A stretch of 64,000 bases of DNA from assembly GCA_026391835.1 (NCBI GenBank), contig JAPLDF010000075.1, positions 186,001 through 250,000 on the forward strand. Reading direction: 5' to 3'. Positions 1 through 64,000 of the stretch are shown here, one piece after another. The DNA comes from Bacteroidota bacterium (GTDB taxonomy: Bacteria > Bacteroidota > Bacteroidia > Bacteroidales > FEN-979). Under the pieces are notes generated by a model. The model saw nothing but the letters and a program-made list of their open reading frames with translations. It had not been told where the DNA came from and ran no database searches. A program made the position numbers and the translations under genes. Position 1 is the first letter of the stretch. The number at the start of each line of letters is the position of its first letter.

Positions 1-1044
1 AGGGGTACAAAACACTGGGCCGGGCTTACCGGCGCTGCGAACTACTGGCTGCTCACCGCCCGTGAAATGGCTGCCAGCGGAGAGCTCAAAAGGGATATCG
101 ATTTTTTTATCTGTGATACCTCGATGCCGGGGCAGCAAATTGTAGTCGAAGAACTTTTCGACAATCTTGGGCTTCACGAGATCCCATATGGGCGCAATCT
201 CATAGATGTCCGAATTCCCGCGTCATATCGTCTTACACCAAAAACCACCGGCATCAAACTTCTGCTTGATTTGCTGCACAGGAGCAGGTTGCATTTCCCC
301 GGAATGGCGCTCGGGTTTATTCAGCGCATGATGGATGAGGCCTTTGACCATTGCCGGCAAAGATGGGCAGGAGGGCAGAGCCTGATTTCGTATGACCAGG
401 TACAGCAACGACTTGCAAGGCTCCAGGCATCTTTCACCATCGCATCGGCCATGTGTTCCTATAGCAGCCTTAAGGCCGGGCTTGAACATGACCTGTCTGC
501 CAGTGGGATGGTCGCCAACTCAATGAAAAGCTTTGTGACCGACCTCATGCAGGAGGCTGCCCAGTCGCTGGTCCAGCTTACCGGGGCAAAAGCCTACAGG
601 TTCAGCCATATCGGTGGCCGCGGGATCGTCGACAGCCGGCCTTTCCAGATATTTGAGGGGTCAAATGACATGCTGTACGCCCAGGTTGCCGAGGGCCTGG
701 TTAAACGGATGAAAAAAGCCGGGGAGCGTAACCTCTATGGCTTTCTAAGGCATTACCGCCATACCGAACATGCGGCCAGGGAGTTGCTGGATATGCTCCA
801 GTTTGACCTGCGTACCCAGTTGCCCCAGCGAAAACTTGTGGAACTGGGGAAAGTGATGAGCCGCATTGTTTCCATGGACATGGTGGTTGCACTGGCTTCA
901 CGGGGCTTCAGGCAAGACCTCGTTGACAATGCCATCGTGGAGTTGCGGCACGAAATTGCGGGCTTGCTGGGGTTGTTTCACACGATGGAAACCCCGGCTA
1001 TCGTGGATGATTACATTGACAGGAGTTCCTGGTTCACTTTGTGA
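1..1044 (+). CDS. Acyl-CoA dehydrogenase, C-terminal part (5' end outside window)
   Basis: The frame is open from base 1, so this is the 3' part of a longer gene; the first ATG at 67 is internal. The visible start (G-T-K-H-W-A-G-L-T) fits the middle beta domain of acyl-CoA dehydrogenases. The rest is the alpha-helical C-terminal domain, with the family pattern F-E-G-S-N-D around residue 220 (usually F-E-G-T-N). The family oxidises acyl-CoA to enoyl-CoA with FAD. About 347 residues are visible, and roughly 200 would be missing if the protein is near the usual family size or longer. It is followed by a hairpin terminator and a convergent gene, so it is probably the last gene of a unit to the left. 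The substrate cannot be told from the sequence. Confidence 0.8.
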   Translation, partial: RGTKHWAGLTGAANYWLLTAREMAASGELKRDIDFFICDTSMPGQQIVVEELFDNLGLHEIPYGRNLIDVRIPASYRLTPKTTGIKLLLDLLHRSRLHFPGMALGFIQRMMDEAFDHCRQRWAGGQSLISYDQVQQRLARLQASFTIASAMCSYSSLKAGLEHDLSASGMVANSMKSFVTDLMQEAAQSLVQLTGAKAYRFSHIGGRGIVDSRPFQIFEGSNDMLYAQVAEGLVKRMKKAGERNLYGFLRHYRHTEHAARELLDMLQFDLRTQLPQRKLVELGKVMSRIVSMDMVVALASRGFRQDLVDNAIVELRHEIAGLLGLFHTMETPAIVDDYIDRSSWFTL

Positions 1045-1047
1045 AAG

Positions 1048-1096
1048 AAAACCGCAGAGGGCCGCAGAGCATTTACGCAGAGGACCGCGGAGTAAA
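1048..1096. repeat. Degenerate CGCAGAGGRCCGC repeat
   Basis: Two imperfect copies of CGCAGAGGGCCGCAGAG lie just after the dehydrogenase stop. The same family (CRCAGAGGGCCACAGAG) recurs around 60.5 kb, so this is a dispersed intergenic repeat, not a gene. Confidence 0.5.
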
Positions 1097-1130
1097 AAAA
1101 AAGGCCATCGAAAAGATGACCTTTTTTTTT
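1094..1130. terminator. Bidirectional Rho-independent terminator
   Basis: A 9-bp stem, AAGGCCATC / GATGACCTT with one C-A mismatch and a GAAAA loop, is flanked by an A-tract on the left and nine T on the right. It sits between two convergent genes and can serve both. Confidence 0.7.
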
Positions 1131-1143
1131 GGTTGCGGGATAT

Positions 1144-1890
1144 TTATTTTGATCCGACCGGTAAAACATAATTGATTCCAAAATTGACGCCGCCGTATAT
1201 GTTGTGGGAGGCATGATAATCGTAATCAGGATTATTCAAAGGATTTTGCGTGTTTGAGTTATTGATATCCATCAGACCATAAGCCATGGTTAACCCGACA
1301 TTTACAAAGAGGTTGGATGCAACATGAATATCCACTCCCAGATCGAACCTGGCCATGATATCCAAAGAATTAAACCGGTCTGTGATTTTTTCTTCACCAA
1401 TTTTAACAGGTAGATTATCAACGGTCATATAATCATCGTAGGTTAAATCTTGTTTTAAATAAACCTGTGAGGCAGAGAGCAAAAGGTTAAACTGGGGACC
1501 TACCATCATATAGAATTTAGCAACTTCACCATTTGACTGGTATTTAAACAGCAGCGGAATTTGCAGATAATTAAGTTTAATATTCCTTGTGTATTCATAA
1601 TTTGTATCATTTATCATATGGGTGTCGGCATATTTTTGCCCTAATTTTGCAAATCCAATCTCCAGTTTAATTCCCACATGATTGTTAAAATCAAATCCAA
1701 CGTTCACATTGCCTGATCCTCCAAATGTAGGTTTGTAATCCATTTCAAAGTCGAGTCCGTAATTGTTCTGGTTGGTGATGACGGAGCTGAGCCCGGTCCC
1801 GGAGAGGCCAAAATAGAGTTGTTTTTGTGCCACCAGGGGGCCTGTAATAAATAACAATGCAATGATCAATGCGGATAACGATTTTTTCAT
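1144..1890 (-). CDS. Outer-membrane beta-barrel protein (PorT/OmpA-barrel-like)
   Basis: A 248-residue protein with a signal peptide (MKKSLSALIIALLFITGPLVA). It is followed by alternating amphipathic strands rich in Tyr, Asn and Gly and ends in strand-like sequence, as in the small outer-membrane barrel proteins common in Bacteroidota. Motifs such as F-D-F-N-N-H-V-G-I-K-L-E-I-G-F match the transmembrane strand pattern of the OMP_b-brl_2/PorT-like group. It is a single gene with its own promoter at 1918-1951 and a shared terminator. The function within the family is unknown. Confidence 0.65.
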   Translation of the reverse strand: MKKSLSALIIALLFITGPLVAQKQLYFGLSGTGLSSVITNQNNYGLDFEMDYKPTFGGSGNVNVGFDFNNHVGIKLEIGFAKLGQKYADTHMINDTNYEYTRNIKLNYLQIPLLFKYQSNGEVAKFYMMVGPQFNLLLSASQVYLKQDLTYDDYMTVDNLPVKIGEEKITDRFNSLDIMARFDLGVDIHVASNLFVNVGLTMAYGLMDINNSNTQNPLNNPDYDYHASHNIYGGVNFGINYVLPVGSK

Positions 1891-1917
1891 GTGAGTAAGG
1901 TTTTAAGTAATTTTTTG

Positions 1918-1951
1918 CAAACTTAGGAAAAAAAAGTATTAATCCGGCAAA
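1918..1951 (-). promoter_or_regulatory. Bacteroidota-type promoter for the barrel protein
   Basis: On the minus strand, TTTG (1951-1948) is followed after 22 bp by TAAGTTTG (1925-1918). This matches the Bacteroidota TTTG-N(17-23)-TAnnTTTG form, and the box lies 28 bp before the ATG at 1890. Confidence 0.6.
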
Positions 1952-2033
1952 GAGAAAGGGGAATATAGCCCTTCCGATACAGGCATTCAGCGTGTTTGAC
2001 AATATTGCACTGCGGCCGGGTTGGGAAGCCCGG

Positions 2034-5000
2034 TCAATATTTCACAATTTTCCTGAAGGTTGTTCCTGTTTCAGTGGTAACTGTCACAAAATAGATACCG
2101 GCCGGCAAGGATGTAAGGTCCATTGGCACTGTTGAATTAACTGCCGCATTCAAAAATAAGTGGTTGACAAGGTTCCCCATTGCATCGGCCACCATGATGG
2201 TCACTTTTTGCGGATGACCGAGGATCAGAGAGATGTCAAACCTGCCTTGCGTGGGATTGGGGTAAATGTTCACATATCCGGAGGGATTCAGTTCCGGAAC
2301 ATCAATGGTCATCCCCACGGTGAAACTCTGCGCAATTTCCCTGCCGAAATCACCCTGGAAGGATTTGACCAGTTGCCCGGAAATGTCTTTGAGTTGTGCA
2401 TACCCGGCAGTCCCGTTCCCGTATGGCGGCATGTTGGCCCAGTAGTTGAGCCCTTCTCCCTCCGCATTCCTGAGAATTAACCGGTAACATCCTTTGGGCA
2501 GGTTGAATGTATCCTGGTAAATGGTGTTGTTCTCCAGCGGCCCGTTCTGATAAACCATATTGCCATCCTGGTCGGCGAGCTCCCACGAAAGGGATCCTGC
2601 CATGTGGTTTGATTTGAATTTCAATACCAGCTGGTTGTTATAGGTCGGCGGAATGGTAAAAGCAGCACTCATCGCGTCATTGGCGGCATTTTCATCCGTC
2701 CCGCCATTCGGAAGCTTTACGTGGAAAAGGAAACGGTTATCACCACCGGTCCAGTTGGTCCAGTCGATTGCCGGCAGCAGGATCCTGGTGGTGTCCTGAA
2801 ATGCAAGGCGACCCGTCCAGGCGAAAGATTGTGTGGTTCCTCCAACAGGTCCGAATGTGACAACCAGGCTCTTCAGTGTGTCGGAACCGTTGTTTTTAAT
2901 TGCAATGAAAGGGCGGCCGCAGAGCGGGTTATACCGGTTATAAAGTTTATCATTGCTGGGTGAAAGTACCTCCTCCAGGGCCGCATCCAGTTTGAAATTC
3001 GGCCTGTCGTATGTGATCAGTTGTGACTCAATGGCATAATAGGGCCAGCTTCCCTGTCCATTCCAGGTATAACCCGGCTGGAGATCGTAATCGATTGTCA
3101 TCGAGTCGCCCGGAACAATGAGGTGGGACAATTCGAAATTCTTGGTACGCACTTCGGCGCCCGGGCACCATTCGGCACGGTCGTACAGCCAGGTTCCTCC
3201 CTGCGGATAGAGCGGATTCAATCCGCAATCGGCGCGCCACACAAGATGGTTGTAGGCATGCACCCCGTTAATTTTCAGTTCGTTGGTGCGGGAACAAAAT
3301 TCCGAACAGTCAAGGTTCCCGCCAAAACCGTGCCCGGTGATGCGCATCTTTAACCGGGCATTGCGGACATCTGAACCGATATGAACCTTAACCGGCGGGA
3401 GGTTGTGCTGTGATGCATCCGCATAACCGTGGTTTCCTGAATAGATATTTTGAATGCCAAGGACGTCCCTCGGTGGAACTCCTTCGATCAGCCTGAACTT
3501 CATGTCGAGCAGTTCCTGCCAGTTTCCGGCCGACAGGTGTACTGAATCTCTCAGCAGCGGGGCATAATCGGTAAGGTCGAACAGCCAGGTCCAGCCTGTT
3601 CCGAGGCTGAGGTTGTTGCCGTAAGGCGTGATGTAGCGCGCCAGTTCATAGCGTTCGAGGCTCTCAAAAGGCTTGCCGTAATAATAGTAGTCTTTCCTGT
3701 GCAATATTCCATCAGGTGTGACAAGCGACGAGTCAATGGCCACTCCGAGGGAGTTGTAATGATAATTCGCATACCAGGCAGGATACCTGGCCAGCGTGTC
3801 CGTCGGCAGGTATGGCCGTACCGTATCCCCGAAGAGGACGATCATAACCGGTGACTTTGCAAGAGTATCAACCTTGAAGGTTGAGTCGAGGGTGGCGGCA
3901 TTGTAGGCTCCCTGTTCGAATGCAATGCAGGGGCGATCGTTCACCGGGGAAAAATTTCTGAAAAGGTCTTTCCCCTTGTAGTCAAGCCATTCGGGATATC
4001 CTCCCAGGGTTGCATCATGCCCTCCGGGAGCAGCATCAAATGCTTTGAATCCAGCCACCGAGTTGAAATGGTAATATGCCAGGAGGTATTGATAGTCAGG
4101 GTTATTGTTCGCAATATCCTTATACATGAACGCCCTGATGGCTGTATCGCTCAGGGCTTTGTTCCAGATTGAGAACTCATCGATATAACCGTCATAAAAG
4201 TTGGAAGTGCCGAAACCATCACTGCCAATCCTGAATTTCCTGATACCATCGATCGGGCGGTGCCTGGAACCCTGGGTAAACACCAGCTGACCGTTGAGAT
4301 ATATTTTCATGCGCCCTTTGATCACGTCCTTCGAAAAGGCCCAGTGATTCCATTTTCCCCGGTATTTGGAGGGGTCGCTAACACTCAGGACAATCCTGTC
4401 GTAAACGGTAGAATCGCGGCCGGCATCCCAGTAAACTTTGCCATCGCTCCAGGGGAGGTGCACATTCAGCACCCGTCGCCCGGCACTGTCGATACCCTCA
4501 AAAAGGGTGTTGTTTTGCGGTTGAAGCAAAGGATCTCCATATTGCCAGAAGGCGATGGTGACAGCGCTGTCCAGCGACGAAAAAACCTGTTCAGGAACCT
4601 CCACAAAATCCATATCCCTGAATTTCAGGAATCCGTCATCGACCCCTGAACTGACATTGGCTGCATGTCCGGGATTTCCGGAAAATGTTTCATTCCATCC
4701 ACCGGGCAACCGATGTTCATAACTGATATCCACCAGGATGTTTGAAACCCCGTCCCACTGAAACGGATAGGTAAAAGGTAGTGTTTGCCAGCCTATGGAA
4801 GCAAATTTCCAGTCCCTGGCCAAAACTTCTGTAAAACCACCGGCATCAATGCTCTGCGGGTTGAGCGTGTCAGCTGCTGTGTTTCTAAGTCTGACCCTGA
4901 GTTTATCGAGGGCGCTGCCCACCATTGAAAATTTAAATCGCAGGCCGGTGACCTGGCCGGGCTGTAGTCCGGCCTGGGTAAGTTCGGCTGCGGTATAGAT

Positions 5001-5480
5001 GAATTGCGACCTTGCATCGTCAGCATCATTGCTGAAGGTATAACGGGAATTGCCCGTACTGTCACCGGTTTTTACTGTGGTTACCGGCAGGGTTTGGTTG
5101 AAATAATCGAAGTACGGAATATATGACCATGAACCGGAGTTCATATACATGAGGGAATCCGGTGTTTCCCCGTTGATGGAAAAGTTGGCATGTGAATACC
5201 GGGTTGAATCCCATTGACCGGTATGTTTATAGAGGTACGTATAGGTGAGGTAATCCCATTCCCCGCAGGCAGGAACCTGTGCCGGGTTGCATTTGAGTGT
5301 ATATTCCATCAGGATTTTACTCCAGCGGTGGGAACCGCCAGGGAAAAGGAATTTCCCTTCAAGCGCGGAGCCAAAGGTGAATGCCTGCACTGTGGTGGTA
5401 TCGCCGGGGCCGGCCCAACCATCTGCAGAGATCCGGAGAAAAAGGCAAATAAGAACAATGACAGGAATATATTTTTTCAT
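2034..5480 (-). CDS. Secreted PNGase F-like protein with LamG insertion and T9SS tail
   Basis: About 1148 residues from the ATG at 5480, which precedes a signal peptide (MKKYIPVIVLICLFL); upstream in-frame ATGs lack one. The N-terminal part has C-G-E-W-D-Y near residue 72, typical of the PNGase F N-domain. A concanavalin A-like LamG module lies at about 290-475. The PNGase F C-domain pattern (D-C-S-E-F-C, W-R-A-D-C-G-L-N-P, Q-G-G-T-W-L-Y-D-R-A-E-W-C-P-G-A) lies at about 715-780. Residues ~1073-1148 form a type A T9SS sorting domain (Y-P-N-P-T-Q-G-R-F ... P-A-G-I-Y-F-V-T-V). PNGase F releases N-glycans from asparagine; glycan cleavage here is inferred from the family. It probably acts at the cell surface or is released. 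Confidence 0.75.
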   Translation of the reverse strand: MKKYIPVIVLICLFLRISADGWAGPGDTTTVQAFTFGSALEGKFLFPGGSHRWSKILMEYTLKCNPAQVPACGEWDYLTYTYLYKHTGQWDSTRYSHANFSINGETPDSLMYMNSGSWSYIPYFDYFNQTLPVTTVKTGDSTGNSRYTFSNDADDARSQFIYTAAELTQAGLQPGQVTGLRFKFSMVGSALDKLRVRLRNTAADTLNPQSIDAGGFTEVLARDWKFASIGWQTLPFTYPFQWDGVSNILVDISYEHRLPGGWNETFSGNPGHAANVSSGVDDGFLKFRDMDFVEVPEQVFSSLDSAVTIAFWQYGDPLLQPQNNTLFEGIDSAGRRVLNVHLPWSDGKVYWDAGRDSTVYDRIVLSVSDPSKYRGKWNHWAFSKDVIKGRMKIYLNGQLVFTQGSRHRPIDGIRKFRIGSDGFGTSNFYDGYIDEFSIWNKALSDTAIRAFMYKDIANNNPDYQYLLAYYHFNSVAGFKAFDAAPGGHDATLGGYPEWLDYKGKDLFRNFSPVNDRPCIAFEQGAYNAATLDSTFKVDTLAKSPVMIVLFGDTVRPYLPTDTLARYPAWYANYHYNSLGVAIDSSLVTPDGILHRKDYYYYGKPFESLERYELARYITPYGNNLSLGTGWTWLFDLTDYAPLLRDSVHLSAGNWQELLDMKFRLIEGVPPRDVLGIQNIYSGNHGYADASQHNLPPVKVHIGSDVRNARLKMRITGHGFGGNLDCSEFCSRTNELKINGVHAYNHLVWRADCGLNPLYPQGGTWLYDRAEWCPGAEVRTKNFELSHLIVPGDSMTIDYDLQPGYTWNGQGSWPYYAIESQLITYDRPNFKLDAALEEVLSPSNDKLYNRYNPLCGRPFIAIKNNGSDTLKSLVVTFGPVGGTTQSFAWTGRLAFQDTTRILLPAIDWTNWTGGDNRFLFHVKLPNGGTDENAANDAMSAAFTIPPTYNNQLVLKFKSNHMAGSLSWELADQDGNMVYQNGPLENNTIYQDTFNLPKGCYRLILRNAEGEGLNYWANMPPYGNGTAGYAQLKDISGQLVKSFQGDFGREIAQSFTVGMTIDVPELNPSGYVNIYPNPTQGRFDISLILGHPQKVTIMVADAMGNLVNHLFLNAAVNSTVPMDLTSLPAGIYFVTVTTETGTTFRKIVKY

Positions 5481-5636
5481 GGAATGTTTTTTTTGATAAA
5501 GATACATAAAAATCAATACCATCCTTGCCAGGGTTGTCTGGTACAGGTGCTTAATTTGCCTGCTGGCGGAGGTATCCTATAAGTTATTAACACTCTTATA
5601 ACTTTTATTCTCTTTCCCGATTAACAATAAAAAGCA

Positions 5637-6107
5637 ATGAAATATCATGAAATCAAACTCATTTCCAGGGAACTTAGGAAAAATCCGACACCTTATGAAA
5701 AGCAACTTTGGAGGAGAATCAGGGACCGTCAATTAGGTGGTTATAAATTTCTTCGACAACATCCCATTATTTATAACCGGAATGGCAATGATCTGAATAT
5801 TTTTATTCCCGATTTCTATTGCGCAAAAGTCAGGCTAGTCATTGAATTAGATGGTGGTGTTCACAAGAATACTGAGGAACACGGCCTTTGGCGTGAAGAA
5901 ATCCTAAGTTCAATGAACATCACGGTCCTGAGAATTCAAAATGAAGAATTGGTTGCGATGGATGACGTTCTTCTATTGATATACAGGAATCTAAGTGCCC
6001 TTGATACCTTGACAACCTCCCATCCTCCGTCATCAGGATCGGCCAGGAACTTGTCAAGTTCATCTAATTCCTGTGGGCTGGTATCCCCACCCTCAACCCC
6101 TCCGTAA
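5637..6107 (+). CDS. DUF559 (VSR-like fold) endonuclease-like protein
   Basis: 156 residues. Residues 1-118 match the DUF559 family: R-E-L-R-K-N-P-T-P-Y-E, L-W-R-R-I-R-D-R, F-L-R-Q-H-P-I, I-P-D-F-Y-C and V-I-E-L-D-G-G-V-H. The PDF/ELDG pair is the expected metal-site signature of the PD-(D/E)XK/VSR-like fold. The C-terminal ~37 residues are Ser/Pro-rich and unlike the family, whose members usually end near 120 residues; this looks like read-through into non-coding DNA. It is a stand-alone gene and its cellular role is unknown. Confidence 0.7.
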   Translation: MKYHEIKLISRELRKNPTPYEKQLWRRIRDRQLGGYKFLRQHPIIYNRNGNDLNIFIPDFYCAKVRLVIELDGGVHKNTEEHGLWREEILSSMNITVLRIQNEELVAMDDVLLLIYRNLSALDTLTTSHPPSSGSARNLSSSSNSCGLVSPPSTPP

Positions 6108-6175
6108 TGGAACGGGTTGGTAAGACCACACTGTGAATTAAACAAGTCAGGAAACAAAAATCACTTTGGAATGAA

Positions 6176-7234
6176 TCAGCAGCCCCTCACCAGGATGAAC
6201 GAATGGTTCACATTCCTGAAATGGTTGTAAATCAGTATGTTTTTTAACTTCGCGGGCTGTACGGGGTTTAACTTTAAGATCTCCGGATAAACCTGGTTCT
6301 TCAGGATATTTGCGGCAACATAAAGCCCGAAACCGGTAGCGGTGTGATACTCCCCGCAAAGATGTTTGAACCATGCCTGGGCTTTCCCGGGGAAAAACTG
6401 CTCTGCGAATGACAGATAGTGGGGATCATTTACATTGTCACCGTTTAGTCCGAGCATTACCACGTCAATGTCATCAACTGAAAGATTATTTTTTCCAAGA
6501 AAACCGGGCAGGAAAGTATCCGGGCGGAATGACCCGTTTATATTGATGCAGGTAGCAGCGTCTGCCAGTTCTGCATAGGTTGATGCACACATTCCGGCGC
6601 CCACCACAAAGAAGGCCGCACCTTCGCCTGCCAGGGCACCGGGTGTTGGTTTTTGCAACAAGGTAAGATTGTTCACTGCTTCCATCTTCCATTGCCCGAC
6701 GCGGCGGGTGATCTGGAGGTGGTTCATGGTCATTTCGTCAATGGCTCCCACCAGGACATTCGTCGCTTTTTGTTCCTCAATCTGCATCAGCCCGTCAATC
6801 AGTCCGCTTTCGAAAGAGAAGGTGCGATGGACATACGTTGAATTGTAGTTGTGACATTTCAGCTGAATGGCCACCTGTGAACTGATGGTGTTGTAAGTTG
6901 ACTGGATGAAAGGCGTAGGATTCAGGAACTTCTCCTCCCTGGTGATCTCGCCAAGTATTTTTTCAGTATCCTCTACACTTCCCAGGCCCGTCCCGGTAAT
7001 AATCGCATCAGGCATTGTACAACCTGCATCTGTCATGCTCATTTTTGCCGAAGCAATCCCCATTTTGATCAGCCTGCTCATCCTGCGCGACTGGATCGGA
7101 TCGATATATGTCCGGTAACCTGGTTCGATACACCTCAGGTAATCGGCAGTGTATTCCATAACCTCAGAAAGAAATTCCTTTGTTTCTGCAGTTTTTTGAG
7201 GGGAAATCAATCCGATGCCATTGATGTAAGCCAT
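6176..7234 (-). CDS. Ketosynthase-like protein without nucleophile (chain-length-factor type)
   Basis: 352 residues with a thiolase/ketosynthase fold: start M-A-Y-I-N-G-I-G-L-I-S and mid-region T-G-T-G-L-G-S-V-E-D. Aligned to the neighbouring ketosynthases, the T-A-C-S-S active-site block reads R-T-F-S-F-E-S-G, so the nucleophilic cysteine is replaced, and the N-A-H-G-T-G block reads M-L-G-L-N-G, losing the first catalytic histidine. A histidine is kept near the third position (G-E-Y-H-T-A-T-G). This fits a chain-length factor or structural partner of an active KS. It is the last gene of the 15.7-to-6.2 kb operon. The partner is probably the KS at 7385-8671 (inference). Confidence 0.7.
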   Translation of the reverse strand: MAYINGIGLISPQKTAETKEFLSEVMEYTADYLRCIEPGYRTYIDPIQSRRMSRLIKMGIASAKMSMTDAGCTMPDAIITGTGLGSVEDTEKILGEITREEKFLNPTPFIQSTYNTISSQVAIQLKCHNYNSTYVHRTFSFESGLIDGLMQIEEQKATNVLVGAIDEMTMNHLQITRRVGQWKMEAVNNLTLLQKPTPGALAGEGAAFFVVGAGMCASTYAELADAATCININGSFRPDTFLPGFLGKNNLSVDDIDVVMLGLNGDNVNDPHYLSFAEQFFPGKAQAWFKHLCGEYHTATGFGLYVAANILKNQVYPEILKLNPVQPAKLKNILIYNHFRNVNHSFILVRGC

Positions 7235-7269
7235 TTTGCTGGTTAATTGTTAAATAAAAGTAGTGCAGG

Positions 7270-7475
7270 CAATGAAAACAATGCAGACAGTGTAAGCAAT
7301 GTAAACAATGCTGGAATTATTGAATCAATAAGTGAAACAACCATCACTTTTTGTGCAATCATTTTTTTCTTGTCAAATGTCAACCTATTCTCCTCTCGCC
7401 TTGCCCGTATTGCCAGCATTGCATACATTGTTTTCATTGATTGCATTGCTTGCATTGTTTTCATTGCTTGCATTG
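7270..7475. repeat. CAATG-rich satellite arranged as an inverted repeat
   Basis: The left arm 7270-7314 is made of CAATGAAAA/CAATGCAAG-type units. The right arm 7413-7475 is its imperfect reverse complement, ending in CCAGCATTGC against GCAATGCTGG. The arms are separated by ~98 bp. The right arm lies inside the 3' end of the KS gene and encodes its Asn-rich tail; the left arm is in the spacer to the next gene. Confidence 0.75.
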
Positions 7476-8671
7476 ACCTTCTTGAATATCAACGACGTAT
7501 CATTCCCCCCGAACCCGAACGAATTCGACATCACTGCATTCACTGCGACATTTATCATCAGTTTTTCAACAGGCGAGAAGTTTAATTCTGCAATACGTTC
7601 TTTAAAATTCAGGTTTGGCCAGATTACCTGGTTTTGCAGGCATAACACCGAAAGGATTGCTTCAATGGAACCAGCTGCACTGGTAGTATGTCCTGTAAAT
7701 TGTTTGGTTGAACTTACCATGGGCATTTTGTCAACGAACAGTCTTTCGATGGCATGCCCTTCCGAAAGATCGTTGTTGTCGGTTCCGGTACCATGGGCAT
7801 TCACATAGTCGATGTCGCCCGGTGCCAGTCCGCTCATATCAATCGCCTCTTTCATGGCCAGGTAGGCACCAATCCCGTCAGGGGAGGAGGCCGTCTGGTG
7901 ATAGGCTTCACATGCATTGCCCCAGCCAACCAATTCCGCAAATGGAACATTCCCGGTTTTTGCAAGGCTCTCTTCCGACTCAAGCACGAGGTATGCAGCG
8001 CCTTCACCAAGATTGATCCCGGCGCGATGCTGGTCAAATGGTTTACAAGGTTCCTTGTCGAGGATTTTCAATGCATTGAAACCATTGAGATGAAATTTTG
8101 TCAATGACTCGCTGCCACCGGCCAGTACACGGTCAAGGCGGCCCGAACGGATCATCCGTGCACCGAGCATGATGGCATTGGCTGCCGATGAACATGCCGT
8201 GCTGATGGTTGTCACAAATCCGGTGATCTCCAGCAACTGGGCGATTTTTTCGGTGCTGTCGGCACAATCATAGGAATCGATGAACACATTGCGCGTATCA
8301 TTGGTGAGGAAATCGTTGTAATAGAATTCACTACGATCCATTCCACCAACGGTGGTCGCTGAGATCAATCCTGTTTTAAGTTCCCGGTGATCATCCAGCC
8401 GGCCGTGTTCAAAAGCTTCACGGGCTGCTATCATTCCCAGCAGGGCATTCCTCGAATAGCCGTCGACAGGAGAGATCCCTGCCATGACAAAGAGTTCAGC
8501 CAGTGTTTTTGGCACTTCTCCTACAAGCAATTCATCTTTGAGAAGGGTTTCAACATAACGAATCCTTCCTGTTCCGGGCTTTGACCCGAGCAGGGAGGAG
8601 AGAGTTTCCTCAATATTGTTGCCGATGCAGGAAATGATGCCATATCCGGTAATGAATATCCGCTGGGGCAT
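7385..8671 (-). CDS. Beta-ketoacyl-ACP synthase (FabF type)
   Basis: 428 residues with a complete condensing-enzyme triad: Cys160 (S-T-A-C-S-S), His293 (N-A-H-G-T-G-T) and His328 (F-T-G-H-T-T-S). The domain ends with the usual G-F-G-G-N-D-T-S-L-I-F-K-K near 398. The last 30 residues are an Asn/Ala-rich tail (N-A-S-N-E-N-N-A-S-N-A) encoded by the CAATG satellite and are not part of the family. The product condenses acyl chains with malonyl-ACP in the pigment pathway. It is followed downstream by the nucleophile-less KS-like gene and preceded by an ACP gene 6 bp away, so the three are probably co-translated. Confidence 0.85.
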   Translation of the reverse strand: MPQRIFITGYGIISCIGNNIEETLSSLLGSKPGTGRIRYVETLLKDELLVGEVPKTLAELFVMAGISPVDGYSRNALLGMIAAREAFEHGRLDDHRELKTGLISATTVGGMDRSEFYYNDFLTNDTRNVFIDSYDCADSTEKIAQLLEITGFVTTISTACSSAANAIMLGARMIRSGRLDRVLAGGSESLTKFHLNGFNALKILDKEPCKPFDQHRAGINLGEGAAYLVLESEESLAKTGNVPFAELVGWGNACEAYHQTASSPDGIGAYLAMKEAIDMSGLAPGDIDYVNAHGTGTDNNDLSEGHAIERLFVDKMPMVSSTKQFTGHTTSAAGSIEAILSVLCLQNQVIWPNLNFKERIAELNFSPVEKLMINVAVNAVMSNSFGFGGNDTSLIFKKVNASNENNASNAINENNVCNAGNTGKARGE

Positions 8672-8677
8672 CAGTAG

Positions 8678-8932
8678 TTATTTTTTATGCTCTGTAATGT
8701 ATTCAGCCATAGAACGAATCGAGAAAAATATTTTCTTGCCATCCTTGGGATCTTCAATCTTGATTCCGTAATTCTTTTCCAGCAAAACGATCAGCTCCAG
8801 TGCATCTATTGAATCGAGCCCAAGGCCTTCACCAAACAATGCGGAATCGGGATTTATATCTTCCGGGGTTGTTTCCTCCAGGTTCAACTGCTCAATAACT
8901 TCTTTCTTCAGTTTTAAAATCAATTCATCCAT
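8678..8932 (-). CDS. Acyl carrier protein
   Basis: 84 residues with the phosphopantetheine site L-D-S-I-D-A-L-E-L at Ser41 and the family helix pattern around it. It carries the growing acyl chain as a thioester. It lies between the half-length KS-like gene and the KS at 7385-8671, with 6-9 bp spacers. It is one of two ACPs in the cluster; the other is at 17270-17536. Confidence 0.9.
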   Translation of the reverse strand: MDELILKLKKEVIEQLNLEETTPEDINPDSALFGEGLGLDSIDALELIVLLEKNYGIKIEDPKDGKKIFFSIRSMAEYITEHKK

Positions 8933-8941
8933 AATATCAGT

Positions 8942-9592
8942 TCAGTTATGTTTCATTATAAAATTGAGATTCTCCTCATTAAAAATAACCGGATTGAAGC
9001 CGGGGGACTTGTTTACCTTCTCATCGTCCTGATTTTCAACCAGGACCATCAGGGCGTTGCAATTGTTGCCCAGCACTTCAACCCAGCCGCACAAACAGGC
9101 ATCCACCCGTTTGCTGTTAAACAACTCATCCACATAATCGCACAACAATCTGCCATTGAATGATTCAGAGATCAAAAAAGCATTCTCCCCTTTGATTTTG
9201 TTCTTAATACAAACCTCCCCGATAACAATATTTGGCAAGGTGTAAACAAAAACAGAAGGGCTTGGAAAATAAGCCGTACGGTCTTTAATCGTATCATTAT
9301 GGGCTATGTCGGTCTCAAGACTTGAACTTGAGTTGCACAACACCACACCCACTGTGTCGCGATCGTAACCATCTATTGTTTGTTCCTTTAAAACCAACTC
9401 CACAGCAAGAAATCCAAGTTTACTGATGGCGTCCATCTTGTAAAACCTGGGATAGACAATTTGCTCCTGCTTGAAAACTGTTTTTACAAAGTCTGCAAAT
9501 TTAAGAATATTTTCCTGATAAAAGATGAGACGGCCATTCACGATGACCTTATTATCATGGAGATGGCTGTAAGAAGTGATGATACGGTCCAT
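8942..9592 (-). CDS. Half-length ketosynthase-like protein
   Basis: 216 residues from the ATG at 9592. This start is preferred because the AGAAAGA-type ribosome site precedes it and the upstream KS stops at 9594; a longer in-frame start at 9634 would overlap that KS. The protein resembles only the N-terminal half of a condensing enzyme: V-G-V-V-L-C-N-S-S-S-S-L, then P-S-P-S-V-F-V-Y-T-L-P-N, then F-L-I-S-E-S-F-N where T-A-C-S-S would be. No cysteine nucleophile is present and the His-containing C-half is absent. Similar short KS-like genes occur in Bacteroidota polyene loci as I recall them. The role is probably structural or chaperone-like (inference). Confidence 0.6.
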   Translation of the reverse strand: MDRIITSYSHLHDNKVIVNGRLIFYQENILKFADFVKTVFKQEQIVYPRFYKMDAISKLGFLAVELVLKEQTIDGYDRDTVGVVLCNSSSSLETDIAHNDTIKDRTAYFPSPSVFVYTLPNIVIGEVCIKNKIKGENAFLISESFNGRLLCDYVDELFNSKRVDACLCGWVEVLGNNCNALMVLVENQDDEKVNKSPGFNPVIFNEENLNFIMKHN

Positions 9593-9593
9593 T

Positions 9594-10766
9594 TTAATCT
9601 TTCTGATAAAGGATTGCTGCGTTGCATCCGCCAAATCCGGATGCGGTTTTAAGGCATATTTTCAGTTCGGCTGGCTGGTTTACGGTTACCACATTCAGTG
9701 CTGCCGGCACACCAGGTGTTTCAAACCCGGCAGAGCGGTAGAGAAAGTTGTTCCGGAGCGACGATGTTGCCGCCACCGATTCCACGATCCCGGCAGCACC
9801 CAGCGTATGCCCCCAGTATCCTTTAAAACTATTGACAGGAACCGCAGAAAGTTTGCTGAATTCAATTGCCTTCGACTCCATTTCGTCGTTAAACGGGGTG
9901 GCTGTTCCATGTGCCGAAATATAGCCGACCTCCATCGGGGTTACCATTGCCTGTAACATTGCCTTCCTGATGGCTCCGCCAAGTTCTTCACCTGTTCGCG
10001 ATGGACCGGAAATATGGTTGGCGTCGTTGGTGGTTGCAGCTCCTGCAACACGGATGCATGGTGCTCCGGTGTTACCAGGATGGGTGGAAAGAACCATTGT
10101 TCCGCATCCTTCTCCCAGCGACAGCCCTGTACGGTTGAGGTCAAATGGCTTGCAGGGCTCAGGACTGATGGCCTGGAATGACTGAAAACCGGAGATGACG
10201 AATTCGGAGGCGATGTCGCCGCCAGTCACCACGGCATGGTCATAAGCTCCGGATTGAAGGAACCTCGAAGCCGTCATGATGGCAACAACGCCTGAAATAC
10301 AGGCATTTGAAATGATGATCGGCGGATTTGAAAAGCCGAAGAATTTCGCGACAATATTTCCCAGTTCCCAAAGATAGAGCCGATGGTGGCTGAACATTAT
10401 TTTGTACTGGTTCTCAAGCAGGTTAATGTTGCCTTTTGTTGTTGAGATCACAAGCAGTGTGCGCGGATTTCCAGGTGCCACCGGGTGCGACTTCAGCCCG
10501 TTGTGAATTGAAATGATGAAAAATTTTTCAAGTCGTGTGAATGATTCGGGCGGATTTTTTTTTGCATGGATGGCAAGGACCTCCGAAAATTTCACATTCA
10601 GCTGATCCGTGTCGACCAGCGAGAGCTGAACAGGACCCGGGTAAAGGGCAGGATCATTAACGGTGCGGATCCCGATGGTTCCTTTCTCAAGCGACAAGAT
10701 GTTTTCGGCGGTCGTAAATCCAAGGGAGGAGATGATGTTGTCGGACAGGATGTAAACTGGTTTCAT
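9594..10766 (-). CDS. Beta-ketoacyl-ACP synthase
   Basis: 390 residues from the ATG at 10766; this start avoids the overlap with the thioesterase that the longer start at 10790 would need. The active site is S-N-A-C-I-S-G with Cys156, followed by S-A-H-G-T-A-T-P and G-Y-W-G-H-T-L-G-A-A-G, so all three catalytic residues are present. It belongs to the FabF/ApeO-like group that elongates polyene chains. It sits between the thioesterase and the half-length KS-like gene, whose ATG starts 1 bp after this stop. Confidence 0.8.
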   Translation of the reverse strand: MKPVYILSDNIISSLGFTTAENILSLEKGTIGIRTVNDPALYPGPVQLSLVDTDQLNVKFSEVLAIHAKKNPPESFTRLEKFFIISIHNGLKSHPVAPGNPRTLLVISTTKGNINLLENQYKIMFSHHRLYLWELGNIVAKFFGFSNPPIIISNACISGVVAIMTASRFLQSGAYDHAVVTGGDIASEFVISGFQSFQAISPEPCKPFDLNRTGLSLGEGCGTMVLSTHPGNTGAPCIRVAGAATTNDANHISGPSRTGEELGGAIRKAMLQAMVTPMEVGYISAHGTATPFNDEMESKAIEFSKLSAVPVNSFKGYWGHTLGAAGIVESVAATSSLRNNFLYRSAGFETPGVPAALNVVTVNQPAELKICLKTASGFGGCNAAILYQKD

Positions 10767-10777
10767 AACATCGGCAG

Positions 10778-11191
10778 TTAAACACCCCATTTATTTTTCC
10801 ATCCGATGAAAAATTCGGGGGCAGTCAGGATCAATTCCCCCTGGGGAGTGACGAAAACCTGCGTGGAATTTCCGGTAGCGGCAACTTCCAGGTCTTTTTT
10901 CCGGTAGATGGTATATTCAAAAACGATTTTTGCAGCTTCACAAGGTATAAACCTGGTTTCCACGATGGCGGTATCGCCGTATTCAAGGGGCCGCTTGTAG
11001 TCGCAGTTGATTTTCACCAGCGGTATCATGATGTTGTGTTTGTAAACATCAAGATAGCCAAGGTTATACCTGAGCCCGAAAGATTCCCGGCCGTCTTCAA
11101 AATACTTGAGGTAGTTTCCATGCCACACAATGCGCATGGAGTCAACCTCCGAAAATCTTACGACAATTTCTTTCCGGTCGGTCAGTTCCAT
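10778..11191 (-). CDS. YbgC/4HBT-family acyl thioesterase
   Basis: 137 residues, a hot-dog fold thioesterase. The diagnostic stretch is V-R-F-S-E-V-D-S-M-R-I-V-W-H-G-N-Y-L-K-Y-F-E-D-G-R; the Asp and the following His-x-x-Tyr form the 4-hydroxybenzoyl-CoA thioesterase active-site block. It hydrolyses acyl-CoA or acyl-ACP thioesters, here probably to release or edit the polyene chain. It starts 2 bp after the ABC permease stop and belongs to the same operon. Thioesterases of this kind are regular members of aryl polyene clusters. Confidence 0.8.
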   Translation of the reverse strand: MELTDRKEIVVRFSEVDSMRIVWHGNYLKYFEDGRESFGLRYNLGYLDVYKHNIMIPLVKINCDYKRPLEYGDTAIVETRFIPCEAAKIVFEYTIYRKKDLEVAATGNSTQVFVTPQGELILTAPEFFIGWKNKWGV

Positions 11192-11193
11192 AG

Positions 11194-12495
11194 TTAGCTG
11201 TTCAAGGGTTTTTTATACTTGTGATAGATGGCCGTAACGATCACGGTGGACAAGGAAAATAACAGTAATTTGAAAACCTGCGGGGCTATCTGCCATAAAC
11301 TTCCTCCACGCAGAAAAATGCTGTAATAACCGGTAATCGACCAGTTCAGGGGGCTGAACATGGCTAAGGAACGCATGAACGGCGGCATCAGGTAGATCGG
11401 CACCCACAATCCGCCCATTGCGGCCAGGATGATGACCGAAATGGATCCAAAGGAAGCAGCCTGCTGATGCGTTTTGGCAATGGTGCCGACCATCAGGCCA
11501 TACCCCACGGCAGCCATTGCAACTGCAAGTGTCATCACAAACAACCCTGCCATATCATCTCCGAGTACCAGCATTGGAAGCCCGCACAACGGGAGAAGCA
11601 GGATCCCCGCCAGGAGCATGGCAACCGTCTGCACCAGGCAAACCATAAGGTAAACACCGACTTTCCCCATCAGCAGGGTCATGTAGGGAACAGGCATCGT
11701 GAGCAGTCTGAACAGGCTGCCCCCTTCGCGTTCCTGGATCAGGCTCTGGGTGAGCGGGATCACGATGAAAAACATTGCAAAGATGGTCCAGGCGGGAACA
11801 TTGTGTTGCGTGGTATTGGGGATCAGTTCAACTTCGCGGTAGGAGGGAAACACCTCTTTGAATTTGAGGATCTCCTTGAATGCCTCCTTTGGAGGCTTGT
11901 ACATGGGCATCTGAATGGCGATCTCCTGGTTGAATGTTTTAAACACCCAGTCGGTCTGGAACTTATAATAGTTCTCCCTGACCGAACTGATCAACGCATT
12001 TTTAAAGGTCTTTTTTACAGTCGGATCAAAATAGATGGTCACATCCACCGAATCACGAAAAGCAATGCTGTTTACCATCGTCGGGTTTCCAAGACCAAAG
12101 CCTGCAAGGGTTTTGGCGACCGAAAGGCGGACATTTGCCCGCATCGTCCTGGTGGCACCTTTGGGAACCACGATGGCAACAAGGTATTCTCCCTTTTTAA
12201 CTGCATTTTTTGCCGAGGCTTCGGTCAACGGTAGGCCGTTTAAACTGTCAACAACCCCGAATACGTCAGAACCTTTAAACCCGCTTTGTATCTTCGTGCC
12301 CAGGCTGTCCTGGTCGTTGTTCACAAAAAGTACCTGGATGCTCGGTTCCTTGGTGAGCGAACTCCAGCCGAATTCCTGCATCAGCGAAGAAATCACGATC
12401 AGCACGACCGGCATGATGAAAAGCATCGCCAGGCCTGATTTATCACGGATGAGCAGTAGCAACTCTTTTCGGCAAACGGACAAATACTTCCTCAT
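11194..12495 (-). CDS. ABC-2 type transporter permease
   Basis: 433 residues. An N-terminal membrane helix (L-A-M-L-F-I-M-P-V-V-L-I-V-I-S-S) is followed by a ~180-residue extracytoplasmic domain, then five or six helices from ~225 on, with the Q-E-R-E-G-G-S-L-F-R-L-L coupling-helix motif of the ABC-2/YhgE-like permeases. It pairs with the ATPase encoded 2 bp upstream. Its place inside the biosynthetic operon suggests export of the pigment-lipid or an intermediate across the inner membrane. Confidence 0.85.
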   Translation of the reverse strand: MRKYLSVCRKELLLLIRDKSGLAMLFIMPVVLIVISSLMQEFGWSSLTKEPSIQVLFVNNDQDSLGTKIQSGFKGSDVFGVVDSLNGLPLTEASAKNAVKKGEYLVAIVVPKGATRTMRANVRLSVAKTLAGFGLGNPTMVNSIAFRDSVDVTIYFDPTVKKTFKNALISSVRENYYKFQTDWVFKTFNQEIAIQMPMYKPPKEAFKEILKFKEVFPSYREVELIPNTTQHNVPAWTIFAMFFIVIPLTQSLIQEREGGSLFRLLTMPVPYMTLLMGKVGVYLMVCLVQTVAMLLAGILLLPLCGLPMLVLGDDMAGLFVMTLAVAMAAVGYGLMVGTIAKTHQQAASFGSISVIILAAMGGLWVPIYLMPPFMRSLAMFSPLNWSITGYYSIFLRGGSLWQIAPQVFKLLLFSLSTVIVTAIYHKYKKPLNS

Positions 12496-12497
12496 GC

Positions 12498-13250
12498 TTA
12501 GTCCCTCATGTCTTTACCGGTGAGATGAATGAATATGTTTTCCAGGTTTTTAAACTCAGGATGCCCTTCAAGCAAATCTTTCGGCCTGCCCAGGGCAATG
12601 ATATTACCCCGGTCGATGATGGCCACCCGGGTACAGAGGTGTTCCGCCTCCTCCATATAATGTGATGTGTAAATGATCGTCACACCCTTTTTGTTTATCT
12701 CCTTGAGATATTCGAGAATTACCACGCGCGATTGCACATCAATGCCCACGGTGGGTTCATCCAGGAATATGATCTTCGGGTCATGAAGCAACCCGGCGAT
12801 AAGGTTCACCCTCCGTTTCATTCCCCCCGAGTATTTGCTCACGAGTTTACCGGCATGTTTTTCAAGCCCGAATTCCCGGAGGTAGTGGTCGATCTTGTCG
12901 CGCAGTTCCGATCCGTACAGGCCGTACATGTTGCCGAAAAAAGTGAGGTTTTCGCGACCGGAGAGGGTCGCATAAAGGGCAATGTCCTGCGGTACCACCC
13001 CGATGATCTGCTTGATCTTTTTCATATCGGTATGGCTGTCGATGCCATCAATGCTGACATTGCCGCCCGTCGCCGGAAACAAACCGCAAAGAATCGAAAT
13101 CGTGGTTGTTTTACCGGCACCGTTCGGCCCCAGCAAACCAAAAATCTCGTTCGGGAAGATGTCCAGAGATATCGAGTTTACAGCAGGTTCATCAGCTCCC
13201 TTGTAAGTTTTCGTCAACTCCCTGATTTCAATAATGGGTTGTTGTGACAT
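12498..13250 (-). CDS. ABC transporter ATP-binding protein
   Basis: 250 residues with Walker A G-P-N-G-A-G-K-T-T at ~40-48, signature Y-S-G-G-M-K-R-R, Walker B I-I-F-L-D-E-P and the switch His in T-S-H-Y-M-E-E. It is the energy subunit for the ABC-2 permease that follows it. Its ATG overlaps the stop region of the BtrH-like gene upstream at 13250, a sign of translational coupling. Confidence 0.9.
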   Translation of the reverse strand: MSQQPIIEIRELTKTYKGADEPAVNSISLDIFPNEIFGLLGPNGAGKTTTISILCGLFPATGGNVSIDGIDSHTDMKKIKQIIGVVPQDIALYATLSGRENLTFFGNMYGLYGSELRDKIDHYLREFGLEKHAGKLVSKYSGGMKRRVNLIAGLLHDPKIIFLDEPTVGIDVQSRVVILEYLKEINKKGVTIIYTSHYMEEAEHLCTRVAIIDRGNIIALGRPKDLLEGHPEFKNLENIFIHLTGKDMRD

Positions 13251-14275
13251 TAAAACCTGAGGTTTTTAAGTTTCTGGTAAACCATTTTTTCCTTGTCGGC
13301 GATCTCGAGCAGTCTCTCTGAAAGTGTTCCGTAATCTTCCTCAGGTTTGGAGCGGTTTTTACAATTCCTTGCTCCCATGTAAGTGAACTCCCGCCATTTG
13401 TTGGCTGTATGGCCCATCATGTCGGAAGCTTCAAGCAACCCCTGGTGGTTGTTGAACAACTCACCTGCTTCTTTCAGGAAAGCTCCGTATATGAAGCGGA
13501 ACCCTGCTCCTCCGGTACCAAAGTCTTCTGCCATACGGAGCACTTGTCCCAGGTAAAACGATGCCTTGTCATTGCCGTGTTTCCCGGGCCACTTTTTAAT
13601 ATCGCGGGCCAGCCAACGCAACCCTGCAACCCCGATAAGCGGGAACGGGATGCCAATCATGTCATTAACGGTCTTCTTAATTGCCAAAATGATGGCAGGT
13701 TTCAGATCAACCTGCTTGTCGATGACATGGTTGATCCAGTACATCTTTCCCTGGGGCGCAAAAGTGCCTTTGGCATACCTCACCCGCAGCAGGTCGTCGT
13801 AGGTTATAAGCTGGGGAAACTCCATCACGGTATCGCTCACATGATACATGTTGCCCTCCTTGCCAAAAACCACGAGGTTGTGCATGTTATAGTGCATACG
13901 GTATTCGGGAGGGAAGAAGGTCAGCTGAAAAACACCAACCTGGCACCCCGTCGGGATTCCACGTTCGAGGTTGCGGTCAAGCATCTCCATCGCCTCCCGC
14001 GGATCTTTAATCTTCTTAACTACGGTGGCATCAATACCCATATACCCTGTGGATCTTTTAAAAACAGTATTGGGCAGATTCCGGAAGGAGATCATGGGGG
14101 CAAACTGAATTTTAAGAAATGGAATATAGGTGAAAAACAGGCCATTGCCAACCCCAAAGGCCATGGGTTCCGATATTTCAAATCCGTTGAACTTGAAAAG
14201 GTTGGAAGTGGCGCCGCTTTCGCAGTGCCCTGCCTGGCGGTGTGTATAATCGATGATTGTTTTTTTAATTTCCAT
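13250..14275 (-). CDS. BtrH-like acyltransferase (BtrH_N + DUF4872), copy 1
   Basis: 341 residues. The N-terminal R-Q-A-G-H-C-E-S-G with Cys18 is the expected nucleophile region of the BtrH_N (papain-like) domain; R-M-H-Y-N-M-H-N and H-V-S-D-T-V follow at ~130-150. The C-terminal DUF4872 part contains F-R-F-I-Y-G-A-F-L-K-E-A. BtrH of the butirosin pathway transfers an acyl chain from ACP to an amine or alcohol acceptor. Here the probable role is acylation with an ACP-bound chain, with the acceptor unknown. The gene is about 60% identical by eye to the copy at 14693-15694, with a small gene between them. Confidence 0.75.
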   Translation of the reverse strand: MEIKKTIIDYTHRQAGHCESGATSNLFKFNGFEISEPMAFGVGNGLFFTYIPFLKIQFAPMISFRNLPNTVFKRSTGYMGIDATVVKKIKDPREAMEMLDRNLERGIPTGCQVGVFQLTFFPPEYRMHYNMHNLVVFGKEGNMYHVSDTVMEFPQLITYDDLLRVRYAKGTFAPQGKMYWINHVIDKQVDLKPAIILAIKKTVNDMIGIPFPLIGVAGLRWLARDIKKWPGKHGNDKASFYLGQVLRMAEDFGTGGAGFRFIYGAFLKEAGELFNNHQGLLEASDMMGHTANKWREFTYMGARNCKNRSKPEEDYGTLSERLLEIADKEKMVYQKLKNLRF

Positions 14276-14289
14276 AAAAATGTGGTCAG

Positions 14290-14685
14290 TTAATCAACTT
14301 TTTTCAGCTGGTCGATGGTGATGTTAAATGCTTCGGCATATTTCTGCAGTGTTTTGGCGCTTAACCGTTTAAATACGTTAGGTTTAAAGTGCCATTTGAC
14401 ACGCCACAATGAAATTCCTGCCATCATCGAAAGATTTAGCGGGTCCAGCAGGTTTTTCTCCATATAATACACAACAGGACTGGCTTTTCCTGCCAGCACA
14501 CGCTGCCTTGCGTCTTCAATCCGTTCGCGAAACAGGTCCCATGCCTGTTGCAGCACAAGGCGGTCGGTTTCATCATGAAACCCGACTGTTTTTTCAAATT
14601 TACCGCCATCCTGGTATGAATAGGAGAGCTCGCGATACTGGCCGTATGATTTGTCCTTGTAAACAGGATTGTAGTTTTCTTCCAT
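14290..14685 (-). CDS. Small conserved protein of the cluster, paralogue A
   Basis: 131 residues from the ATG at 14685; the longer reading upstream would run into the BtrH-like gene that stops at 14693. No known domain is recognised. It shares a clear pattern with the protein at 27386-27811: Q-x-W-D, R-x-E-D-x-R-Q-x-V, G-K-x-S-P-x-x-Y-Y-M-E-K, W-R-V-K-x-H-x-K, V-F-K-x-L, F-x-I-x-x-D-Q-L. The C-terminal part looks helical and basic, somewhat like a helix-turn-helix. It sits between the two BtrH-like genes with short spacers, so it is probably co-made with them. Function unknown. Confidence 0.7.
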   Translation of the reverse strand: MEENYNPVYKDKSYGQYRELSYSYQDGGKFEKTVGFHDETDRLVLQQAWDLFRERIEDARQRVLAGKASPVVYYMEKNLLDPLNLSMMAGISLWRVKWHFKPNVFKRLSAKTLQKYAEAFNITIDQLKKVD

Positions 14686-14692
14686 GGTCAGA

Positions 14693-15694
14693 CTATTTGA
14701 TGGTAGAAAGTTTTTTAAATATTTTCTCTTCCCGGTCGGCGACTTCGAGCAGGATGTCTGCAAGAAAGTCATAAGATTGATCGGGCTTACCTCTTTTTTT
14801 GCAATTGCGGGATCCAAGGTATGAAAACTCGCGCCATTTGTTGGCATTTTCGCCCATTTCAATGGATAACTCCTTTAGCCACGGCTGGTTCAACACCACC
14901 GATGCCTCTTCAAGAAAGGCACCGTAGATAAACCGGAAGCCTGCGCCGGCTGTTCCCACTTCCTCTTCCATGCGCAATACCTGCCCAAGGTAATACGATG
15001 CTTTTTCGGGGCCAAGTCTTTTCTCCCATTTACGCATCCGGCCGGCCAGGTAGCGGATGCCTTTGACGCCGATGATCGGGAATGGAATGCCCACCATGTT
15101 GTTGGCCGTTTTCCTGATGCCTTTGACAATGGCAGGCCGGATATCAATATCCGTTGGCACATGTGTTGGATAGTACATCCTTCCCTGGGGGGCAAAGGCT
15201 CCTTTTGCAAACCTTACCCGCATGAGGTCCTCGTAGTTGATCTCCACCAGGTGTTCCATCAGGGTATCACTGATATAATAGTTGCCGTTGTCGTGGCCAT
15301 ACACAATCATATTGTGCATGTTGTAGTGCATCCTGTATTCGGGAGGAAAGAAGGGCAGGTGGAATGTGCCTACCTGCAGGCCGACAGGGTAACCCTGTTC
15401 CAGCACCGCATTCAGTTTCTCCATTGAATCTTTCGGGTTGCGGAAAGTATGTATGTTGGTTTTTACACCCAGTTCCTTTGTCGCCCGGTCAAACACCTGT
15501 CCCGGCCATACCCTGAACGAAGTGGTGGGGGCATGCTGCATTTTGAGAAAGGGCAGGTAACTGAAAAACAGTCCGGCGCCAATGCCGAACGCCATGGGCT
15601 CACTGATCTTAAAATTATGGTAGTTGAGCAGGTTGCGCGTTACACCGCTTTCACAATGCCCGGCCTGCCGGTGCTCAAATTCTAGTTTTACCAT
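14693..15694 (-). CDS. BtrH-like acyltransferase (BtrH_N + DUF4872), copy 2
   Basis: 333 residues; first gene of the 15.7-to-6.2 kb operon. It has R-Q-A-G-H-C-E-S-G with Cys14, R-M-H-Y-N-M-H-N, Y-I-S-D-T-L-M-E-H and a C-terminal F-R-F-I-Y-G-A-F-L-E-E-A, matching copy 1 along the whole length. The two copies have diverged enough to act on different acceptors or chains. The promoter at 15780-15809 fits this gene. An alternative view is that one copy is structural, but both keep the cysteine. Confidence 0.75.
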   Translation of the reverse strand: MVKLEFEHRQAGHCESGVTRNLLNYHNFKISEPMAFGIGAGLFFSYLPFLKMQHAPTTSFRVWPGQVFDRATKELGVKTNIHTFRNPKDSMEKLNAVLEQGYPVGLQVGTFHLPFFPPEYRMHYNMHNMIVYGHDNGNYYISDTLMEHLVEINYEDLMRVRFAKGAFAPQGRMYYPTHVPTDIDIRPAIVKGIRKTANNMVGIPFPIIGVKGIRYLAGRMRKWEKRLGPEKASYYLGQVLRMEEEVGTAGAGFRFIYGAFLEEASVVLNQPWLKELSIEMGENANKWREFSYLGSRNCKKRGKPDQSYDFLADILLEVADREEKIFKKLSTIK

Positions 15695-15779
15695 CTATGT
15701 GTGTTTATGTCTCTATATTTAGCATATTTTGGATGAAATGATCATGGTGTAAAGAAGTTTATCATCCCAAATGAATCGG

Positions 15780-15809
15780 CAAAAGTACATATTCATGTTG
15801 AACTTCAAA
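15780..15809 (-). promoter_or_regulatory. Promoter of the leftward biosynthetic operon
   Basis: On the minus strand, TTTG (15809-15806) and TACTTTTG (15787-15780) are separated by 18 bp, an exact fit to TTTG-N(17-23)-TAnnTTTG. It would start RNA ~100 bp before the BtrH-like ATG at 15694. The whole gap 15695-16028 separates divergent operons. For the rightward operon only a weak candidate is visible (TTTG, 21 bp, TATTATTG, about 15.88-15.91 kb). Confidence 0.65.
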
Positions 15810-16028
15810 AATGTAATTTACCGTGATTCTTCATACTCCCTGTCTTACCGGACTTTCCCTGCAATGAAACATTTTTTGGGGATGTTTGAAAAAAAATACT
15901 ATTATTGTAAGATCAAAATTTGTATATCATAAAGACTGTAGTACGCTGTTCTGCAGGATATTGAATGAAATAACTTGTTAGGGTGAGACTTCTCTGCCGA
16001 CAGGGGATTTAATAAAAATGGATAAAGG

Positions 16029-17258
16029 ATGTTAAACAGGGTAGTCATTACCGGAATAGGGATATATTCGTGCATTGGGAAAAACCTGGATGAAACCACC
16101 CAGTCTTTGTATCATGGAAGGTCGGGCATTATCCTGGATCCTGAGCGTAAAAGTTACGGTTACCGTTCAGGACTGACCGGTTTCGTGGAGAGCCCCAACC
16201 TCAAAGGTGTTCTTGACAGGCGATCCCGGATCATCCTTTCCGAGCCGGGCGAATTTGCATATATGTCGACCGTTGAAGCCCTGCGTATCGCGGGCATCGA
16301 CCAGGATTTTATCGACCGGAACAATGTTGGCATTCTTTTTGGCAACGACAGTTCTGCAAAGGCGGTGATTTTTGCCAATGATATCATCCGTGAAAAAAAA
16401 GAGACGGTTATGGTCGGTTCAGGATCCGTGTTCCAAAGCATGAATTCGACCGTGACCATGAACCTGTCAACAATTTTTAAACTCAAGGGAATTAACCTGA
16501 CAGTCAGCGCTGCCTGTGCAAGCGGCTCTCATTCATTGGGCCTTGGACATATGTTTATCAAACACGGTTACCAGGATTGCATTATTTGCGGCGGTGCACA
16601 GGAGATCAACCTCTATTCGATGGGGAATTTTGATGCACTCGGGGCATTTTCGATCAGGGAGAATGCGCCACACAAGGCCTCAAGGCCATTTGACCGGGAC
16701 CGCGACGGGCTTGTCCCCAGCGGGGGTGCCGCAACTGTCATCCTTGAAAGCCTTGAACATGCACTCCGTCGCGGAGCAACAATTTTAGGGGAGGTGATGG
16801 GGTATGGTTTTTCGTCAAATGGTGCCCACATTTCAAATCCTACCATCGAAGGACCACAGAAGGCACTGGAGATGGCATTGGAGCAATCAGGCATCGGCCT
16901 GAAGGAGATAGATTACATCAATGCCCACGCTACTTCGACACCCGTGGGCGATGCCTCCGAAGCAAAAGCGATATTCAACATATTTGGCGGGCAGGGACCA
17001 TACGTATCTTCCACCAAATCGATGACCGGCCACGAATGCTGGATGGCCGGCGCAAGCGAGGTTGTTTATTCGATGCTCATGATGGGGCATGGATTCATTG
17101 CCCCGAATATTAACTTCGAAAATCCGGATGAGGATTCTTCCAGGCTCAATATCGTGGCTGAAACCAAAGAAACCAACATAAACTGCTTCTTATCGAACTC
17201 TTTTGGATTCGGCGGTACTAACGCATCCCTGGTGATAAAAAAATGGGATCATAAATAA
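16029..17258 (+). CDS. Beta-ketoacyl-ACP synthase
   Basis: 409 residues. The triad is Cys163 (S-A-A-C-A-S-G), His300 (N-A-H-A-T-S-T-P-V-G-D) and His335 (S-M-T-G-H-E-C-W). The domain ends at F-G-F-G-G-T-N-A-S-L-V-I-K-K, the normal FabF terminus. It is the first gene of the rightward operon and is followed 12 bp later by an ACP gene, a typical KS-ACP pair. Compared with the other two active KSs of the cluster it is closest to housekeeping FabB/F (A-C-A-S-G-S-H-S), so it may do initiation or standard elongation. Confidence 0.85.
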   Translation: MLNRVVITGIGIYSCIGKNLDETTQSLYHGRSGIILDPERKSYGYRSGLTGFVESPNLKGVLDRRSRIILSEPGEFAYMSTVEALRIAGIDQDFIDRNNVGILFGNDSSAKAVIFANDIIREKKETVMVGSGSVFQSMNSTVTMNLSTIFKLKGINLTVSAACASGSHSLGLGHMFIKHGYQDCIICGGAQEINLYSMGNFDALGAFSIRENAPHKASRPFDRDRDGLVPSGGAATVILESLEHALRRGATILGEVMGYGFSSNGAHISNPTIEGPQKALEMALEQSGIGLKEIDYINAHATSTPVGDASEAKAIFNIFGGQGPYVSSTKSMTGHECWMAGASEVVYSMLMMGHGFIAPNINFENPDEDSSRLNIVAETKETNINCFLSNSFGFGGTNASLVIKKWDHK

Positions 17259-17269
17259 CTTGACAAGCT

Positions 17270-17536
17270 ATGACACAAATTGAAATTACAGAAAAAATTG
17301 TTCCATTTCTGGTTGATGAATTTGAAGTTGATGCAGAACTGATAAAACCGGAGGCAAATCTTCGTGAAACATTGCAGCTCGACAGTCTCGATTATATTGA
17401 TCTGGTTGTCGTGATCGAGGGCAATTTTAACTTTAAGGTATCATTGGGCGATTTTCAAAATATTGTCACCTTCAATGACCTGTATTGTTATGTGGATTCC
17501 AAAGTCAATGCGTCCCAGGAATCAATAACAACTTAA
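17270..17536 (+). CDS. Acyl carrier protein
   Basis: 88 residues with the phosphopantetheine attachment site L-D-S-L-D-Y-I-D-L at Ser39. It forms a pair with the KS 12 bp upstream. It differs clearly from the ACP at 8678-8932 (D-S-L-D-Y-I versus D-S-I-D-A-L), suggesting the two carry different intermediates or serve different partners. Confidence 0.9.
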   Translation: MTQIEITEKIVPFLVDEFEVDAELIKPEANLRETLQLDSLDYIDLVVVIEGNFNFKVSLGDFQNIVTFNDLYCYVDSKVNASQESITT

Positions 17537-17602
17537 AACTGCTTTGTATTCTTTTTCAACCTTTCCTGGCAATTGCCGCACCATTGCGGAATAAATCATG
17601 AT

Positions 17603-17622
17603 TTCAACCCAACCGGGTTGAA
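17603..17622. repeat. Small inverted repeat in the ACP-LolA gap
   Basis: TTCAACCC-AACC-GGGTTGAA, a perfect 8-bp stem with a 4-base loop. It lies in the 120-bp gap between the ACP and LolA-like genes and has no T-tract, so it is more likely an RNA-processing or attenuating hairpin than a strong terminator. Confidence 0.5.
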
Positions 17623-17656
17623 CCTGTTTTCCAAGTTTTGCATTAAAAACCTGTAG

Positions 17657-18295
17657 ATGATCAAGCATTATAATTGCCTCCTGTTCGTTTTGCTCTTTTC
17701 CTGGCTGGCCCCGGCCGGTGCACAAAACTATACACCGGTGAAAAACCTGGTGGCATTCAAAAGTTTGTTTTCTTCTAAATCAGCCGCAATCAACAGCCTG
17801 AAAAGCGATTTTGTGCAGGAAAAGAGCATCAGCATGCTCGAAAATAAGATCATTTCCGAAGGATCGTTTATTTACAGGAAAAGCAACAGGCTTCGCCTGG
17901 AATACCGAAAGCCATACACCTTTCTTTTTATCATGGATAATGACAGGGTCACGATAAAAAACAGCCAGCAAACATCTAGTGTATCGGCCAGTTCGAACAA
18001 ATTGTACAAGATGATCAGCCAGCTGACCATAAACTGCGTTACAGGCAACGTGCTGAATTCAAAAGAGTTTGATGTTGATGTATTCGAAAATGCCAGGGCG
18101 TACTTCCTCGTTCTGAAGCCAAGGCAAAATATGCTTAAATCATTGTTCGACAGGATCAATATTTTCATTTCGAAAAATGATTTCACTGTCGACAGGCTTG
18201 AGCTGATGGAAACCTCAGGAGATAAGACAACGTTGGTTTTTACTGATAAAAAAATAAATATCCCGGTGGATGATGAGGTTTTTAAGGTTAATTAG
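17657..18295 (+). CDS. LolA-like outer-membrane lipoprotein carrier
   Basis: 212 residues with a signal peptide (M-I-K-H-Y-N-C-L-L-F-V-L-L-F-S-W ending A-G-A-Q). The rest fits a LolA half-barrel: L-K-S-D-F-V-Q-E-K-S-I at ~47, G-S-F-I-Y-R-K-S-N-R-L-R-L-E-Y at ~70, and a late L-E-L-M-E-T-S-G-D-K-T-T-L-V-F. LolA-like proteins are regular partners of MMPL exporters in aryl polyene clusters and are thought to move the lipid product through the periplasm. The 3' end overlaps the next gene by 26 bp. Confidence 0.75.
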   Translation: MIKHYNCLLFVLLFSWLAPAGAQNYTPVKNLVAFKSLFSSKSAAINSLKSDFVQEKSISMLENKIISEGSFIYRKSNRLRLEYRKPYTFLFIMDNDRVTIKNSQQTSSVSASSNKLYKMISQLTINCVTGNVLNSKEFDVDVFENARAYFLVLKPRQNMLKSLFDRINIFISKNDFTVDRLELMETSGDKTTLVFTDKKINIPVDDEVFKVN

Positions 18296-18869
18296 CTGCA
18301 TGATCCTGTTTTGGCTGGCTCCCGGTATACTGGCTGCCCAATCCCTTTTGCCCGGATTGTACAATTCAACTGATTCGCTTGGATTGTACAGTATTGACAT
18401 TGAAATTAATTCTTCCCATTTCAGTGGCCTCCTGTTGCTGAAAAAAATGAACGATTCCACCATCCGGCTGGTCATGAACTCCGAAATGGGCCCGAAACTG
18501 GTAGACCTGGAACTTATGCCTTCAGGTTTCAGGGTGCTGTACGCCTTTCCAAAACTTAACAACAGGAGGACATTGAGAATATTGTATGAAGATTTCGGGG
18601 CCCTGGCCGGTATATTTGCCAGGAATCGCTGTACCAAGGTTGAAACAAGACAGGACACCACTGATTACTCATATGTGGCGGGTAAAAAGATGAAGGTCAT
18701 TTACTCCACCGGTGGTTCATCGCAAAAAATCAGCTCAGGCAGACTGGAGGAAGGTAAAGGAGCCAGGGCACTGTTCTGCTATGTTTTCACGCCGGGATCA
18801 GATCAGGTCAGTTCAATGAAACTTGAACACCAACAATTCAGAATGATCATCTCATTGACCAGGATATGA
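18270..18869 (+). CDS. Cluster-associated exported protein, unknown
   Basis: 199 residues with a hydrophobic start (M-M-R-F-L-R-L-I-S-C-M-I-L-F-W-L-A-P-G-I) and a likely signal cleavage after A-A-Q. It contains a lipocalin- or LolB-like run of alternating strands (S-S-H-F-S-G-L-L-L-L-K, R-L-V-M-N-S-E-M-G-P-K). Genes of this size follow LolA in related clusters. It overlaps LolA by 26 bp at the start and the MMPL gene by 4 bp (ATGA) at the end, so all three are translationally coupled. A LolB-like receiving role is only an inference. Confidence 0.6.
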   Translation: MMRFLRLISCMILFWLAPGILAAQSLLPGLYNSTDSLGLYSIDIEINSSHFSGLLLLKKMNDSTIRLVMNSEMGPKLVDLELMPSGFRVLYAFPKLNNRRTLRILYEDFGALAGIFARNRCTKVETRQDTTDYSYVAGKKMKVIYSTGGSSQKISSGRLEEGKGARALFCYVFTPGSDQVSSMKLEHQQFRMIISLTRI

Positions 18870-21800
18870 GGGGTTTCATTTTAAGATCCTACGACTATTT
18901 CGAAAAGAACCGGCTGGCTTTCTGGCTGGCAATGGTTTCAAGTTCAATCCTCTTCACAGTATTGGCGCTGCGGGTTTCTTTTGAAGAAGATATCAGCAAG
19001 ATGCTCCAGATGGATGCAAAAACACGTGAGTACAGCAATATTTTGCGTCACACACGGGTGATTGACAAGCTCACGGTTTGCATTACCGGCAGAACTTCAG
19101 GCCCCTCTTCCGACCAGGTAAAGATGGCTTACTGCGACAGCCTGGTGGTTCGCATCAAAACACTCGACAGCACCCTGGTTAAAAGGGTGGTTGTCAATCC
19201 AGGCGATTTCCCTTTTATGGATGTGTACAAGGCTTTGCTCAGGAATCTTCCTTTTTTCATGGAACCACGGGATTACGCCTATGCCGACTCCGCGCTTCAA
19301 CCTGAAAGGATCCGGGAGAACCTCACCGGGAGTGCACGGCTCTTGTCTTCCCCGGCAGGAATTTTCGTCAGGCAGCGCCTGCCCTGGGACCCGGCAGGCA
19401 TTTCAAACCCGCTGTCGCTCCGCCTGCAGAAGCTCGGGGAAGCCACCGGCTACGAGATGAACAACGGGTATTTCTTTTCAAAAGACAGGAAGAACCTGCT
19501 GCTCTTCATCGAACCGGCAAATCCTCCCGGTAAAACAGGTCTCAACAAACACCTGATTGATTCGCTGGAGGGGTTTATATCTGAGTTGAACAGCAGCAAT
19601 GAATTCAGCAGCGTCGACTGCACCTTTTTCGGCGCAACGGCCGTGTCGGTTGAAAATGCCCGCCAGATACAACATGATGCGGCACTAACGCTCGCCGTCA
19701 TGTGCGTGGCACTGGTCCTGCTCATCACATCGGTGTTTCGGAAAAAGAGAACACCTGTGCTTATTTTCCTGCCGATTCTGTTTGGAATGGCGTTCGCACT
19801 CGCGTGTGTCTCCTTCATCAAGGAGGATATCTCGTTGATCGCCATCGGGGCCACTTCGGTATTGCTTGGGATCGCTGTGAACTATCCGCTGCATATTCTC
19901 ACACACCGGCTTCAGGAGCGGGACCTGCGAAAAGTCATCGGTGACATGGTGGAGCCCATGACCATTGGAAGTGCTACCACGATAGGTGGATTTGTGTGCC
20001 TGCTTTTTGTTAAGGCAGAAATTCTTTACGACTTTGGATTGCTGGGCGCCTTTGGCCTCATCGGTGCGGTGCTGTTCTCCCTGATCTTTCTTCCCCATCT
20101 TGTGGGGAAGCCTATCCCGGAAGGGAAACTTGCAGAAATATGGCTTAAAAAGGCCGGGCACATTCAACTCGAAAACAGCGCCTGGCTGCGCTGGGGCATC
20201 ATCCTGCTTACACCGGTGTTCCTCTATTTTTCACAGGATATTGAGTTTGACAGCAACCTGATGCACCTCAACTACATGTCGCCAAAGCTGAAGAAAGCAG
20301 AACAACTCCTGCGCGGGCATGACAGTTTGGTGCATTCGATGTATGTTATCTCTTACGGAAATACCTTCGACGAGGCACTTGCCTCATGCGGAAAGATCAA
20401 ATATATTTCCGATTCGCTGAACCTTGCGGGAAAAACAAATGCATACAGCGGAGTGGCTGATTTTCTGCCATCCCTGGAGGAACAGGAAAGGCGCGTCAGC
20501 CGCTGGAATCAATATTTTACCAGCGAAAAAACAGAGGCAATCCAGGCATCTGTCAGTCAGTCAGGAAGAACATCGGGCTTCAAAGATCATGCATTCGATG
20601 ATTTTTACAGCCTGCTTGGTACAAAAGCTGCGAAAATTGATGATGCCGACTACCGCCTGTTATCAGATGTTTTTGCCAGGGAAGTGGTCACTGTTTCGCC
20701 TGAGATGACCACGATCGTTTCAGTCCTAAAGATGCCCGCCTCATCCCGGGGCGAAGTTGAAAAGATAATATCCGGGTTGCCCGGTACCAGGCTGCTTGAT
20801 AATAATTTCGTTTCGTCACACCTGTCATCTGTCATCAATGATGACTTTAATTTTATTGCGATCTTTTCGGCACTTATGGTTTTTATTGCGCTCCTGCTTA
20901 CCTACGGAAAACTGGAGCTGGCCATCACGGCGTTTGTGCCGATGGTTGTTTCATGGATATGGATATTGGGTTTGATGGGTTTTTTTCACATCAGGTTCAA
21001 CATTGTCAACATCATCCTTTCCACCTTTATTTTTGGCCTTGGTGATGACTACTGTATTTTTACCATGGATGGCCTTATACAGGAGTACCGGGGAAAAATG
21101 AAGACAATGCCCGTGATCCGGATGAGTATACTATTGTCGGGCATCACCACCCTCATTGGTTTTGGGGTGTTGCTCATCGCCAAACATCCTGCCATACAGT
21201 CCATTGCATTGGTATCGATCATCGGCATCGTTTCGGTACTGCTCATTTCACAGGTGCTGGAGCCCTACCTGTTCAGGATGTTCATCAGCGGGCCGGTCAG
21301 CCGTGGCTTTCCGCCGGTCGGCATCCTGACGTTTTTTCAGTCTGTATTTGCCTACACCTTTTTTATCACAGGATGTATTTTGCTCACGATTTCCGGTTTC
21401 TTTCTGCTGGTGATCAACCCGTTTTATCGAAAACGATCAAAAAAAATATTCAACGCCTTCATCAGCAAGTTTGCATGGGCACAGTTGTACGTGATAACCA
21501 GTGTAACCAAGCGGGTTGTTTTCGACGAAAAACCCGATTTCGGCAAACCGTGTGTATTCGTTGCGAACCATCAGTCGGTGCTGGATATTCTTTCCATGAT
21601 CATGCTGAGTCCCAGGATCGTATTGCTCACCAATAAATGGGTTTGGAATTCGCCGCTTTTCGGCTACGTGGTGCGGCTGGCCGGTTACCATCCTATTTTT
21701 GAAGGAGCTGACCCTGCCATTGATACTTTAAAAACCAAAATTGAAGAAGGTTATTCGATCGCCATATTCCCCGAAGGAACACGGTCGAGGGATGGCAAAA

Positions 21801-22705
21801 TAGGCCGTTTTCACAAAGGGGCGTTCTATCTTGCCCAAAAACTGGAACTTGACATTATTCCTGTATTGTTCCATGGAACCGGTCGGTGCATCGCAAAAGG
21901 CAGCTTTATTGTCCGTGCCACAACATTCACCATCAAGGTCCTGCCACGCATTGATTTCAGCGACTCCGGGTATGGCACCACATACCAGGAGAAAACGAAA
22001 GCAATCCATGAACTGATGAAAAGGAGTTATGCGCTGCTGGATGAAGATGCGCGCACCCCCGCACTGTACCATCGCCGGATTGTCGACAATTTCATTTTCA
22101 AGGGGCCTGTATTGGAATGGTATATGAAAGTGAAGTTGCGCATGGAGAAAGATTACCAGCTTTTCGACATATTGGTGCCAAAAGAGGGGGTCATCATCGA
22201 TGCCGGTTGCGGCTATGGCTTCATGGATTATATGCTTGCTTACCTTGCCCCGCACAGGGATATTGTTGCATTTGATTATGATGAGTCAAAAGTCGAAGTG
22301 GCGCAAAATGGCTTTGACAAACCGGCAAACCTCAGGTTTGTTCATGCCAGCCTGGAAGGATTTCAACCTGTCCCTGCCAACTGCATCATCTTCAGCGATG
22401 TCCTGCATTACCTCGGTGAACAGGAGCGCAACCGTATATTCGCCAGGTATGCCGCCGGGGTACTTCCTGGTGGCATGATCATCGTCAGGGATGGAGACAA
22501 CCACCACGGGAACAGGCATGCCATGACACGGTTCACCGAATTTTTGTCAACACGTATATTCAAATTCAATAAAACGGCACACAAACTGGCGTTTTTTTCC
22601 GCTGAAGAGCTCATGAAACTCGGGAAAGACCTTGGATTTGAATCCGGCATCATTGACCAGCAAAAATGGAACTCAAATCTTGTGATCGTATTCAAAAAGA
22701 GATAA
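18866..22705 (+). CDS. MMPL exporter - acyltransferase - methyltransferase fusion
   Basis: 1279 residues. Residues ~1-815 are an MMPL/RND-type exporter: a first helix at ~18-37, a periplasmic loop, helices at ~275-405, a second loop, and helices at ~660-810. A membrane segment at ~825-855 leads to a PlsC-type acyltransferase with N-H-Q-S-V-L-D (His ~901) and F-P-E-G-T-R-S-R. The last ~190 residues are a class I SAM methyltransferase with D-A-G-C-G-Y-G-F near 1112. The exporter part would move the lipid out, while the other domains acylate and methylate it at the inner face (inference). Fusions of this order are known in Bacteroidota; in E. coli-type aryl polyene clusters the parts are separate genes. 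Confidence 0.85.
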   Translation: MRGFILRSYDYFEKNRLAFWLAMVSSSILFTVLALRVSFEEDISKMLQMDAKTREYSNILRHTRVIDKLTVCITGRTSGPSSDQVKMAYCDSLVVRIKTLDSTLVKRVVVNPGDFPFMDVYKALLRNLPFFMEPRDYAYADSALQPERIRENLTGSARLLSSPAGIFVRQRLPWDPAGISNPLSLRLQKLGEATGYEMNNGYFFSKDRKNLLLFIEPANPPGKTGLNKHLIDSLEGFISELNSSNEFSSVDCTFFGATAVSVENARQIQHDAALTLAVMCVALVLLITSVFRKKRTPVLIFLPILFGMAFALACVSFIKEDISLIAIGATSVLLGIAVNYPLHILTHRLQERDLRKVIGDMVEPMTIGSATTIGGFVCLLFVKAEILYDFGLLGAFGLIGAVLFSLIFLPHLVGKPIPEGKLAEIWLKKAGHIQLENSAWLRWGIILLTPVFLYFSQDIEFDSNLMHLNYMSPKLKKAEQLLRGHDSLVHSMYVISYGNTFDEALASCGKIKYISDSLNLAGKTNAYSGVADFLPSLEEQERRVSRWNQYFTSEKTEAIQASVSQSGRTSGFKDHAFDDFYSLLGTKAAKIDDADYRLLSDVFAREVVTVSPEMTTIVSVLKMPASSRGEVEKIISGLPGTRLLDNNFVSSHLSSVINDDFNFIAIFSALMVFIALLLTYGKLELAITAFVPMVVSWIWILGLMGFFHIRFNIVNIILSTFIFGLGDDYCIFTMDGLIQEYRGKMKTMPVIRMSILLSGITTLIGFGVLLIAKHPAIQSIALVSIIGIVSVLLISQVLEPYLFRMFISGPVSRGFPPVGILTFFQSVFAYTFFITGCILLTISGFFLLVINPFYRKRSKKIFNAFISKFAWAQLYVITSVTKRVVFDEKPDFGKPCVFVANHQSVLDILSMIMLSPRIVLLTNKWVWNSPLFGYVVRLAGYHPIFEGADPAIDTLKTKIEEGYSIAIFPEGTRSRDGKIGRFHKGAFYLAQKLELDIIPVLFHGTGRCIAKGSFIVRATTFTIKVLPRIDFSDSGYGTTYQEKTKAIHELMKRSYALLDEDARTPALYHRRIVDNFIFKGPVLEWYMKVKLRMEKDYQLFDILVPKEGVIIDAGCGYGFMDYMLAYLAPHRDIVAFDYDESKVEVAQNGFDKPANLRFVHASLEGFQPVPANCIIFSDVLHYLGEQERNRIFARYAAGVLPGGMIIVRDGDNHHGNRHAMTRFTEFLSTRIFKFNKTAHKLAFFSAEELMKLGKDLGFESGIIDQQKWNSNLVIVFKKR

Positions 22706-22706
22706 C

Positions 22707-24215
22707 ATGGATGATCGTTACGATGTGGTAATCATAGGCAGCGGACTTGGCGGGTTGTTGTGCGGTGCGATCCTGGGCAAAAACGGGTACAGGGTTGCTG
22801 TCCTTGAAAAGAACGCACAAATTGGAGGTTGTCTTCAAAGCTATACCCGCGACGGGGGCGTGTTTGATACAGGTGTCCATTATATCGGCGGACTGGCGGA
22901 AGGGCAAACGCTCCATAAAATATTTTCCTATGTAGGGCTGATGCAGCATTTAAAGCTGAAACGCCTTGACCGGGATGGCTTTGATGTGATCCAGATTGGT
23001 GATGTTCGGAATGAATTTCCCTATGCGCAATCATATGAGTTGTTTGTCGAAATGCTTGCACGCTCATTTCCTCATGAACGGGCCGGGATTGAAAGCTACT
23101 GTGAAAAAATCAGGAGCGTATGCAGCCGGTTTCCGTTATACAACCTCATCAACGGGGATTTTATGGATAAGGTGGACATGCTTGATTCCAATGCCCGCGA
23201 AACAATTGATTCATGCGTCTCCGATCCTTTGCTGCGGGATGTCCTTGCCGGGAACAACTGCCTGTATGCAGGCGTAGCCGGTAAAACACCCTTTTATATC
23301 CATGCACTGATCCTGAACAGCTATATTGAAAGTGCCTGGCATTGTGAAGGCGGGGGGATGCAGATCGCAACACTGCTCGGGGAGGTTATTGAGGCTGCCG
23401 GCGGCACCATTTTCAGGCGGGCCGAAGTATCGAAGATAATTGTGGCGAATGGCGAAGCCTCCCGGGTTTTGACAAAAGACAACAGGGAATTTGCAGGGAA
23501 ATGGTTCATTTCTGATTTGCATCCCGTAATAACCATTGCCCTTGCCCAAACCGATGTATTCCGAAAAGCCTATATCCACCGTATTTCCGGTTTTGAAAAC
23601 ACCTGTGGCGCCTTTATAATGAATGTTGTTTTTCATGAATCGGCATTCCCTTTCCGGAACCACAACATCTATTACTATTCAAAACCTGAACATATCTGGA
23701 ACGGCATTGACTATGAGCCGGATCAATGGCCCAATCACTATGCCCTTTTTCTTACGGAAGGTAAGGATGGATTTGCACGCTCGGCTTCCATCATGTGCTA
23801 TATGCGGTATTCGGAGTGCCGACCATGGGCAGAGACATTTAATACAGGATCCCGGCCAGGGGCCAGGGGAGATGACTACGAGGCATTCAAGGAGGAAAAA
23901 GCCTCTAAACTCTTTGATTTCCTGGGGCAGCAATACCCGGGCTTCAGGGCATTGGTAAAGGCTTATCATACGCTCACGCCCCTTACCTACCGCGATCACA
24001 CGGGGACGCCGGAAGGTTCGCTTTATGGCATCCTGCGTGATTACCGTGAGCCATTAAGAACCTTTATCCCGGCACGAACCAAAATACCAAACCTCTTCCT
24101 CACCGGTCAGAATTTGAATTTGCATGGAGTGCTGGGCGTGTCGGTTAGTGCAATCGTTACCTGCGGGGAATTGCTCGGAAACGATTTCCTGCTCGATGAA
24201 ATCCGAAATAGCTGA
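22707..24215 (+). CDS. CrtI/phytoene-desaturase-like FAD oxidoreductase
   Basis: 502 residues. The N-terminus has the dinucleotide-binding motif V-V-I-I-G-S-G-L-G-G-L-L followed by V-L-E-K-N-A-Q-I-G-G-C, as in carotenoid desaturases and retinol saturases. The C-terminal F-L-T-G-Q-N-L-N-L-H-G-V-L-G-V-S matches the FAD-binding end motif of the family. A desaturase or saturase acting on the polyene or acyl chain is likely; the substrate cannot be read from the sequence. It starts 2 bp after the MMPL stop and ends 3 bp before the next gene. Confidence 0.8.
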   Translation: MDDRYDVVIIGSGLGGLLCGAILGKNGYRVAVLEKNAQIGGCLQSYTRDGGVFDTGVHYIGGLAEGQTLHKIFSYVGLMQHLKLKRLDRDGFDVIQIGDVRNEFPYAQSYELFVEMLARSFPHERAGIESYCEKIRSVCSRFPLYNLINGDFMDKVDMLDSNARETIDSCVSDPLLRDVLAGNNCLYAGVAGKTPFYIHALILNSYIESAWHCEGGGMQIATLLGEVIEAAGGTIFRRAEVSKIIVANGEASRVLTKDNREFAGKWFISDLHPVITIALAQTDVFRKAYIHRISGFENTCGAFIMNVVFHESAFPFRNHNIYYYSKPEHIWNGIDYEPDQWPNHYALFLTEGKDGFARSASIMCYMRYSECRPWAETFNTGSRPGARGDDYEAFKEEKASKLFDFLGQQYPGFRALVKAYHTLTPLTYRDHTGTPEGSLYGILRDYREPLRTFIPARTKIPNLFLTGQNLNLHGVLGVSVSAIVTCGELLGNDFLLDEIRNS

Positions 24216-24218
24216 CAA

Positions 24219-25865
24219 ATGAAAAAACTTTTAAAATGGACAGCCATATCACTCCTGTTCATTGTTGTTGTCCTGGCAGGATTTTTTCTCTATATCGACT
24301 CCATATTCAGCAATGAGGCTGGAAAGCATGTTTACAAAAAATATGTGATCGATCAGGCCGATACCCGCACCACAAGGATCGGCAACAACTGGCTGCGCAA
24401 GGAACGCCCTGGCCTCTATACGCTATATATCGAAGGAAAGCCTTTTGACAGGGGCCTCATCGCCGGCCAGCTTACCCGGGGACTTATCTTCAAACAGGAA
24501 AAAGCCTTTGTCGACCAGATAAAAAAAATGGTGCCCTCGCGGCATTACCTGAATTTTTTGAAATATGTGATTGCCATTTTCGACCTCAACCTTTACCATG
24601 CGATCCCTGAAGAGCGGAAAGCTGAGATTTACGGCATTTCGTGCTCTGCATCAGGGGCCTTCAGTTATATTGCAAGCAACTACCAGCGTATACTCAATTA
24701 CCATGGCGCCCATGATCTCGGGCACATGCTGAGCAACATGGGAATGGTGGGTTGCACTTCATTCGGGGTTTGGAATGATAAAACCGCCAATGGGAATTTA
24801 ATGATTGGCCGGAATTTTGATTTTTATGTCGGGGATGAATTTGCCCGGGAGAAAATCGTAGCCTTCATCCGTCCTGATTCCGGTTATTTTCATGCATTTG
24901 TCACCTGGGGCGCCATGATGGGAGCCACTTCGGGGATGAATGAGAAAGGGCTTACGGTTACAATCAATGCCGCCAATTCCGACGTTGTGTTCAAAGCCGC
25001 AACGCCTGTATCGCTGGTGGCCAGGCAGATACTACAGTACGCATCCAATATCCGGGAAGCGACCCTGATCGCCTCAAAATTTGACGTCTTTGTCTCAGAA
25101 CTGTTCCTGGTCGGTTCGGCTGCCGACAACAAGGCTGTCATCATTGAAAAGAGGCCCGGATCACAAATTGTGTACGAGGTGAACGATAACTACATCATTT
25201 CAACCAACCATTTCCAGAGTGTACAAAACGGGTTTTCGGTGAAAGCGAAGGAACAGCGTTTAAATACGGCCTCAGGCTACCGGTTCGGTCGTGTCCATGA
25301 ATGTATCAACGCTTCAAAACAATTCAATGTGGCCGATGTGGCAGCCATTCTCCGCGATACCGCAGGGTGCGGGGGAGCCTCCATCGGACTTGGCAATGAG
25401 AAAGCGATCAACCAGCTTATCGGACACCATTCTGTCATCTTCTATCCGAAGGAACGGAAATTCTGGGTTTCCACCGCCCCGTATCAGCTTGGGGGATTTG
25501 TGTGTTACGATCTTGAAAAGATGGGCAAACAAAAAGGAGTGCCGGCCGGCACGGCATCTGTCGTAGATTCGCTTTACATCGAACCGGAGGCAGCCTTTCT
25601 TGCCAAAGCATATCCCCGGTTTCAGCAATACAGGGAACTGAGGATGAAACTGGCCATGCACACGATTGATGACAAAGGTGTTGCGCTGATGATCACGCTT
25701 AACCCCGCATTTTTCGAGGCTTATGAACAGGCCGGCGATTATTATGCCGGCAAAAAACAGCCGGCCCGGGCTGCCGCGTATTACACGCATGCCTTAGCCT
25801 GCGTAATCCCGGGTGAAAAGGAGGTTACAAGGATACGTAAAAAGAGGGCGGAGTGTGGGAAATAG
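24219..25865 (+). CDS. C45-family Ntn hydrolase/acyltransferase-like protein with TPR tail
   Basis: 548 residues with an N-terminal membrane anchor (residues ~7-27). The core matches the C45/acyl-CoA:6-APA acyltransferase family: M-V-G-C-T-S-F-G-V-W with candidate nucleophile Cys179, then G-R-N-F-D-F, and later S-T-N-H-F-Q. In C45 enzymes the cysteine becomes the N-terminal nucleophile after autocleavage; whether that happens here in a membrane-anchored form is unknown. The last ~60 residues look like a TPR (Y-E-Q-A-G-D-Y-Y-A-G-K-K-Q). It is the last gene of the rightward block and converges on the acyltransferase gene. An amide-bond acyltransferase or hydrolase for the lipid is likely. Confidence 0.75.
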   Translation: MKKLLKWTAISLLFIVVVLAGFFLYIDSIFSNEAGKHVYKKYVIDQADTRTTRIGNNWLRKERPGLYTLYIEGKPFDRGLIAGQLTRGLIFKQEKAFVDQIKKMVPSRHYLNFLKYVIAIFDLNLYHAIPEERKAEIYGISCSASGAFSYIASNYQRILNYHGAHDLGHMLSNMGMVGCTSFGVWNDKTANGNLMIGRNFDFYVGDEFAREKIVAFIRPDSGYFHAFVTWGAMMGATSGMNEKGLTVTINAANSDVVFKAATPVSLVARQILQYASNIREATLIASKFDVFVSELFLVGSAADNKAVIIEKRPGSQIVYEVNDNYIISTNHFQSVQNGFSVKAKEQRLNTASGYRFGRVHECINASKQFNVADVAAILRDTAGCGGASIGLGNEKAINQLIGHHSVIFYPKERKFWVSTAPYQLGGFVCYDLEKMGKQKGVPAGTASVVDSLYIEPEAAFLAKAYPRFQQYRELRMKLAMHTIDDKGVALMITLNPAFFEAYEQAGDYYAGKKQPARAAAYYTHALACVIPGEKEVTRIRKKRAECGK

Positions 25866-25883
25866 CGGAGTGTGGTTGGAGGG

Positions 25884-26765
25884 TTATTCCCAGAAATTAT
25901 AATAGTTATACCACTGCAGGGGATATTTGCGGGCGGCCTTTTCCAGTTCTGAAACATATTCTTTCATCGAATCGGCAATCAGGGCTGACCTTTTCAGCGG
26001 GTTCCTTGCAGAGGGAACAATTTTGAGGGGGGTGGCAAAGAAGCGGTACTGTTTATGCGCCTCCTTTACAGCGAACACATAAGAAACAGGGACGTTGAAG
26101 AAGGAGGCGATATGCCACGGTCCGAATGGAAAGAGTGCCTTTTCGCCCAGGAAATCAATTCTGACGGCCTGGTTACCTTCCACAAACCGGTCGCCATGCA
26201 TGGCAATGATCTCCTTGTTCGCGAGGGCCTGTTTTATTTCAAGCAGGTGTGAAAAATCATTTCCAATCCTGATAAAGTGTACGTTGCGGTCGGTGAGCGT
26301 CTTCGACATGTATTTCTGGATGGCCTGGTGTTCGGCGTCAAAAACAATCACGTTGATCTTTTTGTTGAGCACATCCAGGGCTTTCCCGCCCACTTCCCAG
26401 TTCCCGATATGACCGCTGATGAGGATTCCCCCGTTGTGCATCTGCATCAGGTACTCCTTCCCCTCGATGATAAAGTTAAACTTGTCGCGCATCCCGGCAA
26501 GAATGGCGGTTTTATCGATCAACACCTGGCCGAACAGGAAGAAGTTCCTGAACACACTGATGAGCGACCTTACCCTGCCTTGCCCATGACGCATATGGAA
26601 ATAGTAATAAACTGACCGGAAAGCCTTTCGGGAGGCTACCACAAAATATCCCGAAACAAAAATTAAAAAAAAATAGGCGAAATTTAGCCCAAGGTTCCTG
26701 ATACACCATACAAAAAACTGATAACCAAGAACATTACCCCTGCTTTTTCCTTTCCAGGACGCCAT
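25884..26765 (-). CDS. LpxL/HtrB-like lysophospholipid acyltransferase
   Basis: 293 residues. The acyltransferase motif H-I-G-N-W-E (H-x4-E) lies at ~118 after I-L-I-S-G-H, with further family blocks M-H-G-D-R-F-V-E-G and P-F-G-P-W-H-I-A. A hydrophobic segment near residue 35 suggests membrane attachment. LpxL enzymes add secondary acyl chains to lipid A; members in aryl polyene and flexirubin clusters probably acylate the pigment head or glycerol-like acceptor instead. It is the last gene of the 32.2-to-25.9 kb block, and 18 bp separate it from the convergent C45-like gene. Confidence 0.8.
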   Translation of the reverse strand: MASWKGKSRGNVLGYQFFVWCIRNLGLNFAYFFLIFVSGYFVVASRKAFRSVYYYFHMRHGQGRVRSLISVFRNFFLFGQVLIDKTAILAGMRDKFNFIIEGKEYLMQMHNGGILISGHIGNWEVGGKALDVLNKKINVIVFDAEHQAIQKYMSKTLTDRNVHFIRIGNDFSHLLEIKQALANKEIIAMHGDRFVEGNQAVRIDFLGEKALFPFGPWHIASFFNVPVSYVFAVKEAHKQYRFFATPLKIVPSARNPLKRSALIADSMKEYVSELEKAARKYPLQWYNYYNFWE

Positions 26766-26838
26766 AGTTCTGTGGTTTAGGTTTGATGTAAAATTACGGG
26801 CAGGGTAATCGAACTCATCCCGGCCGGTTTATTGAATG

Positions 26839-27348
26839 TCAGTTGAATTTTGGGAACCATGCCGGAACTTTTTCACAGTATTCTTTCCAGCTTTCACCAA
26901 AACGTCGTTCCAGCTGAGGTTCTTCGTAATTCACCACGATCAGGTAGATGATCCTGCTCATGGCTGCGAGCCAGAGGAAGAGGACCGGCTGTCCGAAAGT
27001 AAATGCCTCGCCCAGGACAACGATAAACAACGCCCACATCATCGGATTCCGCACCATTCCGTATATGTTGCGGGCCATGATTTTCTGAGGGGCCGAGGTA
27101 ACCAGCGGTGTCCCCCTCCCGAACAAAAACATCAGGATGCTGCACCATATGGCCAGGGCAGCACCCGACCACATAAGCACGATGCCAACGATTTCGACAC
27201 CCGGAATTCCAAAACCATCTGTTGAGTTGACAGGAAGAATTTTCATAAGAAACTGCGGAACAATGTAAAGCACACAAAAAGGACCGATAAATCCATACAA
27301 TCCGCCATCAATCAGCTGCAGTGTTTTTTTATAGAGTGTCTTTAGCAT
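26839..27348 (-). CDS. Isoprenylcysteine/PEMT-type membrane methyltransferase
   Basis: 169 residues from the ATG at 27348; a longer in-frame reading would extend into the upstream gene. It has several membrane helices and the family C-terminal motif: R-N-P-M-M-W, then Y-E-E-P-Q-L-E-R-R-F-G, Y-C-E-K-V-P-A-W-F-P. ICMT/PEMT-like enzymes methylate carboxyl, hydroxyl or amine groups of lipids with SAM at the membrane. Within the cluster it probably methylates the aromatic head or a carboxyl end (inference). Confidence 0.75.
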   Translation of the reverse strand: MLKTLYKKTLQLIDGGLYGFIGPFCVLYIVPQFLMKILPVNSTDGFGIPGVEIVGIVLMWSGAALAIWCSILMFLFGRGTPLVTSAPQKIMARNIYGMVRNPMMWALFIVVLGEAFTFGQPVLFLWLAAMSRIIYLIVVNYEEPQLERRFGESWKEYCEKVPAWFPKFN

Positions 27349-27385
27349 ATCTGGAAGTTTTCTGTGATGAACGCTGGTCGTTCCG

Positions 27386-27811
27386 TTAAGATCTGAAAAA
27401 ATCAGGATTTGTAAGCTGATCAACGGGTATTTCAAATACGGAAGCATATCTTGTTAGCAGTTCCGGTTTTAACTTTTTAAAGACCCGTTGTTTCATGTGC
27501 CTTTTCACGCGCCATTTGGGCAGTTCCATATAGGCAGCAAGCATGGGAACTTCCATGAGGATCTTTTCCATATAATAGGCGATGGGACTTAATTTGCCAA
27601 TGACCACCAGTTGCCTTACATCCTCCAGCCGCTGCGCTGCTGCATCCCAGCTTTGCTTGATGATCACCTGGTTGTTCGGATCCTGGTAGTGTACCTCCTG
27701 GGTAAACCCCTTCTCCTTATCAAAATGATAAAAAAGTTCACGGTTATAGGTGTAGATCAACCCGTTATCATCTGCTGGCTGATCTGTTGCTTCATTGGTC
27801 GGATGTTCCAT
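27386..27811 (-). CDS. Small conserved protein of the cluster, paralogue B
   Basis: 141 residues, no known domain recognised. Residues ~45-135 align with the protein at 14290-14685: Q-S-W-D, R-L-E-D-V-R-Q-L-V, G-K-L-S-P-I-A-Y-Y-M-E-K, W-R-V-K-R-H-M-K, V-F-K-K-L, F-E-I-P-V-D-Q-L. It lies between the methyltransferase and the dehydratase genes with short spacers. The two copies sit in different operons of the same pathway, suggesting a shared but split function. Confidence 0.7.
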   Translation of the reverse strand: MEHPTNEATDQPADDNGLIYTYNRELFYHFDKEKGFTQEVHYQDPNNQVIIKQSWDAAAQRLEDVRQLVVIGKLSPIAYYMEKILMEVPMLAAYMELPKWRVKRHMKQRVFKKLKPELLTRYASVFEIPVDQLTNPDFFRS

Positions 27812-27814
27812 AAG

Positions 27815-28228
27815 CTAAGTGTTGATTAAGAAAATTTTCAATTCGCACCCGGCGATCAGGCGCCCTTCGAGGAAAACCTCACCCTGCACGATGGTTGCGT
27901 CAAAAACCTCGTGCAACACGGTTACCCGTGTGATGATTTCCTGCCCGGCCCTGGGAAAACCGTCAATTTTAAGGTTCCTGATGCCACCGATAAAACCCAG
28001 CGGTGCCTTGCCCCCGGAGTTGCCCGGTTTTGCACCAACACCGGCAGCGGCAGTCTGCGCCATGTTTTCAATCAGTCCGGGCTCGCGGAACTCCCCGTTG
28101 ATGCAGAAAACATTGTCTTCACGAACCAGGAAGGCCGTCTCAGTGGTTTTATCCACGATCCCGACCAGCCGGTCAACCATCACCATCGGCGGCTTTTGTG
28201 GGATGTTTATTTCTTCAGATGGTGCCAT
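27815..28228 (-). CDS. FabZ/ApeP-like 3-hydroxyacyl-ACP dehydratase
   Basis: 137 residues with a hot-dog fold: P-P-M-V-M-V-D-R-L-V-G near the start, then E-P-G-L-I-E-N-M-A-Q-T-A-A-A-G and a closing V-F-L-E-G-R-L-I-A-G-C-E-L-K-I-F. The M-V-D-R and L-I-E-x-x-A-Q blocks are the usual FabA/Z-like dehydratase signature. It would remove water from the 3-hydroxyacyl intermediate to make each double bond of the polyene. It overlaps the radical SAM gene by 22 bp. Confidence 0.75.
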   Translation of the reverse strand: MAPSEEINIPQKPPMVMVDRLVGIVDKTTETAFLVREDNVFCINGEFREPGLIENMAQTAAAGVGAKPGNSGGKAPLGFIGGIRNLKIDGFPRAGQEIITRVTVLHEVFDATIVQGEVFLEGRLIAGCELKIFLINT

Positions 28229-29619
28229 AGGGATCCTTTGTAGTTTCTTCGCCGCATGCGGTTCATCACAGTTGCAACATCTTCATCCGGGAAGACCCAC
28301 CGGCGGCCGGTTTGTTCTGCGCGCGCCTTCAGCGTATCATAGTCAATCCCGGGTGCAATATAATATACAGGCTCCAGCAGGTTATCACCGGCATGGACAA
28401 GCCCCTCCGTCAGTGCGATTTTATGAAGCGCGGTGCCGGGATAGATCCGCATGCCGATAAAGGGAAAGAAGACGGTGTTTTGTATGCGTTTGGAATTTTC
28501 AAAACTTTCATTGACCGATGCTTCGGTTTCGCCATAACCGCCGATGATCATGAAGTGACAGAAATAGATGCCGGCCGTGTTGCAATCATCTGATACCCGC
28601 ACCACTTCATCCACGTCAAAGTGTTTCCCGTATTTTTTCAGGGTGCTGTCGGAGAGTGATTCCGTGCCGAATTCAATGTGTTTTAAACCGGCTTCGGCAA
28701 ACAATTTCAAATTCTCAAGTGAAAGGTTGTGCGGCGAAAAATAAGCTCCCCAGTGGATGGGAAGTTTCGATTCAATCATCTTGCGGGCCAGCACGACATT
28801 GAAATTGTTGCTTATATTGAATACGGAATCAGTGAAAAACACATAGTCAATCTTGTGTTTTTCATAGAGCTGGCGCAGGGTATGCACGATTTTATCAGGA
28901 TCGAGGGTTCGCACATTGTGACCCTCGATCAACGGGTAGGTGCAATAAATGCATTGATACGGGCAGCCCCGTTTTGTCTGGACATTCACCATGCCTGCTT
29001 TGTCCCAGTAGAACTCAAGGAGGTCCTGGTCAAAGTTCAGGTCAGGTGTATTGATGAAGTGTTTCCTGCCGTTGACAAGTATTTCACCGGCTTTCAGGTA
29101 TACAAGCCCGTCAATGGTTAAATCGGGAACACCGCGGTCGAGGCTGCAAAGGAGGTTGAACATGCTCTCTTCTCCTTCACCGTGAATACCATAATCGGGA
29201 TTGAAAAACGCGAACAGGTCGCGGGGATAAATCGAGAAGGCCGATCCGCCAATGATCAGCGGCGATGTGGTTGTTTCCCGAACAATATCGACGATCATCT
29301 TGTACCCGTTGATAAAGCTCTCCTGGCTGTAAAAATTCACATCATCCACATTGCGCAGCGACAGGCCTACATAATCGGGCTGAAATTCCTTAAGGATCTC
29401 CCTGAACGTCTCCGGTGTATTGAGGTTGAAATCGAAGATCCTGATCTGGTAATGGGGGAGCCGTTCACACAGGTAGGTATTCAGGTATGATATGCCAAGC
29501 GGGTAAACAGGGTAGGGGTTGGCATATCGGTTTGCAGAAACAAAGAGTAATTTTTTTGTCCGGGGTGCATCAATGTCAGTGTCATGTGTCGGGAACTGGT
29601 CAATTTTCATGATCATCAA
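28207..29619 (-). CDS. B12-binding radical SAM enzyme
   Basis: 470 residues. The N-terminal ~150 residues fit a cobalamin-binding domain (P-L-G-I-S-Y-L-N-T-Y, I-I-G-G-S-A-F-S-I-Y). The radical SAM cluster motif K-R-G-C-P-Y-Q-C-I-Y-C follows near residue 216. Proteins of this type in Bacteroidota are often described as lipid-biosynthesis B12-binding radical SAM proteins. They can methylate unactivated carbons or rearrange chains; methylation of the aryl or acyl part is the likely role here, the exact reaction unknown. It overlaps the dehydratase gene downstream. Confidence 0.8.
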   Translation of the reverse strand: MMIMKIDQFPTHDTDIDAPRTKKLLFVSANRYANPYPVYPLGISYLNTYLCERLPHYQIRIFDFNLNTPETFREILKEFQPDYVGLSLRNVDDVNFYSQESFINGYKMIVDIVRETTTSPLIIGGSAFSIYPRDLFAFFNPDYGIHGEGEESMFNLLCSLDRGVPDLTIDGLVYLKAGEILVNGRKHFINTPDLNFDQDLLEFYWDKAGMVNVQTKRGCPYQCIYCTYPLIEGHNVRTLDPDKIVHTLRQLYEKHKIDYVFFTDSVFNISNNFNVVLARKMIESKLPIHWGAYFSPHNLSLENLKLFAEAGLKHIEFGTESLSDSTLKKYGKHFDVDEVVRVSDDCNTAGIYFCHFMIIGGYGETEASVNESFENSKRIQNTVFFPFIGMRIYPGTALHKIALTEGLVHAGDNLLEPVYYIAPGIDYDTLKARAEQTGRRWVFPDEDVATVMNRMRRRNYKGSLWHHLKK

Positions 29620-29757
29620 ATGTTTTTTGCATCGCAGACGGCAGTAAACCGATGCAAAAATAATATTTTTTAGTTAGCAAATATAAGAGAAGTCTGCAAA
29701 CTGCTTTTTGGAGCGGTCTCAATTTTTCATCTTGCTCCTTGCGCTTTGCTCTTTGAA

Positions 29758-30486
29758 TTAGGTATACAGTCCGCCGTTTACATTGATCACGCTGCCGGTG
29801 ATGTATGACGCCTCGTCTGATGCAAGAAATCCGACAATTGCGGCAACCTCTTCCGGTTTGCCGAACCGCCCCATTGGGATCATGCCCTTCAGTTGTGCCT
29901 CATCAAGGTCTTTTGTCATATCGGTCCTGATAAAACCGGGAGCGACTGCATTGACAGTCACATTTTTCTTGGCAATCTCCTGGGCCAGTGCCTTCGTGGC
30001 GCCGATTACGCCGGCTTTGGCAGCCGAATAGTTGACCTGCCCGGGAAGTCCCTTGAGGCCGGAGAGGGACACGACATTGATAATCCGTCCCAGCTTATGG
30101 ATGAGCATATCCTTGACCAGGAAACGGGTAACATAGAGGAAACCGTGAAGGTTGGTGTCGAGCACATCGTGCCACTCCTCGTTTTTCATCCACATCATCA
30201 GGGCATCCCTGCGGATGCCGGCATTGTTCACCAGCACCTGGATATAGGCCCCCTCATGGGCTGCAAGCCACTGCCCGAGCGATTGTTCGATCTCCGCCTG
30301 GGAGGCGATATCAAATTTCAGGATTTCGCCGTCACTGCCTTTTTCACGCACCTGCTGAAGGGTGATTTCAGCCTCCGCCTGGTTTGCGTGGTAGTTGATC
30401 AGGACATAATAACCCATCCCTGCCAGTTTGAGCGAAACTGCCCTGCCGATTCCGCGGGAACCGCCGGTAACCAATGCGTATTTCAT
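29758..30486 (-). CDS. FabG-type 3-oxoacyl-ACP reductase
   Basis: 242 residues, a classical short-chain dehydrogenase. It has T-G-G-S-R-G-I-G-R-A for NADP binding, N-N-A-G, and the catalytic Y-S-A-A-K (Tyr-x-x-x-Lys) after S-L-S-G, with a P-G-F-I-R-T-D loop. It reduces 3-oxoacyl-ACP in each elongation round. It is flanked by 138-139 bp gaps on both sides, so it may have separate transcription from its neighbours. Confidence 0.9.
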   Translation of the reverse strand: MKYALVTGGSRGIGRAVSLKLAGMGYYVLINYHANQAEAEITLQQVREKGSDGEILKFDIASQAEIEQSLGQWLAAHEGAYIQVLVNNAGIRRDALMMWMKNEEWHDVLDTNLHGFLYVTRFLVKDMLIHKLGRIINVVSLSGLKGLPGQVNYSAAKAGVIGATKALAQEIAKKNVTVNAVAPGFIRTDMTKDLDEAQLKGMIPMGRFGKPEEVAAIVGFLASDEASYITGSVINVNGGLYT

Positions 30487-30488
30487 AT

Positions 30489-30622
30489 GATTTACGATTT
30501 GTGATTTACGATTTTCGATTTTTGTGCTGAATACGGATTGACCTTAAACAACTTGTTTTTATGATTCCGGGAATTCGATTTTTTCTTCCAAATCGTAAAT
30601 CCAAAATCGGAAATCGTAATTC
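30489..30622. repeat. Intergenic inverted repeat of ATTTACGATTT units
   Basis: Units of GATTTACGATTT at 30489-30522 face AAATCGTAAATCC units at 30590-30622, giving an imperfect ~33-bp stem with a ~67-base loop in the gap between the FabG and ammonia-lyase genes. Similar simple ATTCGTAATT units occur at 32340-32372. These are degenerate intergenic repeats; a transcript spanning them could fold. Confidence 0.55.
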
Positions 30623-30625
30623 AAT

Positions 30626-32197
30626 CTATCCTTCCAGCGGAAATTTAGGTTTATTCTCCAGTATATAATTCGCAATCTGCTGGATCTCCTTATACTTGGT
30701 CGTGTCTTCCGTGAATTTGGGCACGATCTTGCGAAGGTCCTCGAATTTTTTGCGCGAATAGGCCGAAAGTTTGGGTTTGAACTTCATGTAGTCGATGGCC
30801 TGGAGGATGGTGATCATATGGATCGAAAGAACGATATAGGTATGGTCGATCACCCGTTTGGTCATCATGGCGGCATTGGTTCCCATGCTTACGATATCCT
30901 GGTTGTCGTTGTTGTTGGTGATGCTGTGGATCGACATCGGGAAGCAAAGCGTCTGGTTTTCGGCCACCGTGGAAACGGCGGTGAACTGCACTCCCTGCAT
31001 TCCCAGGTTGAACCCCAGTTTTCCAAGGTTGACAAACGGGGGAAGCTTCTGGTTGAGTTTGTCGTTCATCAGGTAGTTGAGTTGCCGTTCGGCAAGCATC
31101 GACAGTTTGGTGACGGCAATCTTCAGCTTGTCCATTTCGAGGGCCACATAGTCGCCATGGAAATTCCCGCCATGGAATACATTTTTGGCGTCGCTGTCGA
31201 TGATGGGGTTGTCGTTGGTGGAGTTGACTTCGTTGATCAGCACCTTTTCGGAATAGAGGATCGTATCGAGGATGGGGCCGAGCACCTGCGGAACGCAGCG
31301 AAGGGAGTAATATTCCTGGACCTTGTGGGTAAACACCTCGACCTGTTCGGTTTTTCCGTTGTACAGGTGTTCGGCACGGCGGCGGATCAGCTTGCTGTCC
31401 TGGAGGATCGAGCGCATCATCCGAGCCACCTGGTTCTGCCCGTAGTGCGTTTTCACCTTGTTGAGCCCTTCTGAAAAATGGTCGTCATACGACTCCACGA
31501 TCTCATTGATCATGGAGGAGGCAAGTACGGCCCAGTCGAGGAGGTTTTTCGCGTGTACGATGTTGATCATCCCGATGCCGGTCATGGCCGAGGTGCCGTT
31601 GATGAGTGAAAGCCCTTCACGGATATGCATCTTGATGGGAGTAAGCGTTTCAAGTTTGAAAACCTCTTTTGTCGGCTCCAGTTTGCCGTGATACCAGATC
31701 TCTCCTTCGCCGATCAGGTTCAACGCAAGGTGAGCCAGCTGAACAAGGTCGCCACTGGCGCCCACGCCGCCATGTTCGGGGATGTGCGGGTTGATGTTCC
31801 GGTTGATCAGTTCCGTCAGCAGTTCAACCACTTCGACATGGATGCCCGATTTGGCCTGCATGAAGGTGTTGAGCCTTGCAAGCATGGTGGCTTTTGCATA
31901 AATTTCGGGCAGGGGGCTCCCGCATCCGGCGCTGTGGCTGCGGATCAGGTTATACTGCAGCTGAAGTTCGTTGTTTCCTTCGATCTTATATTGTGCCATC
32001 GGCCCAAGGCCGGTGTTGATTCCATAGATTATCTTTCCCTTGGCAAATTCTTTCAGGAACTGGTAGTTTGCCTTGACTTTAATGACCGCTTTCGGATCGA
32101 GTTCGATCTTTTCATCCAGGAAAAGAATCTTGTAGAAATCATCGGGAGTAAGTTTCTGTATTCCTACGCTTATCATCGTTTCGTTTGGTTTTACCAT
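30626..32197 (-). CDS. Tyrosine (aromatic amino acid) ammonia-lyase
   Basis: 523 residues. The MIO cofactor is made from A-S-G at 147-149 (G-G-V-G-A-S-G-D-L-V-Q). The selectivity region Y-N-L-I-R-S-H-S-A-G and the later N-N-N-D-N-Q-D-I-V-S-M-G-T-N-A-A match the Flavobacterium johnsoniae tyrosine ammonia-lyase as I remember it, rather than degradative histidine ammonia-lyases. The enzyme would make 4-coumarate from tyrosine, the aryl starter for the pigment. It is the first gene of the leftward block. Confidence 0.85.
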   Translation of the reverse strand: MVKPNETMISVGIQKLTPDDFYKILFLDEKIELDPKAVIKVKANYQFLKEFAKGKIIYGINTGLGPMAQYKIEGNNELQLQYNLIRSHSAGCGSPLPEIYAKATMLARLNTFMQAKSGIHVEVVELLTELINRNINPHIPEHGGVGASGDLVQLAHLALNLIGEGEIWYHGKLEPTKEVFKLETLTPIKMHIREGLSLINGTSAMTGIGMINIVHAKNLLDWAVLASSMINEIVESYDDHFSEGLNKVKTHYGQNQVARMMRSILQDSKLIRRRAEHLYNGKTEQVEVFTHKVQEYYSLRCVPQVLGPILDTILYSEKVLINEVNSTNDNPIIDSDAKNVFHGGNFHGDYVALEMDKLKIAVTKLSMLAERQLNYLMNDKLNQKLPPFVNLGKLGFNLGMQGVQFTAVSTVAENQTLCFPMSIHSITNNNDNQDIVSMGTNAAMMTKRVIDHTYIVLSIHMITILQAIDYMKFKPKLSAYSRKKFEDLRKIVPKFTEDTTKYKEIQQIANYILENKPKFPLEG

Positions 32198-32228
32198 GCC
32201 GGATTTTCACATCCGCAAATCAAATTTG

Positions 32229-32236
32229 CAAAGGTA
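32229..32236 (-). promoter_or_regulatory. -7 box before the ammonia-lyase gene
   Basis: TACCTTTG on the minus strand, ~31 bp upstream of the ATG at 32197. No convincing TTTG is found at the right distance. On the plus strand TATCTTTG at 32259-32266 may serve the tRNA gene in the same way. Confidence 0.4.
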
Positions 32237-32378
32237 TAACTTATTTTGAAAAAAGTATTATCTTTGCACCCCGAAACGAAGGACAATCGAAATGACAAGT
32301 GACAAGTGACAAAGTACAAATGAGTCCGTCAACTATCCCTTATTCGTAATTTGTCATTCGTAATTCGTAATTGAACAT

Positions 32379-32452
32379 GGCCCCATAGCTCAACTGAATA
32401 GAGTAGCTGACTACGGATCAGCAGGTTGGGGGTTTGAATCCCTCTGGGGTCA
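32379..32452 (+). tRNA. tRNA-Arg(ACG)
   Basis: A 74-base cloverleaf. The acceptor stem is GGCCCCA/TGGGGTC with one G-T pair and discriminator A at 32452. The anticodon stem GCTGA/TCAGC holds the loop CTACGGA, anticodon ACG. The T-stem is GGGGG/CCCTC. The 3' CCA is not encoded. The 3' part, from 32408 on, is supplied by the inserted element. Confidence 0.95.
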
Positions 32453-32458
32453 CTGAAA
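32408..32458 (+). repeat. Left attachment repeat (attL), 51 bp
   Basis: From the anticodon stem through the tRNA 3' end plus 6 bases, identical to 40451-40501 (shift 8043 bp). It rebuilds a complete tRNA at the left junction. Confidence 0.9.
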
Positions 32459-32463
32459 CACAG

Positions 32464-32497
32464 CCACTTACAAGTAAAATTGTAGGTGGTTTTTTTA
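32464..32497 (+). terminator. Terminator behind the tRNA, element copy
   Basis: CCACTTACAA-GTAAAA-TTGTAGGTGG followed by a T-run, just past the tRNA. A similar but not identical hairpin lies behind the right repeat at 40506-40539. Confidence 0.75.
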
Positions 32498-32634
32498 ATG
32501 TTGAATACAATTATACCTACTCAGCACAATTTCCCCCCCCTCTCTCATTTTCCCGGTTCTTACGTTAGCATCGTTAGCAATTCAAACATCCGGCAGTTGT
32601 CGGGAGTATTTTTCACCTATAAATATCAAACACC

Positions 32635-32895
32635 ATGATTAAATTGACACATGAATGGTCAGAACTTGACCAAGTACACCAGTTCGGGATTGAACTGAGT
32701 GACGAACCGCAGAATGATGCCGCCTTTAATTGGGTATGGTTTCATCTGGGCAGCCTGACCAAAGATCGCCCGGTGGCCATCTACCCGTACAGGGTTGGGA
32801 AGGTATTAACCAGCTACCAATTAAATGATGCCAGAAAGACTGCCGGGAACATTTACAACAGAATGGTGAAGGAAATTCAGAATCACACCAACTGA
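32635..32895 (+). CDS. Small protein, unknown
   Basis: 86 residues with no family recognised. It is acidic to neutral and rich in Trp and aromatic residues in the first half (T-H-E-W-S-E-L-D, N-W-V-W-F-H-L-G). The start ATG follows an AT-rich stretch without a clear ribosome site, which is usual in Bacteroidota. It is the first gene inside the left end of the element and is followed by a terminator at 32944. Confidence 0.5.
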   Translation: MIKLTHEWSELDQVHQFGIELSDEPQNDAAFNWVWFHLGSLTKDRPVAIYPYRVGKVLTSYQLNDARKTAGNIYNRMVKEIQNHTN

Positions 32896-32943
32896 AAAAA
32901 GGTTGCCATAAAGTAGCCTATTGGGCAATTAATTGACGAACAG

Positions 32944-32969
32944 CCCCGGTGAACCTGCCGGGGGTTTTT
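32944..32969 (+). terminator. Rho-independent terminator
   Basis: CCCCGG-TGAACCTG-CCGGGG stem followed by GTTTTT, ~50 bp after the small gene. The rest of the gap 32970-33251 shows no gene I can support. Confidence 0.7.
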
Positions 32970-33251
32970 ATTTCAGTTGGGTGGTGTCGGGTGCAATCCG
33001 TATAGCTGTGTAGTAGGCTATATGACGAATGATATCAAGCAAGTGGAACAATGTACCGGCTAATGTATGAACTTGCCTGTATCATGCCCTGACGGGCGGG
33101 AATAGTATACCTGCGCTGATTGAATTGAATCCGTTTTGAATTTCAGAAATCTTTACCCGGCACCTTTCGCAGGATCGGTTTTCGTTTTCGGTGGTAGGGG
33201 TGGCTTGATGGCAATTAAATACAGTTGCATCGACAAACAAGTTTTATACAA

Positions 33252-33836
33252 TTATTCTTCATGTAACCTAAAATATACCCAAAAATCCATACCCTTCCCG
33301 CGGACATAATCCCCAATATGTTTGCCATTTGCATCATATACAGATAGCTTATTGGGATCATTTGTAGAAAAGATATTGAAATTCTTGTCTGTACTTACAG
33401 GGTATTTCATAGATATATCTGGGGGTCTTTGGCCTTTTTGGTTATTTATGATCTTTTTAGTAATTGCTTCGTCAAGATTATTCAATTCTTCAGAAGCCTT
33501 AAACTGTGTCCCGGTGCTGTATAAATGACCGGTGTTAATAATATTATTGGTTTTGAATGTTGAAACATACTCACTGTTTACTGTGTAAACATTCAGAATT
33601 TCGCTATTCAGCGGGTCTGGTTTTAAATAACCTATAATCTGATCGTTAGCATTAAAAATATTGATTTTATTTTGGTCAATATTATCAGGTTTGTAATATC
33701 TAACTACGTTTCCATAGGAATCTACCATGTTGACCTTGTTGGGATCAATGTTGTCTTTTTTAATTGAGTATTCAGCATCCTGTGCGATTACTACAAATGA
33801 AAGGATAACTAGTAGGGAAATAAAAAGGGTTTTCAT
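33252..33836 (-). CDS. Exported repeat protein, element cargo
   Basis: 194 residues with a signal peptide (M-K-T-L-F-I-S-L-L-V-I-L-S-F-V-V-I-A-Q). The body has degenerate ~23-residue repeats: N-K-V-N-M-V-D-S-Y-G-N-V-V, N-K-I-N-I-F-N-A-N-D-Q-I-I-G-Y, and near the end N-K-L-S-V-Y-D-A-N-G-K-H-I-G-D-Y. Such strand-turn repeats resemble small beta-propeller or YD-like repeats. Low G+C and position inside the element mark it as cargo. Function unknown. Confidence 0.6.
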   Translation of the reverse strand: MKTLFISLLVILSFVVIAQDAEYSIKKDNIDPNKVNMVDSYGNVVRYYKPDNIDQNKINIFNANDQIIGYLKPDPLNSEILNVYTVNSEYVSTFKTNNIINTGHLYSTGTQFKASEELNNLDEAITKKIINNQKGQRPPDISMKYPVSTDKNFNIFSTNDPNKLSVYDANGKHIGDYVRGKGMDFWVYFRLHEE

Positions 33837-33983
33837 GTTGTGTTTTTTTATGGCAATTTACAAAAGATTTGATATTTATATTGCTTTTTCCTAAATATGA
33901 TTATCTTTACTTGTCAATTTTCGAAAAAGGGAACATTATTCTATCTGATTTGCTTGTGTAATTATCTTTAAGTTTAGTCGATT

Positions 33984-34631
33984 ATGGGAAAGTTTTTGCT
34001 AATTATTGGAGTAATTTTCATTTTCTTTCTTGTTGTTATTGTTGGATGTGAACCAAAGGCCAAAGAAAAAAAAACGGAAATTAAAACAATTGAAAAACCC
34101 TTTGACCCAGAAACAGGGTTGATTGTCTTTTACGATCTTCCTTTGTATTCTCAATTACTTTGTACCAAGTATGAAATCATGGATTCACTTTTATTCCTAC
34201 TGAATAAAAAATCTACTATTGGTATTGACAGCCTGAGTTTGTTGACTAAAATTGAAAGGCGAATTATAGGCAATATATTGTTTGACGAAAGACTATTAGG
34301 CCTTTTCCCCGAGGGTGATATGTTTAATCTTCCAAAGTTGAAAATAATTGGGCAATGTATTGTATTCCAAAAAGATCAAAAGAAACAGATTATTGCAAGC
34401 AAGTACGGTATAAATGATTCAATATGTAAAAAAATAATTTTAGGGTGCAAAATGACTATCAATACTGCCAACAAACAAAAAGGAAGCGATATACAATCTC
34501 AAATTGCATGTTTTTTAGATAGCATTAGTGTTAGTCAAAATATTACAAAAGCGACCCTTGCAAGCATCCTACTTGACTATTTTATGCTGAATAATATAAA
34601 GGACTTAGAGGATAATCAACAAACAGAATAA
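33984..34631 (+). CDS. Putative lipoprotein, element cargo
   Basis: 215 residues. It has an N-terminal hydrophobic stretch with a lipobox-like V-V-I-V-G-C at residue ~27, followed by a Lys/Glu-rich linker (K-A-K-E-K-K-T-E-I-K). The rest is alpha-helical with no family recognised. It is followed 15 bp later by a small membrane protein on the same strand, so the two probably form a unit. A+T content is high, like the rest of the cargo. Confidence 0.6.
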   Translation: MGKFLLIIGVIFIFFLVVIVGCEPKAKEKKTEIKTIEKPFDPETGLIVFYDLPLYSQLLCTKYEIMDSLLFLLNKKSTIGIDSLSLLTKIERRIIGNILFDERLLGLFPEGDMFNLPKLKIIGQCIVFQKDQKKQIIASKYGINDSICKKIILGCKMTINTANKQKGSDIQSQIACFLDSISVSQNITKATLASILLDYFMLNNIKDLEDNQQTE

Positions 34632-34646
34632 TTAAAAGATTCACAT

Positions 34647-34934
34647 ATGAAACCTGAACTAATTGACAAAACATTTGGGATTTTACTTAAAGCAGTTGCA
34701 TGCGTTTGCATGGTTGTCATCACAGTAATTTATTGGCAGGGCAGGGATATCGGAAAATATCTTGATGTTACTAAGGAATCGGGAGGAGGTATTATATTAT
34801 TAGACACCCAGAACGGAGAATATATCGCAATCGGCACTGAGGGCGATCAAAACTATAGACTGAAATTTAAACTTCTCGACACGGACCCCAAAAGAATTTT
34901 TGGATCAAAAGAATTTTTTACAGTCCCCAAATAA
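34647..34934 (+). CDS. Small membrane-anchored protein, element cargo
   Basis: 95 residues: one N-terminal membrane helix (L-K-A-V-A-C-V-C-M-V-V-I-T-V-I) and a short outside domain with G-G-G-I-I-L-L-D-T-Q-N-G-E-Y-I-A-I-G. No family recognised. It lies in tandem with the lipoprotein gene and may act with it. Confidence 0.55.
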   Translation: MKPELIDKTFGILLKAVACVCMVVITVIYWQGRDIGKYLDVTKESGGGIILLDTQNGEYIAIGTEGDQNYRLKFKLLDTDPKRIFGSKEFFTVPK

Positions 34935-34967
34935 ACAATGGAAATACTATTACTCGGATCGACAGTT

Positions 34968-35300
34968 TTACTTCCACTCAAACCCTGTCCGGTACTTTCT
35001 GTTGAATTCATCCATGAAAGTGGCATAATACCCCATTCCTGTCCAGGTAATCGTCCACAGCCGCCCAGATTTAGCAGTATAGCCTATTTTTTTCAATGCT
35101 TTTAAATACTGGTTGCATCCACCCCAGGTCAACCCGGCCGGTGTTACCTTAGAACATAGGAAATTCTTGACATAGCCGCTTTCAATCAGATAACACATAA
35201 AGATAAGTTGCAAGCGTGTTATCTGGCTTGTGTTCCTTGACTGAATGAAAGTCATTCGGAAATTATGGGCTGCCCGGATAGGGGAAGTGTCGAAGGTCAT
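34968..35300 (-). CDS. Possible winged-helix protein
   Basis: 110 residues. The middle (I-T-R-L-Q-L-I-F-M-C-Y-L-I-E-S-G-Y ... W-G-G-C-N-Q-Y-L-K-A-L-K-K-I-G-Y) looks like a winged helix with a recognition helix followed by a beta-wing (S-G-R-L-W-T-I-T-W-T-G-M). The family is not certain. A role as the element's regulator is possible. Confidence 0.45.
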   Translation of the reverse strand: MTFDTSPIRAAHNFRMTFIQSRNTSQITRLQLIFMCYLIESGYVKNFLCSKVTPAGLTWGGCNQYLKALKKIGYTAKSGRLWTITWTGMGYYATFMDEFNRKYRTGFEWK

Positions 35301-35327
35301 GAGGTGGGGTTTATGTATGTAATTTAA

Positions 35328-35528
35328 TTATTCTGGTCGCACACACCTGCGCAATGGTAAAAACAATCGGTCCAGTTTTTGAAGTAGGTCCCTAAGATCC
35401 CGTGGCCGGGGTCTTTGTTCCAGAAAGAAAAGCCCTTCACGGATTAGGCAGTATTCGTGAAAAGTGAAGGTATCGCTGGTGATCACTAATTCAATCGGTG
35501 CTGGGGTACTGATATCGGGTTTATTCAT
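35328..35528 (-). CDS. Small protein, unknown
   Basis: 66 residues, no family recognised; the C-terminal half is basic (R-P-R-P-R-D-L-R-D-L-L). Its start overlaps the stop of the upstream small HTH-like gene by 4 bp (ATGA), so they are coupled. Confidence 0.5.
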   Translation of the reverse strand: MNKPDISTPAPIELVITSDTFTFHEYCLIREGLFFLEQRPRPRDLRDLLQKLDRLFLPLRRCVRPE

Positions 35529-35725
35529 TGTGCTGTTGTTTTAATTGTTAATTGTTGCCTGATCTTCTTTATGTCCGGTTCAAAGAACCTAATCCTATTG
35601 CTGAAAATAGTTCTGTGGTGGTATTTCTGGCCGGTATCCTGATCGCATAATTGTGTAAGTTCTGTTGGGGTCAGGTTCAGCATGGTGGCGGCCTTGTCGA
35701 TGCTTATTGATGGGGTTGGGTTCAT
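35525..35725 (-). CDS. Small HTH-like protein
   Basis: 66 residues with an HTH-like pattern (S-I-D-K-A-A-T-M-L-N-L-T-P-T-E-L-T-Q-L) and a basic end. It resembles the AlpA/MerR-type small DNA-binding proteins of integrative elements, but weakly. Confidence 0.5.
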   Translation of the reverse strand: MNPTPSISIDKAATMLNLTPTELTQLCDQDTGQKYHHRTIFSNRIRFFEPDIKKIRQQLTIKTTAQ

Positions 35726-35730
35726 GGTGA

Positions 35731-35988
35731 TTATTCTAATTTCTTCATGATTGATTGGATTTCTTCCGTTAACTTAGTTCTGATGTCGGTGTATGGTGGC
35801 GTGTCGGTTTTAAAGAATCCCGGCAAATGTTCTTGTCGATCTTTTTGGTAATCTTCCAGATATTTGATTAACCTATTAAGGCGGCTGAGTTCTCTTTCCC
35901 TGAAATTTAGTAGGGCGCATAATTGTGATATTTCATTCATTTGAGTGTCCATTTTTACTGTCGCTAATTGTAAGTAATTGATTATCAA
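35731..35988 (-). CDS. Small coiled-coil protein
   Basis: 85 residues, or 74 from the second ATG at M-D-T-Q-M-N-E. Heptad-like R-E-R-E-L-S-R-L-N-R-L-I-K-Y-L-E suggests a coiled coil. It starts immediately after the iteron-like array. No function can be assigned. Confidence 0.5.
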   Translation of the reverse strand: MIINYLQLATVKMDTQMNEISQLCALLNFRERELSRLNRLIKYLEDYQKDRQEHLPGFFKTDTPPYTDIRTKLTEEIQSIMKKLE

Positions 35989-36135
35989 GGTGTAAATTTG
36001 GGTGTAAAAAAATGCAATCTATTGTATATCAATAGTATATGATTTCACTAAATTTAAGTGGTGTAAGAAAGGGTGTAAAATCCGGTGTAAAAACAGGTGT
36101 AAACAGGTGTAAAGTGTAAAGGTGTAAGGTGTAAA
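35989..36135. repeat. GGTGTAA iteron-like array
   Basis: GGTGTAAA/G occurs at 35989, 36001, 36060, 36072, 36084, 36096, 36106, 36121 and 36128, with one AGTGTAAA at 36113. Several copies are exactly 12 bp apart, close to one helical turn. The array lies between the RepA-like ATPase gene and the coiled-coil gene, in an AT-rich spacer. This is the form of an iteron-based replication origin or a multi-site operator. Confidence 0.7.
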
Positions 36136-36167
36136 AACGCTTATATGTATAGAAGCGTTTTTTACAC
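36129..36167. terminator. Hairpin at the right edge of the array
   Basis: GTGTAAAAACGCTT faces AAGCGTTTTTTACAC with a ~10-base loop and one bulge. It has an A-run on one side and a T-run on the other, so it can end transcription of the ATPase gene (minus strand, stop at 36185), and it overlaps the last iteron copy. Confidence 0.6.
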
Positions 36168-36184
36168 TACACCATACACCGCTT

Positions 36185-37204
36185 TTAAAAAGGTTGATTC
36201 TCATCTTTTGATTCAGTTGGGGTGTGTGAGAAGGTATAAAACCCGTCATCCTCTTTATAAATAATCCCTTTGACTAGTGCGGCGGCAATATGTTTATCCG
36301 CTGAACTTTCCTTTAGTCGGGATGCGTCCATGTATCTCTTAACTACCAATGCCCGGTTCATTCGTTCATCATCTTTAAAAACATATTCAAACCGTTTCAA
36401 TTCCTCGTCATTCTTTTTGGTAACTATGGGTTTTTCAATTTGATCGGTTAACCGGGGTAACCCTTCATCATCAATACAAAAACTGAAAAAAGGGAATTCC
36501 CTGTCACGGCAATACTCCTGTTTTACTGTTGATACCCAATCTTCTTTTTCCTTGGTAACCGATATTACTGTTTCAGCCTTGTTTATTAGTTCACTGCCTA
36601 TGTGTCCCCTAGCGTTTTGGTCATTTTTATTTTGGTGCAGGATACAAACGACATGAATTTTTTTTGTAGCACACCAGCGTAAAATGTGAGAAGTCATTTC
36701 GGTGGCTTGGGCCTCGTCGTTGATTGAAGAAATTAAGTCCCTGATCCCGTCAATAACAACCATCGAAATATCATTCCTTTCTGATATTGCCGCCTCAATG
36801 ATTTGCAGCCGTTGTGCCGGGGGGTATTGTTGCAGGTCTGAGTATATCATATCATTAGGTAGGTCTTTCCCTATGGCCCCTATTATGCGCTTGTGGGTAA
36901 TGTTTCCCCAGTATGCGCCCTGCTCAGTGTCGAAATATATTACCCTGGTTCTCCCTTCTGGAAATGTGCCTATGATTCCATCAATAGTACATCTGCCGGA
37001 TGCCGCCGCCGCTGTTACGCTTCCGATAAAAAACCCTTTCCGGGCCTTGGCTCTGCCGATTATTACGCTGAAGCTTCCAGCGGTCATGCAACTCTGGCCG
37101 TTTATTGAGATAATTGTAGGGGGTTTCTCAACCTGTAAATTCGGATCAAGCAAAGACGCTTTAAACGCTGCTGCCGGGTCGAAAGGTTGTTTCTGGTCGT
37201 TCAT
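36185..37204 (-). CDS. RepA-like/AAA_25 ATPase
   Basis: 339 residues. The P-loop is G-R-A-K-A-R-K-G at ~47, where Bacteroidota homologues usually have G-K-A-K-S-R-K-T. Walker B-like M-V-V-I-D-G-I-R-D-L and the sensor L-H-Q-N-K-N-D follow, then a Gly/Glu motif (R-G-H-I-G-S-E-L). The family includes hexameric helicases of plasmids and islands. The unusual Gly in place of Ser/Thr in the P-loop needs a check. It lies 2 bp after the primase-like gene and next to the iteron-like array. Confidence 0.75.
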   Translation of the reverse strand: MNDQKQPFDPAAAFKASLLDPNLQVEKPPTIISINGQSCMTAGSFSVIIGRAKARKGFFIGSVTAAAASGRCTIDGIIGTFPEGRTRVIYFDTEQGAYWGNITHKRIIGAIGKDLPNDMIYSDLQQYPPAQRLQIIEAAISERNDISMVVIDGIRDLISSINDEAQATEMTSHILRWCATKKIHVVCILHQNKNDQNARGHIGSELINKAETVISVTKEKEDWVSTVKQEYCRDREFPFFSFCIDDEGLPRLTDQIEKPIVTKKNDEELKRFEYVFKDDERMNRALVVKRYMDASRLKESSADKHIAAALVKGIIYKEDDGFYTFSHTPTESKDENQPF

Positions 37205-37206
37205 TG

Positions 37207-38199
37207 TTACGCTTTTAGAAAATTAACAATCTGGTTGTTGCTTGGCCTTGTTGTCGTTGAGGTGGTAATGAGTTTCAGCGGTGCGTCAATGCCCTCGTAA
37301 ACTGCCCACCTGGCAGTAATTTTGTAAGTATCTCCTTTTTGCTTCAGGTATGGGTGCATGGTAATACCGGCGTCCATAATGTTAACCGCTTCGTTCTGGG
37401 TGATCAGTCCCTCACCAGCATACCCGCCCATAATTAACCCGATCTTAACAACGTTGGGGTGTCCTATGTCGGTTATCCGGTTAAACATGGTTCCGGCAAT
37501 TTTATGGATGATCTTACCGGCTGATTCGATTTGGAGGGGGGAGTATTGGCCATTTGGCGTGTTTGTCCGTAGTTCAGATGGTGTGGTTTCCTTTGTTCTG
37601 GCAGGCTTGGACTTTACCGGCGGTTCAGCCATGATGTCCCATAATTCCGGGTCTGGCCGGTGTAATATATCCGGGTCGTAACTCTGATACATCGGTTGAA
37701 CCGGGGTTTGTAGCTGAGTGTCGAAATGATAACCGTATTGTCCTAGTTCCTGGCAAATGGCCCAGAAGTATGCCTTATATTCCGGTATCGATTTAACTAC
37801 AGGAATACGGATCAGCCCACGAACACCGTGACGGGACGCCGACAAATAAACTGAAAAAAAGAACCTATAATGATTAAACAGATATGCCTTGAATTCAATG
37901 GCCTGTTCTGGTGTCATTTTATCAAAGTCAACAGGACAAAGCCCGGTGAACCATAAAATGTTCTTACTGTTTCGCCAGTTTCTGAGATGAACGGCCGGGT
38001 TGAAGTAATAAAGGTGGGCTTTTAATTCTGCAGTTCGTTTCAAGTCTCCAGCTGCCTTGGCTGCTTGGATCTCTGCAAATGTTTCGGGGTGTTTCGGTGA
38101 CTTGGTAACCTGGTTGAATTGATCTATGTTAATAAAACCTTGAGGAACACAGGAGTTAATGCTGTTTGAAAACCATGGAAATGTAATATCTTTGCTCAT
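37207..38199 (-). CDS. VirE-N/BT4734-like, primase-related protein
   Basis: 330 residues. The N-terminal ~190 residues contain V-D-F-D-K (DxD-like metal site), S-A-S-R-H-G-V-R-G-L (SxH-like) and F-D-T-Q-L, in the order expected of archaeo-eukaryotic-type primases; it is usually annotated as a BT4734/VirE N-domain. The C-terminal part has a short linker and a helical domain (R-I-T-D-I-G-H-P-N-V). It works with the ATPase encoded 2 bp downstream, and together they would replicate the element. Confidence 0.7.
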   Translation of the reverse strand: MSKDITFPWFSNSINSCVPQGFINIDQFNQVTKSPKHPETFAEIQAAKAAGDLKRTAELKAHLYYFNPAVHLRNWRNSKNILWFTGLCPVDFDKMTPEQAIEFKAYLFNHYRFFFSVYLSASRHGVRGLIRIPVVKSIPEYKAYFWAICQELGQYGYHFDTQLQTPVQPMYQSYDPDILHRPDPELWDIMAEPPVKSKPARTKETTPSELRTNTPNGQYSPLQIESAGKIIHKIAGTMFNRITDIGHPNVVKIGLIMGGYAGEGLITQNEAVNIMDAGITMHPYLKQKGDTYKITARWAVYEGIDAPLKLITTSTTTRPSNNQIVNFLKA

Positions 38200-38280
38200 C
38201 CGTTATTAAAATTTTATCCCGGTTTGCACTGGTAATGCTGCCGGGATTTTTTTTATTTCCACGGCTGCCGGGTTTGTTTG

Positions 38281-38598
38281 TTAATGTTTCGATAACGCGT
38301 TAATAGCTTCCGTTTGAATCTCCGTCATCGTCTGTCTCCGACCTGCCTGCATCCACTGTCTCAATTCATTTTCCTTGAATGACAGGTGTTTTCCACGCTT
38401 GTAATTTGGTAATTGCCCCTTATGCACCAGCTGATACAAGGTTCCGATTTTAAGGTTTAACAGGTCTGATGCCTGAGCAATTGTCAAGTATTTTTCTGGA
38501 TCGGGTGTTATGGTTACAGGCTGCCGGGTTTCATGATTTAACATTATTCTCTCAATCCGATCAAGACGGGAGAGGATTTCTTCGAATGGGTTTGTCAT
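38281..38598 (-). CDS. HTH_17-type DNA-binding protein (excisionase-like)
   Basis: 105 residues. A short N-terminal coiled coil (I-L-S-R-L-D-R-I-E-R-I-M) is followed by the MerR/AlpA-like helix-turn-helix: Y-L-T-I-A-Q-A-S-D-L-L-N-L-K-I-G-T-L-Y-Q, then P-N-Y-K-R-G-K-H-L-S-F and the end N-E-L-R-Q-W. Proteins of this type act as excisionases or activators in Bacteroidota islands. Its ATG is 2 bp after the stop of another HTH gene. Confidence 0.8.
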   Translation of the reverse strand: MTNPFEEILSRLDRIERIMLNHETRQPVTITPDPEKYLTIAQASDLLNLKIGTLYQLVHKGQLPNYKRGKHLSFKENELRQWMQAGRRQTMTEIQTEAINALSKH

Positions 38599-38600
38599 GA

Positions 38601-38780
38601 TTAGGCGTTTTTAGGTTGACGGGATTCAGCTAAGACCTCATCACGGTTAAACAATTTCCTTCGGCCGATCTGGTAATAAGTCAGTTTTCCGGTCTTTATA
38701 AATCTGCTCATGGTTGCCAGTGAAACTTTGAGCATTTTTCGAACTTCGTCTCTTGATATTAAATCGTTTTCTGATGTCAT
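38601..38780 (-). CDS. Small HTH_17/AlpA-like protein
   Basis: A 59-residue gene, read directly from the minus strand. It begins M-T-S-E-N-D-L-I-S-R-D-E-V-R-K-M, continues V-S-L-A-T-M-S-R-F-I-K-T-G-K, then L-T-Y-Y-Q-I-G-R-R-K-L-F, and ends near R-Q-P-K-N-A. This is a textbook AlpA/MerR-type helix-turn-helix with wing. Its stop at 38601 is 2 bp before the next HTH gene, so the two are coupled. The longer reading at 38647-38865 in another frame is not real. Confidence 0.8.
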   Translation of the reverse strand: MTSENDLISRDEVRKMLKVSLATMSRFIKTGKLTYYQIGRRKLFNRDEVLAESRQPKNA

Positions 38781-38922
38781 AATATGTTGTGCGTTTTAAT
38801 TTGTCGCAATATACTATCAACTCAAAACCGATTTCAAGCGGTTCGTAGAGGGGGGAGGAACGCATTAAAAAACCCGTCCCCCTGATGGGAAACGGGCATA
38901 CAAAATAAACTGAATCAATTAC

Positions 38923-40311
38923 TTATTGCTCTGCTGCATCGAAGTTAGCCAACGTCTCAGCCCATTTCATTTTTTCGTCATCCTCAAAATTTGCCAAATA
39001 ATTTCGTGTAGTTTGTGTATTGCGATGGCCTAATGATTCACTGATAAACTCGGTTGATGCCCCTGAACGCTTCAATACAGTTGCATAGGAATGTCTCGCG
39101 GTATAGGTTGTTACCTTCTCAATCTTGATGCCACTACAAACGTTCACCATATTCTTATTGATTGTTTGAACCGCTTGTTGAATTGCTTTGTATTCATCCT
39201 GTGGGGTCATGCCATTGCGTAGGATAGGGAAAATATATTGATCCTGAGTACCTGGCTTAACTCCCCACTTGTCAATGATCCTGCCTATCAGCCGGGTAAT
39301 CATAATATCTATTGTTGATTGTTCTTCAGCAGTCTCGGCAGTTTTGGCCCTAATCAATGTGATCTTATCCCCGTGAATATTGGCATATTTCAACCGGGCA
39401 ATGTCCTTTGTATTTATTCCGTTACATAGGTAGCTAAACAACCATAAGTCCCGGCTACGGTGTTCAATACTACCTTCTATTGGTTGATAGTTCGCAATTT
39501 TTCCTACATCCGCAAGTGTTAATGCTTTTTTCAGGTTCCGGCCTTTCGGGATTGCATAAAGGCCATGTTTTGTTTTTCCAAACGGATAGATAACCCCGGT
39601 AGGTTTAACCATGTTGAAAACTGCACGAACATCACGAAGGTAAATTCCAACGGTTGCCCGACTGTTTGGCTTTGAGATTTTTTTGCCCTTAATAACTTTA
39701 GGTGTGAGCATCCACTTCTCATATTCTTGCAGGAATTTCACCGTTACACTGGTAAAAGGTAATTTATCTTTCCCGGTAAATTCCTTCAATGAATTCATTG
39801 CACCCTCGTAAGTTCTCGCTGTACTGATCTTTCCGGCCGATTGTTTTTCTTTTGCCTGTCCCTGCAATACTGAAATAATGTCGTTGCTGGTTGTTGCCTT
39901 GGCGAAATACTTATCTTCAAATTTTTCAAACGTGAAAGGTTTAACCTTTTCTTTGGTTATTTGTGCCTGTTCCTCCTGTGCATTTATATACACTGCCAGT
40001 GTTTTATATGGTTCCGATGGGTTTGCCTGTCTTACCTTCTTGAATTCCTTTTCATTCAGTGTTATACTCTTATCGGTGCGTTTGATCCAGTATTTTTGTT
40101 GTTCAGTAAAATCATCGCCAACCTTTTCAGGGTGGTAATGGATAGTGTAAAATTTCTGTTTACGATCATATGTCACCCGAAGTTTAACCGGATAATAACC
40201 GTTTATGCGTACCATTCTCTTTTCTAATAGGATGGCTGTTGTCACGTCTTTGGTTTGGTTTGGTTCCATGTCTCTGTATTCAGGTTTGAAAGGTTGAATA
40301 CAAATATACAT
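38923..40311 (-). CDS. Tyrosine recombinase (integrase)
   Basis: 462 residues of the Bacteroidota phage_int_SAM_5-like type. The N-terminal arm-binding part is followed by a SAM-like core-binding domain at ~130-220 and the catalytic domain from ~270. It has Arg in H-R-S-R-D-L-W, the box Y-T-A-R-H-S-Y-A-T (Tyr where H-x-x-R is usual, as in many relatives), G-H-R-N-T and the tyrosine in R-N-Y-L. It lies ~140 bp from the right attachment repeat and would cut within the tRNA-derived core. Confidence 0.9.
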   Translation of the reverse strand: MYICIQPFKPEYRDMEPNQTKDVTTAILLEKRMVRINGYYPVKLRVTYDRKQKFYTIHYHPEKVGDDFTEQQKYWIKRTDKSITLNEKEFKKVRQANPSEPYKTLAVYINAQEEQAQITKEKVKPFTFEKFEDKYFAKATTSNDIISVLQGQAKEKQSAGKISTARTYEGAMNSLKEFTGKDKLPFTSVTVKFLQEYEKWMLTPKVIKGKKISKPNSRATVGIYLRDVRAVFNMVKPTGVIYPFGKTKHGLYAIPKGRNLKKALTLADVGKIANYQPIEGSIEHRSRDLWLFSYLCNGINTKDIARLKYANIHGDKITLIRAKTAETAEEQSTIDIMITRLIGRIIDKWGVKPGTQDQYIFPILRNGMTPQDEYKAIQQAVQTINKNMVNVCSGIKIEKVTTYTARHSYATVLKRSGASTEFISESLGHRNTQTTRNYLANFEDDEKMKWAETLANFDAAEQ

Positions 40312-40450
40312 ATATTGAATACAGAAAACAAGAAAAATAATAAAATAAAATAAAATATATATATTCGAAATATATTGATTTCATTATATTTATATTATAT
40401 TTGCTAAACAAAATTCAACATACTTAAATCAATGAAAAGTATTTAAATTA

Positions 40451-40501
40451 TGACTACGGATCAGCAGGTTGGGGGTTTGAATCCCTCTGGGGTCACTGAA
40501 A
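40451..40501 (+). repeat. Right attachment repeat (attR), 51 bp
   Basis: Identical to 32408-32458. It carries only the 3' half of the tRNA and cannot fold into a functional tRNA. The ~130 bp to its left, between it and the integrase start, are extremely A+T-rich. Confidence 0.9.
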
Positions 40502-40505
40502 ATAA

Positions 40506-40539
40506 GCCACTTACAATGTATTTTGTGAGTGGCTTTTTT
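40506..40539 (+). terminator. Original host terminator of the tRNA gene
   Basis: GCCACTTACAA-TGTATT-TTGTGAGTGGC followed by six T. It is similar to, but not the same as, the hairpin at 32464-32497, which the element appears to have brought. Confidence 0.7.
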
Positions 40540-40842
40540 AGTGTCACAAACATTTTCACAAACAAGTGGGGGGCAAATCACGGATCAAGCGGAATTTCTG
40601 TGCGGGGAAGTAGCAAAGCATTCATATTTCACATTCCAGATTTCAGATTTTTTTTGTCAGTTGCATTATTACCCACGCATTGTCTGTAACTGTCCACAAC
40701 CTCTCCTTTTTTCCCTGCCTGGTCTATCCGCCTGAGGTTTTTCATGTTTTAGTTTTACAATCTGCAAGAACGTCCGGTCCGGGTGTCTCCTACTGCTAAA
40801 CATCCTCCCCAATATTTCCCTGTCAAATATTTCACAAAATAC

Positions 40843-40873
40843 TTGCTTCGTTGCTGTTAATTAATTAACTTTA
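40843..40873 (+). promoter_or_regulatory. Promoter-like block before the fibre gene
   Basis: TTGC (40843-40846), 19 bp, TAACTTTA (40866-40873), ~28 bp before the ATG. The same layout with the same 19-bp spacer is found before the pseudogene at 44291. The rest of 40540-40842 shows no supportable gene. Confidence 0.5.
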
Positions 40874-40900
40874 GGGTCCTAACCTCAAATCCCATATCCT

Positions 40901-43891
40901 ATGAAAAAGTTTATCTTCTTCGCTGCAATTATTGTTTTTGCTATTGTCCGGGCTGTAGCTCAGGTTGGTATCAATGCTAACAGCAGTGCGCCTGATCCTT
41001 CAGCCGGACTGGATGTGAATTTTGATAACAAAGGATTACTTCCACCACGTGTTGCACTCACAGCAATCAATTCTTCTGTACCTGTTGCAGCTCCAGCTGT
41101 TGGCCTGCTTGTATATAATACAGCCACGGCAGGCACTGCCCCGAACAATGTCGTGCCAGGTTATTATTACTGGAATGGCATCGCCTGGACCCGGTTAGCA
41201 GCATTTACAAGTGGTTCAGGAGAGTGGTCGCTTCTTGGTAATGCCGGGACGGTGGCTGGCACAAACTTCATCGGCACTGCTGACAATCAGGCATTTGATA
41301 TCCGAACAAACAATGCACTTAAAACCCGAATCACAATTAAAGGAGCGATAGAAACTTACAATACAGGGCAATCGGTTCTTGTCGGTGAAGGAGCCGGGGC
41401 AAACGACGATGTTACAAATAATCAAAATGTATTTGTCGGTTACCAGGCAGGAAATGCCAATACCTCGGGTTATAGCAATGTCGCGGTCGGTAACAGAACA
41501 TTGTATAATAATACAGACCGTACAAATATAGTAGCAGTTGGCGACTCTGCATTGTTCAACAATGGTGTTGGAGTGGATCCCTGGTTCGGTGACGAACAAG
41601 CATTTGAGAATACTGCGATTGGTTCTAAAGCATTGTTTTCCAACACAACCGGTTTCAGAAATACAGCAACTGGATTCCAGGCACTTTATTCAAACACAAC
41701 CGGAAAGCAAAACACGGCAGTTGGAAAACAAGCACTGTTTTTCAACACTTACGGTAATTGGAACACCGCATTTGGAGAAATGGCGCTTTATTCCAACACA
41801 AATATACAAAACACGGCAATTGGAAGATTAGCGTTATATTCCAACACAACCGGAAGCAACAATACAGCGATCGGTACTTATGCAGATGTAACATCAGGTA
41901 ATTTAACCAATGCAACAGCTATTGGGTTTAATGCAAAAGTGAGCCAAAGTAATTCGCTGGTTCTGGGGAGCACAGATAGTTATGCCGTTAATGTTGGAAT
42001 TGGTACGCGAACCCCTTCAGCAAAACTCGACGTAATTGGTGCAGTCAAGATTACCGACGGTTCACAGGGTTTGAACAAAGTGCTGACCTCTGATGCCAAC
42101 GGGCTGGCAAGCTGGCAAACACCTCAAAGTAGCAGTAACTCTATTCTGAATCAAACTTCCGTCGATCAGTCAGCAGGGTTCAGGATTAACGGCAATGGTT
42201 TATTTAACGGCGGGAAGGTGGGTATCGGCACGACAAACCCTTCTGTGGCAATGGAAGTCTCAGGTGATGTCAAAATAAAACATAATCCTGCTTCAGCGGA
42301 CCCTTTTACAATTGAAACCTTAAATTCAATGATAGACCAGGCAAACACAATTTATGATGGAACTATTAGGTATGGTGATATTTGGCAATCATTCACAGCA
42401 AATGTTTCAGGTAATTTATTTAGGGTATCTATCTATGATAATCATCAATACTGCAGTGAAGGTACCTGGACCTTATATCATGGAACCGGAATCGGAGGTT
42501 CTGTTATCGCATCAGGGCCCTATATTTTTGATTGTCAGGAAGGAATTCCTCCATTCTATGAGGATATTAATATTGCCGGATCACCTTTTTTAACAAAAAA
42601 TGAAATTTATACATTTCGAATGACCAATGTTGGCTGGTTGGGAAATGCATCCAATGTTTATGCTGGAGGTCAAAATAATGTTGGTGGTGACCAGTGTTTT
42701 AAAACATACTTGAATACCAGTAATTATCCGGCAGTAGTTGTTAAAGAAAATAGCTATGTGGGAATTGGAACATCCAATCCAACAGTAAAACTTGAAGTAA
42801 ACGGCCAATTAAAGATCACTGATGGCACACAAGCTTTAAACAAAGTCCTTACGTCAGATGACAATGGTATGGCAACCTGGAAATATCTTTCCTCTAGTTC
42901 GGTTTCTGGCAATGGCACGACTAACTATTTGGCCAAATGGACTTCTTCAAATAATCTTGGAATTGGAAATATATGTATCAATGAACAAAACCATGTCGGG
43001 ATCAATACACAAAATCCACTGGCAAGTTTGCATATTGAGGGTTACGGAGATTTTCCGGAAAATGTTGGCTATGCTGGAAATCATGTTGCCTATATTCATA
43101 ATAGTGGTGCCAATACCCCAGGTGGCGCTGATGGTCTTTATATAATGTTATCAACAAATGATTACGGTTCTCATAATAATTTTATCACTTTTGCCAAGGC
43201 CTGGAATGATGAACGAGGCAGAATTGAAGGGTTTAAAACTGATGATTGGAGTCTTGATCCCTTCAACTTGTGTCAATTATCAGAACTTGGGTTTGGCCAA
43301 TTGGGATATTTAGCTTCATTGGAGTGTAATAACAATGGCGTTGCTTATTGTTCGGGAAGTGGTGACTATGCTGAATTTCTTGAAAGAGAGAATCATGATG
43401 AAGATTACCGATTCGGGATGGTCGTTGGAGTAAAAGGCGGAAAGGTGTCATTAAATACCACTGATGCAGAACAGGTCATGGTTGTTTCAGCTGCACCCGT
43501 CGTGCTGGGCAATTTGCCGCCTAACCGCGATGAGGAAAAGAACTTTGAGAAAATAGCCTTTATGGGACAGGTGCCTGTAATTGTCCTCGGTCCGGTCCAC
43601 TCTGGTGATTACCTCGTCCCAACCGGAAAAGAAAACGGCACAGCAATGGCGGTTTCTCCAGACAACTTGCAGATCAAGGATGTCAGGAAAATTATTGGAA
43701 GATCATGGGAAACGAACCTGGAAACTGGCGGGAAGTTTGTCCTGGCTGTTGTCGGAATAAAAACCAATGAAATAGTGGACCTGGTTGAAAAGAAATTCGT
43801 GGAGTTTGAAGAAATGAACACTGAATTAAAACAATTAAAATCGGAAATTGCTGAAATCAGGAGTACAATAGGTTTGGCAGTAAAAAAGTAA
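40901..43891 (+). CDS. YadA-head-like fibre protein with IMC/peptidase-G2-like C-domain
   Basis: 996 residues with a signal peptide ending near A-V-A-Q. An N-terminal block (Q-V-G-I-N-A-N-S-S-A-P-D-P-S-A-G-L-D-V) is shared with two other genes in the window. Residues ~160-343 have repeats such as N-T-A-I-G-S-K-A-L-F-S-N-T-T-G, like the head repeats of trimeric autotransporter adhesins. Residues ~820-963 (G-D-Y-A-E-F-L-E-R-E-N ... V-V-G-V-K-G-G-K-V) resemble the intramolecular-chaperone domain of phage tail spikes (peptidase G2). A coiled coil ends the protein. It would form a surface or released trimeric fibre. No T9SS tail is present. Confidence 0.65.
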   Translation: MKKFIFFAAIIVFAIVRAVAQVGINANSSAPDPSAGLDVNFDNKGLLPPRVALTAINSSVPVAAPAVGLLVYNTATAGTAPNNVVPGYYYWNGIAWTRLAAFTSGSGEWSLLGNAGTVAGTNFIGTADNQAFDIRTNNALKTRITIKGAIETYNTGQSVLVGEGAGANDDVTNNQNVFVGYQAGNANTSGYSNVAVGNRTLYNNTDRTNIVAVGDSALFNNGVGVDPWFGDEQAFENTAIGSKALFSNTTGFRNTATGFQALYSNTTGKQNTAVGKQALFFNTYGNWNTAFGEMALYSNTNIQNTAIGRLALYSNTTGSNNTAIGTYADVTSGNLTNATAIGFNAKVSQSNSLVLGSTDSYAVNVGIGTRTPSAKLDVIGAVKITDGSQGLNKVLTSDANGLASWQTPQSSSNSILNQTSVDQSAGFRINGNGLFNGGKVGIGTTNPSVAMEVSGDVKIKHNPASADPFTIETLNSMIDQANTIYDGTIRYGDIWQSFTANVSGNLFRVSIYDNHQYCSEGTWTLYHGTGIGGSVIASGPYIFDCQEGIPPFYEDINIAGSPFLTKNEIYTFRMTNVGWLGNASNVYAGGQNNVGGDQCFKTYLNTSNYPAVVVKENSYVGIGTSNPTVKLEVNGQLKITDGTQALNKVLTSDDNGMATWKYLSSSSVSGNGTTNYLAKWTSSNNLGIGNICINEQNHVGINTQNPLASLHIEGYGDFPENVGYAGNHVAYIHNSGANTPGGADGLYIMLSTNDYGSHNNFITFAKAWNDERGRIEGFKTDDWSLDPFNLCQLSELGFGQLGYLASLECNNNGVAYCSGSGDYAEFLERENHDEDYRFGMVVGVKGGKVSLNTTDAEQVMVVSAAPVVLGNLPPNRDEEKNFEKIAFMGQVPVIVLGPVHSGDYLVPTGKENGTAMAVSPDNLQIKDVRKIIGRSWETNLETGGKFVLAVVGIKTNEIVDLVEKKFVEFEEMNTELKQLKSEIAEIRSTIGLAVKK

Positions 43892-44232
43892 TGACTACCT
43901 CCCCAGGCACTCCCTCACAGTGAGTCTTTTGGCAGCTCCGTCGATGACGGGGACCTGCAATGAAATCTATGTCTCATCGCCGATCTCGTCAGGGGCCTGC
44001 GGCACCAAGATCATTCCTTAGATGGACGAGCCGATCCTGTTGCTGTCCATCCATATCCTGGTGTCCTGGTGTCCTTTTCTTGCTTGATTACTTTTACTAA
44101 CCTGGCTGGTTTATGTCCGCCATAGATCGATCAGGTACTGATCCGCCGGTTCGGAAGAGTGGTTGCAGAAGGTGACATATGAAATTTTTAATTCCACCAT
44201 CACCAGGACCTGTTAAATATCACACAAAGCGC

Positions 44233-44263
44233 TTGCATTTAGGTTGTTAAATCATTAACATTC
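44233..44263 (+). promoter_or_regulatory. Promoter-like block before the first FISUMP gene
   Basis: TTGC (44233-44236), 19 bp, TAACATTC (44256-44263), the same geometry as before 40901. The rest of 43892-44232 holds no gene I can support. Confidence 0.45.
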
Positions 44264-44290
44264 GGGGCATAACCACTAATCCCCGATCCC

Positions 44291-45451
44291 ATGAAAACAA
44301 GTATCCTGTTCACAGCTGGTTTAATTCTGTTTGTTGCCCGGTGTATCGCCCAGGTGGGAATCAATTCTGACAGCAGTTCACCGAATGCATAGGCGATTCT
44401 GGATGCAAAATCTACTGAAAAAGGGTTTCTGCCTCCAAGGATGACCTTTGAACAACGCAATGCAATTTCCAACCCGGCTGAAGGGCTTATGGTCTTTTGT
44501 ACAAATTGCTCCAACAGCGGAAACGGGGTCCTTTCCATGTTTATTGAGGGTAAATGGCGGAATTTCCAATGGTTGTGTGAAACACCTAATGCACCAACTG
44601 CAGGTTCTCATGTTCCGGGGGTAAATCAAATCACCTGGAACTGGAACAGTGTTCCCGGTGCCATTGGATACAGGTGGAATACCACAAATGACTTTCTGAC
44701 GGCAACCGATATGGGTGTGAATACGATGAAAGCAGAAGCCGGTTTGAACTGTGGTATGGTTTATACAAGATATGTTTGGTCCTATGATCATTGCGGGCAT
44801 TCCAGCGCTGCACCGGTCAGCCAGTCAACCTCATCCTGCTTTACATGTGGTCCTCCTGTTACCGTAAATCATACAGCCGGTCCAGTGGCCCCGGCTACAA
44901 AGACAGTCACCTATGAATTGGTTGCTAACCTGCCCGGCGATCCCTCTAAATGCTGGATTTCCAAGAACCTTGGTGCGGACCACCAGGCCGACTCGGTCAA
45001 TGATGCCACCGAAGCCTCAGCCGGGTGGTACTGGCAGTTTAACCGCAAACAGGGGTACAAACATGATGGGACAACCCGAACACCCAATACAACCTGGATC
45101 ACTGGCATCAATGAAAGTTCAGACTGGGTAACAACCAACGACCCGTGCACCATTGAACTTGGAGTTCCCTGGCGATTGCCCACCTTGACCGAATGGAACA
45201 AAATAAACTCAACAGGCGGTTGGACAAACTGGAACGAACCATGGAATTCCGGGGTAAAACTACATGCTGCCGGGTACCTTTACTCCGTAACGGGTGTGCT
45301 GATCAGTCGCGGCTTAACCGGCGTTTTCTGGAGTGGTTCGCAGGATAATTTTACCAACAGCGGGATATTGACCTTCAACAGTGGATCCAGCTACATGGCT
45401 AGCGGCAGCAAAGCGTACGGTCACTCCGTCCGCTGCATCCGGGATAATTAA
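44291..45451 (+). pseudogene. FISUMP-domain secreted protein interrupted by an amber codon
   Basis: From the ATG at 44291 the frame reads a signal peptide and Q-V-G-I-N-S-D-S-S-S-P-N-A, then meets TAG at 44390-44392, then continues in the same frame (A-I-L-D-A-K-S-T-E-K-G-F-L-P-P-R-M) without further stops to 45451. The paralogue at 57491 has A-A-M-L-D-V at this point, so the TAG replaces a sense codon. Downstream come one Fn3-like unit (W-N-W-N-S-V-P-G-A-I-G-Y) and a C-terminal FISUMP (TIGR02145-like) domain ending V-R-C-I-R-D-N. If translated from the ATG only 33 residues result; a restart at 44441 would lack the signal peptide. Confidence 0.75.
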
Positions 45452-45668
45452 TAGCTGAAACTCGCTAAAATGCTGTTATATAAAGAATTGTTGATTGAAA
45501 ATTCCCAAGCCTTGTGATTATTATCACCTGAACGGTCGGCCAGTCTTTGCCTGAAACTCCTCTGCAAAGTCCTTGTTGTATTTCAGCACTGCCGGTGTGA
45601 CTATCCATACCTGTATATCATTCGGGGCAGGAATATCCTGAAACCGGCAATTTTCACGGGCTGACATA

Positions 45669-45706
45669 AAAAAGCCGGAACCCATTTTGAATGAATCCCG
45701 GCTTTT
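45669..45706 (-). terminator. Terminator of the PKD protein gene
   Basis: AAAAAGCCGG faces CCGGCTTTT with a loop of ~19 bases, 17 bp after the stop at 45723 in the leftward direction. Confidence 0.6.
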
Positions 45707-45722
45707 GGTTGTGAAAACCAGG

Positions 45723-47756
45723 TTATTGAACGATAAACAGCTTCCTGGTGGCGGAACCGCCATCCGTGGTGCTGATCTTCAGATAATAGGGACCGTTTGC
45801 CAGGCTTGCTGTGCCCAGGCGCAGGACGTTGTCGCCTTTGTGCATGACAGACCGGAATTCACGGACCACCTGTCCTGCCTGGTCATACAGCGAAAGGTTC
45901 AGTTCCAGTTCGCGGGATACCGAAACATTGAGGCTGGCCATGCCGTTCGCTGGAGGATTGGGATAGAATTCGCCGATCCCGTTGATGTACAGGGGCAGCT
46001 GATCATTGATCCCGTATGCAATTTGCTGGCCGTACATGCTGAAGGGGGTGGAAGCCGTTGAATGAGTATTATCCAGTGTGACACTGGCCGGGGAAGTCGT
46101 AAGACCTGCCAGTTCGGGATATACGATATAGTTCCCCATGGCAATGCTGTTGAATGCGAAATGACCGCTTGCATCGGTGTACGTTACCTCCAATGGCTTA
46201 TTCGATGGATCTAGCAGTAACACTTCCACATTCTGAGCCGGGGTTCCACCGGTGTTCACCTTGGTTCCCTGGGTAACAGTGCCGTTGATGATACCGTTGC
46301 CTGGTGTCGGGGTTATAGCCTCGACCAGGTGAAAGTTATAAGGATTATTTGTTTGTCCAAGTTCGATTAAATGGGCATTGGTCCAGTTGATCGCCTCTTC
46401 GAAGTAGGTGGGAACGAAATCACCGTAACGCGACGAGGATGGTAAAAGCTGCGCCAGCAGGTAATAATGGCCGGGTGCAACCCCGCCAAACCAGTACATT
46501 CCCAGGGAATCCCCGAATTCATGCGAATCCACCACGGTCATCACATTTCCGGAATCCACGCGGATCAATTCGATCCTGCCATGGTCCACGAAGGTGTTCC
46601 CCATTGAAACAGCGCCGTTCACATCGCAGGTGTAGCTGACAAACACAGTCTGGGTGCTGGTCCAGCTGCAGCCACCCGGAGTCGTCGTGGTGAGGGTGAC
46701 ATTAAAATGGTCGTCATAAGAGAAAACATGCACCGGGTCACGCTCGGTTGAAAAATTTGCAGATCCGGAATGAATATCCCCGAAATTCCAGGCATAGGTG
46801 ATTGAGTCGGTACTGTTTATATGACTTTCAAAGTTTACGGTCAGGAAATTCTTGCTATACGTAAAATAACTCTCGCAATTAACAGGTGCAATGCCCACCT
46901 GGATGGAATCGCATTTCGAAGACTGGCAGCTGTCGCCATGGATTGACAGGCATACATTGTATACGTTTGCCGTAAGGAAGGCATGGGTCGGATTTTGCTC
47001 ATGCGATACATTGCTTGTACCGGAGGCGGGATCGCCAAAATGCCACTCCCAGGAGGTAGGGTTCCCGGTGGAGGTATCAAAGAAATGATACGTAAAAGGA
47101 GCAGTATTCAATGTGTCGTGAGAAAATTCAAACCGGGCTTCGCATGGCACAGGTACCTGGCCGATATTCATTTCAACGCATTTTGTGTTATGGCAGCCTG
47201 TCGTGGTGATGGTCAGGCAAACATGGTAAACACCGGCAGCGGCAAAGGTATGCCAGGGATCGCCTGTTGTGGCCGTTGTTCCGTCGCCGAAATTCCAGAG
47301 CCTGGAAACGATCTGGCCTGCAGGGGTGCTGATATCCTGAAAATGGACACGCAGGGCATCCAGGCTGTCGGCATATGCAGTGAACCCTGCTTCACAATTG
47401 GCAGGCTGGGTGTTGCAGAGCAGGAAGTTTACTACCGCCGGCGAATTCGAGGTCTGGAATGACTGTACCATGATGGTACTGTCGCAATTTTTTGTTTTAA
47501 CCAGGAAGGTGATCTCAACACCTCCCGGGGCGTTGGTGATGGTGCAATCGTATTGCCCGGTGGAACTGGTGAACCGTTGGGCCCAATAAGAGTACCCGGC
47601 ACCGTTGCTGTCGGCCGTGATGATTACTTCATGTCCCACCACCGGTATATTGGTGGAGTCCCTGAGCACGGTCCCGCTTAGGTGGACCGTAACCTGGGAA
47701 AACATCATTGCTGACATACACGGGATCATCAAAAATAGTAGAAATAACTTTTTCAT
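45723..47756 (-). CDS. PKD-repeat secreted protein with T9SS sorting domain
   Basis: 677 residues with a signal peptide (M-K-K-L-F-L-L-F-L-M-I-P-C-M-S-A). An N-terminal carboxypeptidase-regulatory-like strand region (L-S-G-T-V-L-R-D-S-T) is followed by three PKD units, each with W-N-F-G-D or W-H-F-G-D and a closing V-C-L-(S/T)-I. A second CarboxypepD_reg-like unit lies at ~480-560 (G-I-I-N-G-T-V-T-Q-G). The C-terminal ~80 residues are a type A T9SS domain (F-Y-P-N-P-P-A-N-G, G-P-Y-Y-L-K-I-S). It is probably attached to the cell surface or released as an adhesin or matrix protein. Confidence 0.85.
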   Translation of the reverse strand: MKKLFLLFLMIPCMSAMMFSQVTVHLSGTVLRDSTNIPVVGHEVIITADSNGAGYSYWAQRFTSSTGQYDCTITNAPGGVEITFLVKTKNCDSTIMVQSFQTSNSPAVVNFLLCNTQPANCEAGFTAYADSLDALRVHFQDISTPAGQIVSRLWNFGDGTTATTGDPWHTFAAAGVYHVCLTITTTGCHNTKCVEMNIGQVPVPCEARFEFSHDTLNTAPFTYHFFDTSTGNPTSWEWHFGDPASGTSNVSHEQNPTHAFLTANVYNVCLSIHGDSCQSSKCDSIQVGIAPVNCESYFTYSKNFLTVNFESHINSTDSITYAWNFGDIHSGSANFSTERDPVHVFSYDDHFNVTLTTTTPGGCSWTSTQTVFVSYTCDVNGAVSMGNTFVDHGRIELIRVDSGNVMTVVDSHEFGDSLGMYWFGGVAPGHYYLLAQLLPSSSRYGDFVPTYFEEAINWTNAHLIELGQTNNPYNFHLVEAITPTPGNGIINGTVTQGTKVNTGGTPAQNVEVLLLDPSNKPLEVTYTDASGHFAFNSIAMGNYIVYPELAGLTTSPASVTLDNTHSTASTPFSMYGQQIAYGINDQLPLYINGIGEFYPNPPANGMASLNVSVSRELELNLSLYDQAGQVVREFRSVMHKGDNVLRLGTASLANGPYYLKISTTDGGSATRKLFIVQ

Positions 47757-47782
47757 AGGTTGAGGGTTGAATTTTAATTGGG

Positions 47783-47790
47783 CAAATATA
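47783..47790 (-). promoter_or_regulatory. -7 box before the PKD gene
   Basis: TATATTTG on the minus strand, 26 bp before the ATG at 47756, with no clear TTTG partner. Confidence 0.4.
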
Positions 47791-47909
47791 TATGAGGTAG
47801 TTTGATTTAATGCAATTTATTTTCCACCGTAAACAAGACGCAGGTTAGTCAATTTCGTTGTCTGCGGGTTGATGGTAATATATTTTCAGCCAGTATGTAG
47901 ACACGGTGC

Positions 47910-48258
47910 AATTCAACGATATCCGTTTCTGCTGGTTCCGGTTCTTCCAACAAAAGTTTAAACGCAGGCATTTCCGGGTTATTCATGAGGACCAGCTATC
48001 ATTTCCGGGTTGTTGCAGTCAACAGCCTGGGAACTTCTTACGGTGATGATTTCTCCCTGGCCATGCTTGCGCCTTCACTGTCAGTAACGCCTGCCAACCA
48101 GGCCGTAACGGCTGCAGCAGGCAGCACTTCCTTGGGAAGATGCCACCGGTGGCCTTTTACCTGCAGGTTACCTCATACGCATGAGCGACATTGGTTTCAG
48201 CAGTATTGCCGCGCCCGTTGACGGCATGGCGTTACCGGATGGCCCGTTTGATAAATAG
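47910..48258 (+). pseudogene. Fragments of an Fn3/BACON-type secreted protein
   Basis: The stretch reads S-A-G-S-G-S-S-N-K-S-L-N-A-G-I-S-G-L, then T-S-Y-H-F-R-V-V-A-V-N-S-L-G-T-S-Y-G, the usual end of an Fn3 unit, then S-V-T-P-A-N-Q-A-V-T-A-A-A-G-S-T-S, the start of a BACON-like domain. It then breaks in frame after ~48130. No start codon, signal peptide or sorting domain is present. It looks like a decaying remnant between two intact T9SS genes. Confidence 0.45.
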
Positions 48259-48316
48259 CGCATGGCCGCTGATGAGGGGAATTGTCAAAGGAAACGGTTT
48301 CTCGATTTACCTTTTT

Positions 48317-49543
48317 TCATTTTACTACTGCAAGTTTCCTTATGGCAACATATTTTCCTGCGTTTAGCCGGTAAAAATAGATGCCGGCAGGAAAACGGTT
48401 TACATTGAGGCTGATTCTATTTTCATTCAGTGGGCTTATACTGTATGACTCCATTGATAACAATTCACCTGAATAGTTATAGATGCTTAGCATTGCTGAG
48501 TTTCCCCGGTATTCAGGCAGGAAAAACTCAATTTCTGCCATGGAAGTGCAGGGATTTGGAAAACTCTTTACGCTAACTGCCTCATCATTAAAGGCATTGC
48601 CTGGCAAAGCACTCAGGTAATCATTTGAGAAGTATGCGCCATTGTCGGTACAGCAAAAAAGTGTTATGCTGCTAAACATGGGATTGATCCTGATCCTGTT
48701 GACACTTTGATCCGGCAACCCTTCGTTGTAATAGGTAAGGGATGATATAAGGGTATCATACCTGGCAATTCCATGTGTCCTGAAACCAACCAGCACATTG
48801 CCAATGGCATCGAATCCCACAGTATTAACGTCATCGGTCCATGCACATACATCCCAGTTTTGTCCGAAGTCAGCAGATGAACGCAGGCTTGCAGAATTTG
48901 ACATGGGAATAATACCGTACAGTTTTCCATTTGGGTGAAATGCAAGATATGTCATAAAATTTCCATTCCCGGTTGTATGATTCCATGTTTTGCCGCTATC
49001 ACTTGAATTGTATATGCACTGAAACTGAAAACCGGTAGTGAGCACGAAATGATTATCACGAAAATCCATAGAGGTTACCTGCTGGGAACTGAAAAACGGT
49101 ACATAACTCCAATCTGAACCGTTTGGCGATGTCATGAGTCCATTGTATTTGGTTCCTGCATAATATGTTTGGTTTGTCGCACAGAACCTGATAAATGTAG
49201 GTGACGCTACCAATTCCATCCCCGTAAACTGCTGTGTCGTAAAATTGAATTTATAAATGCCATCGGAGAAACTACCGTCTCCCATCACCAGCAGGATACT
49301 GGCACTGTCGAACGGAATAGCTTCCCATACCGGCAATCCTCCATATGTATAAGTGGTCCATGAAGAGCCGGTTATATCAGATACGCATATTCCATTGGCC
49401 CTGCAAATGACCATATAACCGCCCGAACCCGCGTTGAAACAAACGTCGTTTGTCTTAATTCCTTCAGGCCCAAATGCAGTCCAGGTGTATCCAAATGCCA
49501 TACACGGAAACAGGAGCAGGAATATGATACGATATGGTTTCAT
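48317..49543 (-). CDS. Propeller-like secreted protein with T9SS sorting domain
   Basis: 408 residues with a signal peptide (M-K-P-Y-R-I-I-F-L-L-L-F-P-C-M-A-F). Repeated units with S-S-D-S-G-K-T-W-N and S-A-D-F-G-Q-N-W are Asp-box-like turns of sialidase/BNR or YCF48-type propellers. The last ~75 residues are a T9SS type A domain (S-F-P-N-P-C-T-S-M-A-E-I, F-P-A-G-I-Y-F-Y-R-L). A surface or secreted propeller, ligand unknown. Confidence 0.8.
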   Translation of the reverse strand: MKPYRIIFLLLFPCMAFGYTWTAFGPEGIKTNDVCFNAGSGGYMVICRANGICVSDITGSSWTTYTYGGLPVWEAIPFDSASILLVMGDGSFSDGIYKFNFTTQQFTGMELVASPTFIRFCATNQTYYAGTKYNGLMTSPNGSDWSYVPFFSSQQVTSMDFRDNHFVLTTGFQFQCIYNSSDSGKTWNHTTGNGNFMTYLAFHPNGKLYGIIPMSNSASLRSSADFGQNWDVCAWTDDVNTVGFDAIGNVLVGFRTHGIARYDTLISSLTYYNEGLPDQSVNRIRINPMFSSITLFCCTDNGAYFSNDYLSALPGNAFNDEAVSVKSFPNPCTSMAEIEFFLPEYRGNSAMLSIYNYSGELLSMESYSISPLNENRISLNVNRFPAGIYFYRLNAGKYVAIRKLAVVK

Positions 49544-49782
49544 TTTATTCTTGGTTTTTATATCTATTAAGTCTTACCAGGCGATATTTAACGTCCATCT
49601 TACAAAATGCGAATAATTGACCACCGATCCCGGATTATAGCCGCAATTTGTGGTTGTTGAACAGGATTAACAACACAGGTTGAGTCAAATTTAGGTGCCC
49701 TGGTCCGACCCGATTTGAAAAGTAAAAATACAACATTTAGAAGGGGAAATCAATAAAATGAGAATGTTTGGCTAAGCACCCC

Positions 49783-49808
49783 GGTGGCTGAGCGGAGCCG
49801 AAGCCACC
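49783..49808. repeat. REP-like hairpin element
   Basis: GGTGGCT at the left and AGCCACC at the right flank GAGCGGAGCCGA. This matches a widespread REP-like family with the core GAGCGGAG. It lies in the 391-bp gap 49544-49934, where I see nothing else I can name. Confidence 0.6.
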
Positions 49809-49934
49809 TGCATGATAAATCAAAATTTATTTACAAATTTGCAATACGGTCCGTTTAATGAAGCTTGGATTCCAGGCGATTGATACGTTGTATTCAATAC
49901 GGGGGAAACAATATTGCATTAACACTGAATTGAT

Positions 49935-50645
49935 ATGAAAACCAGAATTACCATTCTGAATTGCGCATTGCCATTCATGGCCGTAATGCTCCTTCTTTTA
50001 GCCAGTTGCTCGGATAAAGATCATCTCATCTATCCCGATTCAACATCAGGAGTGGTTTCCGATAAGGATGGCAACTCTTACTCCACAGTAAAAATAGGAA
50101 GACAGGTTTGGATGGCCGAAAATCTGAGAACCACAAAGTACAACGATGGTACCTTTATCCAGCATATCCCGGCCAACAGTGTATGGGGGAAATTAACCAC
50201 ACCTGGATACTGCTGGTATAACAACGATTCAGTGGTTAACAAATACACATATGGCGCTTTGTATAACTGGTATGCCGTGGAAACAGGCAAACTTGCTCCT
50301 TATGGCTGGCATATCCCGACGGATGCCGAATGGGATACCCTGGCAAGCACCCTCGGTGGCGAACTTATCGCAGGAGGCAAGCTGAAAGAAAAAGGCACCC
50401 TTCACTGGCAAAGTCCCAATACGGGGGCCACAAATGAAACAGGGTTTTTCGCACTGCCGGGTGGCATCCGTTTTACGAATGGCACGTTCTTCAACCTCGG
50501 CAATGTTGGCATTTGGGGGAGTGCTACAGAGAGTGATACGGCCAGTGCCTGGTGCAGGTTCATGTCGTGCAGCAGCGGCAGTATGAACAGTTCACCCTCC
50601 GGGAAAAGCACCGGGTTTTCGGTGCGGTGCATAAGGGATAATTGA
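49935..50645 (+). CDS. FISUMP-domain lipoprotein
   Basis: 236 residues with a signal peptide and lipobox (M-L-L-L-L-A-S-C, Cys ~25). The body is one complete FISUMP (Fibrobacter major paralogous) domain: D-G-N-S-Y-S-T-V-K-I-G-R-Q-V-W-M-A-E-N-L, G-W-H-I-P-T-D-A-E-W and G-F-S-V-R-C-I-R-D-N. The domain probably has a C-type-lectin-like fold and a surface binding role. It is the only intact FISUMP gene of the three in this window. Confidence 0.8.
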   Translation: MKTRITILNCALPFMAVMLLLLASCSDKDHLIYPDSTSGVVSDKDGNSYSTVKIGRQVWMAENLRTTKYNDGTFIQHIPANSVWGKLTTPGYCWYNNDSVVNKYTYGALYNWYAVETGKLAPYGWHIPTDAEWDTLASTLGGELIAGGKLKEKGTLHWQSPNTGATNETGFFALPGGIRFTNGTFFNLGNVGIWGSATESDTASAWCRFMSCSSGSMNSSPSGKSTGFSVRCIRDN

Positions 50646-50731
50646 AACCAGGCTCACCACCTGTGCCCCGAACCCTGTACGATTATTTTCGTAACTTGTG
50701 TCCCAATTTGATAGTGCAAACAACCTTGGTT

Positions 50732-50902
50732 ATGAACAGAATCCTGTTTTGTTTATTGGTGATCGTTTCCTTGCCGTTCGGGCAACTTGTTGAAAAAATC
50801 CTCAATGAACAGGGGGCAAAAATGTCAAAGGCATTCCTGATAAAGGAGATTGCTGAAACTGAAGAGGAAAAACTGGAGAAATTTCTATTCGGGATGCGTT
50901 GA
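50732..50902 (+). CDS. Small exported peptide, doubtful
   Basis: 56 residues from the ATG at 50732: a hydrophobic start (N-R-I-L-F-C-L-L-V-I-V-S-L-P-F-G) and a Glu/Lys-rich end (A-E-T-E-E-E-K-L-E-K-F). It may be a real small gene or a remnant; nothing else supports it. Confidence 0.3.
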   Translation: MNRILFCLLVIVSLPFGQLVEKILNEQGAKMSKAFLIKEIAETEEEKLEKFLFGMR

Positions 50903-51070
50903 TTCCAGCAAAAAACATCACCCTTCAGATTCAGAATTATGACTACACCCTGGCCGAGTGAAGCAACGGGCAACCGCCGGAGTTAACCGGTCCATGACAA
51001 ACCTGAGATACTTTTAGTGTAATAAGTTCGTTTGCCTTCAGAAGTTCTCACCCTTTCCAAATTTACTCCA

Positions 51071-51385
51071 TTGAAAAAAATAATGATCGGCCTGTTGTTT
51101 TGCTCAGCATTGATGGGCGGCTGTAAGAAGAGTTCAACCACACCGGCTTATACACCCGATTGTACCGGTGCTGTTAAATCATACAGCAGCGATGTGTCTC
51201 CCATAATCCAAAGTGCCTGTGCGAATTGTCATTCGAACTTTTCAAACTATGCGCAAATATCCGGCGATAAATCGGCTATCAGGAGTAAAATTGTCGACGG
51301 CAGCATGCCACAGGGAGGTTCATTGTCGGCTGCCCAAAAGAATAATGTTGTATGCTGGATTGACAACGGGGCCCTTAACAACTAA
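51071..51385 (+). CDS. c-type cytochrome-like lipoprotein
   Basis: 104 residues from a TTG at 51071, or ~100 from the ATG at 51083. It has a lipobox L-M-G-G-C and a single haem-c site C-A-N-C-H in I-Q-S-A-C-A-N-C-H-S-N-F, followed by M-P-Q-G-G-S-L, whose Met is a possible axial ligand. Such small single-haem lipoproteins are common in Bacteroidota envelopes. Redox partner unknown. The ATG at 51032 gives a non-signal start and is less likely. Confidence 0.65.
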   Translation: MKKIMIGLLFCSALMGGCKKSSTTPAYTPDCTGAVKSYSSDVSPIIQSACANCHSNFSNYAQISGDKSAIRSKIVDGSMPQGGSLSAAQKNNVVCWIDNGALNN

Positions 51386-51665
51386 CATTCCAGCCCTCCA
51401 TAGCAACAGGTTTCCCCCTGGAATGCTGAAGTTTCTTATTATCAGTTGATCTGTAGTTTCTTGCAGTTTTCTCCATTTTTCCATTTGTTAGGGCGTAAAA
51501 ACCGTACGACACCTGTTTCATTGATTCTCATGCCATTGTAAGGCCGGCACGTTTCCATCCCCTTTTTATTTCCGGTAAACCGGAGTTTTTATTAATGGAT
51601 AATAACCATTGCGAAACCATTCCCGGTGGGGTACCTTTATTCTGAAAAACCTAATACTCAACCCC

Positions 51666-52124
51666 ATGAAAAAAAATGTATTGATGCTTTGTCTCCTGTT
51701 TGCTTTTTCAGTCAGGATGATATATGCGCAAACCTCACAGGCTCCCGTTCCACTTTCAGATATCGTGAGTGAGTCCGGTTATGCCGGCACCTCAGGTGCC
51801 ATGTTGCCCGATATGCCCCGGCCCGCACTACCGGAAATACAGGTTCCGGCTGATAAACTTACCATGACTTCGAGTCCGAACCCCTTTACCACACATACTG
51901 TGATTTCCTGCTTTCTGAAGGAAAAAGGCAAACTGACACTTGGGATCAGAAACATGTTTGGTGAAACGGTTAAAACTTTCGAGGACAATATAGAACAGCT
52001 GGGAAATCATACCATTGATGTGACATCGGAAGATCTGAGGCCCGGAGTATACACTGCCATGCTTGTGTTTAAAACAGCTGATAACGTACTGATAAAAGCA
52101 ATCAGAATAGTATACAACCAATAG
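51666..52124 (+). CDS. Small secreted protein with T9SS-type C-domain
   Basis: 152 residues from the ATG at 51666, which starts a signal peptide (M-K-K-N-V-L-M-L-C-L-L-F-A-F-S). The last ~80 residues are a T9SS-like sorting domain (S-S-P-N-P-F-T-T-H-T-V-I, L-R-P-G-V-Y-T-A-M-L-V-F). The rest is a short Pro-rich linker. Nearly the whole protein is the sorting domain, so it may be a remnant or a small surface protein. Confidence 0.65.
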   Translation: MKKNVLMLCLLFAFSVRMIYAQTSQAPVPLSDIVSESGYAGTSGAMLPDMPRPALPEIQVPADKLTMTSSPNPFTTHTVISCFLKEKGKLTLGIRNMFGETVKTFEDNIEQLGNHTIDVTSEDLRPGVYTAMLVFKTADNVLIKAIRIVYNQ

Positions 52125-52288
52125 TACGTAACACTTCTTGCCGGTTTGCCATTCTGCAATTTTGCAATTTTAAGTGTGCTCACAAAAGTAATGAAATAGG
52201 AAAATGCCACTAAGTCACCAAGGCACAAAGAGGCACATTGAGACACAAGGTGTTAAATATCTGAAGTATACCCTTGGACAACCTTTTT

Positions 52289-52352
52289 GACTTTGTGACT
52301 TTGTGACTCTGTGACTCTGTGACTCTGTGACTCTGTGACTTTGTGACTCTGT
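52289..52352. repeat. GACTYTGT tandem repeat
   Basis: Eight perfect-phase units of 8 bp (GACTTTGT or GACTCTGT) in the gap 52125-52471. Nearby, 52201-52250 has degenerate GGCACAAAG/AGTCACCAAG units of a common intergenic family. No gene is seen in this gap. Confidence 0.85.
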
Positions 52353-52471
52353 GACTTAATAACAAATAACTACTTTCCCATGTGGACACCATTTTACAAT
52401 ATAACATTCGAAATATTTCCGTTGAAAACCATATCCGCAGCGAACAGTAAAAATTATGAACCGCAGGGAGA

Positions 52472-55400
52472 TTGTATGGAATACCAAAAGAAAGCTATAT
52501 TTGTAGGACAGTAAAACCTCGGCTATTGCGTTCCATTCATCTTCTGGCAGTTATACTGGTATTCCTGGCAGCGGTACCTGTTGCCGGGCAGCCTGTTTCC
52601 TTCCGGAAAATCAACACCGGGACCAAATCGGATATACATGCCATTCTCAGGGACCACCGGCAGGGTGTATACTTCCTGACAGATAAAATATACCGGCTTG
52701 ACAACAATGCCTGGAAGAAACTTGACTTTCCGGTTGAAGGCAAAATCTACACATTTTATCCTGTCTCCCCGCATGACATATGGTTCACTGTAATTCCGTT
52801 TACAAGCACCTGTTTGCTGTACCATTATCGCGACGGCATTACCGAAAACATCCGTCCACCCTTTGCCAATTACATCACCGCCATGTACTTCATTACACCC
52901 GACAAGGCTTTCTTTGCAGGGGTTTCCGATATGGCTGTATATGAAAACGGCAAATTCACGGTGCTCCCGCCCTTACCGGTGCGATACAACATCCTGAAAA
53001 TATTCGGGAAGGATCTTTCTTCCTTCTGGATACTCACCGAAGGTGGTGAATTGTTCGAATATGGGCAGGGTAAATATAAAAGCATACTTAACCATAAAGC
53101 TGTTTCGGATTTTTGTTTCTATGATTACCGCGACGGGTATGTGCTGGCAAATGATGAACTATACCGCGTACATGGTTCCGGGGTAAAACTGGTGTTGAAA
53201 AACGCGGATTTAAAATTATTGAAGAAAATTACCCTATTGCCCGACGGAACCATCCTCATGGCCGGAACCAATGGACTGGTTATGAGCTATTCCAACGGAA
53301 AACTGGCACGGATAGGAGCCCAAAGCGCCGGGAATCTTACAAATCTGGTCTCCGTTGGGACTGACGATATCTGGATTTGCGGTAAAAACGGTCGTCTCCT
53401 GTATGCCGGTAAGAAACAGTTTCCGGAGTATATTGAAGATAACCAGGGCTTTTCTTCGCACAAACTGAGTTCCATCGGTCTAAGTTCGGATGACGAGTAC
53501 GGTGTTGCCATGGCTGATTTTACCGGTGACGGGAAACAGGATATCTATACTGTCCGGATCTATGAGCAGAATCGACTCTATCTCAACAATATTGTGTCAA
53601 CCGACCGGTACGATGAATTGTACAGTTTTCAGGAGGAATGTGTGAAGCGTAGCGCACAGGGAGCGATAGGTCCTGCAGATCACCCTGAAAAAAATGAGCT
53701 TAAGATCGGGATCAGTGCCGCCGATATCGACAATGACAACGACCAGGATATCTACCTGTGTTACCTGAACAGCATCAACAAATTGCTATTAAACCAGGGA
53801 AACGGGTACTTCCGGAATGTGTCGGCTCAGCGAAACCGGGCATGCTCAAACATGAAACGGTCAAACAGTGCAGCCTTCGCGGATGTGGACAACGATGGCG
53901 ACCTGGACTTGTTCGTTGCCAACGAGGAAGGCACGAACCGGCTGTTTATGAACGATGGTACCGGCCATTTTACAGATATCACGGCAACTTCGGGACTTAT
54001 GTCCGTTAGTGGAGGAATGTGCGCTTCTTTTGCCGATGTGAACAACGATGGTTTACCCGATTTATGCGTCACCTTCTGGTACCCATCCAATAAACTCTAT
54101 ATCAATGAGTCTGTAAATGGGAAAATCCATTTTCGGGATGTGTCTGCAGCCAGCGGCCTTGCCGGCGCTGCTCCTTCAAAAAGCAATGCCGTGGTGTTCG
54201 CTGATGTCAACAACGATGGCTCCGCCGATCTTTTCATCGCCAACCGCAACACGGGAAACAAACTTTACCTCAACAACGGGAGAGGCATTTTTACCGATAA
54301 GACACGGGACTATTTCCAGCCCGATAATTACATGAGCAACGGTGCCGTGTTTGCCGACTTCGACCTCGATGGTTTCCTGGATTTATATGTGACAAATGTC
54401 GGCGAGAATGTGCTCTACAAAAATATGAATGGCCTCGGTTTTAAAGATGTTACCGCTTCTTTTGGCGCTGAACTGAGTGGTTACTGCACAGGTTGCGCTA
54501 CGGGCGATATTGACAACGATGGGGATCCTGACATGTACGTGGCGAATTACATCAATGGAAACAGCAAGCTCTTTGTCAATATTACCGAAAAGAAGAGTTT
54601 CATCAAGGTCAAACTCCATGGCGTCCGTTCAAACCGGGATGCCATCGGCACCAGGGTTTGGCTGTATAAATCGTCAGGAACAAACGCGGTTGCGGCCCTC
54701 GCAGGGTACCGCGAATTGAACGGCGGAGGAGGCTATTGCTCCGTTTCGGCGAAGGAGATGATCTTTGGGGTGGAAAAAGGGGAGGAGTACAGGATGCTGG
54801 TCAAATTTCCTTCATCTCCCGATACGCTGAGATTTGATCACATATCTGCCGGAAAAACATTGGACATATCGGAACTGACCGGGTTTCCTGCACTTTATGC
54901 TGAAACCGTGAGACAAATTGCGCGGTTTTTTACCGACAGCGAAAACCAACCGGAAATTATCAAATATCTCCTCATTTTCTGCCTGTTGGTCTTTTACAAT
55001 CTAAAACAACACGTAACTATCCGGAACTTGTCACTCATCCGCTGGCTGGGAGCCGGCTTTATTTTTGCGGTGTTTGTTTTTGTGAACGAATTCTTCCTTT
55101 ATCAATGGATTTCGGTCCGGTATTTTATTGCGCCGGTCATTGTGCTCATTCTGCTGGTGATGGAACACCTCTTTGTTGACCGGATACTGCTCAGGCAGTT
55201 TGCCCAACAGGAAAAGCAGGAGTTACGGGAGAAACTGTCACGTGACCTGCATGATGACCTGGCCTCAACGCTGGGAAGCATTTCCATCTATGCGGAAACA
55301 TTCAAATCTATGGATGAACCTTCGCATGCCGACTTTAAAAAACTCTCGGTAAAGATTGCCGGACTTACCCAGTCGGCACTGCAATCCATTTCTGATATCA

Positions 55401-55831
55401 TCTGGATGACCTCCCCGCGAAATGATTCGCTGCAAAGCCTGATCTCAAAAACAAGCAACTACATGCTTGAAATCACCACCGACAATAAAATTAACTTCCG
55501 TTCAGATATTGACATTCCCGATGATCCCATTATTTTGCAGGAGAAGGTCCGGAACGATGCATTCCTGATTCTCAAGGAAGGATTGCACAACATCATCCGG
55601 CATTCAGGGGCCGGAAATGTTGCCTTCAGCGCCGTGGTAAATGAAAACCTTTGTATCGTCCGCCTCAGAGATGATGGTGCCGGAATGGATGAGGCCGGCC
55701 ATGAAAAAAAAGGATCACACGGCAACGGGCTGATCAACATGCGTAAAAGGGCCCTGGAATCCGGAATCGGTTTCGACATTCATTCAGCTCGTGGGAAGGG
55801 CACGGAAATAGTCCTTCAGTTGAAAATCTGA
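52472..55831 (+). CDS. FG-GAP beta-propeller sensor histidine kinase
   Basis: 1119 residues. A signal/anchor segment lies near 20-40. A first propeller-like region (~45-340) is followed by seven FG-GAP/VCBS-type calcium-binding repeats at ~344-706 (D-F-T-G-D-G-K-Q-D, D-I-D-N-D-N-D-Q-D, D-V-D-N-D-G-D-L-D and others). Three membrane helices lie at ~829-906. A HisKA_3 domain with S-R-D-L-H-D-D-L (His927) and a HATPase with N-I-I-R-H-S-G, D-D-G-A-G-M-D and H-G-N-G-L follow. The long propeller would sense a sugar or surface ligand in the periplasm. Its response regulator is next. The exact start is uncertain; later starts would also give a signal sequence. Confidence 0.85.
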   Translation: MYGIPKESYICRTVKPRLLRSIHLLAVILVFLAAVPVAGQPVSFRKINTGTKSDIHAILRDHRQGVYFLTDKIYRLDNNAWKKLDFPVEGKIYTFYPVSPHDIWFTVIPFTSTCLLYHYRDGITENIRPPFANYITAMYFITPDKAFFAGVSDMAVYENGKFTVLPPLPVRYNILKIFGKDLSSFWILTEGGELFEYGQGKYKSILNHKAVSDFCFYDYRDGYVLANDELYRVHGSGVKLVLKNADLKLLKKITLLPDGTILMAGTNGLVMSYSNGKLARIGAQSAGNLTNLVSVGTDDIWICGKNGRLLYAGKKQFPEYIEDNQGFSSHKLSSIGLSSDDEYGVAMADFTGDGKQDIYTVRIYEQNRLYLNNIVSTDRYDELYSFQEECVKRSAQGAIGPADHPEKNELKIGISAADIDNDNDQDIYLCYLNSINKLLLNQGNGYFRNVSAQRNRACSNMKRSNSAAFADVDNDGDLDLFVANEEGTNRLFMNDGTGHFTDITATSGLMSVSGGMCASFADVNNDGLPDLCVTFWYPSNKLYINESVNGKIHFRDVSAASGLAGAAPSKSNAVVFADVNNDGSADLFIANRNTGNKLYLNNGRGIFTDKTRDYFQPDNYMSNGAVFADFDLDGFLDLYVTNVGENVLYKNMNGLGFKDVTASFGAELSGYCTGCATGDIDNDGDPDMYVANYINGNSKLFVNITEKKSFIKVKLHGVRSNRDAIGTRVWLYKSSGTNAVAALAGYRELNGGGGYCSVSAKEMIFGVEKGEEYRMLVKFPSSPDTLRFDHISAGKTLDISELTGFPALYAETVRQIARFFTDSENQPEIIKYLLIFCLLVFYNLKQHVTIRNLSLIRWLGAGFIFAVFVFVNEFFLYQWISVRYFIAPVIVLILLVMEHLFVDRILLRQFAQQEKQELREKLSRDLHDDLASTLGSISIYAETFKSMDEPSHADFKKLSVKIAGLTQSALQSISDIIWMTSPRNDSLQSLISKTSNYMLEITTDNKINFRSDIDIPDDPIILQEKVRNDAFLILKEGLHNIIRHSGAGNVAFSAVVNENLCIVRLRDDGAGMDEAGHEKKGSHGNGLINMRKRALESGIGFDIHSARGKGTEIVLQLKI

Positions 55832-55890
55832 CCTGATCAGGCTATTCAATCTGCCGGGATTCATTGTTACTTTGCATAAAATAATTTCAG

Positions 55891-56520
55891 ATGTCCATTT
55901 CCATAGGTGTTGTTGAAGATCATTCTGAATTCAGGCAGGGATTGGTTTACCTGATCTCCTCATTCTCCGACTATGCAGTTGCATGGGCATATTCTTCGGT
56001 AGAGGAGGCCATTGAGAACTTTGCCGCAGCTGATGTGCTTTTACTGGACATCAACCTCCCCGGCCTGACAGGGATTGAGGCCATCCCTGTATTTAAAAAA
56101 AAGTGTCCTGAACTAAAGATCGTCATGCTCACCATTCTCGAAGATGATTACCATATCCTCGAGGCCATCAAAAGCGGCGCCGACGGGTACATCCTGAAAA
56201 AGACCAGCCCGACGAAGATACTGGACTCCATCCGGCAGGTATATGACGGGGGCGCAGCCCTTACACCCATGGTGGCCAAACAGGTGATGGCATTCCTGAA
56301 GCCGGCCGCCGCTGTGCCGGGATCACCTTCGCAACTCACCGCGCGCGAAAAGGAAATCCTCACTCTCATCACCCAGGGCATGACCAACGAGGTGATCGCA
56401 GAAAAGTTATTTATCAGCATCCAGACAGTCCGTAACCACATAAAAAACATTTATGACAAACTGCAGGTGCACTCCAGGGCCCAGGTTGTTGTCAAAGCCT
56501 TCAGGGAAAAGCTGATCTGA
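55891..56520 (+). CDS. LuxR/NarL-type response regulator
   Basis: 209 residues. Receiver domain with phospho-acceptor Asp53 (L-L-L-D-I-N-L-P-G) and late K-K-T-S-P. The C-terminal HTH is of the LuxR/NarL type (L-T-A-R-E-K-E-I-L-T-L-I-T-Q-G-M, N-E-V-I-A-E-K-L-F-I, V-R-N-H-I-K-N-I-Y). It starts 59 bp after the kinase and is its probable partner. Target genes are not obvious from the sequence. Confidence 0.9.
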   Translation: MSISIGVVEDHSEFRQGLVYLISSFSDYAVAWAYSSVEEAIENFAAADVLLLDINLPGLTGIEAIPVFKKKCPELKIVMLTILEDDYHILEAIKSGADGYILKKTSPTKILDSIRQVYDGGAALTPMVAKQVMAFLKPAAAVPGSPSQLTAREKEILTLITQGMTNEVIAEKLFISIQTVRNHIKNIYDKLQVHSRAQVVVKAFREKLI

Positions 56521-56536
56521 TGTATAGACGGTCTGT

Positions 56537-57289
56537 TCATTTTTGATGAAACTTATCATGCTCCCATTGTTTGGGATTATTTTTTATATAATTGACAATG
56601 TTTTGGAAAGATTCTTCATTCCTGATAATATGGTCATAAAAACGCGATTGCCAGTAAAAAAAATCAAACCCGTTTTTATTGCACCAACGTTTCACTGAGG
56701 CTTTGTATTGATTGATGATTACAGAAACCGAACCGGCTTTTGGTTTTCCAAACAGGTTGGGTTGTGGTTGTATGGCCGGTGGTGGCGACAAACCTGGCGG
56801 TGGGGACACGGCTGGCGGTGGGGACACGGCTGGCGGTGGGGACACGGCTGGCGGTGGGGACACGCCATGGCGTGTCCCTACGGGACCATCACCGGTTGTC
56901 GGTAGGGCCATGCCATGGCATGGCCCATCATCGCATGGCCCACCATCGCATGGCCCATCATCGCATGGCCCACCATCGCATGACCTGTAACCTATAAATC
57001 TATCCTCTTTATCAAATTTCTGTTCACCATTTAAAATCAAAATCAAATGAACATGATTTGGCATGACCACATGTTCAGCAACCAAAGCATGGCTGAAATG
57101 TGTTGGCACTTCCTTTAAAAACTTTTCCGCAATAGTGCCGGCTTCATTCAGGTGCATTTCTCCATTGACAATCTTTCCGAAATAGTGCCGGTGGTCCTTT
57201 GTACAAATAGTAATAAAGTATAATCCCTCAAGGGTGTAATCGTACCCTTTCAAACGTTTTGAATGACGATGGTGTGTTACGGGAATCAT
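56537..57289 (-). CDS. RAYT-type Y1 transposase with REP insertion in frame
   Basis: 250 residues. The HUH motif is N-H-V-H-L-I (His79, His81) and the catalytic tyrosine is Tyr195 in I-N-Q-Y-K-A-S. The end W-Q-S-R-F-Y-D-H-I-I-R-N matches REP-associated tyrosine transposases (TnpA_REP/IS200-like), usually ~170-200 residues. Between about residues 101 and 178 it carries extra Asp-Gly-Pro-Cys units and S-P-P-P-A-V units that do not belong to the family; these come from repeats and two palindromes at 56794-56978. The enzyme nicks and moves single-stranded REP elements. Confidence 0.8.
   Translation of the reverse strand: MIPVTHHRHSKRLKGYDYTLEGLYFITICTKDHRHYFGKIVNGEMHLNEAGTIAEKFLKEVPTHFSHALVAEHVVMPNHVHLILILNGEQKFDKEDRFIGYRSCDGGPCDDGPCDGGPCDDGPCHGMALPTTGDGPVGTRHGVSPPPAVSPPPAVSPPPAVSPPPGLSPPPAIQPQPNLFGKPKAGSVSVIINQYKASVKRWCNKNGFDFFYWQSRFYDHIIRNEESFQNIVNYIKNNPKQWEHDKFHQK
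56794..56865. repeat. 18-bp satellite in the RAYT gene (S-P-P-P-A-V units)
   Basis: Four units of CTGGCGGTGGGGACACGG/C; the last runs into the left half of the first palindrome at 56857. Confidence 0.8.
56857..56926. repeat. Pair of inverted REP-like palindromes (BIME-like)
   Basis: Palindrome 1 (56857-56878) and palindrome 2 (56905-56926) are perfect 22-bp inverted repeats with the same core GCCATGGC and the same GGG/CCC ends, but different, internally paired arms (ACAC/GTGT versus CCAT/ATGG). GTAG precedes palindrome 2 (56902-56905) and, on the other strand, palindrome 1 (CTAC at 56878-56881), as the recognition tetranucleotide does in E. coli REPs. They face each other in inverted orientation with 26 bp between. 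Confidence 0.85.
56919..56978. repeat. 15-bp satellite in the RAYT gene (D-G-P-C units)
   Basis: Four units of CATGGCCCAYCATCG, starting inside the right half of palindrome 2 and extending away from it. Confidence 0.8.
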
Positions 57290-57789
57290 GATTTCGTTCT
57301 TTTTGTTTTCCTTAAATGAGTATTGCCCGGGTTTTCCATATTCAGTTTATTGCTTAATCGGGAAAAATGCAAAAGGTAATATGGCAGGTGAATCTTTTTC
57401 AATTGTAAAATGACCTTGCAGGGCTATTGCAGGGTAACTTCCTTCCATCCAATTTTGCACCATCACCTGCATATCCTAAATTATTCTATTATGAGAAAAA
57501 TATCGGTATTGATGATTCTGCTTTTGCTCAATGGCAGTGTATTGTTTTCACAGGTTGGCATTAACACCGACGGCAGCGCTCCAAATAGCGCAGCCATGCT
57601 CGATGTCAAGTCCACAACCAAAGGGCTGCTGCCTCCTCGGATGTCACATGCAGAGATGAATGCCATTGCAAGTCCTGCATTTGGCCTCATTGTTTACTGC
57701 ACCGACTGCGGAGCAACCGGGCTCGGCACCCTCTGCCTGTGCGTGGCTGGCACCTGGTACATGTTGGATGCAAGCTGCATGACCCCTTT

Positions 57790-58815
57790 ATCACCGGTAA
57801 CAGGAGCGCATGTGCCTGCTGCAACTCAAATCGCCTGGAACTGGAACACCGTATCCGGTGCCACAGGCTACAAATGGGGCACGACCAATGTATATGCCTC
57901 CGCCACCGACATGGGAACAGCGGTGACCAAAACCGAAACCGGGCTGACCTGCAATACGGCATACACCCGCTACGCATGGGCCTACAGCGCCTGCGGGAAC
58001 TCCACGCCGGTTACCCTGACACAAATAACTTCGCTCAGTCCTCCGGCAGTGCCCACATCCGGGACCCATGTACCTGCAGCAACCCAGGTCATCTGGAACT
58101 GGAACACAGTATCCGGTGCCACAGGCTACAAATGGGGCACGACCAATGTATATGCCTCCGCCACCGACATGGGAACAGCGGTGACCAAAACCGAAACCGG
58201 GCTGACCTGCAATACCGCTTACACCCGCTATGCATGGGCCTACAGCGCCTGCGGGAACTCCACGCCGGTTACCCTGATACAAACAACTTCGCTCAGCCCG
58301 CCCGCTCAGCCCGCCCGCAGTACCCACATCCGGAACCCATGTACCGGCAGCAACCCAGGTCGTCTGGAACTGGAATACTGTATCTGGTGCCACAGGCTAC
58401 AAATGGGGCACGACCAATGTCTATGCTTCCGCCACCGACATGGGAACAACTGTGACCAAAACCGAAACCGGGCTGACCTGCAATACCGCTTACACCCGCT
58501 ATGCATGGGCCTACAGCGCCTGCGGGAACTCCACGCCGGTTACCCTGATACAAACAACTTCGCTCAGCCCGCCCGCAGTGCCAACTTCCGGCACTCATGT
58601 GCCTGCTGCAACTCAAATCGCCTGGAACTGGAACACCGTATCCGGTGCCACAGGCTACAAATGGGGCACGACCAATGTCTATGCTTCCGCCACCGATATG
58701 GGAACAGCGGTGACGAAAACCGAAACCGGGCTGACCTGCAATACCGCTTACACCCGCTATGCATGGGCCTACAGCGCCTGTGGGAACTCCACGCCGCTAA
58801 CGCTGACACAATCAA
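57790..58815. repeat. Four 258-bp tandem Fn3-like units
   Basis: Matching points (the TGGAACTGGAA core) lie at 57836, 58094, 58365 and 58623, i.e. spacings of 258, 271 (258+13) and 258 bp. The units are nearly identical at the DNA level, which favours copy-number change and gene conversion. Confidence 0.85.
58290..58315 (+). repeat. 13-bp tandem duplication (CGCTCAGCCCGCC x2)
   Basis: Two direct copies at 58290-58302 and 58303-58315. The equivalent place in the next unit (~58560) has a single copy. Confidence 0.9.
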
Positions 58816-59522
58816 CCGCAGCTTGTGCGGCTAGTTGCGGTTCTCCCATCATAATCAACCATGTTGCCGGAAGTGCCGCTCCTGTTTCTAAAACCGTCAC
58901 ATATGGTACAGTTACGAATATTCCCGGGGAAACAACAAAGTGCTGGATAACCAGTAACCTCGGAGCAGATCAGCAGGCAACCGCTGTTGATGACATTACC
59001 GAAGCCTCGGCAGGCTGGCATTGGCAGTTTAACCGCAAACAGGGATACAAGCATGATGGAACAACCCGTACGCCAAATACTGCCTGGAATACCTATATTG
59101 ACGAAAACTCCGACTGGATTCCGGCCAATGACCCGTGTGTCTCGGAACTTGGAGGCACCTGGCGTATCCCAACCTATACAGAGTGGTTCAATGTGGACGA
59201 TATCGGGGCATGGGGCAACTGGACCGGCCCATGGACTTCAGCCTTAAAACTCCACGCAGCAGGTCAACTGGCCCCGTGGGACGGATCTTGGATCAACCGT
59301 GGTTACAGTGGTACCTATTATACCAGCAATCAAAGCACGACACACATAGGCTGGAGCATGTATTTTACAAGTACGGTCAGTGGTGTCTTTGGTGCGGGGA
59401 ATGGCAAGGAGAGCGGGTGGTCGTTGCGATGCATCAAATAGCTGGACTTTGATGACCGGCACCAACCGGGATCGGGTGCATGAAAACATCATGCTGTTAA
59501 ACCTGGTTGCCTGGTAAAAAAA

Positions 59523-59556
59523 AAGAGGCTGTCACAAAATTCCGTGACAGCCTCTT
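59523..59556. terminator. Strong bidirectional terminator
   Basis: AAGAGGCTGTCAC faces GTGACAGCCTCTT with an 8-base loop, preceded by an A-run. It serves the FISUMP gene on the left and the gene at 59572-60132 on the right. Confidence 0.8.
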
Positions 59557-59571
59557 CAACATTCAGGCGGC

Positions 59572-60132
59572 TTACAAGGTTACTACTTTAGTCACAACAT
59601 GACCAGGATTATCGGTTGCACTGGCAGTTATCATTATTCCATCCAGTTTTAACAACTCCTCTGTCGCTGCATAGACATAGTAGTTCGTATAATTACGCCT
59701 GAAGGCAGGCCCCTCTTCGAGCAGTGTTCCGTCGGGTTTTTCAATCCTGACCGTGACACCCACCACTTCGAATTTGTCAACAGCGGTTATAACAATCACG
59801 TTGCCCGGATGTCCTGCGTATTGTTCAACATCGAGCTCGCTGATTACCGGGGATGACAGGTAATCACCCAAAGCAAGGTTGTAGGCCGATATGCCGGGAA
59901 TACTACTGTTCAGGTACTTTTCCCATAAAACGGGGTCATCCTTGCAAAGTATGGCATATTTGACAGCCTTTTTGAACAGCTCCCGGTGGCCTTCCTGCCC
60001 CTTGGAGGTTTTAACGGATACCTTCGGCATCCTTGACATAATTGTCTGTCCCGCCATATTGCGGAAGATATGCTTCTTTCCGCTTCTGCCCGACATACTG
60101 TCGAACATTCCATCTAATTTTACCTTTGTCAT
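59572..60132 (-). CDS. Conserved-looking protein, unknown
   Basis: 186 residues with no signal peptide. The N-terminal ~40 residues are basic (R-S-G-K-K-H-I-F-R-N). The second half has strand-rich sequence (G-H-P-G-N-V-I-V-I-T-A-V-D-K-F-E-V-V-G-V-T-V-R-I). No family recognised with confidence; the layout resembles small conserved Bacteroidota proteins of unknown function. It is a stand-alone gene. Confidence 0.6.
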   Translation of the reverse strand: MTKVKLDGMFDSMSGRSGKKHIFRNMAGQTIMSRMPKVSVKTSKGQEGHRELFKKAVKYAILCKDDPVLWEKYLNSSIPGISAYNLALGDYLSSPVISELDVEQYAGHPGNVIVITAVDKFEVVGVTVRIEKPDGTLLEEGPAFRRNYTNYYVYAATEELLKLDGIMITASATDNPGHVVTKVVTL

Positions 60133-60458
60133 ATATTTAAATTTTAAAAAATTAAATTAATTCCGAATTGATACAACTATTCAGGTTGTTTCATTCGGAG
60201 GTGCCCGCATCCGGTGAACACCGCATGCTGCGATAGCCAAACCTGTTTTGAGGCAGGTACGGTCGTCCGGATCGACTTTTTTGCTGAGTGACTTTGTTAT
60301 AAAAATGGTCATAAACATTGAATAAATTCTGTTTAAAACCCCATTGACAAGAGAACCCTCCAAAAGGTTGTAATCGTTTTTGAAAAAAAATGAAAATATT
60401 TTATAAGTTGCAGATTATCAGGAAGAATAATTTTCAATCCTGAGGGACTAACCTCTCC

Positions 60459-60560
60459 GTGGCCCTCGGTTTCTTCTCCATGTATCTCCGTGTAACAATG
60501 AATTACACGGAGGGCCACAGAGGATTCACAGAGGGCCACAAAGGATTCGCAGAGGGCCAC
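60459..60560. repeat. Degenerate CACAGAGGGCCACAGAG repeat block
   Basis: Copies around 60505, 60525 and 60545 separated by GATT, plus a small hairpin TCCGTGTAA / TTACACGGA just before them. Same family as 1048-1096. Confidence 0.6.
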
Positions 60561-60564
60561 CCAG

Positions 60565-60718
60565 CCTTTAGGAACGATACAGCCAGCCTATAGGCACGAT
60601 ACAGCCAGCCTATAGGCACGATACAGCCAGCCTATGGAAACGATATAGCCAGCCTATAGAAACGATATAGCCTGCCTATAGAAACGATATAGCCTGCCTA
60701 TAGAAACGATATAATCAT
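60565..60718. repeat. 22-bp tandem repeat, seven units
   Basis: Units CCTATAGGCACGATACAGCC-AG and variants (CCTATAGAAACGATATAGCC-TG), exactly 22 bp each from 60565. No spacers of other sequence, so not a CRISPR array. It lies ~190 bp before the cyclase promoter, within the gene-free gap 60133-61065. Confidence 0.85.
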
Positions 60719-60905
60719 ATCGCAGAAACGATTGTTTATCAATGTTTTACGATCAATATAACGTCATGTCAGCAGGCCGGAAAGTATGTCGCATTGCCGG
60801 TTATGCATTGAATTTGAATGCCATAACAGTGTTATTGTTCGGTTAAAATATGTAATAAACAATCAGTCAATTGCCTTTTCATTGTTATGGAAATCAAATA
60901 ATTGC

Positions 60906-60936
60906 TTGATTTTAACCTGATTGTATCGTAACTTTC
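60906..60936 (+). promoter_or_regulatory. Promoter-like block before the cyclase gene
   Basis: TTGA (60906-60909), 19 bp, TAACTTTC (60929-60936). The same spacing as the blocks before the genes at 40901 and 44291. Confidence 0.4.
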
Positions 60937-61065
60937 AGCAAAAAAAAATACTGTCATTTTGAATCAAACCGGAACTGGTTCACAGTGCAGCCGGGGTTGC
61001 GGTTGTACCATATTTTGGTAGGGGTATTCCATAAAAGGTTAAAGGCAAACTTTATATCAGCAGGT

Positions 61066-62925
61066 ATGAAAAACAAGACACACCCGGAGATTACCATTTC
61101 AGATAAAAACCTGTTTTTCATTATGGTCATGTTTGCCAACCTCTGTATGCCGGCCGCCGGAGTCTATGCACAAAAACAAGGATGGGAAAGGGTCGATTCA
61201 CTGAAAAGGGAACTTTTAAACCACCCGGCTGATGATACAGCGAAAGTCAAACTCATGTACCAGATCTCCTTTATCGATCATTCCATCGCCCCCGTTGATG
61301 GAATTGAATACGGTGAAAAAGCCCTTGCCCTCGCAGAGTCACTGGATTATACCGATGGAATCATTTGGTCCCTCCTGTGCACGGGCAACTGTTATTGGAA
61401 ACTGCCCAATCTGCCCAAAGCACTTGAGTATTTCATCAGGGCGCTCGAGATTTCGGAAAAATTCGGTAAGGAGCAGTTCATAGCCATTTCGAACAACAAT
61501 ATCGGCAATGTTTATGCCGATAAGGAGGATCGCGACGATGCCCTGAAGTATTACCTGAAAGCGCTGGCAGCCAATGAGAAACTGAATTCAAAAATCCGGG
61601 TTGCCCGGAATCTCTCCAACATTGGTTCGATTTATACAGACAAGAAAGATTTTTCGAGGGCCCTCGATTTTCATACCAGGGCTTTAAAACTCTATGAAGA
61701 ACTGGGTGAAAAGAGGGGACTGTCGATCACCCTGGTCAACATCGGCGTGATCTGTGTTGCCACAGGTGATTACGACCAGGCCCTCGAACATTTTAACCGT
61801 GCGGTGCAGGTAGCAGAGGAAGCCGGGGAGGAGTCAGGACTGATGAATGCATACGGAAACATCGGGTACCTGTATTATAAAATTGCAACAGACACGCATC
61901 ACGACAACATCGTCCGTGCATACCTGCCTGAAGAGGTCAGGAACGATTACCTGAAAAAGTCTGTCGACTATTCCACCATGGCATTCAGGCTTGGAAAGAA
62001 AATCCCTGCCATGACTGAAATCATCGGGTGGTCGCGCAACATCGCCGATGCTTCGGTTGTTTTGAAGAATTATGAACAGGCCTACCGTTACCTTGATTCC
62101 AGCCGCTATTACAGCGACTCGGTCTATAGCCTTGAAAAGACGAAAATAATCAACAGCCTTAAAAACAGGCTTGAAATGGACCAGAAGGATGCTGAGATCA
62201 GGATCGCAAAAGTGAAATTTGAAAAGGCGAATATCCAGCGTTTCGCTCTGGCAGTTGGGTTTGTATTGCTGATCATCATTGTCTTTCTTGTTTACCGCGA
62301 CCGGCGAAAGTCGGAGCGCGTGCTGCTGAATATCCTGCCGGGCAAGATCGCCCGGCGGCTGAAAAACAGGGAACGCCCCATCGCCGAACGGTTTGATGAC
62401 GCAGCAGTGGTTTTTATCGATATTGCTGAGTTTACATCATTTTCCATGCACAGGGAGCCCGATTACGTGGTAGGGTTGCTGACCGACTTTTTCACAAAAA
62501 TGGATCACCTGGCGGAGAAACACGGCATGGAGAAGATCAAAACCATAGGCGATTGTTACATGGCGGTTAGCGGTTTGCCCGAACCGGTGCCCGACAGCCT
62601 CGAACGTGCGGCCCGGTTTGCCATAGAGGCAAGGGACCTGATGCGGACTTATACGACCTACGACGGGCATGAGATCCGCGTAAGGATAGGGATTGACGCA
62701 GGAAAGGTGGTGGCCGGCGTAATCGGCGAGAAAAAATTCAGTTACGACCTCTGGGGCGATGTGGTAAATACTGCCTCGAGAATGGAATCACACGGAATTG
62801 TCGGCGAGATCCAGGTCACCGAAAATGTGTTCCACCGGCTTAAAGGACAATTCATCATGAAAGAACGCGGGGAATGCGACATCAAGGGAAAAGGCAGGAT
62901 GAAGACCTGGATCCTGGAGAACTGA
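61066..62925 (+). CDS. TPR - class III adenylate cyclase, membrane protein
   Basis: 619 residues from the ATG at 61066, the likely start because it precedes a hydrophobic signal segment (F-F-I-M-V-M-F-A-N-L-C-M). TPR units span ~60-380 (A-L-E-Y-F-I-R-A-L-E-I, A-L-K-Y-Y-L-K-A-L, A-L-D-F-H-T-R-A-L). A membrane helix lies at ~392-410. The class III cyclase domain at ~443-605 has F-I-D-I-A-E-F-T, K-T-I-G-D-C-Y-M, I-G-I-D-A-G and D-L-W-G-D-V-V-N-T-A-S-R. The metal-binding Asp pair, the adenine-specific Lys and the Asn/Arg transition-state pair are all present, so adenylate cyclase activity is likely. The TPR part would sense a periplasmic partner. Confidence 0.85.
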   Translation: MKNKTHPEITISDKNLFFIMVMFANLCMPAAGVYAQKQGWERVDSLKRELLNHPADDTAKVKLMYQISFIDHSIAPVDGIEYGEKALALAESLDYTDGIIWSLLCTGNCYWKLPNLPKALEYFIRALEISEKFGKEQFIAISNNNIGNVYADKEDRDDALKYYLKALAANEKLNSKIRVARNLSNIGSIYTDKKDFSRALDFHTRALKLYEELGEKRGLSITLVNIGVICVATGDYDQALEHFNRAVQVAEEAGEESGLMNAYGNIGYLYYKIATDTHHDNIVRAYLPEEVRNDYLKKSVDYSTMAFRLGKKIPAMTEIIGWSRNIADASVVLKNYEQAYRYLDSSRYYSDSVYSLEKTKIINSLKNRLEMDQKDAEIRIAKVKFEKANIQRFALAVGFVLLIIIVFLVYRDRRKSERVLLNILPGKIARRLKNRERPIAERFDDAAVVFIDIAEFTSFSMHREPDYVVGLLTDFFTKMDHLAEKHGMEKIKTIGDCYMAVSGLPEPVPDSLERAARFAIEARDLMRTYTTYDGHEIRVRIGIDAGKVVAGVIGEKKFSYDLWGDVVNTASRMESHGIVGEIQVTENVFHRLKGQFIMKERGECDIKGKGRMKTWILEN

Positions 62926-63094
62926 TTTGATTACCTGGTGTTTTTGGGGAGGGATTTCATTTTTTTCTAATGGATAGCTGTTTTATTACCAGTCATATAC
63001 AATAAATCACTACCTTTACTGCGTTGATGGCTGCTGATGTCTGAACCGGACTAACCTGTGCAATTCATCTTCCCTGGTACCTAAAACACCCTTT

Positions 63095-64000
63095 ATGAAA
63101 TTTTTCACCTCTGCTCTTGCTGCTGTTCTCTTTGCAACGGCAAACATCCTCTTTGCACAATCCCATGATGACAACCCCAACCTGGACCAGGTACCGCAAT
63201 ATCTTCGCGAACAGGCAACAGCCAACAACGATGCACCGCTTGCCTCCATCGTTACCATCGGCAACTGGGATAACTTCAGCCTTGGCGTCGATTTCGGCGA
63301 GAACAACATGGCCATGAACCCCAAACAGCCAAAATGGTTTTTTACCGCATACAACACCAACGGAACCTACCATACTGAAAACGGGATTGACTGGGCGACG
63401 AATAACCCCAGTTTCGGCGCAACCATGGCCGGTGATCCGGTAGCTGCCTACGACAGCCTGGGAACCTTCTTTTATGAGAATATGTATGGCTCCATTACCG
63501 GGTGCAAAGTGATCACTTCAACAACAAATGGTGCTACATGGGGTGCGCCGGTAACCGCTATTGCCGGAAACGACAAAAATTGGATCGTTTGCGATCAGAC
63601 AGCGGGGCCTTATGCCAACTATGTGTATACCACCATGACCAACAACAGCGCAGGCAATTTTGCGCGGAGCATCAACCATGGGGTATCCTTTATATCCACA
63701 TTTGCTCCCACCACCCAAACGTTGCCTGGGATGATGCCATGCGTCGGGCCGCTGGGGAATATCCAGGGTGGTGCCGTGTATGTGGTGACCAACAGCGGGA
63801 GTTCGTTCGCAGCTACTTACACATTTTACAGGTCGACCGACGGGGGAGCGACCTTTGTGCAGCGGTCGTCCGTTCAGTGGCCAAATTATGTCGGAACGAA
63901 TGTAGGCGGCCGGAATTCGGTCCAGAACATGCGTACCCGTCCCTATCCAATGATAGCAGCAGATAACAGTTACGGGCCTTCGCGGGGTAAACTTTATTGT
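63095..64000 (+). CDS. Secreted propeller-like protein (3' end outside window)
   Basis: The frame from the ATG at 63095 stays open to the end of the window (302 codons) and begins with a signal peptide (M-K-F-F-T-S-A-L-A-A-V-L-F-A-T-A-N). Asp-box-like turns (S-T-T-N-G-A-T-W, S-T-D-G-G-A-T-F) suggest an exo-alpha-sialidase/BNR-type propeller. The 3' end is missing, so a T9SS sorting domain cannot be checked. The shorter 154-residue reading from 63502 is another frame and is not real. Confidence 0.75.
   Translation, partial: MKFFTSALAAVLFATANILFAQSHDDNPNLDQVPQYLREQATANNDAPLASIVTIGNWDNFSLGVDFGENNMAMNPKQPKWFFTAYNTNGTYHTENGIDWATNNPSFGATMAGDPVAAYDSLGTFFYENMYGSITGCKVITSTTNGATWGAPVTAIAGNDKNWIVCDQTAGPYANYVYTTMTNNSAGNFARSINHGVSFISTFAPTTQTLPGMMPCVGPLGNIQGGAVYVVTNSGSSFAATYTFYRSTDGGATFVQRSSVQWPNYVGTNVGGRNSVQNMRTRPYPMIAADNSYGPSRGKLYC

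Follow-up and report, generated by a model that had tools for sequence, protein, structure and literature searches.

An intact RAYT gene of a Bacteroidota bacterium that probably inherited the pair of REP hairpins within its reading frame

The TnpA-REP enzyme of Escherichia coli recognises single-stranded REP hairpins at GTAG. For TnpA-REP subclass 2.4, the sections of Quentin et al. (2018, PMC6006769) devoted to it describe in-frame REP insertions between HuH and Y, and give as its marks NH[IFV]H, a conserved WQ, YIxNNP and a variable insertion between beta3 and alphaC, in which short repeats are mentioned. As presented in those sections, the subclass occurs in Bacteroidetes and Cyanobacteria, among others, its REP is of the canonical long form, footed by GT[AG]G and with a stem closed at the bottom by three G-C pairs, and REPs flank the gene within 1 kb in the large majority of cases, not in all. 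REPs have also been reported inside many other genes, GTAG REPs included, in the relevant part of Di Nocera et al. (2013, PMC3733652), where REP hairpins are discussed as possible down-regulators of RAYT expression. An in-gene REP pair in a RAYT is a known kind of arrangement, published for subclass 2.4. Three aspects of the present case go beyond the published accounts that we found, as far as the parts seen of these papers extend: in-gene REPs that are the sole copy found in their genome, satellites that look younger than the pair, and the seeding of satellites by half a REP both in and outside RAYTs. For REP-seeded satellites we found no account among the titles and abstracts that searches of open-licence papers brought up.

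The DNA analysed here, called the window below, is a stretch of 64,000 nucleotides from a Bacteroidota bacterium (GenBank assembly GCA_026391835.1, contig JAPLDF010000075.1, positions 186,001 to 250,000 of the forward strand). From comparison of sequences we put at roughly 0.78 the probability that it holds an intact RAYT of the subclass 2.4 kind (group 4) whose frame includes its own REP hairpins as a pair passed on by descent, a REPIN/BIME unit. Its features are listed here; A1 and A2 are alignments of the window RAYT with relatives, of 26 and 47 rows.

56537..57289, minus strand: RAYT / TnpA-REP gene, 250 aa, open frame intact, AF2 core pLDDT about 96-98
57047..57055, minus strand: HUH motif codons H79-V80-H81, both histidines being the same in every row of A1 and A2
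56588..56590, minus strand: codon of Y234 in the YIKNNP motif, likely the catalytic tyrosine and unchanged throughout A1 and A2
56774..56985, minus strand: whole REP-derived insert, about residues 103-172, in the disordered linker 87-187, outer limits set by eye
56857..56878, minus strand: REP palindrome 1 (P1), second in gene sense, GGGACACGCCATGGCGTGTCCC, with GTAG at 56878-56881 (minus strand) facing P2 and outer foot CCAC
56879..56904, minus strand: 26-bp spacer between P1 and P2, similar by eye in the dispersed copies C32 and C86:360k
56905..56926, minus strand: REP palindrome 2 (P2), first in gene sense, GGGCCATGCCATGGCATGGCCC, with GTAG at 56902-56905 (plus strand) facing P1 and outer foot GATG
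56794..56864, minus strand: 18-bp satellite running outward from the outer half of P1, 3.9 copies, 100% matches
56913..56982, minus strand: 15-bp satellite running outward from the outer half of P2, 4.7 copies, 90% matches

A first-pass annotation of the window had called the frame a tyrosine transposase of the RAYT kind, and profile, motifs and fold bear this out. Against NCBIfam NF047646 (REP_Tyr_transpos) the window protein reached 51 of the required 80 bits, and against Pfam Y1_Tnp 20.5 of the required 23, each score being split into two stretches with the insert between; NF047646 was matched at E 0.001 or better by 47/47 rows of A2. The motifs MPNHVH, WQ (213-214) and YIKNNP (234-239) are invariant or nearly so in both alignments, and H79, H81 and Y234 are invariant in both the 26-row and the 47-row alignment. 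The residue first taken as catalytic, Tyr195, falls outside the conserved columns; judging from the aligned sequences, Y234 is most likely the catalytic tyrosine instead. A sequence search of solved structures returned a weak match to E. coli TnpA-REP 4ER8 (E 0.012, residues 212-241 on 93-122, 30 residues). Provided that this stretch is ungapped, Y234 corresponds to 4ER8 position 115, and we take Y115 to be the catalytic residue of the E. coli enzyme. With the same proviso, the residues that contact GTAG in E. coli TnpA-REP according to the available part of Quentin et al. (2018, PMC6006769), namely W94, Q95, E100, H101 and R104, have W213, Q214, D219, H220 and R223 as their window counterparts. 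By analogy with the E. coli enzyme, the window enzyme would recognise single-stranded P1 and P2 hairpins at GTAG.

A PDB fold search ranked ISDra2 TnpA first and 4ER8 third, with IS608 TnpA also among the nearest. With TnpA of IS200/IS605 the window RAYT shares the HUH/Y1 fold, going by this search, and hairpin substrates, as predicted here; the hairpins of IS200/IS605 lie at the element ends, whereas those of the window lie inside the gene. In the AF2 model the HUH strand covers residues 79-86 and the next helix residues 188-205, and residues 87-187 between them are all coil of low confidence. Set beside subclass 2.4, which is RAYT group 4 of Bertels, the window protein shares the NHxH, WQ and YIxNNP motifs, and its coil between strand and helix lies where the variable insertion is described. 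The gene also has the in-frame REPs and the long-REP form, with GTAG and then GGG...CCC at the stem base in both P1 and P2. The flanking REPs of the subclass were absent within 1 kb of the gene, as judged from perfect, loop-free palindromes with an arm of at least 8, but membership is still compatible with this since the paper gives flanking REPs for a majority only. Palindromes of that type in the window are P1, P2 and an unrelated one at 8066. Besides this absence, what sets the window gene apart from the subclass is its two satellites, grown outward from palindrome halves.

Within the frame the sequence agreed with most of what had been annotated. P1 and P2 are both perfect 22-bp palindromes in inverted orientation with the common core GCCATGGC. 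In gene sense the insert reads 15-bp satellite (56982 to 56913), P2, 26-bp spacer, P1 and 18-bp satellite (56864 to 56794), and each satellite, as first described, starts inside one palindrome and then extends outward. The GTAG had been placed at the outer feet of the hairpins; there is one per palindrome and both face inward. A search of the window with GTAGGG-N4-GCCATGGC-N4-CCC, allowing up to 3 mismatches, gave 4 matches, P1 and P2 each counting once per strand, where 100 shuffles averaged 0.16. The reading of the palindromes as REPs and of the pair as BIME- or REPIN-like is supported. A likeness also exists to Rickettsia palindromic elements and other intragenic REPs, as covered in part of PMC3733652, in that a palindrome is translated in frame in a protein gene; in the window, unlike in those cases, it is a transposase gene that hosts the palindrome, which belongs to the GTAG class.

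Other repeats of the window deserve mention. At 57410-59441 a gene with repeats of about 258 bp (86 aa) has its reading continued in an ORF of another frame (58440-59441), which suggests a frameshift in the repeats or an assembly error. Adjacent tandem arrays of 21 bp (CACAGAGGGCCACAAAGGATT) and 22 bp (CCAGCCTATAGAAACGATATAG, 7 copies) lie at 60506-60732, and an 8-bp array, TGACTCTG, with 8.6 copies at 52288-52356.

The palindromes do have other copies in the window's genome. An exact search with GTAGGG-N4-GCCATGGC-N4-CCC yielded 10 matches at 8 distinct places, and the reversed control 0; a looser pattern with up to 2 mismatches located 11 palindrome sites, the window included. As in a REPIN or BIME, two inverted REPs enclose a short spacer and further genomic copies exist; the differences are that this family is low-copy (9 sites match the looser pattern exactly) and that one pair lies in a transposase coding frame. 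Inverted pairs occur at C32, C86:360k and in the window, the first two outside RAYTs and with a spacer that by eye resembles the window's. A RAYT origin of these dispersed C32 and C86 pairs was considered and rejected, tblastn with N- and C-terminal RAYT pieces finding none at E 0.001. Satellites started by a palindrome are also present at C14, C22, C32, C86:360k and C41, with periods of 15, 18, 21, 18 and 15 respectively. The non-coding loci C86:358713 and C86:360253-360319 are similar, and 358713, as judged by eye, is without P2 and the spacer, between two GTAG sites, which is the pattern that excision or recombination between REPs would be expected to give.

The same genome (G000) has further RAYTs with palindromic sequence in frame. 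In the second (L022, G000:C11, 1477-2067) a different loop, immediately ahead of the WQ motif, contains two in-frame hairpin-forming repeats of the GGGCGGGTT...AACCCGCCC type; close upstream of this gene is an 18-bp satellite whose palindrome has no GTAG foot. The third (L024, G000:C76, 1483-2508, a 342-aa frame) has its in-frame palindromes, two of the form GTAGAGACGCCATGCATGGCGTCTCTAC, together with long repeats on the upstream side of the HUH motif, at a site unlike that of the window gene.

How old the pair is bears directly on the first explanation offered for it, that within this lineage the transposase, or slippage on it, supplied its own gene with the BIME pair, an event that, as first proposed, could tie the enzyme's activity to its copy number. 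Similar pairs dispersed in the same genome would suit such a recent event, as would the gene's apparent arrival. Around a related response regulator no RAYT was found within 1.5 kb at any of nine loci (0/9; L147-L155, 65-81% identity), and at L151, the only one of the nine to share the downstream gene, the regulator is directly followed by a homologue of the 57491 gene; on these comparisons the window RAYT looks like a newcomer at this locus. Congeneric genomes point the other way for the pair itself. The exact REP pattern occurred in 10 of 19 genomes from the genus, a number that counts the one the window comes from, at 70 sites in total. All 70 were checked with RAYT pieces, some of the others being at contig ends, and at least 18 lie in a RAYT or a remnant of one: 2 in the window, 2 in G423:C253, 2 in G422:C157, 2 in G427:C207, 3 in G424:C56 and 7 in G425. 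The REPs occupy the same linker place in the window, G423:C253, G422:C157, G427:C207, G424:C56 (as a triplet) and four G425 copies, and REPs 47-48 bp apart recur in G422, G423, G425 and G427. Congener RAYTs thus already share the place, the very observation that had been named as speaking against a recent insertion, and in-gene REPs are common in the wider group (77/93 linkers, below), so we regard recent self-insertion as very improbable.

Some of these copies need qualification. In G425, 7 of 10 REPs are in RAYT copies, of which several end at contig ends and two, C325 and C204, are decayed; the C386 pair, which matches the query only within the insert itself, is not counted among the 7. The order of the two palindromes is reversed in G422, and in G424:C56 whole 48-bp REP units of one type are repeated; these two cases imply that the unit has been rearranged or replaced rather than simply inherited. 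Copies of the clade without the exact pattern are G413:C37, G424:C80, which has variant palindromes and lacks its N-terminal half, and G415:C293, truncated where the contig ends. Satellites beside the pair are found in the window and, with an 18-bp period, in G423, G427 and G425:C204; they are absent in G422 and G425:C325, while G425:C219 and C233 end at a contig boundary where the P1 array would lie. From these alignments the REP pair looks old and inherited and the flanking satellites young, since 15- and 18-bp arrays are not common to all copies.

The congeners also confirmed that the arms differ between palindromes and nevertheless stay paired. In 17 in-gene cores, arm position 5 is TA in 8, CG in 8 and a mismatch in one, and position 8 is AT in 9 and CG in 8, so that changes at two positions are paired on both sides. 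Part of this variation is the difference between P1 and P2, and P2 itself varies, from GGCCATG (window, G425) to GGACATG (G423, G427). Stems kept through two-sided changes would be expected if the palindromes fold in mRNA or single-stranded DNA and the enzyme or RNases thereby limit expression, and down-regulation of RAYTs by REP hairpins is among the topics raised in the accessible part of PMC3733652. We nevertheless consider such a regulatory hairpin quite unlikely, as a mid-frame position, one to three copies per gene and a varied distance from REP to HUH (median 20 codons) argue against a fixed geometry.

The wider survey of relatives took the best 80 of 492 confirmed candidates. In these, a footed palindrome (GTAG/CTAC, arm at least 9) lay in the frame of 42/80 RAYTs, 52 palindromes in all, and the 45 that could be placed were all between HUH and Tyr, the other 7 being unplaceable; the frame was not open across the whole match in 5/80. 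Of the 38 cases with GTAG in this sample, 30 had it in phase 0, 8 had it in phase 1 and none (0/38) in phase 2, where it would give a TAG stop. A second test, which begins at a GT[AG]G foot and then requires pairing, was applied to 110 loci, of which 93, the window among them, were evaluable and 17 not. It found a footed hairpin in 77/93 HUH-Tyr linkers (46 perfect, 31 near) and none in 16/93; the 80 relatives are the best-scoring candidates and the query alignment itself contains insert-bearing proteins, so that the resulting 83% may be high for the subclass. Footed hairpins were held by 24/1082 segments of the same length from other long same-strand open frames, a frequency about 37 times lower, and by 0.6% of 4650 codon shuffles. 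RAYTs of another bacterial class, that of G399, had the hairpin in 0/29 evaluable linkers (30 NF047646 loci, linkers of 57-70 residues), and 1/29 had a near hairpin elsewhere in the gene. By a simpler test, perfect hairpins stood at 38/76 GTAG[AG]G sites in linkers and at 38/448 sites more than 1.5 kb away, the latter count being above zero because dispersed REPs are among those sites. Finally, the sequence distance of the arms tracks that of the RAYT core (Mantel r 0.473, p 0.0001, n=76), as shared descent or co-evolution would give.

The strongest open rival to an inherited pair of the gene's own REPs is plain tolerance, under which REPs enter many genes and stay wherever a loop allows it, as Rickettsia palindromic elements do, and the REP has no role. 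Intragenic GTAG REPs are indeed on record for other genes in the part of PMC3733652 seen, the linker is disordered in the AF2 model, and the 24/1082 control segments with a footed hairpin show that such sequences can lodge in other frames. The excess in linkers over those segments tells against it, as do the covariation of arms with the transposase core and the genomes described next, in which the RAYT site is the sole one found. Descent alone could yield both the sole-copy sites and the covariation with no role needed, and we hold plain tolerance to be a real possibility, if not the course we favour.

Eighteen genomes were chosen for an in-gene REP of, or near, the form GTAGRGACNNNGCATGCNNNGTCYC. 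Exact searches for this form matched in 16/18, and with up to 2 mismatches the in-gene site was the sole one in 5/18 (L067, L068, L075, L114 and L123). The mismatch search was run on 12 of the 13 genomes with two or fewer exact sites per strand, and the 6 others each had two or more; 5/12 would be biased by the choice of low-site genomes, and 5/18 is the fair figure. The five sole-site genomes are four isolates and one MAG, all at contig level, and repeats may drop out of draft assemblies. Only the GTAGRGACNNNGCATGCNNNGTCYC form is detected by the pattern, and L114 and L123 have, close downstream of the gene, a palindrome whose arms are different. Of the 6 genomes with more exact sites, G397, G400 and G407 have the in-gene arm type as their main one and G395, G398 and G399 do not; in G401 the arms of the sites outside the gene differ from the in-gene ones. 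These genomes may have several RAYTs each. These disagreements of type are a further point on the side of plain tolerance. G040 has only two sites of the window pattern, allowing 1 mismatch, and each falls within a RAYT frame; by eye, a 12-bp array adjoins one of the two, and the array-bearing frame is without its N-terminal part.

It is tempting to see in the in-gene REP a master copy. RAYT and REP in one frame would then be a minimal self-contained selfish unit. As one gene it would pass from genome to genome, giving rise to dispersed REPs under favourable conditions and otherwise surviving without a dispersed family. We find this doubtful, its probability being lowered by the sole-copy count of 5/18 and by the disagreement of in-gene and genome-wide types in some genomes. 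Returning to the inherited pair, REPs in the linker may survive because this loop lacks order and lies at a distance from the active site, and as they would travel with the gene, a transferred RAYT would bring its own substrate.

The satellites can be considered separately. Slippage at the hairpin, re-copying half an arm and the foot, may have made them, and inside a gene only units in multiples of three would survive. The annotation had stressed that all units keep the frame, and this is true, 15 and 18 being multiples of three, as were the periods of 21/21 and 7/7 arrays in RAYT frames by two counts. Outside RAYTs the figures were 6/10 and, by a second count that includes four arrays from the window's genome, 10/15. 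Non-coding arrays of the window's genome were multiples of three in 6/6, including the array ahead of the C11 RAYT, whose palindrome has no GTAG foot, and 18 is the commonest satellite period beside REPs outside RAYTs. The frame-keeping periods do not by themselves signal selection, and multiples of three as proof of it were dropped because non-RAYT arrays are often multiples of three too. One congener RAYT, G413:C37 (L216), has an open frame from which the HUH motif is missing, its upstream coding sequence passing directly into a satellite of 18 bp, as though recombination between satellite units had deleted the active site.

For the origin and spread of REPs, RAYTs with an in-frame REP offer a clean test. 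Genomes in which the in-gene REP is the sole copy found allow the question whether the gene alone can seed dispersed REPs, and silent changes could break the hairpin and leave the protein untouched. The satellites show that a hairpin in a coding frame can make fast-evolving, low-complexity protein, and in-frame satellites may carry a risk, to which the G413 copy points, where the gap left by the HUH motif abuts the satellite. Should the doubtful master-copy reading prove true, the ‘extragenic repeat’ would at its root be an intragenic, single-copy part of the transposase gene.
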